Positions 1-35,018 of a DNA stretch of 35,018 nt are shown here, piece after piece. A model generated the notes under the pieces. That model saw only the letters and a program-made list of their open reading frames with translations. It did no database searches and had not been told where the DNA came from. How positions within the stretch are numbered: position 1 is the stretch's first letter; every line of letters begins with the position of its first letter. Where the stretch lies: positions 1 through 35,018 of the forward strand of contig WFSA01000141.1 of NCBI GenBank assembly GCA_015486215.1, written 5' to 3'. This DNA is from Anaerolineae bacterium. Lineage in GTDB: Bacteria > Chloroflexota > Anaerolineae > Promineifilales > Promineifilaceae. The translations under genes and the position numbers were made by a program.

Positions 1-151
1 CCATATCTTGATAAGCGGTGTCTAAATCATGATAAATGACATGGGGACGCACTAAATCTTCAATAAAACGATCAATACGATTACGACCAATGACGGCATA
101 CAACCCTTCATAAACTTGTTCATCAAGGGTCACCGTTAATTGTTTCTGCAT
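1..151 (-). CDS. Antitoxin-like ribbon protein, C-terminally cut by window edge
   Basis: The minus strand reads ATG at 149-151 and stays open to the window edge, giving 50 residues that begin MQKQLTVTLDEQVYEGLY and contain IGRNRIDRFIEDLVRPHV. This N-terminal pattern is typical of small antitoxins annotated as addiction-module antitoxins (RHH/AbrB-like) in Chloroflexota and cyanobacteria, usually followed by a MazF/PemK-type RNase. The toxin would lie beyond the left edge, so pairing is inference. The C-terminus is missing because the window ends, not because the gene is broken. The start is chosen because the family begins with this short beta strand and nothing coding lies upstream. Confidence 0.7.
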   Translation of the reverse strand, partial: MQKQLTVTLDEQVYEGLYAVIGRNRIDRFIEDLVRPHVIYHDLDTAYQDM

Positions 152-173
152 TATATTTTCTCCCGTGGTTCCA

Positions 174-206
174 AGAAGTCAGGGTTTTTGCAAAAGCCTG
201 ACTTTT
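174..206. terminator. Hairpin terminator-like repeat
   Basis: Arms AAGTCAGG (176-183) and CCTGACTT (197-204) enclose a T-rich/A-rich loop and are followed by TTT on the plus strand. The same hairpin occurs in perfect form at 3497-3530, next to the uvrA stop. It lies 48 bases past the vsr stop on the minus strand, so it may end the restriction-modification transcript. It could equally be a small dispersed repeat. Confidence 0.5.
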
Positions 207-253
207 ATTGCTCTGCATTTAATTTGGAGGGTTCCATACAAATTGGAATCAAC

Positions 254-670
254 TTAATGTAATTTATGAAACGTAATGGCTCGTAAAATCTGGTCAATAC
301 AATCATCAAAATTGTGCTTAATATCATACTCCCATAATCGAATGATAGACCATCCCTCTTGTGATAAAGCTTCGCTGACTTCTTTATCACGTTCTCTATT
401 TCTGGCTATTTTCTTTTCCCAATAGGATGTATTGGTTTTAGGCATTGTAAAACGAACTGGATGACCATGCCAAAAATCAGAATCAATGAAAACAATAACT
501 TTTTTACGCCGAAAAACAATATCTGGCTTGCCGATAATGTTATTGACATGTTTAGCAAAATAGATTTTCCTGCGCCGTAACTCTCGCATAACCATCAGCT
601 CAGGCTTTGTATTTTTTGAGCGGATATTACGCATATTCTTTTGCCGTTGTGCCTTTGTTAAATTATCCAT
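254..670 (-). CDS. vsr: Very short patch repair endonuclease (Vsr)
   Basis: A 138-residue protein of the usual Vsr length. The family nicks DNA 5' of a T:G mismatch made when 5-methylcytosine deaminates, starting repair at the methyltransferase's own sites. The sequence shows the family blocks in order: N-terminal KNMRNIRSKNTKPEL (about 12-26), GKPDIVF with the metal-binding Asp (about 47-53), the FWHGH block (about 66-70) with the catalytic His, and a late IIRLWEYDI strand. It is the last gene of a three-gene operon and overlaps the upstream endonuclease gene by 8 bases. That context fits its job of protecting sites modified by the C5 methyltransferase two genes upstream. Base composition is AT-rich like the rest of the operon, suggesting joint acquisition. 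Identification is firm. Confidence 0.95.
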   Translation of the reverse strand: MDNLTKAQRQKNMRNIRSKNTKPELMVMRELRRRKIYFAKHVNNIIGKPDIVFRRKKVIVFIDSDFWHGHPVRFTMPKTNTSYWEKKIARNRERDKEVSEALSQEGWSIIRLWEYDIKHNFDDCIDQILRAITFHKLH

Positions 671-1652
671 CCTGCGGCGGCGAAAAATCCATCAAGTAGT
701 TTTCATCATCCACTTTGTAAAAGTCCACATCAGTCCGCCCATACCGTAGAAGGTCTTCCTTCGTGACAAATTGTCCGTCCGACAGGCCAAGCCGCTTACG
801 AAAGTATCTTCCCAACAAGCTGTTATTATGCGGGGTCTCAATAGCTTTTGCGCTTTGCTGCGCCCGACGACAAATCAAAGTGTCATTATCGTCAGTGTGT
901 ACCGTAAAATGCTGAGGCGGCAGTGGAAAGAAATCACTGTTATAAACTTTTGCTTTCAACGGGATATACGCTTGATTACGCTCCCGTTTGTATTCAAACC
1001 GATGCCCCCAATTTAAGCTTGAGCGCGGAGCAACATCATTATACCTGCTGCTGATGAAGGATACACAAACATGATCAGGATCGTCATCGGCCAGCTTCGT
1101 ATCAACAGATGAATCATCAAGAGGTTGGGTTTTGCGTTGCTGACGGGCATCATAACGGCTCTTAAATGCTTGAATAAACTTATCAGCATCTGGAGACGTA
1201 CATGAAATTGTGTCACCTGCCAACGACTGGAAATAATCAAATCCATCGGCGGCACTGCATGGAATCATCAACTCCCGCTGGGCATTGCCAAATGCACGCT
1301 GTGAATAATTTGCAGACCCCATGAACCCAGTGACAGGGTGGTTGTCATTAAACCATGCGTACAGTTTTGAATGAACAGGCGGCGGCGTTCGTATGTAACT
1401 ACATTCAAAAGAACCTGCGAAATCATGCTGTACCAATTTTTGAAAACCACGATGATTAACTTGTGACAATCCGCTCTGAGCTGTCATTCCAACAATCAAA
1501 TGGACATTGATATGTATCTTTTTACTGTGTAATTTTTGAATATGATGAAAGGTCATTGCTGACGTGGCATAACCAGAAACAATATACAGAGTATTGGCAC
1601 CATTATGGGGAGGTTTGATTAGAATTTCTTGAAACAGGTTGGATGACATCAT
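663..1652 (-). CDS. NgoFVII-like type II restriction endonuclease (PLD fold + B3-like domain)
   Basis: A 329-residue protein. The N-terminal half carries the phospholipase-D signature, HSKLYAWF near residue 105 followed by GSANYSQRAFGNAQRE, which in BfiI and NgoFVII relatives forms a metal-independent nuclease active site. The C-terminal half, from SSLNWG near residue 210 through QAYIPL, FFP, the AIETPHNNSLLGRYFRKRLGL block and YGRTDVDFYKV, matches the NgoFVII family's B3-like DNA-recognition domain. Members studied cut GC-rich sequences (NgoFVII: GCSGC), but specificity here is unknown. The ATG shares one base with the methyltransferase stop codon and the 3' end overlaps vsr, so the three genes are translationally coupled. 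It should protect the cell from unmodified foreign DNA. The family call is strong from motif order; the target is not readable. Confidence 0.85.
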   Translation of the reverse strand: MMSSNLFQEILIKPPHNGANTLYIVSGYATSAMTFHHIQKLHSKKIHINVHLIVGMTAQSGLSQVNHRGFQKLVQHDFAGSFECSYIRTPPPVHSKLYAWFNDNHPVTGFMGSANYSQRAFGNAQRELMIPCSAADGFDYFQSLAGDTISCTSPDADKFIQAFKSRYDARQQRKTQPLDDSSVDTKLADDDPDHVCVSFISSRYNDVAPRSSLNWGHRFEYKRERNQAYIPLKAKVYNSDFFPLPPQHFTVHTDDNDTLICRRAQQSAKAIETPHNNSLLGRYFRKRLGLSDGQFVTKEDLLRYGRTDVDFYKVDDENYLMDFSPPQDG

Positions 1653-2785
1653 TATTTGTTGACCCCGACATTATATTCAGCTTTGGGTTCTAGCAATCTT
1701 TGGGTATAGCTTATATTAGGAGCTATTGAAGGGTATTCTATTCCTGCAAAACTTTTTAGTAATGCTTCAAAAATAATTCGTACCCCTTCTGATGGGACTG
1801 CCATACCAATTTGTTTCCGAACACTTTCTTTAGAACCTTGAAAGATAAAATTATCAGGGAAAGTTTGCAGGCGCGCCCTCTCCCGATTTGTTAAGGCACG
1901 GTTTTCACTCCAATGATACACATGCGTCCCGCCGCCACCGCTTCCTGTGACAGTGTATGACGGCCGTTCTGGAGTAAGTCTTTTATAAATTTGGCTTATT
2001 TTTGCCCCTTTTACGTTTAATTGTAAATGTTCGGGTATATCGGCGGTGAAAGCGTTTTCGCCCGGCTTTATGTATTTTAGACGTTCTACAACAGTTGCGG
2101 CGTGTCTGGTTAATTCGCTGTTTGGAGCATCTACTGGAATAGGCGGGTTTTCAATTGCATTACGGCTGGAGACATCAATGTCACGATAAGGATCGGGAGA
2201 TGGTACACGGAAACGAACATCTAAGTCCGAACGAATCCCAATAATAATGATTCTATGCCGTGCTTGGGGTACACCATACTTTTCAAATTTATATAGATGG
2301 GGCGTTACAATATATCCAGATTGTTGTAACTCTTCTAAAATAGTTTGAAACGCTTGTCCCTCATTGGAGTTCCGCAAACCGCCGACATTTTCGGCTAAGA
2401 ACCACTTTGGTCTAAATTTCCAAAGGGCTTTTACACCGTAGGTATATAATGGTCCATAAACGCCGTCTGTTCCTTTTTGTTCGCCTACAATACTGAAATC
2501 ATTACAGGGAAAGCCAAAAGCAAGGCCGTCAATATCAGAAATCTGTGCCAGAATATCATAATCAAGTTTTTTTATATCATGGCAAATAACCGACTCAGGG
2601 GTATCAGGACTAAGATTATAACGGTATGTTTCGCATGTATCTGTGTCGTAATCAGTTGCCCAAGCATGTTCTATCGACATACTGTTGCCATTTACGCCGA
2701 TTCGGGCATTTTTTGCGCCTAATCCGATGCCGCCTGGTCCGCAAAATAGTTCACCTAATTTGAAAGTCGTGTTTGAATTATCCAT
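1652..2785 (-). CDS. DNA (cytosine-5) methyltransferase of a type II R-M system
   Basis: 377 residues from the chosen ATG. Motif I is GELFCGPGGIGLG near the N-terminus. Motif IV is GFPCNDFS with the catalytic Cys (PCN instead of the commoner PCQ). Motif VI is ENV, motif VIII QARHRIII, motif IX RLTPERPSYTVTGSG and motif X GMAVPS, so the full set is in canonical order. It should methylate cytosine at the recognition site of the downstream endonuclease. A longer in-frame start exists at 2956, but those extra 57 residues run through a repeat and low-complexity stretch and precede motif I by too much. The ATG at 2783-2785 puts motif I at residue 9, as usual. The stop overlaps the endonuclease start (TAATG). 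Composition is AT-rich compared with uvrA next door. Confidence 0.92.
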   Translation of the reverse strand: MDNSNTTFKLGELFCGPGGIGLGAKNARIGVNGNSMSIEHAWATDYDTDTCETYRYNLSPDTPESVICHDIKKLDYDILAQISDIDGLAFGFPCNDFSIVGEQKGTDGVYGPLYTYGVKALWKFRPKWFLAENVGGLRNSNEGQAFQTILEELQQSGYIVTPHLYKFEKYGVPQARHRIIIIGIRSDLDVRFRVPSPDPYRDIDVSSRNAIENPPIPVDAPNSELTRHAATVVERLKYIKPGENAFTADIPEHLQLNVKGAKISQIYKRLTPERPSYTVTGSGGGGTHVYHWSENRALTNRERARLQTFPDNFIFQGSKESVRKQIGMAVPSEGVRIIFEALLKSFAGIEYPSIAPNISYTQRLLEPKAEYNVGVNK

Positions 2786-2900
2786 GATTGTATTGTAACA
2801 CTGATGAATTATAAATGCAGCCCATTGTGAATGGCAGACACAACGGCCGTTTCCCACCCCACCTCCCTCTCTAAACCCATCTCCCTTTTCCCCCCAGAAA

Positions 2901-2985
2901 AAAACATGAAGACATTTCATATAAAACATGAAGACATTTTGAAAAAATGTCTTCATGTTTCTTTCAAAATGTCTTCATGTTTTTA
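2901..2985. repeat. Four-copy nested inverted repeat (two AAACATGAAGACATTT, then two reverse copies)
   Basis: Two direct copies of AACATGAAGACATTT (about 2903-2917 and 2925-2939) face two reverse copies (about 2944-2959 and 2968-2983). Together they can fold into one long hairpin or two alternative ones. It lies between the HU stop (2993) and the methyltransferase start (2785), all genes reading leftward. It may be the HU terminator, an operator controlling the R-M operon, or both. No separate controller protein gene is seen. Confidence 0.7.
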
Positions 2986-2992
2986 GTGACAC

Positions 2993-3376
2993 CTACGCAT
3001 CTTTCTCAAATCTGGCGTTGGCGACCGCTTCCTTTAACTCTCTGCTCGGCGTAAAGCGTGGCGTAACCTTGATGATATTGTTCACCGACACCTCCGCCTC
3101 TGTTGCTGACCCTTCGGTTTTGATGGCAAGACGGAACGAGCCGAGTGCGCCTAGTTCAACGATGTTACCATCTTCAAGCAGTTGGGGAATAATTTCAAGC
3201 AATGTCTCGATGACGGCGGCCGTATCGCCCGGGCTAACGGTGGATACTTGCGCGATCCGCTTGCTCAATTGGCGCATCGTGATGCGCCCTGAGCTTTTAT
3301 AAGATGGATAAAATTTGCGCGGTGCAGTTAAATCTCTGGGGTTTACTCTACTGACAACATTATACTTTGCAGACAT
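2993..3376 (-). CDS. HU/IHF-family DNA-binding protein (HU-HIG type)
   Basis: A 127-residue protein. About 27 N-terminal residues rich in PR and KFYP precede the HU fold: GRITMRQLSKRIAQ, then VIETLLEIIPQLLEDGNIVELGALGSFRL (helices and first strands), then a VNNIIKVTPRFTPSRELKE C-terminal strand-helix. The N-terminal extension and the GSFRL block resemble the HU-HIG group of bacterial histone-like proteins rather than classic 90-residue HU. It probably binds and bends DNA in the nucleoid. The start is supported by a GGGAGG ribosome site just upstream. It is separate from the R-M genes downstream, because an 85-base inverted repeat lies between them. Its partners are not visible. Confidence 0.85.
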   Translation of the reverse strand: MSAKYNVVSRVNPRDLTAPRKFYPSYKSSGRITMRQLSKRIAQVSTVSPGDTAAVIETLLEIIPQLLEDGNIVELGALGSFRLAIKTEGSATEAEVSVNNIIKVTPRFTPSRELKEAVANARFEKDA

Positions 3377-3496
3377 GGTTTTTACCTCCCATGATCATCA
3401 TGTGGATTAAAGGTTGGCGACCTTGATGTTGGCCTCCCAACCAAATACCATTTAATCATAGGAGATGTTGATCGGCATGTCAACTGGACAGAAACC

Positions 3497-3530
3497 AGAA
3501 GTCAGGCTTTTTGCAAAAAGCCTGACTTCT
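3497..3530. terminator. Perfect 16-bp hairpin after uvrA
   Basis: Arms 3497-3512 and 3515-3530 are perfectly complementary with a GC loop. The stem core AGTCAGGC/GCCTGACT is the same as in the hairpin at 174-206. It starts 3 bases past the uvrA stop on the minus strand. The A/T tracts lie inside the stem, so it could work in both directions. Confidence 0.65.
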
Positions 3531-3533
3531 TAC

Positions 3534-6419
3534 TCACTCCCCCAAATACGCCTTCAAAAACTGCCCCGTATACGACCCCGCAACCGCCGCCACATCCTCC
3601 GGAGTCCCTTGCGCGACGATGTGTCCCCCTTTCTCGCCCCCTTCCGGCCCCAAGTCCACGATGTGGTCAGCCACTTTGATGATGTCCAGATTATGCTCAA
3701 TAATCACCACCGTGTTCCCCTTGTCCACCAGCTTATCCAGCGCACTGATCAAACGGGCGACATCATGCGAATGTAAGCCAACCGATGGCTCATCAAGAAT
3801 GTAAATCGTCCGCCCCGTCGCAATTTTCGACAGTTCGCGGCTCAATTTGATGCGTTGCGCCTCGCCGCCGCTTAATGTCGGCGCGGGCTGCCCAAGATGG
3901 ATGTAATCCAGCCCCACATCGGAAAGCGTTTTCAGCTTGCGATAAATGCGCGGAATGTTCTCGAAAAACTGTAACGCCTCCGCCACGCTCAACTCCAATA
4001 CTTGGGCGATGTTCAGCCCTTTGTACGTCACTTGCAACGTCTCACGGTTGTAGCGTGCGCCGCGACAAATGTCGCACGGCACATAAATATCGGGCAAGAA
4101 TTGCATCTCGATTTGATTCTGTCCCTGTCCTGCACACGCCTCACAACGGCCGCCTTTCACATTAAAACTAAAACGGCCGGGCTTGTACCCCCGTATTTTG
4201 CTCTCTGGCAGCCCCGCGAACAGTTCGCGCATCGGGTTGAACAGGTTGGTATAGGTGGCCGGATTGGATCGCGGCGTGCGCCCGATGGGGCTTTGATCAA
4301 TCTCGATGATTTTGTCCAGCAGTTCCAACCCTTGAATGTCCCGATGTTTGCCCGGCAGATCGCGTGAGCGGTAAAAATGTTGGTACAGCCGCTTGCTCAA
4401 AATCTCGATCAAAAATGAGCTTTTGCCGCTACCGCTGACCCCTGTGATACAACTCATCGTGCCTAGCGGGATGGCGATGTCTACATCTTTGAGGTTGTTT
4501 TCCTGTGCGCCGATGATTTGCAAATAGCCGTTCTCATGGGGACGGCGTTGGGCGGGGATGGGGATGCGTAAACGGCCGTTTAAATACCCCCCCGTCAATG
4601 AATCCACATTCGCTTCAATATCCGCCAACGTCCCCTGCGCCACCACTTCGCCGCCCAGCTTGCCCGCGCCCGGCCCCAAGTCGATGATCCAATCCGCCGC
4701 CCGCATGGTGTCCTCGTCATGCTCCACAACCAGCACCGTATTGCCCAAGTCGCGCATCCGTTGCAGCGTCTTGATCAGCCGCGCATTGTCCCGCTGATGC
4801 AGGCCGATGGACGGCTCGTCCAGCACATACAACACGCCCATCAACTGGCTGCCAATCTGGGTCGCCAGTCGAATCCGTTGTGCCTCGCCGCCGCTCAAAC
4901 TGCCCGCCATCCGATTCAACGTCAAATAATCCAGCCCGACATTGATCATAAATTGTAGCCGTTCGCGTATCTCTTTCAGGATGGATTTGGCGATCATCTG
5001 CTGTCGCGCTGTCAGGGGAGATGTGGCCTCGTCGGCCAACGCCGTCGCCCATTCTAAAATATCGTTGATGGCTTGATGGGTGATCTCGCTGATGTTCTTG
5101 TCGGCAATCGTCACCGCCAGCGAGACGGGGCGTAACCGTGTGCCATTGCACGCTTCACACGGCCGATTGACCATGAACTCTTCCAATTTTTTGCGTACAT
5201 AATCGGAAGTCGTCTCCCGATACCGCCGCTCTAAATTGCGGATAACCCCTTCATATTTGGCATTATACTCGCGCACATCCCCGCCCCGATTAACGTAGCG
5301 GATAGGGATCATCTCGTCACCGCTTCCATATAGAATGATGGCGCGTTGTTGGGCGGTCAGCTTTTTGACGGCGACGTTGATAGGGATATTGCAGCGAACG
5401 GCCGTTGATTTCAACAACTGCCAATAATAGCCCACCTTATCATCCGTCGGCCAGCCCACAATCGCCCCCTTTTCCAACGACAACCGCTTGTTGGGAATGA
5501 CCAAATCGGGGTCAATCGCCTTCTTCACCCCCAACCCTTCGCAAGCGGGACAAGCCCCGTGCGGACTGTTGAAGCTGAACGTGCGCGGCTCAATTTCGGG
5601 AATGCTGGTGCCATCATACGGGCAGTACAAATGCTCCGAATACAGATGATCGACGGGAGTATCGCGGTCGGTTACGTCGTTGATGATGACCACGCCGCCG
5701 CCCAGCCGCAACGCCGTCTCAACCGAATCGTTCAGCCGGCTGCGTGCCGCCGCCGCTTCCTCGCTCTGGTCGTCGGCGGCGTGACGCAGGACTAAGCGGT
5801 CAACAATCACCTCGATATTATGGTTTTTGTACCGATCCAACTTGATCTCTTCGTCAATGCTGTACAACTCGCCATCCACCCGCACGCGCACAAAACCAAA
5901 TCTGCGAACATCTTCAAACACGGATTGATGGTGTCCTTTGCGATCTTTGATGAGGGGGGCGAGAATTTGGATGCGGCTGTCGGCGGGCATCATCTGCATC
6001 TGCGCCACAATCTGCTCGGCCGATTGCGGCATGACAGGGCGGCCGCATTCAGGGCAATGCGGCGTTCCCGCCCGCGCATAGAAAAGGCGCAGATAATCGT
6101 AAATCTCCGTCACCGTTCCCACCGTCGAGCGCGGATTGCGGCTCACCCCTTTCTGATCAATGGAAACAGCCGGGCTAAGCCCCTCAATTTGATCCACGTC
6201 AGGCTTTTCCATCTGCCCCAAAAATTGGCGTGCATACGCTGACAACGACTCCACATACCGCCGCTGCCCTTCGGCAAAGATAGTATCAAACGCCAATGAT
6301 GATTTGCCAGAGCCAGACAGCCCCGTGATGACGACTAACTGGTCGCGCGGTATTTCGATATTGATATTTTTCAAATTATGCTCGCGTGCGCCGCGAATGA
6401 TAATTTTGTCTAGGGACAT
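3534..6419 (-). CDS. uvrA: Excinuclease ABC subunit A
   Basis: 961 residues, full length for UvrA, the damage-sensing ABC ATPase of nucleotide excision repair, which loads UvrB at lesions. The first ATP site has [14 protein letters not shown] near residue 33, the signature [17 protein letters not shown] and the Walker [17 protein letters not shown]. The second has [25 protein letters not shown] and [13 protein letters not shown]. Zinc-binding cysteine pairs are visible at CPECG, in CPYDG...CPACEGLG, at CEACNGTR and in CEACAGQG...[15 protein letters not shown] is a typical block near the last zinc module. It is monocistronic, ends in a hairpin, and has an H-type palindromic mobile element 34 bases upstream of its start. 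Many genomes regulate uvrA through LexA, but I see no convincing operator here. Confidence 0.98.
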
Positions 6420-6453
6420 AGGGAATTTCTCGCTTGTATTGGTTAAATAGATA

Positions 6454-6565
6454 GCGTGTGTTTCAAATGAGTTGAAGCAAAGTGACTGTCACGGGGCGAA
6501 CGGATTTGGTTTACCCGAAACTATACGCCCCGTGACTGTCACTTCTACTAAAATAAAACACACCC
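6454..6565. mobile_element. MITE-like element, family H (112 bp)
   Basis: The ends GCGTGTGTTT and AAACACACCC are inverted repeats with one mismatch. The 9-base sequence AAATAGATA is present exactly on both sides (6445-6453 and 6566-6574), which is a clear target duplication. Inside is a perfect 18-bp inverted repeat (6481-6498 and 6526-6543) containing GTGACTGTCAC. There is no coding capacity. It sits in the uvrA promoter region. Confidence 0.8.
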
Positions 6566-6713
6566 AAATAGATAAGAGGACAATTCTAACAAAGAACATC
6601 TGTTCGTGCGAAAACTCTGATTTGTTAGATAATCGCCGACTATGCTCCATAAATCAGGCACATTCTGTAACAAAAATAATGGTCAATAGTCAACAGACCC
6701 TCATTGACCATTA

Positions 6714-6914
6714 TAGGGCGATTGCAACCTCGCCTTAATTCGTGATCGTGATCGGTTTCGTGATCGGTTTTTTCGATTTTCGATCACGAAACCGATCACG
6801 ACAATCATAACGTATAAATTCCCCGCAATTCACATGTTATGTCAATTGTGGAGTTGCTAAAAACGATGTAAATTTGGAATTTAACAGTGCGATTTGGAGG
6901 TTGCAATCGCCCTA
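6714..6914. mobile_element. MITE-like element, family E, copy 1 (201 bp)
   Basis: Terminal inverted repeats TAGGGCGATTGCAACC and GGTTGCAATCGCCCTA bound a core made of GATC-rich palindromes (repeated CGTGATCG/CGATCACG). The 10 bases TTGACCATTA occur on both flanks (6704-6713 and 6915-6924), a target duplication. A second copy lies at 17001-17215 and a core fragment at about 22022-22057. Non-coding. Confidence 0.82.
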
Positions 6915-6982
6915 TTGACCATTAATAACTTCTCGCCATCTTGTTTCTTTCCTTATATCATTGTTCATTTGTTAAATCTGCC

Positions 6983-7094
6983 GTATCTTCTCCATAAATC
7001 GTGGACAAGAGTTGACAAATTTCATCAGCCCTTTATTTTACACGAGTATCATTAGGAAAATTTGTCAAGTCTCCCCAGAATACTGAGAAGATAC
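6983..7094. mobile_element. MITE-like element, family A, copy 1 (112 bp)
   Basis: It begins GTATCTTCTC and ends GAGAAGATAC. Inner arms ACTTGACAAATTT and AAATTTGTCAAGT make the whole element a long imperfect hairpin. The flanks are AATCTGCC and AATCGGCC, an 8-base target duplication with one mismatch. It lies 55 bases upstream of the phosphodiesterase gene and carries TTGACA-N16-TATTTT pointing toward it. Confidence 0.85.
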
Positions 7095-7149
7095 AATCGG
7101 CCCTATTTACGTTCTATTTGGGATGCTGATTTGATGTTGAGGTGAAGGT

Positions 7150-7965
7150 GTGAGACGAATGACTGGGAAGTTGAATCCGTTGGCTGATGATGGCAGTATT
7201 GTTGTGTTGGCGCATCGCGGCGGGAGCGGGTTGCGGCCGGAGAATACGATGATGGCGTTTGAGAATGCGGCATCGTTGGGCGTGGACGGGCTGGAACTGG
7301 ATATACATCAAACGAAAGACGGCCGTATCGTTGTCATTCATGATCCTACCATTGATCGCGTCAGCGATGGTAGTGGTGCGATTCGGGAGATGAGCCTCGC
7401 TGAATTGCAATCGTATGATGCTGGCTACTGGTGGACGGCCGATGGGGGTAAAACATTCCCGTATCGCGGCAAAGGGGCCGTCGTTCCCACATTGGAGAAG
7501 GTTTTTATCACCTTTCCCCATTTATGGATAAATATCGACATTAAACAACATGCGCCATCCATCGTGGAGCCGTTTGTCGAGATGGTGCGCGAGTTTGGCA
7601 TGACGAATAAAGTGATGGTCGGCTCGTTCAGCGAACAGACGGTACAAGCGTTCCGTTCCCAATGTCCAGAAGCGTTAACGGCCGCTTCTCTGCAAGAGAC
7701 ACGCCGATTGTACATTATGAATAAATTGATGATCGGACGTTTTTATAATGGACACGCGGACGCGCTGCAAATTCCTGAATTTTATGGACGAAAACGGGTC
7801 GTCACCCGTCGGTTTATTAAGGCAGCACATCAAAAAGGAACGGCCGTTCACGTCTGGACTGTTGATGAAGAGGAAGATATGGAGCGGCTCATCACTTTTG
7901 GCGTGGATGGACTCATCACCGATTACCCTGATCGGTTGATGGGATTGTTTAAGAACGGTACGTAG
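7150..7965 (+). CDS. Glycerophosphodiester phosphodiesterase (UgpQ-like)
   Basis: 271 residues, family-typical. GDPD enzymes hydrolyse glycerophosphodiesters to glycerol-3-phosphate and an alcohol, using a metal-assisted TIM barrel. The signature is clear: LAHRGGSGLRPENTM (catalytic His and Arg near residue 20), LELDIHQTKDGRIVVIHD (metal Glu/Asp and second His), RVSDGSG, and a C-terminal VHVWTVDEEEDM...GVDGLITDYPDRL strand-helix. No signal peptide is seen, so it is probably cytoplasmic and used for phospholipid turnover. GTG at 7150 has GAGG seven bases upstream; an ATG at 7159 is a close alternative. A family A mobile element lies directly upstream and may supply a promoter (inference). The stop is followed immediately by a K-type palindrome. 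Confidence 0.93.
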   Translation: MRRMTGKLNPLADDGSIVVLAHRGGSGLRPENTMMAFENAASLGVDGLELDIHQTKDGRIVVIHDPTIDRVSDGSGAIREMSLAELQSYDAGYWWTADGGKTFPYRGKGAVVPTLEKVFITFPHLWINIDIKQHAPSIVEPFVEMVREFGMTNKVMVGSFSEQTVQAFRSQCPEALTAASLQETRRLYIMNKLMIGRFYNGHADALQIPEFYGRKRVVTRRFIKAAHQKGTAVHVWTVDEEEDMERLITFGVDGLITDYPDRLMGLFKNGT

Positions 7966-8003
7966 GTGATTGGCACTTGCCGAGTGCCCGTCACTTGGAA
8001 GCC
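7966..8003. repeat. K-type palindrome fragment after the phosphodiesterase stop
   Basis: The palindromic core GGCACTTGCC/AGTGCCCGTCAC matches the middle of the K element at 25247-25346. It starts directly after the TAG stop codon and may act as a transcript-end hairpin. Confidence 0.5.
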
Positions 8004-8086
8004 CGCGATGGTGGGGGATAGAACGCGGATTCCTGCCTTCGCCGGAATGATAGATGGAAGTTTCTGGTTTTATTTAATCGGCATTC

Positions 8087-8209
8087 GTAAATTTTTAATA
8101 TTTCAGGGTGACTACAACAGATGAAAGAAATAAACGGATGGTGCAGTCGAAAAAATAGCCGTTCATTTTCATAATCCGCTGTAGCCACCCCGAAATACTG
8201 AGAAAATAT
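8087..8209. mobile_element. MITE-like element, family C, copy 1 (about 123 bp)
   Basis: It begins GTAAATTTTTAATATTTC and ends near GAGAAAATAT, with inner arms GTGACTACAACAG and CGCTGTAGCCAC. The right flank CCTCATTC matches the left flank CGGCATTC at 6 of 8 bases. A related sequence without the insertion is visible near 25441-25460 (ATTTAATCCTCATTCCTAAT), supporting CCTCATTC as the original target. Confidence 0.65.
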
Positions 8210-8258
8210 CCTCATTCCTTATCCTAAAACCCTTGAAAAATCTTTTCCAACAAATCTC

Positions 8259-9647
8259 TCAATTAGACGGTGCAGGCTCTAAGGGCGGCGTGTCTGATAC
8301 AGTGATACCGACGGATAGATGGTCGCCTACTCCTTTATCGTCCGCATCACGCAATTCCCAAATTCCGTGATAGATGCCCGCTTCAAACGGAGAAGCGAGC
8401 GGAACGGTCACATGAATTATTCCACCAGGGGCAACTTCTTTGGGTAGATTTATGGGCGACCCATTCATATACGCTGACAGTTTATTGCCGCTGGCATAGA
8501 CGAGACGATACGCCGTTGTCCATGTGCAACCGCCCGCGTTGCGGATTTGCCACGTCTTTTTAAACGGTTGCTCCAGCATAAATTCGGTTAAATTCCTCAT
8601 CCCGTCATCATCGTAGGTAACATCGGCCATATATTCCATCCCGTCATGGCATCCACCAATAGGGGCGGACGAATCCGTCAATGGGTACGGCTCTTGAATA
8701 GGCAGGAACGTATCCATCCGTAAATGGGCGGCAGCTAATTGGGCGACAGTACCATTTGCCTGCAAGGCAGCCAATGCACGATTAACGGCCGCTTGAAGGT
8801 GAAGTTCATCTTTGCCCATCCCGATGGCAAAGCGATGGGTATATAATCCATCCATAATATGCGAAAATTCCTCCCCGTTCGCCATTAAATGATCAATGAC
8901 TTGCTTATCCAGCATAATATATTCGACATCGCCTCTGTTTAATGCGTCTATAAGCTCGCTGATTGTTTCATAAGAGGAGAGGTCTGATGCGGCGATTAGC
9001 CCGCTTTCGACCAAATTTTTCTTCAGCCATCCTTCATAAACTGACCCCGTTTGCACGCCGCCATGATAGCGCACAAAATGATCAAGACGCGCCGCTTCCA
9101 TCGGGCTGTCAGCGGCGGCGGCTATACTATCGTTTGTTTCCAGATAGATATTGCTAAAGTTCATTATCTGGGCGCGTTCGGGGGTGACGGGGATGGCGGA
9201 AATGGCAAGATCGATTTGGCCGATGAACAGTGCGTCACCGAAGCTGTCAAAGGCCATATCGCGGAACTCAACGGTGACCCCCATCTCGCGGGCGATGGCG
9301 TTCATCAGCGCGATATCAAACCCTTCGATTTGAAAATTGTCATTGTAAAATTCAAAAGGGGCGTACTCAACGGCCGTTCCGACAACAATATGCCCTTCAC
9401 TTTGGATTTTCATCCACGCGGCACTCTCTTCAATATTGGTGAGATCGGGTATATTTTCGACGACGATGGCGGGAACGACGGTAGGAACGACGGTAGGGAA
9501 TTCGGCGGCGGCGGCGGCAGTTGGCAGCAGCGGGGCTGGCTCTGGCTCTCCCGATGCCTCTTCTTTTCCCTTGTCACCGCAAGCGGCAAGAGCGAATAAT
9601 GCGATTAGAATAAAGAGTATAGGTGCTGTGATTTTCTGTTTCATCAT
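8259..9647 (-). CDS. Family 3 solute-binding lipoprotein fused to an NBR1-Ig-like domain
   Basis: About 463 residues from the chosen ATG. A lipoprotein signal (ITAPILFILIALFALAAC) is followed by a Pro/Val/Ala linker. A type 3 periplasmic binding protein domain follows: IVVGTAVEYAPFEFYN, GFDIALMNAIAREMG, FGDALFIGQIDLAIS, PERAQIMNFSNIY. The last 120 residues (FKKTWQIRNAGGCTWTTAYRL, GIYHGIWELRDADDKGVG) match the NBR1-Ig-like fold often found at the end of Chloroflexota surface proteins. It is likely anchored outside the membrane and binds an amino acid or similar polar ligand. No ABC permease or ATPase gene is adjacent, so transport versus sensing is open. The start at 9647 is chosen so that the lipobox Cys falls about 25 residues in; an ATG at 9671 is also in frame. 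Confidence 0.85.
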   Translation of the reverse strand: MMKQKITAPILFILIALFALAACGDKGKEEASGEPEPAPLLPTAAAAAEFPTVVPTVVPAIVVENIPDLTNIEESAAWMKIQSEGHIVVGTAVEYAPFEFYNDNFQIEGFDIALMNAIAREMGVTVEFRDMAFDSFGDALFIGQIDLAISAIPVTPERAQIMNFSNIYLETNDSIAAAADSPMEAARLDHFVRYHGGVQTGSVYEGWLKKNLVESGLIAASDLSSYETISELIDALNRGDVEYIMLDKQVIDHLMANGEEFSHIMDGLYTHRFAIGMGKDELHLQAAVNRALAALQANGTVAQLAAAHLRMDTFLPIQEPYPLTDSSAPIGGCHDGMEYMADVTYDDDGMRNLTEFMLEQPFKKTWQIRNAGGCTWTTAYRLVYASGNKLSAYMNGSPINLPKEVAPGGIIHVTVPLASPFEAGIYHGIWELRDADDKGVGDHLSVGITVSDTPPLEPAPSN

Positions 9648-9685
9648 CAAGGTGATTCCGCCTGTTTCCATATGTAATATCGGTG

Positions 9686-9936
9686 GTAACTACTCAGCCC
9701 TTGTCCAAATCAACCACAAAGACACGAAGAACATAAAGTTTTGTAAGATTTTCTTTGTGATCTTTGCTTCGTAACATCTTAATATTTCGGGGTGAGTACA
9801 ACAAATTAAGAAAGGAACGTATTGCGTCAGTCGAGTCAATCTGTTCTTTTCCAAATCTGCTGTACTCATGTCCCCACTTTTTTGAGAAGATACTTTGCTT
9901 CTTTGTGGTGAAATAATTGATAGGCTGAGTAGTTAC
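9686..9936. mobile_element. MITE-like element, family F (120 bp) interrupted by a family D element
   Basis: The ends GTAACTACTCAGCC and GGCTGAGTAGTTAC are perfect inverted repeats. TATCGGTG flanks both sides exactly (9678-9685 and 9937-9944). Removing the nested D element and its duplication leaves 120 bp that can fold through arms CCACAAAGACACGAAG and CTTTGTGGT. Non-coding. Confidence 0.85.
9771..9893. mobile_element. MITE-like element, family D, copy 1 (123 bp), nested in F
   Basis: It begins GTAACATCTTAATATTTCG and ends TTTTTTGAGAAGATAC, with inner arms GAGTACAACA and GCTGTACTC. TTTGCTTC occurs exactly on both sides (9763-9770 and 9894-9901). It has the same 123-bp length as the copy at 25485-25607. 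Confidence 0.85.
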
Positions 9937-9944
9937 TATCGGTG

Positions 9945-10401
9945 AAATATACTTTAGTACTCATTTGTAACACACAAAAATTGGACATGGTTCATAAATC
10001 AAAAATTTTGCTTTATAATTCATGAAAAAGAATAGAACGCAGATGACGCAGATTTTTAAGATACTTATCTCTATTTTGAACCATGCCAAAAATTGTATAT
10101 TCATTTCTTGAATAGTTAAAATAGACTATGCACCATCCCCTTTACCCTTACTTGTTCATAGGTATTTTCTCGACTGCACCATCCGTTTATTTCCTTCATT
10201 CGTTATTGCCCCTCAAAATATAGATTGCTTTGATAGGGGACTTTCTTAATGCCCTTAAATATATTACAATGTGATTGTAGTGACATTATGTTGTTATATT
10301 GAAAACTCATCATGGCAATCGGACCTATTTATGGTTTAGAATAGTTGCTGTACAGGGGTGAGTTATGCTGAACTTTGGCTGATAGTTGATATTTCATATT
10401 C
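9945..10401. other. Gene-free spacer with degraded repeats
   Basis: No supportable gene. It holds a fragment of a family C element (about 10168-10225, CGACTGCACCATCCGTTTATT) and a short stretch with repeated GACGCAGAT motifs near 10040. Otherwise it is AT-rich unique sequence. Confidence 0.5.
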
Positions 10402-10469
10402 GTAAACTTAACGAATATCTCTAACTGTTATTCTCGCGCAGGCGGGAATGACAAAGCGTTAAGTTTACG
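10402..10469. repeat. 68-bp inverted-repeat element around a REP-like core
   Basis: Perfect 13-bp ends CGTAAACTTAACG and CGTTAAGTTTACG enclose a REP-like sequence (CTCGCGCAGGCGGGAATGAC). No clear target duplication was found. REP-like relatives occur near 8031, 12048, 12088 and 14751. Confidence 0.6.
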
Positions 10470-10483
10470 ATAGTAGTTGATAT

Positions 10484-10595
10484 GTATCTTCTCAATAAAT
10501 CGTGGACAAGACTTGACAAATTTCATCAGCACTTTATTTTATACGAATACCATTAGGAAAATTTGCCAAGTCTCCCCAGAATACTGAGAAGATAC
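10484..10595. mobile_element. MITE-like element, family A, copy 2 (112 bp)
   Basis: Same ends and length as copy 1. GTTGATAT flanks both sides exactly (10476-10483 and 10596-10603). It lies just upstream of the CBS-domain gene in the orientation that points the internal TTGACA-N16-TATTTT toward that gene. Confidence 0.92.
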
Positions 10596-10627
10596 GTTGA
10601 TATTTATATCCACAACGGAGGATAAAC

Positions 10628-11284
10628 ATGCTCGTAAAAGGTAGAATGTCTGCACCCATCATATCCACGACACCTGAAACCCAGATTATGGAAGCGATGG
10701 ATGTAATGAAAAGGAACAATATTCGTCGTATGCCCGTGCTTAATAAGAAGGGGGAGTTGGTTGGCATTATATCCGATAAGGATTTGCTCAATGCGGCTCC
10801 GTCTAATGCAACTTCGTTGAGTGTGTGGGAGGTTAATTACCTCGTTGCCCGCATCAAGGTGAAGGATGTGATGACGAAAGATGTGCTGACGATCCCCGGC
10901 GATACACCAGTCGAAGAAGCGGCGTATATGATGTCGAACAGCAAAATCGGCGGGCTGCCTGTGACGCAGGATGGTGAGGTTGTTGGGCTGATCACAGAAA
11001 CGGACTTGTTCAAATTATTGGTCGAACTGATGGGGGCGCAAAGTGACGGCGTGCGCGTAACGGCCGTTGTCCCCGATGTTTTAGGCGAATTGGATGATAT
11101 CACGCACGCTATTTCTAAGGCGGGCGGCCACTTCGTCGCTTTTGGTCAATTTGATGCTGATGATACCGATCATCGTATTGTTACCTTCAAAGTGAAAGGG
11201 TTAAAGCAAGATGAGGTATCAGCTGCGCTTACTCCTTGTGTAGATAAAATCACCGATATGCGCCGGTGCTGCACTTCTTCATAA
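10628..11284 (+). CDS. CBS-pair protein with C-terminal ACT-like domain (AcuB-like)
   Basis: 218 residues. The first CBS motif runs from MSAPIISTTPETQIMEAMDVM to GIISDKDLL, the second from DVMTKDVLTIPGDTPVEEAAYMM to GLITETDLFKLL, separated by about 20 residues. The last 75 residues (VTAVVPDVLGELDDITHAISKAGGHFVAFGQF) look like an ACT regulatory fold. CBS pairs bind adenine nucleotides, so this is probably an energy- or ligand-sensing regulator in the cytoplasm. Its target is not visible; relatives next to acetoin genes are called AcuB, but no such genes are here. The start is supported by CGGAGG eight bases upstream. A family A element directly upstream may contribute the promoter, and a hairpin follows the stop. 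Confidence 0.88.
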   Translation: MLVKGRMSAPIISTTPETQIMEAMDVMKRNNIRRMPVLNKKGELVGIISDKDLLNAAPSNATSLSVWEVNYLVARIKVKDVMTKDVLTIPGDTPVEEAAYMMSNSKIGGLPVTQDGEVVGLITETDLFKLLVELMGAQSDGVRVTAVVPDVLGELDDITHAISKAGGHFVAFGQFDADDTDHRIVTFKVKGLKQDEVSAALTPCVDKITDMRRCCTSS

Positions 11285-11317
11285 GGGCTAATTGATAAAT
11301 ACGATTTTCTTTTTCTT

Positions 11318-11355
11318 AGAAGTCCAACATTGTATGGAATGTTGGACTTCTTTGC
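11318..11355 (+). terminator. Hairpin terminator after the CBS gene
   Basis: A 14-bp perfect stem, AGAAGTCCAACATT with AATGTTGGACTTCT, has a six-base loop and is followed by a short TTTG run, 33 bases after the stop. It lies between the CBS gene and the LysM gene. Confidence 0.75.
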
Positions 11356-11382
11356 ATAAGAAACGTCCTCAGGAGTATTCAA

Positions 11383-11823
11383 ATGGATGAATATAATGAT
11401 GAAAATGTAGAAGATACACGCCAATGGCTGAAATTTGGGATATTAGCAGGAATTTTGTTGATCACGGTGTTAGTGGTCGCGTTGATACGGCCGTTAATCT
11501 TCAACCGTATTGTGCCGGCAGTCATGGGCGGAGATGGACAAACGGCCGTTGTTGCCGAACCTGTTATCGAAGAATCTGTCATCGAAGAACCTGCCGTTGA
11601 CAGTGAAGAAAATGTTGTTGGCAGCGAGGAAACGGCCGTTAGCAGCGAAGAAACGGCCGTTGGCAGCGAAGAAACGGCCGTCACCCATATTGTCGAATCA
11701 GGCGAGACCATCTACAGCATCGCCCGCGAGTATGAGGTTACGCCCCAATCCATCATTGAAGCAAATAATCTCAGTAGTCCAGACAGTATTATGATTGGCA
11801 GTGAGCTGTTAATTAATAAGTAA
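11383..11823 (+). CDS. Membrane-anchored LysM-domain protein
   Basis: 146 residues. One transmembrane helix (WLKFGILAGILLITVLVVALI, about 14-34) is followed by an acidic Glu/Val/Thr/Ala linker, then a single LysM domain at the C-terminus (HIVESGETIYSIAREYEVTPQSIIEANNL...IGSELLINK). LysM binds peptidoglycan-type glycans, so the protein probably sits in the membrane with its C-terminus at the wall or outer surface. The start has an AGGAG site about eight bases upstream. The linker contains four 21-base tandem units, three ending in ACGGCCGT, so the genome-wide palindrome has helped expand a coding linker. A family A element is inserted right at the stop codon. Confidence 0.85.
   Translation: MDEYNDENVEDTRQWLKFGILAGILLITVLVVALIRPLIFNRIVPAVMGGDGQTAVVAEPVIEESVIEEPAVDSEENVVGSEETAVSSEETAVGSEETAVTHIVESGETIYSIAREYEVTPQSIIEANNLSSPDSIMIGSELLINK
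11599..11682 (+). repeat. Four 21-bp tandem repeats inside the LysM gene
   Basis: Units start at 11599, 11620, 11641 and 11662. The last three read (A/G)GCAGCGARGAAACGGCCGT and each encodes seven residues of the type G/S-S-E-E-T-A-V. The first unit is diverged and lacks the CGGCCG core. Confidence 0.9.
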
Positions 11824-11828
11824 AACAG

Positions 11829-11940
11829 GTATCTTCTCAGTATTCTGGGGAGACTTGACAAATTTTCCTAATGGTACGCGTGTAAAATAAAGTACTGATG
11901 AAATTTGTCAAGCCTTGTCCATGATTTATTGAGAAGATAC
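11829..11940. mobile_element. MITE-like element, family A, copy 3 (112 bp, reverse)
   Basis: Ends GTATCTTCTC and GAGAAGATAC. The exact 8-base duplication TAAAACAG is at 11821-11828 and 11941-11948. The left duplication starts with the TAA stop codon of the LysM gene, so insertion occurred at the stop without changing the protein. Confidence 0.93.
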
Positions 11941-12012
11941 TAAAACAGCACCGTATAAGAAAATTTTCCACAGATTCCACAGATTAACGCAGATTAAAAA
12001 ATTAAAAATCTG

Positions 12013-12112
12013 GGGGGTGGTCATCGTTTCGGCCACTCCATGAGTGTCATTCCCACGAAGGTGGGAATCCATCTCTCTGGAAAACATGGATTCCCGCCTA
12101 CACAGGAATGAC
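12013..12112. repeat. REP-like inverted repeats
   Basis: The stretch holds GTGTCATTCCCACGAAGGTGGGAATCC and a second diverged unit, GATTCCCGCCTACACAGGAATGAC. The segment GGTGGTCATCGTTTCGGCCACTCCATGAGTG at its left recurs in reverse near 14767-14805, where it again borders a CATTCCCGC palindrome. Flanking 11950-12000 and 12135-12175 contain repeated AATCTGCG motifs. No gene is seen in 11824-12201. Confidence 0.6.
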
Positions 12113-12201
12113 AATTGGACGAAGGGATGACTATCCCCAAAATCTGCGCTAATCCGCGAAATCTGCGGATTGTTTTTTCTGAACTGCCCAATGAAGTAAC
12201 T

Positions 12202-13611
12202 TTACGATTTCCGTCTCTTTCTCTTTTTTGTGCCGCCGCCGCGATAACTGGGAGATTCCAACATAAAGAAGGTGCAACGGCTGGTGTCTAACATGCGCGT
12301 TGCCAAGCGCGGATCGATCTCGTCAATGTGGGTTGCCGTTGTGATGACCGTTGCCAAACGGGCGTTGTAGCGATAATTGAACAGTTGATACAACTTTTCC
12401 CGCGCCCATGCCGTCGCGCTTTCTGTCCCCAAATCATCCAGAATCAGTAACGGGGCTGTTTTGACCTCGTTGAACCGTTTGTCCAGCCGTGCGCCGCTGG
12501 CGGGGTTGAAAGTCGCCCGCAAATGGTCGAGCAGGTCTGGCACGACGATGAATAGCACCGGCTCCCCTTTGTCTGCAATTTGATTGGCGATAGCGGCGGC
12601 GAGATGCGTTTTTCCGTTGCCATACGCCACGCTGTTGAAAACGATCCAGTCGCGCGGATCGTCGGCGAATGTTTTGGCGGTGTCGAAGGCACGCTGGATA
12701 TTTTGAGCTTGTCCGCGCGGCAATTCGCGTTGACGCAGGTTGAAATTTTCAAATCGCTGATCGTGATGCAGATTGAGAGTAGAAAGGTCAGATTGCTCTT
12801 GATCTACCCCTGCCCGTCGAAAATCGGGAGCCAAAATGGTGAGCATTTGCACCAGATCGGGATCGGCCATACGGGAGCGGATGCGAATTTCTAACGCTTC
12901 CATCTCTTCATTGGTGGTGATGACGGTGGGAAGGCGGGCGTTGTACCGATAGTTGAAAATTTGGTACAGTTTTTCCTGCGCCCATTCGGTATTGCTTTGG
13001 GTTCCCAAATCGTCGAGAATGAGAAGGGGGGTGTTGCGGATTTGGGCAAAACGGGTGTCGTAGCTTGTGTTTGCGCTGGGGGAGTACGCCGCGCGGAGAT
13101 GGTCGAGCAGGTCGGGGGTGTTGATAAAAAGGACGGGCTGTCCCATCCCCAGCCGCACGTTGGCGATGGCGGCGGCGAGATGGGTTTTGCCGCATCCGTA
13201 TCCGCCGCGCAATAAGAGCCATCCCTCTGGATTGGCGGCGTATGTTTGGGCGCGATCATAGGCGCGTTTGAGATTTGTTTGCTTGACGGCCGTTAATCCC
13301 AATCCTTCGGCCCGAAAACTCTTAAATGTACAATGCTCCAATGCGCCCAATTGGCTGACCATCATCAACGTATCCATCTTTCTCGCTTGCTGATCGGCGG
13401 CGCGGCAGGTGCAGATGACAGCGCGGCCAAAACGGGGGTCGGCTGGCGGCACATGGGGAATGACATACCCCACGCCGTTGCAATGGGGGCAATTATCTTT
13501 GCCCAAGCCGACTATATCATCGGCGGTCGGGTTAGCGTTGGATGATCTCTTTATATTCGTCAGGGATTTGTTGGCGTAACTCTTTTTGAGTAGCTCTGCG
13601 GCCGATTCCAT
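12202..13611 (-). CDS. Double-domain DnaC/DnaI-type helicase loader ATPase
   Basis: Up to 469 residues, about twice the usual loader length. An N-terminal cysteine cluster (CPHCNGVGY...CTC, about 40-68) resembles the zinc region of DnaI/DnaC-type loaders. Domain 1 has LRGGYGCGKTHLAAAIAN (Walker A), PLLILDDLGTQ (Walker B) and RIRSRMADP (sensor/Arg region). Domain 2 repeats the layout with FNSVAYGNGKTHLAAAIAN, PLLILDDLGTES and RLATRML; its P-loop lacks the first Gly but keeps GKT. The protein ends in a basic KKRKRRKS tail. Next to dnaD and dnaB it should load the replicative helicase. The start overlaps dnaD by 80 bases; an internal non-ATG start is possible. IstB of insertion sequences is related, but no transposase gene is nearby. 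Confidence 0.85.
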   Translation of the reverse strand: MESAAELLKKSYANKSLTNIKRSSNANPTADDIVGLGKDNCPHCNGVGYVIPHVPPADPRFGRAVICTCRAADQQARKMDTLMMVSQLGALEHCTFKSFRAEGLGLTAVKQTNLKRAYDRAQTYAANPEGWLLLRGGYGCGKTHLAAAIANVRLGMGQPVLFINTPDLLDHLRAAYSPSANTSYDTRFAQIRNTPLLILDDLGTQSNTEWAQEKLYQIFNYRYNARLPTVITTNEEMEALEIRIRSRMADPDLVQMLTILAPDFRRAGVDQEQSDLSTLNLHHDQRFENFNLRQRELPRGQAQNIQRAFDTAKTFADDPRDWIVFNSVAYGNGKTHLAAAIANQIADKGEPVLFIVVPDLLDHLRATFNPASGARLDKRFNEVKTAPLLILDDLGTESATAWAREKLYQLFNYRYNARLATVITTATHIDEIDPRLATRMLDTSRCTFFMLESPSYRGGGTKKRKRRKS

Positions 13612-14239
13612 CTGTTTTGCCCTCTAATCGCCATCGCTCCAAAATGCTGGAAACGTAGCGCCATTTACGTATATTGTTTTGTACTGCTGCTTTGATCGCA
13701 TCTTCCACCCAGCGGGCGGGATACTCTTGCTCGGCATCGCGTAGCTCGTCAGCGATCATGGGGGTGAGCGAGCCGATATTTTGTTCGTATAGGACGAAGA
13801 TATTGGGGCGTTCGATGAGGACGGAGATGGGTTGATCTTCGTCTGGGTTTGGCCGCCATTCGCCGCGTGTTATGCCGTCAACGGCCGCCCGTCCCTTTTC
13901 TGTGTTGAGGAAGTAGAGATCAAGACGGCCGTCGACCCCCTCAATATCCACATGCAAAAATGTTCCGCGTGCGACAGCACGTTCGATACCATCCAACAAC
14001 GCCGTCGTCGCCTTCGTCATCGTCGGCGCAAACCCTTTTACAAAGCTGGTATCGTTTAAAAAATCGGTCAATCGCAAATACCGTACCGCCCCTTCTTTCT
14101 GCGTTAAGGCCCAAAACGCATACAAAGTCACCTTTAGCTCGGCCAACTCATCAATAATTGGCAGCAATTCGCTAAAAAACGGATTTGGCAACGACGTAAG
14201 CCGCATTTTGCCATCAGGAAAACCAGGGAACCCTTTCAT
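13532..14239 (-). CDS. DnaD-domain replication initiation protein
   Basis: 235 residues. The N-terminal part (FPDGKMRLTSLPNPFFSELL, DELAELKVTLYAFWAL) is a winged-helix-like region conserved in Chloroflexota DnaD proteins. The C-terminal part (IFVLYEQNIGSLTPMIADELRD, WVEDAIKAAVQNNIRKWRYVSSILERW) is the DnaD/DnaB2 domain with the YxxxIG-type start and the conserved W...Y..ILERW helix. The family bridges DnaA or a primosome complex to helicase loading. It precedes the loader gene with overlap, suggesting coupled translation, and lies downstream of dnaB on the same strand. No clear ribosome site precedes the ATG, and the upstream 45 bases are short repeats of AATAATGAA. Confidence 0.9.
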   Translation of the reverse strand: MKGFPGFPDGKMRLTSLPNPFFSELLPIIDELAELKVTLYAFWALTQKEGAVRYLRLTDFLNDTSFVKGFAPTMTKATTALLDGIERAVARGTFLHVDIEGVDGRLDLYFLNTEKGRAAVDGITRGEWRPNPDEDQPISVLIERPNIFVLYEQNIGSLTPMIADELRDAEQEYPARWVEDAIKAAVQNNIRKWRYVSSILERWRLEGKTDGIGRRATQKELRQQIPDEYKEIIQR

Positions 14240-14285
14240 AATAATGAATAATGAACAACTAATAATGAATAATGAAATAGGGGAG

Positions 14286-14654
14286 TCATTGGTTGTTATG
14301 GGTTTTTTGACGAGATGTTTTTATGCTGGCATTGATGATGCGGCATAATTCATCAGATTCTTGAAGTAATGGATCCATTTTTGGGTGGGAAAAATGTTTG
14401 CTTTTAATGATGATTTTTAGCCAGACACGAGACTCATTCAACTCTTTAAGACATATCTTTAATTTATGCTGAAAATCTTTGCTACTTTCCGCGCTCCTTG
14501 CTTCGGCATAATGAGCAGCGGGTGCAGTGCCGCTGCGTAATAATTGTCCTGCAATATGATTTCCAGCACGAGATTTTGGTAAATGCACGCTTAGATCAAT
14601 TGTTCGAACTGCAAAATCAACTAATCGTTCTTGAATATCATCACCCTTAGCCAT
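14286..14654 (-). CDS. Four-helix bundle protein (23S rRNA intervening-sequence protein family)
   Basis: 122 residues. IQERLVDFAVRTIDLSVHLPKSRAGNHIAGQLLRSG followed by APAAHYAEARSAES and FQHKLKICLKELNESRVWLKII matches the S23/IVP four-helix bundle family, once found in rRNA intervening sequences but common as a free-standing gene of unknown function. The family forms a pentameric bundle; its biochemical role is not established. It sits between dnaB and dnaD on the same strand and is bordered by AATAATGAA/TTCATTATT repeats and a REP-like palindrome, as if inserted into the replication operon. No rRNA is nearby. Confidence 0.85.
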   Translation of the reverse strand: MAKGDDIQERLVDFAVRTIDLSVHLPKSRAGNHIAGQLLRSGTAPAAHYAEARSAESSKDFQHKLKICLKELNESRVWLKIIIKSKHFSHPKMDPLLQESDELCRIINASIKTSRQKTHNNQ

Positions 14655-14739
14655 TGATGCACCACCTATACTTCATTATTCCCAATTCATTATTCGGGGA
14701 TAGTCATCCCTTCGTCTTAGGCCACTCATGAAAAATAAT

Positions 14740-14808
14740 TATACGTTTGTCATTCCCGCCTTCGCGGGAATGACACTCATGGGGTGGTCGAAACGATGAC
14801 CAACCCCC
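14740..14808. repeat. REP-like palindrome with conserved flank
   Basis: CATTCCCGCCTTCGCGGGAATG forms a hairpin, followed by ACACTCATGGGGTGGTCGAAACGATGACC. The flank is the reverse complement of that at 12013-12045. It lies downstream of dnaB and upstream of the four-helix bundle gene. Confidence 0.65.
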
Positions 14809-14814
14809 ATTATT

Positions 14815-16158
14815 CTATAGTTCTATCTCTTGGTGGGAGAGGTTGCGGAAGGAGGCGAGTTGGGCGTGCCAGTAGAGATCGATCGTTCCTGTGGGGCCGT
14901 TGCGATGTTTTGCAATTTGAATCTCGGCGATACCCGGCCGTTCGGTGGTGTCGGCGTTGTAATACTCGTCTCGATAAATGAACATCACGATGTCTGCATC
15001 CTGCTCAATACTGCCGCTGTCTCTAAGATCGGAGAGTAGCGGATGTTTGTCTTGCCGTTGCTCAACGGCGCGGCTCAACTGTGCGGCTGCCAGCACAGGT
15101 ACATCCAGTTCACGCGCTAATCCTTTGAGCGAGCGGGAGATTTCGCTGATTTCTTGTACACGGTTGCCGCCAAAGGAGGTGCTGCCTTGCATCAATTGCA
15201 AATAATCAATCATGATTAAATCCAGCCCGTGTTCGGCGTGCAGGCGGCGGCATTTTGTATGCAGCTGCAAGGGGGTGACGGAGGGTGTGTCATCAATAAA
15301 TATGCGCGTTTCCGACAGCCGCCCAATCGCTTCGGTAAAAAGAGGCCACTCATGTTCGTGTAGCTTTCCGCGCCGTAATCGTTGCGAATCGATCTTTGTT
15401 TCGGCGGCGATCATGCGCTGCACTAACTGTTCGCCTGACATTTCAAGATTGAACATGGCGATGCGTTTGCTGTGTCTGAGAGCGGCCGTTAAGGCGATGC
15501 CGATTTGCAGGGATGTTTTTCCCATACCAGGTCTCGAGGCCAGAATGATCAAATCCGACTTATTTAATCCGCCCAGCAGGCGGTCTAAATCAATATAGCC
15601 TGTCGGTACACCGATTACATCGGTGTCCAGTTCTTTTAATTCAAGGATGCGGTCGTAATAATCGCTGGCGATCTGTTTGACGGGGGTGAGATCACGAGTG
15701 GTGCGGGTTTCGCTGATGCTGAACAGGGCGCGTTCTGCTTTGTCGATGACGACTTCGATATTTTCAGCTTCGCTGTACGCTAATTCAGCGATGGTGCCGG
15801 CAGCGTTGATCATGCGGCGGCGCAGGGCGGTTGCTTCCACCAGACGGCCGTATGATCGCGCATTTACAGAGGTCGGCACGGCATTGATAAGACTGATGAG
15901 ATACCCTTCGCCCCCGACCTCTTCTAGCTGTTCACGGCGGCGTAACTCATCATTCAGCGTCAATAAATCTATGGGGGTGCTGTTCTCATTCAGGCTGATG
16001 ATCGCTTCGTAGATGCGTCGGTTTTTGCTGCGGTAGAACGCTTCAGGGCGCAAAAAGCTGGCGACTTCAAAAATCGCATCTGGATCAATAAGAAGCGATC
16101 CGAGAATCGCTTCTTCTGCTTCAAGGGAATGGGGGGGGAGACGGTCAAGTTCACTCAT
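14815..16158 (-). CDS. dnaB: Replicative DNA helicase DnaB
   Basis: About 447 residues from the ATG at 16158; a TTG at 16173 is an unlikely longer start. The N-terminal domain begins LPPHSLEAEEAILGSLLIDPDAI. The RecA-like C-terminal domain has LASRPGMGKTSLQIGIAL (Walker A), GLDLIMIDYLQLM (Walker B), EISRSLKGLARELDVPVLAAAQLSR and DLRDSGSIEQDADIVMFIYRDEYY, all hallmark DnaB blocks. It unwinds DNA at the fork as a hexamer. There is no intein. The linked DnaD and double loader downstream suggest the whole primosome is encoded here. The 3' end is followed by a REP-like hairpin. Confidence 0.97.
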   Translation of the reverse strand: MSELDRLPPHSLEAEEAILGSLLIDPDAIFEVASFLRPEAFYRSKNRRIYEAIISLNENSTPIDLLTLNDELRRREQLEEVGGEGYLISLINAVPTSVNARSYGRLVEATALRRRMINAAGTIAELAYSEAENIEVVIDKAERALFSISETRTTRDLTPVKQIASDYYDRILELKELDTDVIGVPTGYIDLDRLLGGLNKSDLIILASRPGMGKTSLQIGIALTAALRHSKRIAMFNLEMSGEQLVQRMIAAETKIDSQRLRRGKLHEHEWPLFTEAIGRLSETRIFIDDTPSVTPLQLHTKCRRLHAEHGLDLIMIDYLQLMQGSTSFGGNRVQEISEISRSLKGLARELDVPVLAAAQLSRAVEQRQDKHPLLSDLRDSGSIEQDADIVMFIYRDEYYNADTTERPGIAEIQIAKHRNGPTGTIDLYWHAQLASFRNLSHQEIEL

Positions 16159-16208
16159 AGAGAGAATTGTCAATGAGTAATGAACAATTGTTCATTGTTC
16201 ATTACTCG

Positions 16209-16706
16209 TTATTCATCAAAATCGAGAGAATCCATGAAGTCGGCGAATGCGCCCATATCACTGCTATCGGCATCGTCGGAGGGGGCATCTTCGTTCTCTA
16301 TGCTGTTTTCGGGGTAGATACCTGCTTCTTCTATTACATCGGGAGCAATAAAGATGGGGCAGTCAGCGCGGACAGCGACGGCGATGGCATCGGAAGAGCG
16401 GCAATCTATTTCTATCATATTTTGGCTCTTATCTATAAAGATACTGGCATAAAATACGCCATCTTCGAGAGCTTTGATCATGACATGGGAGACGCTGCCA
16501 CCCATTTCACTGATGATTTCTGTGAGCAAATCGTGGGTGACAGGGCGGGCAATTTTGACATCTTGCAGTTCCATCGTGATGGCATCTGCTTCGCAGGGGC
16601 CGATCCAGATGGGCAATCGCCGCTCGTTGTCCATCTCTTTTAGCACAATGATGCGGTGCTGTGAAACGAGACTAATTCGTATGCTGTCTATTACGACTTC
16701 GATCAT
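16209..16706 (-). CDS. Bifunctional nuclease (BFN/DUF151) domain protein
   Basis: 165 residues. The BFN core is visible: IEVVIDSIRISLVSQHRIIVLKE, RRLPIWIGPCEADAI, RPVTHDLLTEIISEMGGSVSHVMI, FYASIFI and IDCRSSDAIAVAVRADCPIFI. Members have been described as DNases/RNases in plants and thermophiles; the role in most bacteria is unclear. A 30-residue acidic tail (EDAPSDDADSSDMGAFADFMDSLDFDE) follows the domain. It lies just upstream of dnaB on the same strand, separated by about 50 bases of TTCATTATT-like inverted repeats, so co-transcription is possible. A family A element sits in its promoter region. Confidence 0.9.
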   Translation of the reverse strand: MIEVVIDSIRISLVSQHRIIVLKEMDNERRLPIWIGPCEADAITMELQDVKIARPVTHDLLTEIISEMGGSVSHVMIKALEDGVFYASIFIDKSQNMIEIDCRSSDAIAVAVRADCPIFIAPDVIEEAGIYPENSIENEDAPSDDADSSDMGAFADFMDSLDFDE

Positions 16707-16731
16707 AATTTTACTCTTCCAAAGAATGATC

Positions 16732-16843
16732 GTATCTTCTCAATAAATCGTGGACAAGACTTGACAAATTTCATCAGCACTTTATTTTACACGAGTATTA
16801 TTAGGAAAATTTGTCAAGTCTCCCCAGAATACTGAGAAGATAC
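16732..16843. mobile_element. MITE-like element, family A, copy 4 (112 bp)
   Basis: Ends GTATCTTCTC and GAGAAGATAC. The exact duplication GAATGATC is at 16724-16731 and 16844-16851. It is inserted 25 bases upstream of the BFN gene start. Confidence 0.93.
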
Positions 16844-17000
16844 GAATGATCCGTAGATTATGCCGATTAATGTATCGTTTTTGAATCAGTTCGTTATGAT
16901 CTGCATAATTTGCGGATAAATTTTTGTTTTCAACGCCTCTCTTATTCTAATACCATTGTACAACAATCAATAGGTAACAGCGAACAAGGCATAGGGCGAT

Positions 17001-17215
17001 TAGGGCGATTGCAACCGCGCCTTAATTCGTGATCGTGATCGTTTTCGTGATCGAAAATCGAAAAAACTGATCACGAAACCGATCACGAAATACGATCACG
17101 ACAATCATAATGCATCAATTCCCCGCAATTCACATGTCATGTCAATTACGGATCTGCTAAAAACGGTGTAAATTTGAAATTTAACAGTGCGATTTGGAGG
17201 TTGCAATCGCCCTAT
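17001..17215. mobile_element. MITE-like element, family E, copy 2 (215 bp)
   Basis: Same terminal repeats as copy 1 (TAGGGCGATTGCAACC and its reverse complement) and the same right half, with an extra GATC unit in the core. No target duplication is visible. The left end is preceded by a duplicated TAGGGCGAT. Confidence 0.8.
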
Positions 17216-17223
17216 TTCCCCGT

Positions 17224-17252
17224 TTGACATCCCCTCCCCAATTCGCTAAAAT
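17224..17252 (+). promoter_or_regulatory. Sigma-70-like promoter upstream of hppA
   Basis: TTGACA (17224-17229) and TAAAAT (17247-17252) are separated by exactly 17 bases on the plus strand. No other plus-strand gene lies between it and hppA, so the transcript would have a leader of about 300 bases. Predicted by eye only. Confidence 0.55.
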
Positions 17253-17261
17253 CATTATCTG

Positions 17262-17446
17262 AAAACGCCCCTCTATATCGGGGCGTTTTTTATGTATAGA
17301 AGCATTGCAAAGTATTGCAAATAGCGCATTAAAAAACAAAATGCAGGCACGATACCTGCATAAAAAATGGGAACAATGCTAAGGAGAGGCTCGTCAATAA
17401 CGTTAGATCACAGATTGCTTCACTCCTTTGAGAGTGAAGCAATTTT
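17262..17446 (+). promoter_or_regulatory. Structured leader of hppA (three hairpins)
   Basis: The stem AACGCCCC...GGGGCGTT followed by TTTT is at about 17262-17291. ATGCAGG...CCTGCAT is at 17341-17361. The strong stem ATTGCTTCACTC/GAGTGAAGCAAT followed by TTTTG is at 17414-17446. The last looks like an intrinsic terminator placed about 120 bases before hppA and could be an attenuator. No known riboswitch class was recognised. Bases 17447-17475 resemble the arm of K-type elements. Confidence 0.45.
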
Positions 17447-17567
17447 GCCAAGTTAAAAACGAGCGTTCCCTTAAGTGGGGAGCAGAAATAACAGAGGTTA
17501 ATTAAGCCTGTCTACTCCCCCGTATTGAATATCCCAATCAAATTTCCCCTCAGGAGGCGAAAAATAT

Positions 17568-19865
17568 ATGGAAACTACACTCTTACTTGCACAAAGTGCC
17601 GAAAAAATAGCACTACCCGCGATTTGGTGGCTTGCGCCGCTCGGTGCAATCGTTGCGCTTGGATTCGCGTATAAATTCTATGGCGATGTGATGAGCCATA
17701 GTGAAGGTACCGAAAGCATGATCGATATTGCACAAGCGGTACGTGAAGGCGCGATGGCTTACCTGACCCGTCAATACCGCATGGTCGGTATCGTCTTTGC
17801 CGTCCTTTTTGTTATGTTTGTTGTGATGGCGTTTGCTGGCTTACAAAATCCCATCGTCCCCGTTGCCTTTTTGACTGGCGGCTTCTTTTCTGGTTTATGC
17901 GGCTTCATCGGCATGAAAACAGCCACCAACGCTTCCGCGCGTACCGCACAAGCGGCCAGCAAAAGTCTTGATGGCGGCTTGAGGGTGGCGTTGCGTGCTG
18001 GTGCAGTCATGGGTTTGGTCGTCGTCGGCTTCGCGCTCTTAGATATCACCGTTTGGTTCTTGGCACTCTACTATTTAACTCCCTTCGAGTTTTTGCGCGT
18101 TGCCAATCCCCTGCCCCAAATTACAGCGACGATGTTGAGTTTCGGCATGGGCGCGTCCACACAAGCGTTGTTCGCTCGTGTCGGCGGCGGCATTTATACA
18201 AAAGCGGCTGATGTTGGGGCTGATTTGGTTGGTAAAGTTGAAGCGGGCATCCCCGAAGATGATCCCCGTAACCCCGCAACCATCGCCGATAATGTTGGCG
18301 ATAATGTTGGCGACGTGGCTGGTATGGGCGCAGATTTATATGAATCATACGCTGGCTCCATCTTGGCAACCTCCGCCTTAGGCGTTGCCGCCGTCGTTGT
18401 CGGCGCAAAAAGCATGGGTATTGACATTAGCGACACCGCCGCTGTGATGGATATGCAGTTACGCTACATCTCCGCGCCGCTTGTCGTGGCCGCGGTTGGT
18501 GTCGCCCTTTCCATCATGGGCGTATATATGGTTCGCACCGAAGAGGGTGCAAGTCAAGCTAAATTGATCGGCGCGTTGAATCGCGGTTTGTATGGCAGTT
18601 CAATTGGTATTTTGGTTTTATCGCTGGGTGTTGTGTACATTCTCGATCTGCCTAATGCGTTTTCTGTTTGGATAGCTATTGTTGTTGGCTTGGTTGTCGG
18701 CGTGTCAGTGGGTAAGGCGACGGAGTATTACACCTCGTCTGCCCAAAAACCGACCAAAAGCATCGCCAAACAGGCTGAAACTAGCACCGCTACTTTGTTG
18801 ATTGAAGGGTTAGCTGTTGGTATGGAATCTGTTGGTGTGCCTGTTGTCGCTATCGTCATCGGTATTGCTATTAGTTTCTATGCTGTTGGCGGCGCGACTA
18901 ATACGACGATGGGGTTGTATGGTGTCGGCATCGCTGCTGTGGCGATGTTGTCCACGTTAGGCTTTACATTGGCGACGGACGCTTATGGTCCCATCGCTGA
19001 TAATGCGGGCGGTAATGCGGAAATGGCCGGCCTTCCCCCAGAAGTGCGCGAACGCACGGATCAGTTGGATTCTGTCGGGAACACGACGGCCGCTATGGGT
19101 AAAGGGTTCGCCATCGGTTCGGCTGCGCTCACGTCGCTGGCTTTGTTGGCCGCTTATTTGGAAGAGATTCGTCTGTCGTTGACATTGCATGGGGCGGGTG
19201 AGTCGTTGATGGTAAACGGCCGTGCGATAGCCGAATGGTCGATGGAAGATTTTATGACGTATTACAATGTCACCCTCATCAATCCGGCCGTTTTGATCGG
19301 TATATTTGTCGGTGCGGCGACTGCATTCTATTTCTCCGCGATGACGATGCGTGCCGTTGGCCGTGCTGCTGGCGATATGGTCGAAGAGGTACGTCGTCAA
19401 TTCCGCGAAATGCCCGGCATTTTGAAAGGGACACAAAAACCAGATTATGCCCGCTGTGTTGAGATCAGCACAATATCCGCCCAACGGGAAATGGTCACTC
19501 CTTCCGTATTGGCTTTAACTGTACCAGTTGTGGTCGGTATCATCTTTGGTGTCGGCGGTGTGCTTGGTCTGTTGACTGGCGCATTGACGGCCGGTTTCGC
19601 TCTCGCTGTGATGATGTCTAACTCTGGCGGCGCGTGGGATAATGCCAAAAAATATATCGAGGAAGGGAATCACGGCGGTAAGAATTCTAAAGCGCATAAA
19701 GCGGCCGTTGTTGGTGATACCGTCGGTGATCCATTCAAAGATACTTCCGGCCCATCGCTCAATATTTTGATCAAACTGATGTCTATGGTTTCAGTTGTCT
19801 TTGCTGGTTTGATAACTTATTTTGCCAATGGGCAAGGGTTGATCCAGATGTTGTTGGGAAATTAG
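17568..19865 (+). CDS. hppA: Membrane-bound ion-translocating pyrophosphatase
   Basis: 765 residues with about 16 hydrophobic helices, standard for M-PPase, which couples pyrophosphate hydrolysis to pumping of H+ or Na+ across the membrane. The substrate loops are clear: ADVGADLVGKVEAGIPEDDPRN, ADNVGDNVGDVAGMGADLYESY, DAYGPIADNAGGNAEMAGLP and the late GGAWDNAKKYIE...GDTVGDPFKDTSGPSLN. The segment GNTTAAMGKGFAIGSAALTSLAL has Ala and Gly where potassium-independent enzymes have Lys and Thr, which predicts the potassium-dependent class. H+ versus Na+ cannot be decided by eye. The start is supported by CAGGAGG. It is monocistronic, with a long hairpin-rich leader and a cluster of hairpins after the stop. 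Confidence 0.97.
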   Translation: METTLLLAQSAEKIALPAIWWLAPLGAIVALGFAYKFYGDVMSHSEGTESMIDIAQAVREGAMAYLTRQYRMVGIVFAVLFVMFVVMAFAGLQNPIVPVAFLTGGFFSGLCGFIGMKTATNASARTAQAASKSLDGGLRVALRAGAVMGLVVVGFALLDITVWFLALYYLTPFEFLRVANPLPQITATMLSFGMGASTQALFARVGGGIYTKAADVGADLVGKVEAGIPEDDPRNPATIADNVGDNVGDVAGMGADLYESYAGSILATSALGVAAVVVGAKSMGIDISDTAAVMDMQLRYISAPLVVAAVGVALSIMGVYMVRTEEGASQAKLIGALNRGLYGSSIGILVLSLGVVYILDLPNAFSVWIAIVVGLVVGVSVGKATEYYTSSAQKPTKSIAKQAETSTATLLIEGLAVGMESVGVPVVAIVIGIAISFYAVGGATNTTMGLYGVGIAAVAMLSTLGFTLATDAYGPIADNAGGNAEMAGLPPEVRERTDQLDSVGNTTAAMGKGFAIGSAALTSLALLAAYLEEIRLSLTLHGAGESLMVNGRAIAEWSMEDFMTYYNVTLINPAVLIGIFVGAATAFYFSAMTMRAVGRAAGDMVEEVRRQFREMPGILKGTQKPDYARCVEISTISAQREMVTPSVLALTVPVVVGIIFGVGGVLGLLTGALTAGFALAVMMSNSGGAWDNAKKYIEEGNHGGKNSKAHKAAVVGDTVGDPFKDTSGPSLNILIKLMSMVSVVFAGLITYFANGQGLIQMLLGN

Positions 19866-19875
19866 TGAGAGTCAA

Positions 19876-19989
19876 AAGGCATCGGTTTTTAACCGATGCC
19901 TGATACAGAAAACGTGCTGGAAGCGCGTTAAAGTCAGCCCGCTTTCAGCGGGATTTTTTGTATCAGACACCGATTTGAATCGGTGTCGC
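19876..19989 (+). terminator. Hairpin cluster after hppA
   Basis: Three stems follow the stop: AGGCATCGGTT/AACCGATGCCT (19876-19900), CCCGCTTTCAGCGGG followed by ATTTTTTG (about 19939-19961), and GACACCGATTTGAATCGGTGTC (19968-19989). The middle one has the classic GC stem plus T-run of an intrinsic terminator. An outer TGATACAGAAAA/TTTTTTGTATCA pairing encloses it. Confidence 0.7.
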
Positions 19990-20047
19990 GCTCTTTTGAG
20001 GGCGGGCACAAGGCCGCGCTTCTACAGGAGTAAATTGTAGGGGCGAC

Positions 20048-20272
20048 GTATCTTCTCGGTATTCTGGGGAGACTTGACAAATTTTCCTAATGATACTGTA
20101 TCTTCTCAAAATTTCGGGGAGACTTGACAGGTTTTCTATAATACTCTCGTGTAAAACGCGAGACTCTTATGAAACCTGTCAAGTCTTTGTCCCAATTTAT
20201 ACATGATACTCGTGTAAAATACAGTGCTGATGAAATTTGTCAAGTCTTGTCCACGATTTATTGAGAAGATAC
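20048..20272. mobile_element. Family A element (copy 5, 112 bp) interrupted by a family B element
   Basis: The outer ends are GTATCTTCTC and GAGAAGATAC, with the exact duplication GGGGCGAC at 20040-20047 and 20273-20280. Removing the nested B element and one copy of its own duplication leaves exactly 112 bp, the length of other A copies. Confidence 0.93.
20098..20202. mobile_element. MITE-like element, family B (105 bp), nested in A
   Basis: It begins GTATCTTCTCAAAATTTCG and ends CAATTTATAC, with inner arms CTTGACAGGTTTTC and GAAACCTGTCAAG. ATGATACT is present exactly on both sides (20090-20097 and 20203-20210) and is single in uninterrupted A copies, which proves insertion into A. Confidence 0.92.
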
Positions 20273-20312
20273 GGGGCGACCTTTATTGTCGCCCGATTGT
20301 GCAACAATTGTG

Positions 20313-21833
20313 ATGAAAAAAACATATTGGATTTATCTCTTAGCAACGGCCGTATCCCTTCTTTTCCTCCTCAACACCGACACGCTCGGCTTTCCGTTGG
20401 ATGATGGCTGGATTCACCAGACGTATGCACGCAGTTTAGCGGCAAACGGCCGTTGGGAATATATCCCATCCATTGTCAGCGCAGGATCGACCGCCCCTTT
20501 GTGGACGATTTTGCTCGCCATTGGCTACCTGCTGGGCGTGCCGCCGCTTGGTTGGAGCTATCTGCTGGGGACAATTTCGTTGCTACTCTTATTGTGGGCT
20601 GGGATGCGGTTGTGGCGGCAGTTGCGGCCTGCTTTTGCTGGGCGCGATTGGGTTGCTGGGCTGTTGTTATTGAGCAGCTGGCCGCTCATTTGGGCGGCAA
20701 ACAGCGGCATGGAGACAGTGCTGTTTGCCGCCGTCAGCTTTCTAATTCTGGTGCAGATCGCGGAGATGAAGGGCGAAGGAGCGGGGGAACAAAACCGGCT
20801 ACTTCTGTTGGGTGTATCGTCCGGCCTGCTTATTTTAATACGGCCAGACGGGGTATTGTTGCTCGCCCTTGTCACCGTCACCCTTGCTATGCAGGCGGGG
20901 ACGATGGCGGCGCGGGTAAAGAAGGTGCTCTGGTACGGAGCGGCGGCAACACTCCCTTTGATCCCGTATCTTGTCTTTAATTTGCAGACGAGCGGCTCCT
21001 TTTGGCCGAATACATTTTATGCAAAGCAAGCGGAGTACGCGCTATTGTTGACTCAGCCGCTCATTGGGCGGACGGTGCAGTTGCTTTGGTTGAGCTGGGG
21101 CGGAACTGCCGTTGGCTGGCAAGGGATGAGCGCGGCGCATCTGCTCTTGTTGCCCGGCCTGCTGCTCTCCATTTGGGGGGCGGGATGGCGGTTGCGGCGG
21201 CAATGGGCGGCTGCGCTCCCTTTTGTCCTCCCTCTGTTGTGGGCGTTTGGGCATGTCGCTTTGTACGGCTGGCGGCTGCCAGTGACGTATCAACACGGCC
21301 GTTATCTTTTCGCCGCCATCCCTGTCTGGATTTTGTACGGGCTGGCGGGCTGGATGGAGATGTACGGCCGTATGGCTGATGGACGATTGGTACGGCCGTT
21401 CAAATTGGCCGGCATTATGATTCTGGGATTGATTTCGCTCGTCTATCTCCTTTTGGGCGCGGGGGCATACGCGACAGACACCGCCTTCATCCAAAATGAG
21501 ATGGTCGCCGCGGCCAAATGGATCAACGCCAATACAGAACCCGACGCGCTCATTGCTGCACATGATATTGGGGCGATGGGATATTTTGGAAAACGGCCGT
21601 TGCTCGACCTCGCCGGCCTCATCACCCCCGAAATTATCCCCTATCTGGATGATACAGAAGCGATTGAATCCTATATTTTGGCAAGCGACGCAGCCTATTT
21701 AATGACCGCTCCCGGCTGGCCGTACACAGGGGTGACGGATAATGCGCGGCTATTATACAACAGCGATTACGCATGGACGGTTGAGATGGGAGAAAATAAT
21801 ACGGCCGTTTACCAGTTGGAAATAGGACGCTAA
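20313..21833 (+). CDS. GT39/ArnT-like polytopic glycosyltransferase
   Basis: About 506 residues with roughly 11 hydrophobic segments. The N-terminal DDGWIHQTYARSLAANGRW loop, with an acidic pair after the first helix, is the pattern of PMT/ArnT-type transferases that use polyprenyl-phosphate sugars. Other family-like blocks are SAGSTAPLWTILLA, NSGMETVLFA, LIRPDGVLLL and a C-terminal extracytoplasmic part (IAAHDIGAMGYFGKRPLLDLAGLI). It probably transfers a sugar to a lipid or surface acceptor on the outer face of the membrane; donor and acceptor are unknown. The ATG at 20313 is chosen because it starts directly before a Lys-rich n-region and the first membrane helix; a TTG at 20286 is in frame but unlikely. 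A family C element is inserted exactly at the stop codon. Confidence 0.8.
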   Translation: MKKTYWIYLLATAVSLLFLLNTDTLGFPLDDGWIHQTYARSLAANGRWEYIPSIVSAGSTAPLWTILLAIGYLLGVPPLGWSYLLGTISLLLLLWAGMRLWRQLRPAFAGRDWVAGLLLLSSWPLIWAANSGMETVLFAAVSFLILVQIAEMKGEGAGEQNRLLLLGVSSGLLILIRPDGVLLLALVTVTLAMQAGTMAARVKKVLWYGAAATLPLIPYLVFNLQTSGSFWPNTFYAKQAEYALLLTQPLIGRTVQLLWLSWGGTAVGWQGMSAAHLLLLPGLLLSIWGAGWRLRRQWAAALPFVLPLLWAFGHVALYGWRLPVTYQHGRYLFAAIPVWILYGLAGWMEMYGRMADGRLVRPFKLAGIMILGLISLVYLLLGAGAYATDTAFIQNEMVAAAKWINANTEPDALIAAHDIGAMGYFGKRPLLDLAGLITPEIIPYLDDTEAIESYILASDAAYLMTAPGWPYTGVTDNARLLYNSDYAWTVEMGENNTAVYQLEIGR

Positions 21834-21837
21834 TTGC

Positions 21838-21979
21838 GTATCTTTTCAAAAAAGCGGGAAGATTATTTTGTTTTTAGTATGACTACAGCGGATTATGAAA
21901 ATGAACGGATGTTTTTTCGACTGCGCTATCCGTTTATTTCTTTCATCTGTTGTAGTCACCCGAAATATTGAAAAGTTAC
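21838..21979. mobile_element. MITE-like element, family C, copy 2 (142 bp)
   Basis: It begins GTATCTTTTC and ends GAAAAGTTAC, with inner arms GACTACAGCGG and CTGTTGTAGTC. The exact duplication CTAATTGC is at 21830-21837 and 21980-21987. The left copy contains the TAA stop of the glycosyltransferase gene. Confidence 0.92.
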
Positions 21980-22021
21980 CTAATTGCCTTGATTGCATTG
22001 GTAAAAAATTCAACAAAAAAC

Positions 22022-22057
22022 CCGATCACGAAACCGATCACGAAATACGATCACGAC
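22022..22057. repeat. Fragment of the family E core
   Basis: The GATC-rich run CCGATCACGAAACCGATC plus ACGAAATACGATCACGAC equals the core of element E copy 2. Both E ends are missing, and the fragment abuts the A/B composite element. Confidence 0.7.
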
Positions 22058-22222
22058 GTATCTTCTCAATAAATCGTGGACAAGACTTGACAGGTTTCAT
22101 AAGAGTCTCGCGTTTTACACGAGAGTATTATAGAAAACCTGTCAAGTCTCCCCGAAATTTTGAGAGGATACGAGTATCATTAGGAAAATTTGTCAAGCCT
22201 ACCCAGAATACTGAGAAGAGAC
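22058..22222. mobile_element. Composite of family B and right half of family A
   Basis: 22058-22171 has a family A left end joined to a B core (arms ACTTGACAGGTTTC and GAAAACCTGTCAAGT) and a B right end (TTTTGAGAGGATAC). 22172-22222 is the right half of an A element (GAGTATCATTAGG to GAGAAGAGAC). The left half of A is missing as a separate unit and no flanking duplication remains. Recombination between A and B arms after a nested insertion would give this structure. Confidence 0.75.
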
Positions 22223-22247
22223 ATAATTAACACTTAATACCATTCTT

Positions 22248-23828
22248 ATGACAACTGCCTTACAACAAGAGATCGAAAAACGGCGCACATTCGCCATCAT
22301 TTCCCATCCCGATGCGGGAAAGACCACATTGACCGAAAAATTACTGCTCTACGGGCAAGCGATTCATATGGCTGGCAGCGTCCGCTCCCGCCGTAATCAA
22401 CGCGCCGCCACCTCCGATTGGATGGCGATGGAGCAGGAACGCGGCATCTCCATCACGTCCACTGTGCTGCAATTTCCGTACAAAGGGTATACCGTCAATC
22501 TGTTGGACACGCCCGGCCATCAAGATTTTTCCGAAGATACCTACCGCACATTAATGGCGACCGACAGCGCGATGATGGTGCTGGACGCGGCCAAAGGGGT
22601 GGAAGCACAGACGCGTAAACTGTTTGAAGTATGCCGCCAGCGCGGTATCCCCATCTTCACCTTCATCAATAAGATGGATCGCCCCGCCCTTGATGCGCTT
22701 GACCTGCTGGATGAGGTCGAAAATGTGTTGGGCATGCAGCCCGTGCCGATGAATTGGCCGATTGGGGATGGCAAAAAATTCATGGGCGTATATGACCGTC
22801 TTGGCGACAAGGTGTATCTGTATGATCGCACCGTCCATAACCAAACAATGTCGCCTGAATATGTCACCACGATTAACGATCCGCGCATCAAAGAGAGGCT
22901 GGGAGATGTGGAGTATGAGGATTTGATGTTGAATATCGGTTTGATGGATGAATTAGCTGCCTTTGACCATGATAAATTGATGAGCGGTGAGCAAACGGCC
23001 GTTTACTTTGGCAGTGCGTTGACCAATTTTGGTGTTCAACTTTTCCTCGATGATTTCATTCAATACGCCCCCTCTCCGGGCATGTATCCCAGCGACGCGG
23101 GCGATATTGATCCGATGAGCGAGAATTTTTCGGGCTTCATTTTCAAAATTCAGGCGAATATGAACCCCCGTCATCGGGATAGCGTTGCCTTTTTGCGAAT
23201 TTGCAGCGGCCGTTTTGAGCGCAATATCAATGTCAATCATTCCCCCAGCGGCAAAAGTATGCGCCTCTCTCGTCCCTACAAATTTTTTGCCGACAGTCGT
23301 GAGGTGGTAGACGAAGCGTATGCAGGTGACATTATCGGCTTGCCCGGCAATCGTTATTTTGGGATTGGTGACACGCTGGCAGTCGGTGCAGCTTTCAACT
23401 TTGCCCCCATCCCCAGCTTTGCTCCCGAACATTTTGGGCGATTGTTGAATATGGATATCAGCAAGCAAAAACAGTTCCTTAAAGGGTTGACCCAATTGGT
23501 TGCTGAAGGGGCGATGCAGCTTTTTCACGAAACAGATGCCGCCCGCCGAGACCCGATTTTGGCTGTTGTTGGTGTATTGCAATTCGAGGTCGTGCAAGCA
23601 CGGCTGGAAACGGAGTACCGCGTCAAGACTAAATTGGACATGCTGCCCCATCGTTTAGCTTGCTGGGTGACGGGTGACGAGGCTGACATTGAGTTGCTAC
23701 CGTGGCGGTATGCGTTATTGCGCGTGGTGGATGCCAACGGCCGTCTGGTCGCCCTTTTTAACTCCGAGCATGAATTAACCTATTACCAAAACAAATATCC
23801 TGACATCACGTTTAGTCGCACTGGATAG
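22248..23828 (+). CDS. prfC: Peptide chain release factor 3
   Basis: 526 residues, full length for RF3, the GTPase that removes RF1/RF2 from the ribosome after termination. The G domain shows ISHPDAGKTTLTEKLL (G1), the switch-I block QERGISITSTVLQF, DTPGHQDFSEDTYR (G3) and FINKMDR (G4). The RF3-type insert LDEVENVLGMQPVPMNWPIGDGKKFMGVYDR and the closing domain (VGVLQFEVVQARLETEYRV, WVTGD) separate it from EF-G. Only about 25 bases separate the start from the upstream A/B mobile element, so the promoter may lie in that element (inference). It is monocistronic. Confidence 0.97.
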   Translation: MTTALQQEIEKRRTFAIISHPDAGKTTLTEKLLLYGQAIHMAGSVRSRRNQRAATSDWMAMEQERGISITSTVLQFPYKGYTVNLLDTPGHQDFSEDTYRTLMATDSAMMVLDAAKGVEAQTRKLFEVCRQRGIPIFTFINKMDRPALDALDLLDEVENVLGMQPVPMNWPIGDGKKFMGVYDRLGDKVYLYDRTVHNQTMSPEYVTTINDPRIKERLGDVEYEDLMLNIGLMDELAAFDHDKLMSGEQTAVYFGSALTNFGVQLFLDDFIQYAPSPGMYPSDAGDIDPMSENFSGFIFKIQANMNPRHRDSVAFLRICSGRFERNINVNHSPSGKSMRLSRPYKFFADSREVVDEAYAGDIIGLPGNRYFGIGDTLAVGAAFNFAPIPSFAPEHFGRLLNMDISKQKQFLKGLTQLVAEGAMQLFHETDAARRDPILAVVGVLQFEVVQARLETEYRVKTKLDMLPHRLACWVTGDEADIELLPWRYALLRVVDANGRLVALFNSEHELTYYQNKYPDITFSRTG

Positions 23829-23870
23829 GGATTTACGGGAAAAATAGGACGCAGATTTTCAGGATTTATG

Positions 23871-23936
23871 GTCAAGGTGACTGTCACTTACCAAGTGCCT
23901 GTCACCTGAAAGTCCAAGTTACAAACGAACGTCCCC
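23871..23936. repeat. K-type palindrome, truncated copy
   Basis: AAGGTGACTGTCACTTACC then AAGTGCCTGTCACCTGAAAG and GTCCAAGTTACAAACGAACG match the centre and right arm of the K element at 25247-25346. It ends at the stop codon of the DUF3179 gene, so the gene lies between two K copies. Confidence 0.7.
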
Positions 23937-25238
23937 TTAGTCCGCTTCCCAAATAATAGTGTCAGGGCGGAATGTTGCCCAGGAAAACCAAAAATGGTCA
24001 GCGTGGTTAATCGCTTCTAGTGATTCCCCTTTTAATTCACCCTCAACCGCTTCGCCGAATATATTCCATACGCTACCCGTCTGTTCATCGGTGATGATGC
24101 CGTTGCTGCTGATGAAGGTAAGTTTTTCGCCGTTGAGGATGGGGGTGTACACGGCCGTTCCGCCCACATCCACCCCGTCAGCGATGATTTCAGCGTTGAG
24201 CGCACTGCTCACGCCCACTTGATGGAACAGCACCACCTCTACGCCCGCAGGATTGTCATGGATGACTCCCAATTGCTCAAGGTCGGCCAATGGGTAGGCG
24301 ATGTCGGTTTCCACATCATCCATATGCAAAGTGATGACGCGGGCGACGGCGGGTAAACGGCCGTCTGGCTCTCCTTGAAACAGAAACGGGTTCTGCCCGA
24401 TCTCATCATAGCCGACGTAGGGATTACGGCCGTATGTGCGCGGAAAGCCTGTATCTTTTGACAGCACCATTCCCTGTGGGCGTGCCTCCTTGAAATCACC
24501 AAAACCGATGAGCGATGAGGAGATCGTATCCAATTGCAACCCCGCTTCTTGGCCGACAATGGCTGTGCCAGTGAACTGTTGCCACAAACTTTCCGTCGTG
24601 CGGTCATACATAATCAAATCAGAGTAGCGTAATAAGCCAGATGTGCCAAATTCATACACCTCATCTCCCACCCGTCGATCAAAAACGATGGCTGAATTGC
24701 ATAAGGGGCAAAAAGTGACGAGCAGCGGCACTGCCTCATCCCCGCTGCCGAATGCGTCATTGACAATTTCGTGCCAGATGAGAATTTGTAACGGGTAAGC
24801 GCGGGCTTCGCCATCAATTTCCACATAGATGATCGGTTCGTTGTCGGCCAGCCATTCGCTTGCCTCATCAACGTTCACAAACGCAGGCTTATCAATAGAT
24901 TGGATGCCGTCACGAGGAGGGCCGCCAGAAAGAATGTCGATATACGGCATGGTGTGGCGCGTCCAATCGGTGTTCCACGTGCTGGTTAAAAGTTTTAACC
25001 GTTCAGGCCGATCATCTTCGGTAAGCAGTTTTATCTCAATGGCGTATGCGCCGATGCGGCTGTCTGTTTCTTCGCTATTATCTATCAGGTCTTCTTCTAT
25101 GATGGGTGTGGGGGGGACGGCCGTTGGCTCGACTGGTTCAACGGCCGTTGGCTCAATGGCAGTAGCCCCTATCGCCTCATCAACAGAGCTTGTACATGCG
25201 GCCAGTAACAATATCCCTAATACATATAATACTTTCAT
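23937..25238 (-). CDS. DUF3179-domain lipoprotein
   Basis: 433 residues. A lipoprotein signal (MKVLYVLGILLLAACTSS) and an acidic/Pro linker rich in TAVEP are followed by the DUF3179 domain: EPIIYVEIDGEARAYPLQILIWHEIVND, LLVTFCPLCNSAIVFDR with a conserved CPLC motif, YEFGTSGLLRYSDLIMYDRTTESLWQQFTGTAIVG and WFSWATFRPDT. The family is secreted or lipid-anchored and widespread in Chloroflexota and halophiles; its biochemical function is unknown, although the Cys pair suggests redox or metal chemistry. Two K-type palindromes flank it in direct orientation, one directly upstream of the start and one at the stop. No functional partner is adjacent. Confidence 0.9.
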   Translation of the reverse strand: MKVLYVLGILLLAACTSSVDEAIGATAIEPTAVEPVEPTAVPPTPIIEEDLIDNSEETDSRIGAYAIEIKLLTEDDRPERLKLLTSTWNTDWTRHTMPYIDILSGGPPRDGIQSIDKPAFVNVDEASEWLADNEPIIYVEIDGEARAYPLQILIWHEIVNDAFGSGDEAVPLLVTFCPLCNSAIVFDRRVGDEVYEFGTSGLLRYSDLIMYDRTTESLWQQFTGTAIVGQEAGLQLDTISSSLIGFGDFKEARPQGMVLSKDTGFPRTYGRNPYVGYDEIGQNPFLFQGEPDGRLPAVARVITLHMDDVETDIAYPLADLEQLGVIHDNPAGVEVVLFHQVGVSSALNAEIIADGVDVGGTAVYTPILNGEKLTFISSNGIITDEQTGSVWNIFGEAVEGELKGESLEAINHADHFWFSWATFRPDTIIWEAD

Positions 25239-25246
25239 AATACGCT

Positions 25247-25346
25247 CCTAAGGGAAAACTTGTAAATAACTGTGGCCAAGGTGACAGGCACTTGCCAAGT
25301 GCCTGTCACCTGAAAGTCCAAAGTTAAAAATGAACCTTCCCTAAGG
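25247..25346. mobile_element. Palindromic element, family K (about 100 bp)
   Basis: A near-complete hairpin. The left arm runs from GGGAAAACTTG through AAGGTGACAGGCACTTG and the right arm mirrors it through CCAAGTGCCTGTCACC to TTCCC. CCTAAGG is present at both ends (25247-25253 and 25340-25346), a possible 7-base target duplication. It is 8 bases upstream of the DUF3179 start. Partial relatives are at 7966 and 23871. Confidence 0.65.
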
Positions 25347-25476
25347 AATGAGGATTTATTTAACTACCAAAGTTGTCATTCCCGTCTTTGCAGAGCTTGC
25401 CCTCATGAAGATGGGGGAATAGCAGATGGAAGTTTCTGATTTTATTTAATCCTCATTCCTAATCAAAAACATTAAT
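25347..25476. other. Gene-free spacer with degraded REP-like sequence
   Basis: It contains a diverged CATTCCCGTCTTTGCAG...GATGGGGGAATAG palindrome and GATGGAAGTTTCTGATTTTA, which also occurs at 8053-8072 left of a family C element. No gene seen. Confidence 0.5.
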
Positions 25477-25484
25477 GTATCTTC

Positions 25485-25607
25485 GTACCTTCTCAAAAAG
25501 TTGGGGGCATGAGTACAACGGATTGGGAAAAGAACAGATTTACCTGACCGACACAATTTGCTCCTTCCTTAATTTGTTATACTTACCCCGTTTTATTGAG
25601 AAGATAC
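25485..25607. mobile_element. MITE-like element, family D, copy 2 (123 bp), nested
   Basis: It begins GTACCTTCTC and ends TTTATTGAGAAGATAC, with inner GAGTACAACGGATTGGG. It is the same length as D copy 1. TATCTTC occurs directly on both sides. Confidence 0.85.
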
Positions 25608-25748
25608 TATCTTCTTAATAAAACGGGATAATTATTTTGCTTTTAGTGTGACTACAGCAGATTATGGAAATAAACAGATGTTTTTTCGACTGCACCATCT
25701 ATTTATTTCTTTCATCTGTTGTTGTCACCCCAAAATATTGAAAAATTA

Positions 25749-25860
25749 GTATCTTCTCAGTATTCTGGGGTGACTTGACAAATTTTCCTAATGGTATTTG
25801 TGTAAAATAAAGTGCTGATGAAATTTATCAAGTCTTGTCCACGATTTATTGAGAAGATAT
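25749..25860. mobile_element. MITE-like element, family A, copy 6 (112 bp, reverse), nested
   Basis: It begins GTATCTTCTC and ends GAGAAGATAT, exactly 112 bp. The flanks AAAAATTA and CAACATTA match at 6 of 8 bases, consistent with an old target duplication. Confidence 0.85.
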
Positions 25861-25877
25861 CAACATTACACATTAAC

Positions 25878-26125
25878 CTATATCTGCTTTCATTTTGCCT
25901 CAATACGCAACGGTAAACCGTGAGCTAGATGACAAAACAGCGGGCATAGCGAGAAATGGAGTTAAATTAGGCGATATTTTTTCAAGTGGCGGGGGCAGGT
26001 GAACGGTACGGGTATGGGTGGAACAAGTTCAGATACTGTTCGTATAATAGTTGCGGTTACAGGTTGAATTATAGATGTTTGGACGGGCTTAAATGAATCT
26101 TTTTGTCGAGGAAGATGGTGATTAA
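25878..26125. other. Gene-free spacer
   Basis: No gene can be supported. On the minus strand a short open stretch rich in Pro, Val, Thr and Ile (about 25965-26090) resembles the linker of a secreted protein but has no start, signal or domain. Confidence 0.4.
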
Positions 26126-26403
26126 CGGCCAATCAAAATATCTTGTGTAGAAACGGCCGTTTACTCCATCATTCCCCGCCTACAAGGAAATTTGTCCCTT
26201 TCCCAATTCGCTGTACTCATTTGAAGGTAAACGGCCGTTTACCATCCCAACCGCTCCCCAAGCCTCGCTGGCAAAATCTGCACCAAAATCCCCCGTTCCT
26301 CCTCCCCGATGACGCGCAAAGCGAACAAACTGCCAACGTAAACGGCCGTTTCCAACACAAGCCCCGCCAGCAGATGAATTTGCCCGCTGAGGGAGATGGC
26401 CGT
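26126..26403 (-). repeat. Archipelago repeat block 1: antitoxin relic + X block + flippase 3'-end copy
   Basis: 26126-26152 resembles the C-terminal codons of the Phd gene at 29953 (CAAAATATCTTGTGTAGAAAC). 26152-26232 is the X block (CCATCATTCCCCGC...CGCTGTACTCATTTGAAG). 26230-26403 is the Y block which, read on the minus strand, encodes IHLLAGLVLETAVYVGSLFA, then LRVIGEEERGILVQILPA and RLGERLGW-stop. That peptide looks like the last membrane helix and tail of a polysaccharide flippase. ACGGCCGT occurs at each junction. Confidence 0.7.
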
Positions 26404-26429
26404 TTCTTTCAAATTTATCACACAACAAA

Positions 26430-26654
26430 TTACATATAGCTACGACTTTCACGCACAAACGCAACAATTTCCTCGCTAGTCAAATCCACATCAATACCAT
26501 CAATATCAAAAGGGGATTTATTCGTTGTTTCAGGAGAAATGACAAACAGTTGTCCATCTTTTCTTTTTATACGCACCATACCGTCACGCATAACTTTTTC
26601 GAGTATAGATGCCAAATTTTGACGGGCTTCGGAATAGGTATAAACAGCACTCAT
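26430..26654 (-). CDS. Phd/YefM-type antitoxin
   Basis: 74 residues. YTYSEARQNLASILEKVMRDGMVRIKRKDGQLFVI is the Phd/YefM N-terminal fold that binds operator DNA. The C-terminal SPFDIDGIDVDLTSEEIVAFVRESR would wrap the toxin. The ATG overlaps the stop of the upstream PIN toxin by 4 bases, so the pair is coupled, with toxin gene first and antitoxin second, the reverse of the usual VapBC order. Similar in design to the pair at 29953-30579. Confidence 0.88.
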   Translation of the reverse strand: MSAVYTYSEARQNLASILEKVMRDGMVRIKRKDGQLFVISPETTNKSPFDIDGIDVDLTSEEIVAFVRESRSYM

Positions 26655-27052
26655 GATGTCACCTCCACAATTTGCGCTTTCACAGATTTAGCAGAATTGA
26701 TTAAACTTGTATCAAGGGATAATAGCGGTGATTTATATTTGATAGCACAACGAATCAAGTACGCATCATAGGCGTAGATATTTAATTTGTCTGCAAGCTT
26801 GATCGTTTCTTCAAGCTCCACATCAACCATACGGATTGGTATCCTTTGATACACCCGCATCGCTTTAACAGCATCTATGACAGAAATACGGTTGCGTTTA
26901 AGCATGGCAGAAAAGGCATTCCCAATCTCCCAATGAATGGAATGGGGAGCAATCAAATCAACATTCCGAGTTAACGCTATTAACCTCTCTTTTTTGGGTT
27001 CATTTGTAATAATTGCAATTAAAACTGAAGCATCTACAACGATGTTAGCCAT
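26651..27052 (-). CDS. vapC: VapC-type PIN-domain toxin
   Basis: 133 residues, typical of VapC, an endoribonuclease that cuts tRNA or rRNA. The acidic active-site set is visible: Asp7 in IVVDASVLIA, Glu in HWEIGNAFSAML (about 42), Asp in NIYAYDAYLIRCA (about 96) and Asp in LLSLDTSL (about 114). All four positions are intact, so the toxin should be active. It precedes its Phd-type antitoxin with a 4-base overlap. It shares the EIGNA and NIYAYDAY blocks with the second PIN toxin at 30190, so the two are probably paralogues brought in as related cassettes. Confidence 0.92.
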   Translation of the reverse strand: MANIVVDASVLIAIITNEPKKERLIALTRNVDLIAPHSIHWEIGNAFSAMLKRNRISVIDAVKAMRVYQRIPIRMVDVELEETIKLADKLNIYAYDAYLIRCAIKYKSPLLSLDTSLINSAKSVKAQIVEVTS

Positions 27053-27130
27053 ATAAGTTACCGCCTGTTATCTACGCATATATAAATTGTACAATAGTAC
27101 AACTATTGTAATTCTGAATTATGCAAAACA

Positions 27131-27353
27131 CAAAACGGCCGTTTATCACCCCAACCGCTGCTCAAGCCTCACCTGCAAAACCAGCAGACTGCCGACGTAA
27201 ACGGCCGTTCCCAACACAATCCCCACCAGCAGATGAATCTGCCCGCCGAGGAAGATGGCGATTACCATGAGGACGGCCGTTTACCCCATCATTCCCCGCT
27301 CACGCAAAAACCATTGTACTCAACGCAAAACGGCCGTCTTAGACGGCCGTTTT
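27131..27353 (-). repeat. Archipelago repeat block 2 with hairpin terminator
   Basis: 27131-27280 is a flippase 3'-end copy shortened internally. 27281-27326 is a short X block. 27327-27353 is the perfect hairpin AAAACGGCCGTC-TTA-GACGGCCGTTTT. The hairpin lies 41 bases past the stop of the membrane protein gene on the minus strand and likely terminates it. This fills the gene-free interval between the PIN toxin start and that gene. Confidence 0.75.
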
Positions 27354-27393
27354 GTACAACTAAAACACGAGGTGGAATGTGCAAACACTTTTC

Positions 27394-27918
27394 CTAATGC
27401 CAACGCAAATATCTATTTGGCAACAAGCGAAGAAATCCTATAGCAAGGATATATGCAGCCGAATGACTTGTTAAAGCCATATTTGAAGAAACAACGTCTG
27501 CAAACCACTTAGACACTACCCTTGCTATAAAAATATCCTGTGCAATAAAGCGGTAACCAGAAATGGTCGTTGCAAACAACACAGTTCCCCCGAGTAGAAT
27601 GCAAATAACAGTTACAATAGATGAACGGCGACAAGAAGGGCATAGTAAGTACCAAGAAATTAACAGTAACACTATGGTTATAAAAAACGTACCTGTAATT
27701 TTCAACCAAGTCATAGATGATTCGACTGATTGAATCAGCGTTATGTCAGCCGTTTTCATTCCGTGATAAGTATTATCTACAAATATAGAAACCGCTAGTA
27801 ACCCTAATACAGCAAAAATCTCATAGACTCTTCTCATACACACCACGCCCGTAAGGTATTGTCCAAAGTATTTCGGCTCTTTCGGATTTTCCCCTACACT
27901 AAATGTAGCATTTGGCAT
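27394..27918 (-). CDS. Four-helix membrane protein, unrecognised
   Basis: 174 residues. Hydrophobic segments are visible at about 33-48 (YEIFAVLGLLAVSIFV), 75-92 (TGTFFITIVLLLISWYLL), 103-120 (VTVICILLGGTVLFATTI) and 150-166 (AAYILAIGFLRLL). A CPSC motif follows the second helix and could bind metal or form a disulfide. I do not recognise the family. An internal Met at residue 28 (MRRVYEIFAV) directly before the first helix is a possible alternative start. It lies alone between two repeat blocks, with a hairpin after its stop, so it behaves like one more cassette of the island. Confidence 0.6.
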   Translation of the reverse strand: MPNATFSVGENPKEPKYFGQYLTGVVCMRRVYEIFAVLGLLAVSIFVDNTYHGMKTADITLIQSVESSMTWLKITGTFFITIVLLLISWYLLCPSCRRSSIVTVICILLGGTVLFATTISGYRFIAQDIFIARVVSKWFADVVSSNMALTSHSAAYILAIGFLRLLPNRYLRWH

Positions 27919-28013
27919 ATTTAATGCCGTACAGCCTGCTCACCTTACATTTACATTAATTTAGGCAACTTATCCAGAGTGATTGCATACTCCAAAAATT
28001 TAAACTGATCGCA

Positions 28014-28067
28014 ACGAATTTTCACGAATTTAGGTAACATTTCGCGGGAATTCATGAAAATTCGTTA
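28014..28067. repeat. Inverted repeat with AACGAATTTTCACGAATT arms
   Basis: Left arm AACGAATTTTCACGAATT (about 28016-28033) and right arm AATTCATGAAAATTCGTT (about 28049-28066) are near-perfect complements around GGTAACATTTCGCGGG. It lies downstream of the frameshifted secreted-protein gene and may terminate it. TACAATCGCCCTA at 28081 resembles one end of family E. Confidence 0.6.
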
Positions 28068-28090
28068 CAAAAAATGAATATACAATCGCC

Positions 28091-28851
28091 CTAGCAAAAT
28101 AGCACGCTACCCCCTCCTTTCGCTACACAAAAGCCAAAATTCCAAGTATTACTACCTTGATGTAAAGTGATCTCCTGCCGACCAACTTGATAACTAACAT
28201 CGTTTAGCTCCGTTTTATGGTTAGAACCCGCAAACCATGGTGTTCCACTATAGGTACTCCCAATATTGGGGGTTGGTACAACCCAAGTCTGTGTGTCATA
28301 ACATTGTCCACCAGAAGGGAACCATGTGGCACTGCAACCTGCCTTTATTTTTCCGTTTGACCAACTCACTTGAGGATCTGGTTTAGTCCATATATTACTA
28401 ACTTTTACTGAATACATCCAAGGTTTCCGTTAGTTATCCCATCCTGATAATGAAGCGTTAACCTAGCACAGACACTACTTGTTGAGTCACATTTATAATC
28501 AGACAACTCATCGGCATAAACCAGATTTGGAAGCAAGAATGATTGCTCATTAATTGGAGGATCTGAAAGTTCCAGCATATGACGTGGTATTCCAACCTCA
28601 TATGTTATTTCCGTATAGCCATCTGAAGTGAGAGCCTCTTGGTATCGAACTAAATGCGGCACAAGTACTACTTTCTCCCCAGTTTCTAAATTTTCTAATG
28701 TCGCATGGGAATTAATTGTCCCTTCTACATGAGGAGGTAACTCAACATGAGGTGGTAACTCAACCGGTACTGATGACTGCGCGCCTGCCATAGTAGCTAT
28801 AACAAATAGCATAACAAAAACTATGCTTGTGGACATATATAACTTTTTCAT
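28091..28851 (-). pseudogene. Secreted protein gene with a frameshift
   Basis: Two minus-strand frames join near 28417. The first (28851 to 28405, 148 residues) has a signal peptide (MKKLYMSTSIVFVMLFVIATMAGAQ) and a duplicated VELPPH motif, and ends ARLTLHYQDGITNG. The second (28417 to 28091, about 108 residues) continues with SVKVSNIWTKPDPQVSWSNG and KIKAGCSATWFPSGGQCYD. In the second frame the upstream codons still read sensibly (PWMYSVKVSNIW), so one base was probably lost or gained near 28418-28432. The joined protein of about 255 residues would be exported; its family is not recognised. A sequencing error would also explain it. The LuxR-type regulator next door is the likely controller. 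Confidence 0.65.
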
Positions 28852-28876
28852 AGTAAAACTCTTTATTTCAAATCGT

Positions 28877-28914
28877 CTATTGTTGTAAATGTGTCAACAC
28901 ATTTACAACAATAG
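28877..28914. promoter_or_regulatory. Perfect 18-bp palindrome before the secreted-protein gene
   Basis: Arms CTATTGTTGTAAATGTGT (28877-28894) and ACACATTTACAACAATAG (28897-28914) are perfectly complementary around CA. It is 25 bases upstream of the start at 28851. TTTACA/TGTAAA words recur in the luxR-type gene's own promoter, suggesting an operator, though a terminator for that gene is also possible. Confidence 0.55.
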
Positions 28915-28944
28915 CAGTTCCCTTTAACTGGCACAATGTACAAG

Positions 28945-29022
28945 TATGCAAATAATGTTGCATCTTTATGCAATTTGCACTGCATTGTTGTGCAATTACG
29001 CCTGCACTATCGTGCAATTTGG
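28945..29022. repeat. Clustered TGCAA/TTGCA words
   Basis: The words GTTGCATC, ATGCAATTTGCAC, GTGCAATTACG and GTGCAATTTGG recur over about 75 bases just after the regulator gene's stop. They can pair in several ways. Role unknown; possibly operators or a transcript-end structure. Confidence 0.4.
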
Positions 29023-29024
29023 AT

Positions 29025-29645
29025 TTATCCTTCAAACAGACCCAGCCGTTCAGCTTTTAATGCCGCCCCTACCCGTGATTCAACGCGCAACTTGTCATAA
29101 ATACTATTTAGCTGAGAACCAACTGTGCGGTTGCATATTCCCAATTCTTGAGCAATTCCCTTATTTGTCTTTTCTTGCATCACAAGTTGCATAACGGCAG
29201 TTTCCCGTTCCGTCAACACAATATAATTCCCATTCGTGCCAACTTTGGAACGAAAAGCTGTTCTGAGCAGAGATTTACTAAACCATGTATACCCTTTGGC
29301 AACAGCACGAAGAGCTTGCGCTAATAATTCTGGTGGTGATGCTTCGGGAAGACAGCCGTTTATATAGTTTTTTTGGATAAGCGTATGACAACGATGACTA
29401 TTTGAGTTTGATAAGGCTAAGATGTCTACAGAGGAAAGGCGGTGAAATATGGGGCTGATGTTTTCTTGCCAATCATCCATAAATATCAGCAACACATTAG
29501 GGTGATAAGACAAACATAACTGAGGAAGTCGATTAAACTCAGATGTTGTTTCCAAAGCAACAGCATCATTGATTGCTAATAAATTAAAACAAATCCCTTG
29601 ATTTTTTAATGGGCAGTTTCCTGCCAACAAAACGCGAATTTCCAC
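29025..29645 (-). CDS. LuxR-family response-regulator-like transcription factor
   Basis: 206 residues. The C-terminal GerE/LuxR helix-turn-helix is clear (LTERETAVMQLVMQEKTNKGIAQELGI, TVGSQLNSIYDKLRV). The N-terminal 120 residues have receiver-like strand-helix alternation (NVLLIFMDD in place of the phosphoacceptor strand) but lack a clean Asp/Asp/Lys set, so phosphorylation is doubtful. It starts with GTG at 29645 behind an AAGGAGGG ribosome site. No histidine kinase is adjacent. The gene directly downstream encodes the frameshifted secreted protein, and both promoters share TTTACA/TGTAAA words, suggesting it controls that gene and itself (inference). Confidence 0.85.
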   Translation of the reverse strand: MEIRVLLAGNCPLKNQGICFNLLAINDAVALETTSEFNRLPQLCLSYHPNVLLIFMDDWQENISPIFHRLSSVDILALSNSNSHRCHTLIQKNYINGCLPEASPPELLAQALRAVAKGYTWFSKSLLRTAFRSKVGTNGNYIVLTERETAVMQLVMQEKTNKGIAQELGICNRTVGSQLNSIYDKLRVESRVGAALKAERLGLFEG

Positions 29646-29656
29646 AAGTACCCTCC

Positions 29657-29690
29657 TTTACAACTACTGTAAATTGCCAACAACTTTACA
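29657..29690 (-). promoter_or_regulatory. Candidate autoregulatory operator of the LuxR-type gene
   Basis: TTTACA-N5-TGTAAA at 29657-29673 is an inverted repeat, followed by another TTTACA at 29685-29690. It lies directly upstream of the GTG start. The same words form the core of the 18-bp palindrome at 28877-28914. Confidence 0.4.
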
Positions 29691-29775
29691 ATTGAACGCG
29701 CGTTGTATACCCCCCCCCTTATTTGGTCAAGGATCATAGGGGAATCGTCAGGAACTTATATTCTTATTCTTATAT

Positions 29776-29953
29776 TTTGCCGTTGGCAAAATCTGCACCA
29801 AAATCCCCCGTTCCTCCTCCCCGATGACGCGCAAAGCGAACAAACTGCCGACGTAAACGGCCGTTCCCAACACAATCCCCACCAGCAGATGAATCTGCCC
29901 GCCGAGAAAGATGGCGATTACCATGAGGATGGCGGCGATTAACGGCCGTTTCT
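29776..29953 (-). repeat. Archipelago repeat block 3: flippase 3'-end copy
   Basis: On the minus strand it encodes RPLIAAILMVIAIFLGGQ, then IHLLVGIVLGTAVYVGSLFA and LRVIGEEERGILVQILP, after which the sequence diverges. It starts further upstream in the parent gene than the other copies and keeps the ACGGCCGT words at both ends. It directly follows the Phd gene's stop. Confidence 0.75.
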
Positions 29954-30183
29954 CACTCCAAATAACGCCCTGCTCTCGACTCGCTAATCGCATCCAAAAT
30001 ATCTTGTGTGGAAACATCTGTTTTTATTCCCGGCACATCAAAAGGAGAACGTGTTCTTTTCAACTTTGACGTTAAAGAGAATAAAAATCCATCTTTCCGA
30101 CGGATCTCAACTTCTTCTGTTTGGGCAAGGATCAACAGTTTGGCAAAATTTTGACGCGCTTCTGAATAAGTAAATGCTTGCAT
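29953..30183 (-). CDS. Phd/YefM-type antitoxin, second copy
   Basis: 76 residues. FTYSEARQNFAKLLILAQTEEVEIRRKDGFLFSL is the Phd/YefM fold and SPFDVPGIKTDVSTQDILDAISESR the toxin-binding tail. It is a paralogue of the antitoxin at 26430 (shared TYSEARQN, RKDG and SPFD words). It follows its PIN toxin with a 6-base gap, again toxin first. A relic of the same C-terminal codons is seen at 26126-26152. Confidence 0.87.
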   Translation of the reverse strand: MQAFTYSEARQNFAKLLILAQTEEVEIRRKDGFLFSLTSKLKRTRSPFDVPGIKTDVSTQDILDAISESRAGRYLE

Positions 30184-30189
30184 GTTTAA

Positions 30190-30579
30190 TTACTCCAATA
30201 TCTCAATACCAAGTTCAATAGCAACTTGTTTCATACGTTTATCCAATGTAAGCAACGGGCAGGAATAGGTTAAGGCGCATTGTAAAAAATAAGCGTCATA
30301 CGCATAGATATTAAACCTGATTGCAATTCGTAATGCTTGTTGGATATTTATGGCAACGAGCCGCACTGAGATTTGCTCGGCGGCTTCAAACGCAGACAAC
30401 GCTTCACTTGGTGTAAGCGTTTTGCGTTTGATTATGGATGATAACGCATTGCCAATTTCATATGGCAATATCTCTGGAGAGATGATGTCAACAGTTGCGG
30501 TAAGTTGAATAATCCTTTTCTTTTCTGGTTCATCCAAAGCGACTGCTAAAAATATGTTTGTATCAGCTATGATGTTCAT
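30190..30579 (-). CDS. vapC: VapC-type PIN-domain toxin, second copy
   Basis: 129 residues. Active-site acids are present: Asp6 in IIADTNIFLA, Glu in LPYEIGNALSSII (about 41), Asp in NIYAYDAYFLQCA (about 96) and Asp in LLTLDKRM (about 114). Expected function is an RNase toxin held in check by the Phd-type protein encoded directly downstream. It shares blocks with the PIN toxin at 26651. No repeat block separates toxin and antitoxin, so the two-gene unit behaves as one cassette between blocks 3 and 4. Confidence 0.92.
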   Translation of the reverse strand: MNIIADTNIFLAVALDEPEKKRIIQLTATVDIISPEILPYEIGNALSSIIKRKTLTPSEALSAFEAAEQISVRLVAINIQQALRIAIRFNIYAYDAYFLQCALTYSCPLLTLDKRMKQVAIELGIEILE

Positions 30580-30640
30580 ACAGACAATTGTACAACTGAT
30601 AATTTGTTTTTCAAGGGGGATTTAGTTTTCTATCATTACA

Positions 30641-30906
30641 AAAACGGCCGTCTCACCACCCCAACCGCTCCCCAACCCTCGCTGGCAAAATATCCCTCAA
30701 AATCCCCTTCTCCTCCTCCCCGATGACGCGCAAAGCGAACAAACTGCCGACGTAGACGGCCGTTCCCAATACCAACCCCGCAAGCAGATGAATCTGCCCG
30801 CCGAGGAAGATGGCCGTTTACCCCATCATTCCCCGCTCACGAAAAAATTCGTTTCTTCCCAAATTCGCTGTACTCAAAACAAAACGGCCGTCTAAGACGG
30901 CCGTTT
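30641..30906 (-). repeat. Archipelago repeat block 4 with hairpin terminator
   Basis: 30641-30813 is a flippase 3'-end copy ending LGERLGW-stop on the minus strand. 30814-30881 is an X block. 30882-30906 is the hairpin AACGGCCGTC-TAA-GACGGCCGTT. The hairpin is 30 bases past the DUF2442 gene stop and should terminate it. Confidence 0.78.
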
Positions 30907-30935
30907 CATAATTTCTTCAAATATAATCAAATATA

Positions 30936-31268
30936 TCAAACAGCCATAGCCAGTTCGCTTTCTTGATTATATGTCGTTCGCGTTGCTAACCACTTTTTTA
31001 ATGATCGTGGACTTTCACCTGATTTACGACCAGCCAAGAGGCCTGAGACACTAAGGTCTTCATCCAGATCTGGCCAATGTATTAACGTGCCATCGCCTAT
31101 TATTTCAAACTCACTCCGCTCTTCTGGCAGGCCGTACCACAGACGCGGATACCACATAAGAGGAAGTATGATGGTACGGCCGTCAACTAAATCAACTTGC
31201 AACGAATCTTCGCTAACGATAACGTTTTGTGCGCTTGCTTCTTGCATTTCAATCATCAAAGAATTCAT
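30936..31268 (-). CDS. DUF2442 protein, putative antitoxin partner
   Basis: 110 residues. VIVSEDSLQVDLVDGRTIILPLMWYPRLW followed by IIGDGTLIHWPDLDEDLSVSGLLAG is the DUF2442 pattern (DG-I--PL-W-P-L, then IHWP-LDEDISV). The gene overlaps the upstream DUF4160 gene by 20 bases. This two-gene arrangement is common and often annotated as a toxin-antitoxin-like pair, but to my knowledge activity is rarely tested. About 30 extra residues at the C-terminus are rich in Lys, Thr and Arg. Confidence 0.85.
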   Translation of the reverse strand: MNSLMIEMQEASAQNVIVSEDSLQVDLVDGRTIILPLMWYPRLWYGLPEERSEFEIIGDGTLIHWPDLDEDLSVSGLLAGRKSGESPRSLKKWLATRTTYNQESELAMAV

Positions 31269-31485
31269 ACCAACTCTCCAAAAACAACTCTCTATTTTCG
31301 TGTACTAATCTGCCAATTCGATTTAATTCAGATCGGCTGAACCTGCCTGTTTTCTGCAAAGCAACTGGGTCAAGCCAAAATTTTGCTACTTTTCTGTCGC
31401 GCTTTACATGGATATGCGGAGGTTCAGCGTAGTCCAATGCACCAAAGAAAAATCGGTACGGACCTTCTTTCAAAACTGTAGGCAT
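31249..31485 (-). CDS. DUF4160 protein, putative toxin partner
   Basis: 78 residues. PTVLKEGPYRFFFGALDYAEPPHIHVKRDRKVAKFWLDPVAL, then LNRIGRLVHENRELFLESWYEFF, matches DUF4160 (R-FFYS-E--EPPHVHV and late W-E-F). It is the first gene of the DUF4160/DUF2442 pair. The PHIHV motif is the most conserved part of the family and could be catalytic or metal binding. The role is unproven; it is placed with toxins because of the neighbourhood. Confidence 0.85.
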   Translation of the reverse strand: MPTVLKEGPYRFFFGALDYAEPPHIHVKRDRKVAKFWLDPVALQKTGRFSRSELNRIGRLVHENRELFLESWYEFFDD

Positions 31486-31555
31486 TCTTGAGCATCTCCT
31501 TTTTCACTTTCTCAGACTCAACATGGATAGTATAGGTGGGTTATTTACAAAAGTA

Positions 31556-31650
31556 AAACGGCCGTTTCTCCACCATTACCCGCTCACAAAAAAATTCGCT
31601 CCTTCCCCAATTCGCTGTACTCATTTGAAGAAAAACGGCCGTTTACAATT
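31556..31650 (-). repeat. Archipelago repeat block 5 (X block between two ACGGCCGT words)
   Basis: AAACGGCCGTTT, then CCACCATTACCCGCTCAC through ATTCGCTGTACTCATTTGAAG, then AAAACGGCCGTTTAC. No flippase segment in this copy. The spacing is nearly identical to block 8 (33757-33842). It lies between the DUF4160 start and hicA. Confidence 0.75.
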
Positions 31651-31684
31651 GCATATGATGGCATATTTTGCTATCATTTTAGCG

Positions 31685-31939
31685 ATGAACAATAAACACC
31701 GTAAAACGCTGTCCGCAATTTTCACCAATCCCGTGTCGCGCAACCTTGAATAGCGACGGATTGAAGCCTTGCTTATTGCGGTTGGTTGCGAGTTGATTGA
31801 AGGACACGGTTCGCGGGTTGCATTTAAGATGCGTGGGTTACGAGTTGATTTTCATCGCCCGCACCCACGAAAAGAAGCAAAACCGTACCAAGTTCGCATT
31901 GCCCGCGAATTTCTGGAAAAGATGGAGATTAAGCCATGA
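31685..31939 (+). pseudogene. hicA: HicA mRNA interferase toxin with an in-frame amber stop
   Basis: The frame opens MNNKHRKTLSAIFTNPVSRNLE, hits TAG at 31751-31753, and continues in the same frame as RRIEALLIAVGCELIEGHGSR, VAFKMRGLRVDFHRPHPRKE and a tail ending KMEIKP before TGA at 31937. Family members commonly have Trp at the interrupted position (a W-R-IE-LL pattern), so TGG to TAG is the simplest change. The catalytic His-containing FHRPHP region lies after the stop, so the toxin should be dead unless amber is suppressed or a downstream start is used. The stop overlaps hicB by 4 bases, the normal operon layout. The gene is on the plus strand, unlike most of the island. Confidence 0.85.
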
Positions 31940-32265
31940 AACCAATGCGTTATAAAAGATATGCCGCTCGGATTGAATACAGTGACGAGGATGAATGTTT
32001 CGTTGGCCGCGTGGCTGGCATTCGGGACATTATTACTTTTCATGGAGAAGATGTTGCCGAAGTGCGGCTTGCTTTTCAAGAGGCGATAGATTTTTATCTG
32101 GAAAGTTGTGCAGAGCGGGGAGAAAGTCCGCAAAAAGCGTACTCTGGCAGAATCATGTTGCGTGTGCCTGCGGCAACACATGAGGCGGTGGACAGGGCGG
32201 CGACGTTAAGCGGCAAAAGCATTAATCAATGGGCGATGGAGACGTTGTCTGTTGCTGCTCGTTAG
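31936..32265 (+). CDS. hicB: HicB-type antitoxin with ribbon-helix-helix domain
   Basis: 109 residues. The N-terminal part (YAARIEYSDEDECFVGRVAGIRD, GEDVAEVRLAFQEAIDFYLESC) is the partial RNase H-like HicB fold. The C-terminal part (SGRIMLRVPAATHEAVDRAATLSGKSINQWAMETLSVAA) is a ribbon-helix-helix DNA-binding domain. It should neutralise HicA and repress the operon. The partner toxin gene carries a nonsense mutation, so this is an intact antitoxin without an evident working toxin here. It could still protect against other HicA proteins in the genome. Confidence 0.93.
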   Translation: MKPMRYKRYAARIEYSDEDECFVGRVAGIRDIITFHGEDVAEVRLAFQEAIDFYLESCAERGESPQKAYSGRIMLRVPAATHEAVDRAATLSGKSINQWAMETLSVAAR

Positions 32266-32269
32266 GGAT

Positions 32270-32349
32270 AAACGGCCGTTTGCCCCACCATCCCCTCACG
32301 AAAAAACCATTGTACTCAACGCAAAACGGCCGTCTTAGACGGCCGTTTA
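32270..32349. repeat. Archipelago repeat block 6 with bidirectional hairpin terminator
   Basis: AAACGGCCGTTT, a short X block (CCCACCATCCCCTCACG...CCATTGTACTCAACGC) and the hairpin AACGGCCGTC-TTA-GACGGCCGTT (32324-32348). It lies between the convergent hicB and brnA genes and can end both transcripts. Confidence 0.75.
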
Positions 32350-32383
32350 CACTTCTATCATCATGCAAGAAACAACGTAATAA

Positions 32384-32677
32384 TCAGGCGACAGATATAG
32401 TTCTGTTCACAGAACCGGTATGCGCTTCCGCATACATACGAAGCGCGGCAACCATTCGTTGCTCATAATCATTGCCTAATGCTTGAAACCACGACAACAA
32501 GATCGGCTCCATTTTTACGGTGACGGCAACATCTTCTTGTGGCATACGCCATTCTGCATTGGCAAAAAAATCTTCGCCTAACGGCGGAATATCAGTCGTA
32601 TCAATATCGTCGTCTGTAAGAGCGTCAATCCGTTCCCAATCGGTAAGAGATGTATCGTCCATACTGTTTTTGTTCAT
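32384..32677 (-). CDS. brnA: BrnA-type antitoxin
   Basis: 97 residues. TDWERIDALTDDDIDTTDIPPLGEDFFANAEWRMP is the acidic toxin-binding part of BrnA-like proteins. VAVTVKMEPILLSWFQALGNDYEQRMVAALRMYAEAH is the ribbon-helix-helix segment that binds the operator. It overlaps the end of brnT by about 50 bases. The ATG at 32677 has GGAAGG upstream; an internal ATG 15 bases later is possible. Toxin before antitoxin is normal for brnTA. Confidence 0.9.
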   Translation of the reverse strand: MNKNSMDDTSLTDWERIDALTDDDIDTTDIPPLGEDFFANAEWRMPQEDVAVTVKMEPILLSWFQALGNDYEQRMVAALRMYAEAHTGSVNRTISVA

Positions 32678-32921
32678 AATTCAGTGCCTTCCGTAAAGAG
32701 ACGATGCGAATGGTTTCGCTATCATCATATTCAAGATAAACGACAACAATAACGCGCCCCACTGTCATACCAATGCCAACCCATCGATCCTCGCCATAAT
32801 CAGCCCGCGTATCAAGCCGAGTTAGCATAGGTGCATCGAACACTTCCTCCGCACTCTTAAAATCAAATCCATGCTTACGGATATTGGCCTGTCGTTTATT
32901 CTCATCCCACTCAAAGTTCAT
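32625..32921 (-). CDS. brnT: BrnT-type RNase toxin
   Basis: 98 residues. FEWDENKRQANIRKHGFDFKSAEEVFDAP is the classic BrnT opening (F-WD--K---N--KHG--F--A--VF), followed by EDRWVGIGMTVGRVIVVVYLEYDD and IRIVSLRKALNYEQKQY. It is a RelE-like endoribonuclease fold. The fold core is complete. It starts the brnTA operon on the minus strand, directly after block 7. Confidence 0.94.
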   Translation of the reverse strand: MNFEWDENKRQANIRKHGFDFKSAEEVFDAPMLTRLDTRADYGEDRWVGIGMTVGRVIVVVYLEYDDSETIRIVSLRKALNYEQKQYGRYISYRLGTD

Positions 32922-32954
32922 GATTCTATTGTATGTACAAACTGTAAATAATCA

Positions 32955-33149
32955 AGAGCCCGTTTACCCCACCATTCCCCACTCACGAAAAAATCCGCCC
33001 CTTCCCCAATTCGCTGTACTCATTTGAAGCAAAACGGCCGTTTACCACCCCAACCGCTCCCCAAGTCCCGCTGGCAAAATCTGCACCAAAACCCCGCTCA
33101 TAAAATCCGCTGTACTCAAAGTAAAACGGCCGTCTTAGACGGCCGTTTC
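32955..33149 (-). repeat. Archipelago repeat block 7 with hairpin terminator
   Basis: X block at 32958-33036, a short flippase 3'-end piece at 33033-33095, then a partial second X (CTCATAAAATCCGCTGTACTC) and the hairpin AACGGCCGTC-TTA-GACGGCCGTT (33124-33148). The hairpin is 33 bases past the RelE-like gene's stop. Confidence 0.75.
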
Positions 33150-33181
33150 TCCACATCCTAACAATTCTGCACGTTTGCGCG

Positions 33182-33466
33182 TTAATACACCTTGTCGTGC
33201 GTGCCAATATCCAGCAAGACAATTACCTCTTCGCCTGATACTGGATCGAATCCCAAAGAAAAGACAACACGACAATCGTAACCGCAGGAACATGCCCAAA
33301 AACCAACAAGCGTACCGCCTAATCTATGCGTGACTAAAGAGGATGCAAACAGGTCTTGTTCCATTTGACGCAACGCAAGATCAATGTGCTGGCGTAATTT
33401 TTTGTTACGCCGAGTAAATTTACGGTAAGCGCGTCTGAATTTAGGCGTGAGGACAAGTTGCCTCAT
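33182..33466 (-). CDS. RelE/YafQ-like mRNA interferase toxin
   Basis: 94 residues. LVLTPKFRRAYRKFTRRNKKLRQHIDLALRQMEQDLFASSLVTHRL followed by WACSCGYDCRVVFSL and a GEEVIVLLDIGTHDKVY C-terminus fits the RelE/ParE superfamily: two basic helices, an HxLxG-like turn, a Y-CRVVF strand and a final GTHD-VY. Such toxins cut mRNA in the ribosome. The ATG overlaps the upstream antitoxin stop by 4 bases, and a hairpin follows the stop. Assignment to the superfamily is good; the subfamily is unsure. Confidence 0.85.
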   Translation of the reverse strand: MRQLVLTPKFRRAYRKFTRRNKKLRQHIDLALRQMEQDLFASSLVTHRLGGTLVGFWACSCGYDCRVVFSLGFDPVSGEEVIVLLDIGTHDKVY

Positions 33467-33684
33467 ATATTACCTTTATGCAATTCTTGTATAACTTGAT
33501 TTGCTGACTGTGCTGTAAATTGCCCCTGACGAAATGCGCTCAATGATTCCCGCGCATCGCGTGCGATTTTTTGTCGTTCTGCTTCAATCAATCGTTTGCG
33601 AAAAATGTCGATTAGCATTTCTTGCTGGTCAACTGGCAATTGGCCGACTGTGTTAATTGCTTGGTTAAAAGTGATTGTACTCAT
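33463..33684 (-). CDS. Small antitoxin partner of the RelE-like toxin
   Basis: 73 residues. ITFNQAINTVGQLPVDQQEMLIDIFRKRLIEAERQKIARDARESLSAF, then FTAQSANQVIQELHKG, is a largely helical protein of the kind that precedes RelE-like toxins in cyanobacteria and Chloroflexota. The RDARES-AF and late EL motifs are typical. It is translationally coupled to the toxin by a 4-base overlap, antitoxin first. The function is inferred from the operon and length. Confidence 0.8.
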   Translation of the reverse strand: MSTITFNQAINTVGQLPVDQQEMLIDIFRKRLIEAERQKIARDARESLSAFRQGQFTAQSANQVIQELHKGNI

Positions 33685-33756
33685 TTTTTGCCTTCCTCAT
33701 ATGTAACCGTAATTATTTTGCGAAGTATAGCATATAAAATGAAGAAAATGACAAAC

Positions 33757-33842
33757 GACCGTTTCTCCACCATTACCCGCTCACAAGAAAATTCGTTCCT
33801 CCCCCAATTCGCTGTACTCATTTGAAGAAAAACGGCCGTTCG
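33757..33842 (-). repeat. Archipelago repeat block 8 (X block)
   Basis: CGACCGTTTCTCCACCATTACC through ATTCGCTGTACTCATTTGAAG then AAAACGGCCGTTCG. Nearly identical to block 5; the left palindrome word has one change (CGACCG). Confidence 0.72.
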
Positions 33843-33875
33843 ACAACAGCCATTTATCTTTCACAAAAAAACATT

Positions 33876-34016
33876 CTAACGTAATTGTTCCAAACCTTCC
33901 AAATTCAAAATATACATTTCTACCTGTCCTGATGGATTCTCTCGCTTCATCCTATCAAATTCAGCTTCTGCATCCGATAATACCCGTGAAGTTGAATCAT
34001 TCCTATACCAACATCC
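33876..34016 (-). pseudogene. In-frame coding tail after the TGA of the membrane protein gene
   Basis: Directly after the TGA at 34017-34019 the same frame continues for 46 codons without a stop, reading GCWYRNDSTSRVLSDAEAEF, DRMKRENPSGQVEMYILNL and EGLEQLR, and ends with TAG at 33876-33878. The composition is protein-like (acidic amphipathic helix, then a strand). It suggests the gene once ended here and was cut by a TGG or CGA to TGA change. Confidence 0.55.
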
Positions 34017-34616
34017 TCAAACATTAGCATGTTCGTCTCCCATCGTAACATTTTGTATTCGAAGTTCAGGTAAGTCTTCTACAATAAGAACATATCGAGT
34101 ATTAATTGCTGTAATTGATTCATCTGCTAGAACTATGTTTGAGGAATCAGAAGTAATCCAACCTGACGTATAACCATCTGCACGTTTAAATAATGGATTT
34201 ACCGAAATAAAATCCAAGAAAGCATCTGATCCACAAATTCTAGTTGCGAGAGAAGGGATAGTCGGCACAATCGTTGGTGTGTTGACAGGTGTTTGAGTCT
34301 TTTCTACAACCATAGAAGAAGGTTCTTCCATTGGTGTAAGGATAATTAAGGTGGGAGAGGCGGTTGATGTGGCTTCCACAGCATAATCAGTTGGTTCTAT
34401 TGCAAAGTCTGTAGTCTGATGTTCATCAGGCAATTCTTGCCTTGGCCAAGATAACCAAACGGTAATTGATATTAAAATAATTCCTATCCCAATAGAAATA
34501 ACCTTGAGTGCGAGAGGTAACGGTGGAATTTTAACGCTTTCAATTTCAGTAATTCCATAAAGTGCTACTAAAAGTGCAACACCTCCTATCAATGCTAAAA
34601 CCGCTGGCCCATCCAT
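34017..34616 (-). CDS. Two-helix membrane protein with Pro/Thr linker, probably truncated
   Basis: 199 residues. Two membrane helices (AVLALIGGVALLVALYGI about 5-22, and LALKVISIGIGIILISITVWLSW about 35-57) are followed by a Thr/Pro/Glu-rich linker (about 65-120) and a soluble domain with ICGSDAFLDFISVNPLF, ADGYTSGWITSDS and TRYVLIVEDLPEL. The layout resembles exported sensor-like or wall-facing proteins of Chloroflexota with TPT-rich linkers, but I do not recognise the domain. A further 46 in-frame codons follow the TGA, so the natural C-terminus may be missing. It stands alone between repeat blocks 8 and 9. Confidence 0.6.
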   Translation of the reverse strand: MDGPAVLALIGGVALLVALYGITEIESVKIPPLPLALKVISIGIGIILISITVWLSWPRQELPDEHQTTDFAIEPTDYAVEATSTASPTLIILTPMEEPSSMVVEKTQTPVNTPTIVPTIPSLATRICGSDAFLDFISVNPLFKRADGYTSGWITSDSSNIVLADESITAINTRYVLIVEDLPELRIQNVTMGDEHANV

Positions 34617-34723
34617 AATAATACTCCTAAATTATTCTTCATTTTTGTAAATAATGCTTATTTTTATCTCAATAATCCCAATTATAGTATTCTAAAGATG
34701 TTCAACGAAATTCGCTAGTTATC

Positions 34724-34850
34724 AAAAAACGGCCGTTTACCACCCCAACCACTCTCCAACCCTCGTCGGCAAAGTCTGCACCAAAATCCCCCGTTCCTCC
34801 TCCCCGATGACGCGCAAAGCGAACAAACTCCCGACGTAAACGGCCGTTCC
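34724..34850 (-). repeat. Archipelago repeat block 9: flippase 3'-end copy
   Basis: On the minus strand it reads TAVYVGSLFALRVIGEEERG, then ILVQTLPTRVGEWLGW and a stop, flanked by AACGGCCGTT words. It is the last copy in the window, and sequence to the right diverges. Confidence 0.75.
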
Positions 34851-34929
34851 TCCCGCATCCCACACAAACCAGCAATTCCAATTATGGCTTATGCTTCATT
34901 TATACTCGAGTGAATAATCATTTTCATGT

Positions 34930-35018
34930 ATGAAAACGAGACTAAAGCCATGTGTTTTGAGCGATTATTTACCAAAATCAGGCTTGATCCGACCAAAAAT
35001 CCCTAAAACAATGGTTGC
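34930..35018 (+). CDS. Partial open frame at the window edge, unrecognised
   Basis: ATG at 34930 opens a frame to the window end reading MKTRLKPCVLSDYLPKSG then LIRPKIPKTMVA. The basic, Pro/Lys-rich start and the position just outside the repeat island could fit a transposase N-terminus, but 29 residues are too few to say. No ribosome site is convincing. Confidence 0.3.
   Translation, partial: MKTRLKPCVLSDYLPKSGLIRPKIPKTMV

Follow-up and report, generated by a model that had tools for sequence, protein, structure and literature searches.

The closest described relatives of the locus reported here are the NgoAVII and CglI systems, each composed of a methyltransferase (M), an endonuclease (R) that joins a PLD nuclease domain to a B3 domain, and a DEAD-Z1 ATPase, together with BfiI, an endonuclease of the same PLD-B3 architecture. 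CglI and NgoAVII modify GCSGC and cleave at GCCGC, and BfiI is ATP independent and has the site ACTGGG. In the account of CglI and NgoAVII given in PMC4267653, both endonucleases bind GCCGC and neither cut nor nick without ATP and the N protein, which is the DEAD-Z1 ATPase; the two systems are described there as requiring the helicase, ATP, and a divalent metal, and EDTA stops cutting, since it prevents ATP hydrolysis. BfiI cleavage is described as metal independent (PMC4081073), so that the original prediction for our locus, in which the endonuclease class was said to be active without metal in studied members, holds for BfiI on that account but not for CglI and NgoAVII as portrayed in PMC4267653.

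Here we describe an operon of M, a compact R, and Vsr in a window that is one whole contig of 35,018 bases from a host genome of 4.13 Mb (341 contigs). The main feature of this operon is its absent helicase, on which the original prediction had not remarked. While the family itself is known, the new part is a branch that carries Vsr but no motor, and the way in which it relates to another branch, whose copies of R are dead; we found no description of this active/dead split in the literature searched, which was covered largely through abstract openings.

Results

Operon layout and neighborhood

Three minus-strand open reading frames make up the operon (Table 1), with overlaps of 8 nt between R and Vsr and 1 nt between M and R. 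M scores 243.3 bits for DNA_methylase (cut-off, 22), R scores 136.6 bits for RE_NgoFVII (PF09565) and 121.1 bits for RE_NgoFVII_C (PF20731), in each case more than five times the gathering cut-off of 23.8, and Vsr scores 77.9 bits in Pfam (cut-off, 27) and 125.4 bits for TIGR00632 (cut-off, 97.85). The M-R-V order with overlapping ends recurs in three other genomes, namely, a Spirochaetes MAG (L003), an Ignavibacteriales MAG (L004), and a genome of the same family (L008), so that the arrangement is not a matter of chance and the set is conserved across phyla; L055 has the same set as the window, but its M is interrupted. The predicted combination of an R-M system with a Vsr gene in three overlapping genes is thus borne out by the reading frames, the Pfam and TIGR scores, and recurrence elsewhere.

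Table 1. Features of the operon and its upstream region in the window
Feature	Position	Strand	Evidence
M: C5-cytosine methyltransferase, 377 aa	1652..2785	-	PF00145 243 bits; PADLOC MTase_II 380 bits; motifs I, IV, VI, VIII, X
R: compact NgoFVII-type restriction endonuclease, 329 aa, PLD nuclease + B3	663..1652	-	PF09565 + PF20731; AlphaFold2 model; 4rct/2c1l matches
HxK motif of R (H94-S95-K96)	1365..1373	-	invariant in 13/13 helicase-free compact R; Lys to Asn in 7/7 others
N115 of R	1308-1310	-	active-site residue
E127 of R	1272-1274	-	active-site residue
B3 DNA-recognition domain of R, ~residues 193-329	666..1076	-	PF20731 residues 203-315; VIA-align to 4rd5
V: Vsr mismatch endonuclease, 138 aa, two E. 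coli-Vsr cysteines absent	254..670	-	PF03852, TIGR00632; AlphaFold2 model
85-nt imperfect inverted repeat, between HU-type gene and M	2900..2984	.	two direct 17-mers + their two inverted copies
Sigma-70-like promoter match CTGCCA-18-TATAAT, upstream of M, weak	2808..2837	-	motif scan

Read along the minus strand, uvrA (6419-3534), an HU-type gene (3376-2993), and a hairpin formed by the inverted repeat precede M, R, and Vsr. The region that holds the hairpin (2786-2992) folds with a z of -6.6, and the repeat has a genome-wide match only to itself, on both strands. It is perhaps a terminator or attenuator; the output of the terminator scan does not include it, and Rfam gave no match in positions 1-6500. 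We rejected the hairpin as a conserved regulatory element: among eight leaders, folded with no shuffled sequences for comparison, that of L008 also folds well (-68 kcal/mol) but the rest vary. The AGTCAGG.. repeats at 173-208 and 3497-3530 were likewise too thin to be taken as island borders, the genome having five matches to the pattern in four places; the perfect repeat scores as a terminator. Sigma-70-like sites are nearly as common in positions 1-3600 as expected (11 observed, 9.5 expected), so that the promoter match upstream of M is not evidence by itself.

The methyltransferase and its likely site

M contains the motifs FCGPGG (I), PCN (IV), ENV (VI), QARHR (VIII), and GMAVP (X) in order, motif IV reading GFPCNDFS. 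The original prediction had singled out PCN in place of PCQ; PCN is indeed present but is no oddity, since it is found in 22/22 methyltransferases of M's clade, while the other 12 of the 34 compared have PCQ, and it is therefore a clade mark and normal for M. In a midpoint-rooted tree, from which one PCN methyltransferase (L022) was left out and for which the program warned of long branches meeting, the 21-row clade of the window (100/99) and that of the gonococcal NgoAVII-locus M (94/89) are united at 100/100. Loci with two R genes lie inside the window clade, where a node at 100/97 holds 10 helicase-free loci and 7 others; L059, L012, L021, and L047 lie outside that node.

Related methyltransferases are described in PMC10734518 as acting on GCSGC, GCWGC, GCAGC, GCCGC, and GCNGC, and from these sites we name the GC-N-GC kind as the probable site of M. 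A sample of 210 kb (20 of the 341 contigs, at most 20 kb each, with 2,682 N inside), to which the window from 2786 on was added, showed no marked depletion of the proposed GCSGC (observed/expected, 0.87), with values of 0.78 for GCWGC and 0.84 for GCNGC. Far lower values were obtained for GGWCC (0.15), CCWGG (0.19), GGSCC (0.22), and CCGG (0.23), which points to other systems in the past of this genome. Site depletion was rejected as a guide to specificity, since with other sites so much lower it says little for GC-N-GC.

Fold and active site of the endonuclease

The active site of R is intact on alignment (HSK..GSAN and E127), with H94, K96, N115, and E127 all in place. An AlphaFold2 model of the R monomer, built from 12 sequences (pLDDT 82.9), retrieved R.NgoAVII (4rct) first and BfiI (2c1l) second (E 4.8e-09) with Foldseek. 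VIA-align matched the model to the NgoAVII B3-DNA structure 4rd5 with a Z of 15.6 (rmsd 2.6, 138 residues) and to BfiI with a Z of 11.6 (rmsd 3.5, 158 residues). BfiI stands in row 18 there, behind several PLD proteins that include the ATP-dependent SauUSI (7clg, Z 15.1). The high rmsd to full-length 4rct (10.9) probably comes from how the domains are placed, which modeling a monomer does not settle. The assignment of R to the PLD-fold/B3 class was correct, as attested by both Pfam domains and by the fold matches to 4rct and 2c1l.

No Z1 helicase was detected

There is no N gene (Z1 helicase/ATPase) in the window operon, and a profile search with PF10593 (Z1) gave no match in the host genome, which is 95.96% complete. 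The same search gave a match in 0/10 genomes that carry a compact R, all of them draft assemblies (host, G012, those of L003 and L004, G784, G824, G663, G640, G678, and G865), while the positive control, C. glutamicum, matched every time. PF10593 gives 75.7 to 79.3 bits for three N proteins taken from loci with a helicase, so that the model should have detected such proteins. Completeness figures cover three of these genomes (host [G000], as above; G012, 97%; G865, 81%), and the absent helicase in some draft genome could be an unsequenced gene.

Active and dead compact endonucleases

Relatives of R came from a genome scan (2 loci), viral contigs (13 loci, the same with query A5 as with A2), phage records (2), a relatives search (G012), and 395 genomes in the neighborhood of the L004 genome, 21 of which had a match; 6 of these were full-length compact R proteins, including that of L004 itself, and the 15 weaker ones were left out. 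A plasmid search with the window R gave no match. After we set aside the near copies L015 and L017 (like L014), the duplicates L024-L029, the B3-only L022 and L023, and the weak or distant L030-L045, L048, L049, L051-L053, and L060-L066, the set consisted of 20 full-length compact R proteins. Thirteen have neither an NgoAVII-type R nor a helicase in the available stretch (window, L003, L004, L008, L011, L012, L016, L021, and L055-L059), and six stand beside both an NgoAVII-type R and a Z1 helicase (L009, L010, L013, L014, L019, and L020). The last, L018, was grouped with the helicase loci by sequence, as a contig end cuts the locus and the helicase is not judgeable.

All four active-site residues are kept in each of the 13 helicase-free proteins, whereas Lys96 is replaced by Asn and Asn115 is lost in all 7 others, where the altered site reads HSN, HGN, HAN, HAN, KKN, and KRN in the 6 helicase loci and RSN in L018. 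In these six loci, the NgoAVII-type R has HGK and GSAN intact. As the active and dead kinds form one split on the R tree (100/100), we regard the difference as one change with later decay and not as many independent ones; it is one evolutionary observation, not 20. A further locus of the window's class, found later and cut by a contig end (L125), has HAK..GSAN and no Z1 match in its genome, which agrees with the prediction that helicase-free loci have an intact site. A motif search had suggested that Arg replaces the Lys in the L048 protein, but translation and alignment give HGK, and the change was an artefact.

The B3 domain is better conserved than the PLD domain in both kinds and somewhat more so in the dead kind. 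Invariant positions number 60 in B3 versus 20 in PLD in the dead kind (n = 7) and 26 versus 19 in the active kind (n = 13), and mean identities in B3 and PLD are 54% and 38% among active proteins, 67% and 40% among dead ones, and 51% and 29% when the two kinds are compared. For the active PLD domain, dN/dS is 0.17 in each of two pairs, window/L008 and L004/L055, and dS exceeds 1 in both. The close dead pair L013/L014 gives a dN/dS of 0.07 in PLD and 0.10 in B3, so that this dead PLD domain is under selection, and in L019/L020 PLD is twice as diverged as B3 (pN 0.38 versus 0.19; dS saturated). The dead compact R would be a non-cutting subunit.

A survey based on M covered 37 viral loci, several on contigs already in the R set. 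Three have an active compact R (L088, L098, and L117), six have a dead compact R with an NgoAVII-type R and helicase, and in one the dead compact R is truncated by the end of its contig (L100, on the contig of L018). An NgoAVII-type R with helicase but without compact R was seen in six (L093, L101, L103, L104, L105, and L115); one more (L123) has the same pair together with a second set that is broken and a short piece of a compact R. M is followed by a B3-only protein in four loci (L109, L111, L112, and L113; PF20731 89.5 bits in L111), and in the remaining 16, some near contig ends, the models used detected no R.

The Vsr protein

The AlphaFold2 model of Vsr (pLDDT 86.3) matches E. coli Vsr (1cw0) with a Z of 15.5 (rmsd 1.7, 119 residues) and, less strongly, other restriction-enzyme-like nucleases. 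On alignment to 1cw0, the Cys of GCFWH is replaced by Asp and WEC by WEY, so that with two cysteines replaced the window protein has no zinc site as in E. coli Vsr. The replaced cysteines bind zinc in the E. coli enzyme and are not taken as defining for Vsr. The motif IDSDFWH, which corresponds to THGCFWH in E. coli, is found in five of the six helicase-free Vsr proteins, including those of L003, L004, L008, and L055. Since Vsr was found only in 6/13 helicase-free and 5/6 helicase loci, we regard it as an accessory; it was not found in seven helicase-free loci with intact R, one of which (L058) has just ~1 kb past R.

Composition and distribution

The operon is AT-rich, as predicted, with a GC content of 41.5% versus 48.1% in the 20-contig sample, where 3 of 73 windows of equal length have a GC content this low. 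Among 106 long sample ORFs (shadow ORFs included), however, the GC percentiles are 22 for R, 15 for M, and 6 for Vsr, and composition was rejected as proof of arrival. The operon was also predicted to be poor in CGGCCG; it has 1 copy, versus 76 in the window, but the deficit is weak, as the longer form ACGGCCGT occurs once where the rate in the window would give 4.1 (P about 0.08). In the host genome, the palindrome AACGGCCGTT has 3,261 copies.

With the host counted in both, R is found in 2 of 59 relatives and 3 of 298 genomes of the class; PF20731 is found in 1 of 400 genomes of the phylum, which is the host, and kin are in Spirochaetes and Ignavibacteriales MAGs. This patchy distribution across phyla supports transfer between lineages, although it gives no date, and is a better sign of transfer than composition, which agrees with transfer and is only suggestive. 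The proposed recent arrival with foreign composition is suggestive at most.

Discussion

The window operon shares with NgoAVII and CglI the two-domain R, the class of m5C methyltransferase, and the position of R beside M, but it differs in lacking a Z1 ATPase (in the operon, with none found in the genome) and in carrying Vsr; the window R is only ~20% identical to 4rct, and M is 37% identical to that of the gonococcal NgoAVII locus (L046). With BfiI it shares the PLD and B3 architecture and fold and, as we infer for the window R, working without a helicase, while identity in structural alignment is 14 to 16%, a different site is expected, and the window has a single cytosine methyltransferase and Vsr. 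The two-R systems (L009, L010, and kin) combine an NgoAVII-type R, a Z1 helicase, a compact R, M, and mostly Vsr, with M 66 to 70% and compact R 36 to 43% identical to those of the window; unlike the window, they have the second R and the helicase, and their compact R lacks the catalytic Lys.

The clade of the window does not appear to be the sole motor-free branch, as L051 (a complete 9.3-kb Providencia plasmid), L048, and L064 have M and a PLD-B3 R with HGK..GSSN and no helicase in the available stretch. In these loci, unlike in the window, R matches the NgoAVII-type model best, M is 37 to 43% identical and has PCQ, and no Vsr is seen in the available stretch. A Priestia megaterium plasmid locus (L053), annotated with M, HTH, an "NgoFVII family" R, and Vsr and with no helicase of the Z1 kind, resembles the window in that an R with a B3 part of the NgoFVII-type family is followed by Vsr. 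Only the C-terminal part of that R matches the model, however, and no HxK aligns, so that the nuclease part may be of another kind; the M of the locus is 27% identical and has PCQ.

Our results lead us to favor, with reasonable confidence, the reading that the window carries a mobile Type II R-M operon whose PLD-B3 endonuclease works without a helicase. The restriction operon is real and probably works, and R most likely cuts alone, like BfiI, given an intact site in all helicase-free loci, loss of the Lys in all others, and a conserved B3 domain; the modest structural rank of BfiI, with 4rct above it in Foldseek, speaks against such a reading, as do the single origin of the active/dead split and the GCSGC count, which is not markedly low in the sampled genome. 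M would place a 5-methyl group on a cytosine within its site, probably of the GC-N-GC kind, and R would dimerize via its PLD domains, bringing two HxK motifs into one active site that needs neither metal nor ATP. The B3 domain would bind the unmethylated site, R would cut at a short fixed distance from it in the manner of BfiI, and Vsr would nick T:G mismatches that arise from deamination of methylated cytosines.

It is also conceivable, though unlikely, that this is an ATP-dependent system of the CglI/NgoAVII type minus its helicase gene; R would then be a remnant without activity, with M and Vsr retained for protection or an epigenetic role. The studied R.CglI and R.NgoAVII do not cut alone in the account of PMC4267653, M and Vsr by themselves would be sensible as a methylation module, and M was seen without a detected R in 16/37 viral loci, some near contig ends; what argues against a remnant is that the four catalytic residues are kept in 13/13 helicase-free loci, that the low PLD dN/dS was obtained in two pairs (dS above 1), and that M and R also overlap at their ends in L003, L004, and L008. 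We consider it hardly more probable that a helicase or another motor protein, which could serve R, is supplied in trans by an unrelated host gene. Even though motor dependence has a precedent in the family (PMC4267653), no Z1 motor was found in the 10 genomes searched, and the spread of these genes over hosts of several phyla makes a host partner less likely.

Very little weight falls on the idea that Vsr is the strand-cutting partner of R in a composite restriction nuclease and not a repair enzyme. Its 8-nt overlap with R, its form without the E. coli-type cysteines, and the weaker matches of its fold to other restriction-enzyme-kind nucleases beside the match to Vsr would suit such a role, but the seven helicase-free loci in which an intact R stands with no Vsr found suggest that R is independent of Vsr.

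The two-R loci may tell how cutting was handed over. By a narrow balance, we lean toward a history in which an autonomous PLD-B3 enzyme was joined by an NgoAVII-type nuclease and an ATPase motor. The older enzyme would then have lost the catalytic lysine but stayed under selection as a subunit that serves in DNA reading or assembly without cutting, with only the B3 domain left beside M in some viral contigs. The window system would represent the living motor-free state. In view of the midpoint rooting and the long-branch warning for the M tree, the direction from active to two-R loci rests partly on the premise that a site must have been live before it could die.

Helicase-free members of this family may be simple metal-independent cutters for laboratory use. 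The CglI and NgoAVII systems made it a puzzle that a BfiI-like nuclease should depend on a motor. A clade with related M genes and no detected motor stands beside one in which the copy is dead at loci with a motor-linked nuclease, and this makes the gain of ATP dependence testable with few genes.

Variant and degraded sets at related loci

In viral contigs recovered by the methyltransferase (M) survey, the M gene is at some loci followed by a protein that consists of the DNA-recognition domain B3 alone (see the table), and no recognised nuclease partner for these B3-only proteins lies within the stretch at L109, L111, or L113. At such viral M loci the B3-only protein is possibly a decoy or a regulator. 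At L055, the related locus in genome G784 (8010-10182), about 1 kb containing a 255-aa open reading frame with a NOV_C domain interrupts the M gene, and the frames of the endonuclease R and of Vsr are open despite this interruption, which could be either an insertion or an assembly fault. A further viral locus, L123, carries at 4068-6993 a second copy of the NgoAVII-type R and helicase genes that is broken and spread across several short frames, adjoining an intact set.

Features at the viral M loci and in the window
Feature	Location	Remark
B3-domain-alone protein after M	L109:1418-1798	viral contig
B3-domain-alone protein after M	L111:3445-3888	viral contig
B3-domain-alone protein after M	L113:3011-3454	viral contig
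PIN-domain protein	window 26651-27052	looks like a VapC toxin
PIN-domain protein	window 30190-30579	looks like a VapC toxin
Short gene, start only, truncated by contig end	window 1-152, minus strand	perhaps an antitoxin, judged by eye only

Over- and underrepresented words in the host genome

The host genome is marked by a highly iterated palindrome, AACGGCCGTT, with 3,261 copies in 4.13 Mb compared with 7 for the reversed control. Its form ACGGCCGT occurs 57 times within the window (for example, at 1960, 4572, and 11632), with 30 of these copies inside a set of 24 listed genes, and was counted 362 times in a 245-kb sample, against 20 for the next palindromic 8-mer. Within the host family, some genomes hold thousands of copies of the palindrome, others hundreds, and others fewer than ten; each of 24 genomes beyond the family holds 0 to 9 copies. 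The palindrome is similar to cyanobacterial HIP1 (GCGATCGC); the main text of the HIP paper (PMC4390886) contains no word that begins with CGGCCG or with Chloroflex.

Other short sites are scarce. Across a 20-contig sample of the host genome (L067-L086) and the window from position 2786, GGWCC, CCWGG, GGSCC, and CCGG are strongly depleted, at 0.15 to 0.23 of expectation, a pattern as after lengthy exposure to other restriction systems.

Follow-up and report, generated by a model that had tools for sequence, protein, structure and literature searches.

Insertion of two MITEs into the terminal repeats of a third, and a probable IS66-type partner, in a Promineifilaceae genome

Introduction

Positions 25477–25869 of a 35,018-nucleotide stretch from an Anaerolineae bacterium (GTDB family Promineifilaceae; assembly GCA_015486215.1, contig WFSA01000141.1, positions 1 to 35,018 of the forward strand; hereafter the window) have the appearance of three short repeats set one within another. 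The locus raises the questions of whether two elements of types D and A have entered the two ends of an older C element, whether such ends are favoured as targets, and which transposase would move elements that carry no gene of their own. Taking the nest, mobilisation in trans by an IS66-type (ISBst12-like) transposase, a site preference and an attraction to ends jointly, we are quite confident that this combination describes what has happened here. Individual parts of it are held at different strengths, as described below.

Results

Structure and reconstruction of the nested locus

Read 5' to 3', the locus runs ACATTAAT, GTATCTTC, the D element, TATCTTCT...GAAAAATTA, the A element, CAACATTA, a single C and ACATTAAC, with coordinates as listed in Table 1. 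When D and A are cut out in silico, each with one copy of its target-site duplication (TSD), a C element of 143 bp is obtained, which is the exact length of the C family. The rebuilt element aligns end to end with the C at 21838 (86.0% identity, compared with a shuffled maximum of 57.7%), and is 83% identical to another 143-bp C copy of the same genome. An earlier note had claimed a triple nesting here, and had named a failure of the rebuilt C to align end to end with other copies as the point against it; the excision and the alignment to the 21838 copy bear the claim out, and the second copy that it had named, at 8087, leaves a gap of about 20 bp in the alignment, as that copy is internally deleted.

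D and A occupy mirror-image sites, with the TSD of each corresponding to bases 2–9 of a C terminal repeat. The earlier description, with D lying 8 bases and A 1 base inside the ends of C, is therefore refined to one symmetric site, with A ending at 25860, and the nesting itself stands. Because a T follows the right TSD of D, one T has probably dropped out of the left copy; with this one-base shortfall and the imperfect match between the two copies flanking A, both insertions have aged. The locus is a C-type MITE that later received D-type and A-type MITE insertions in its two ends.

Table 1. Features of the nested locus, other element copies in the window, and complete elements with the same terminus.
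Feature	Position in window	Strand	Length and remarks
Outer MITE C	25477..25869	+	143 bp without inserts (25477-25484, 25615-25748, 25869); from excision and alignment to C copies
Left TSD of C, ACATTAAT	25469..25476	.	Read directly; 7/8 match to right copy
Right TSD of C, ACATTAAC	25870..25877	.	Read directly
Nested MITE D	25485..25607	-	123 bp; complementary (80%) to the D copy at 9771-9893
Left TSD of D, TATCTTC	25478..25484	.	Terminal-repeat bases 2-8 of C; read directly
Right TSD of D, TATCTTC	25608..25614	.	Read directly; T comes next
Nested MITE A	25749..25860	-	112 bp; 91-95% identity to other A copies in window
Left TSD of A, AAAAATTA	25741..25748	.	Bases 2-9 from right end of C; maps onto positions 135-142 of the 143-bp C
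Right TSD of A, CAACATTA	25861..25868	.	6/8 match to left copy
Uninterrupted C	21838..21979	+	142 bp; TSD CTAATTGC/CTAATTGC
Shortened C copy	8087..8209	-	123 bp from its ends; TSD CGGCATTC/CCTCATTC
A element holding MITE B at its bases 63-70	20048..20272	-	Outer TSD GGGGCGAC exact
Partly deleted A::B nest	22058..22222	+	Same kind as at 20048..20272
L388		 	1,866 bp; complete element, exact 8-bp TSD AGTGACAT
L389		 	1,835 bp; frame broken, exact 8-bp TSD TGCAGATG
L384		 	1,815 bp; complete element, exact 8-bp TSD AATTTCTC

Relative age of the three elements

The nesting shows that C is older than D and older than A. The relative age order that had been read from it thus holds for these two pairs, and leaves D and A unordered with respect to each other. 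At this locus the distances to the family consensus are 14.0% for C, 15.4% for D (as reverse complement) and 5.4% for A, the family medians being 5.6%, 10.6% and 1.8%, respectively; these sequence distances hint that A may be the youngest insertion.

Four abundant MITE families

The four families A, B, C and D all have the inverted terminus GTATCTTCTC, lack coding capacity and are 112–143 bp long, with main sizes of 112 bp (A), 114 bp (B), 123 bp (D) and 143 bp (C). Exact matches to the terminus number 1,256 in the draft genome of 4.13 Mb, and those to the reversed control pattern seven. A 1.49-Mb sample of the genome, made up of 114 sequences with the window among them, contains 377 pieces of at least 60 bp that are similar to A–D; they amount to 2.9% of the sampled DNA, and from them we extrapolate to about 1,000 such MITE pieces in the whole genome. 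Terminal-repeat pairs with at least seven of eight matching TSD bases number 152 in the first 1.09 Mb sampled, and none is found there when the flanking windows are moved by 20 bp, so the TSD matches are not due to chance. Short and without a gene, with terminal inverted repeats, 8-bp TSDs and ends common with autonomous elements, these are MITEs of an ordinary kind at an unusual density.

Two A elements about 700 bp apart at L087 (2652–3570) both lie in GATAATTG, with a response-regulator-like stretch between them, an arrangement that may be due to chance or to duplication. This 919-bp A...A pair with equal TSDs was considered as a composite transposon and rejected, each A having its own complete TSD pair.

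Target choice and insertion into element ends

The target profile derived from 160 insertions that do not lie in other MITEs is T-rich at -6 to -4, AT-rich within the 8 duplicated bp and A-rich at +13 to +15, with a G preceding the duplicated stretch and a C following it. The preferred site can be written as TTTnAW-G-[8 bp duplicated]-C-WTnAAA. The element terminus, G-TATCTTCT-C-AATAAA, resembles half of this site.

The proposal in the earlier note that ends are preferred targets finds support genome-wide: seven of the 12 insertions into C or D elements are at terminal-repeat bases 2–9, and three more straddle an end. The probability of at least seven at bases 2–9 is 1.2e-10 for uniform choice and 3.4e-6 given the target profile, or 1.7e-7 and 2.4e-4, respectively, when two doubtful events are dropped; the 12 insertions are few and include the prompting window locus, and some nested pairs may copy one event. 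Ends are not the sole favoured targets, as the centre of A (bases 63–70, AGTATCAT) has received at least eight nested insertions, which belong to either B or C and occur in both orientations.

Local base preference alone could conceivably give the end insertions, with the ends of target elements going unrecognised by the transposase, and we regard this as possible but rather doubtful. The profile, built without nested sites, accounts well for several of the observed positions: it ranks A bases 63–70 first of 121, bases 2–9 fourth in A and second in B (mirror), and the observed internal C sites third and fourth. At bases 2–9 of C and D, however, the ranks are only 25th/28th of 152 and 18th/10th of 132, and the profile would place 4.5% and 10% of insertions there, against the seven of 12 seen, with the probabilities given above. 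Since the excess at bases 2–9 is only partly explained by the profile, the data support the ends as favoured targets. Tentatively, and a little short of thinking it probable, we suggest that an IS66-type transposase prefers the ends of resident copies beyond its base preference, and that MITEs stack at a fixed terminal-repeat position. Nested events number about 24 among the 206 insertions resolved (approximately 11–12%), and MITEs make up very roughly one tenth of non-ORF DNA; by this rough estimate MITEs overall are probably not over-targeted relative to other intergenic DNA, and the non-random part is the position inside the element.

It is very improbable that abutting elements arose by joining, either from end-to-end dimers in transposition or by recombination between repeats, and not by insertion. 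The termini common to all elements would permit recombination, and the window pair at 22058–22222 is partly deleted, but inner elements are flanked by duplicated target bases, the outermost base of C is still present outside A, the outer TSDs are intact, and other loci repeat the pattern with exact TSDs.

A probable IS66-type partner element

By its protein relatives and kinship, the genome falls in the Chloroflexota, class Anaerolineae, close to MAGs of the Caldilineae. As an 11-mer, the terminus is present 1,221 times in the genome containing the window, and 142, 68 and 52 times in the related genomes G013, G028 and G012, respectively; among relatives of the same GTDB family it is frequent in few genomes only. 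At contig ends in G012, G014 and G029, it is continuous with sequence for the C-terminal portion of a transposase. A class-wide search of the Anaerolineae yielded complete IS66-family elements of about 1.8 kb bounded by the same terminus, and alignment of the ends shows that MITEs and complete elements have about 22 bp in common (GTATCTTCTCAATAATTCGGGG). The 8-bp TSDs of L384, L388 and L389 (Table 1) are accompanied by GTA ends. A single long ORF, with no tnpA or tnpB, spans L384 and L388 between their ends, the other ORF of L388 being on the opposite strand, and the transposases of the relatives are 553–556 aa long. The element proteins are DDE transposases of the IS66 type, with matches to Pfam PF03050 above its cut-off (E 6.3e-13 and 3.1e-11) and significant matches to NCBIfam NF033517 that fall below its curated cut-off of 180 bits (E 1.4e-34 and 7.1e-29). 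The single ORF, the 8-bp TSD and the end sequence point to the ISBst12 group, and to judge from these features the putative partner fits an ISBst12-like element of the IS66 family. Plasmids of Nostoc and Dolichospermum carry similar elements, which have GTATC ends and exact TSDs.

In the genome containing the window, a C-terminal transposase remnant (L352) adjoins, and ends at, the same terminus. It is the only such transposase sequence found in this 341-contig draft, which yielded no intact gene, and an autonomous element with such ends is absent from the 1.49-Mb sample; in the draft, collapse of long repeats is possible. An IS66-type deletion derivative in G012 (L334), in which the N-terminal coding part is joined to the terminus, is an intermediate towards a MITE.

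Other candidate partners were rejected. Matches to DDE_Tnp_1 (PF01609) and IS1595 (PF12762) in this and related genomes lack matching ends around them, PF03050 matches in G032 and G061 are likewise without these ends, and an IS5-like fragment adjoining a terminus in L277 is unconvincing.

That the repeats are kept as RNA or regulatory elements (hairpins, terminators) and are not mobile DNA is scarcely credible: A does have a strong hairpin (z -6.4), but a search of the locus returned no Rfam family at gathering score, and the TSDs, empty-site logic and ends common with complete ISs identify the repeats as transposons, for which a secondary use of this kind is possible. Weak Rfam matches to microRNA models, far below gathering scores, were set aside as chance on AT-rich hairpins.

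Other repeats in the same genome

Within the 1.49-Mb sample the palindrome ACGGCCGT is found 2,295 times, with about 19 expected from base composition, and it is found 57 times in the window; the next octamer palindrome occurs 119 times in the sample. This abundance resembles that of HIP1 of cyanobacteria, and one paper on HIPs has no mention of the octamer ACGGCCGT or of Chloroflexi. Immediately to the left of C, at 25343–25461, is a different repeat with inverted ends AAGGAATGAGGAT... (62–66 occurrences of the end in the sample, none of the reversed control), and adjoining it at 25251–25342 is another repeat family (AGGGAAAACTTGTAAAT...GAACCTTCCCT) with a perfect central hairpin and 35 matches per end in the sample. 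Repeats rich in CGATCACGAAACCGATCACGA are present at 6746–6801, 17033–17088 and 22003–22057, with 43 matches in the sample. Another element, which has an inner hairpin and the ends GGGTGTGTTTCAA (69 occurrences in the sample), is nested in a C and in a D element, at L104 (12281–12664) and L106 (7800–8167).

Discussion

The insertion of D and A into the ends of C can be placed in a single scheme. All four MITE families have their ends in common with single-ORF ISBst12-like ISs and would be moved by a transposase of that type, which most likely acts in trans on whatever DNA carries these ends, yields 8-bp duplications and favours an AT-rich site. The preference for ends would come partly from the likeness of the terminus to the transposase's own target profile. 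As insertions at ends exceed the base-preference prediction, it is probable that ends which are bound or joined draw insertions as well, by analogy with IS30.

This is an undescribed and very dense expansion of MITEs in the Chloroflexota, now tied to an IS66-family partner, and it offers a testable target rule for the IS66 family, on whose transposition there has been little work. Older copies may be disabled or chained when their ends are entered, which may thus shape how MITE bursts stop, and nested loci provide a partial time order of MITE families.

Of the ISBst12 group, ISDge4 (PMC12898284) likewise has a single transposase ORF and an 8-bp duplication, and its ends GTAACTGCTCAGCA / GTGACTACTCAGCA resemble GTATCTTCTCAATA here. 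Its transposase is 449 aa, shorter than those of the relatives described above, and the high-copy elements here differ from it in being geneless and 112–143 bp long. In being short, geneless, intergenic and present in hundreds of copies, with inverted repeats and TSDs, they are like the bacterial MITEs Correia, ERIC and Chunjie (PMC10969869), of which ERIC reaches 711 copies in Photorhabdus. They differ from the MITEs reviewed there in density, with about 1,256 exact copies of the terminus across 4.1 Mb, and the text of that review mentions neither IS66 nor nested insertion.

A parallel for targeting is IS30, which chooses targets in two ways, at hot spots of sequence and at its own inverted repeats (PMC9333248). 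The likeness, own ends serving as insertion hot spots, is to end targeting only, and we make no claim of IS30 family membership; IS30 differs in having an unrelated transposase, a 2-bp duplication and dimer intermediates. IS4321 and IS5075, as cited in PMC5001619, insert into the terminal inverted repeats of other transposons. In that account their targets are foreign, Tn21-type ends and the enzyme is of another class, whereas the ends entered here belong to the same family group as the elements that enter them.
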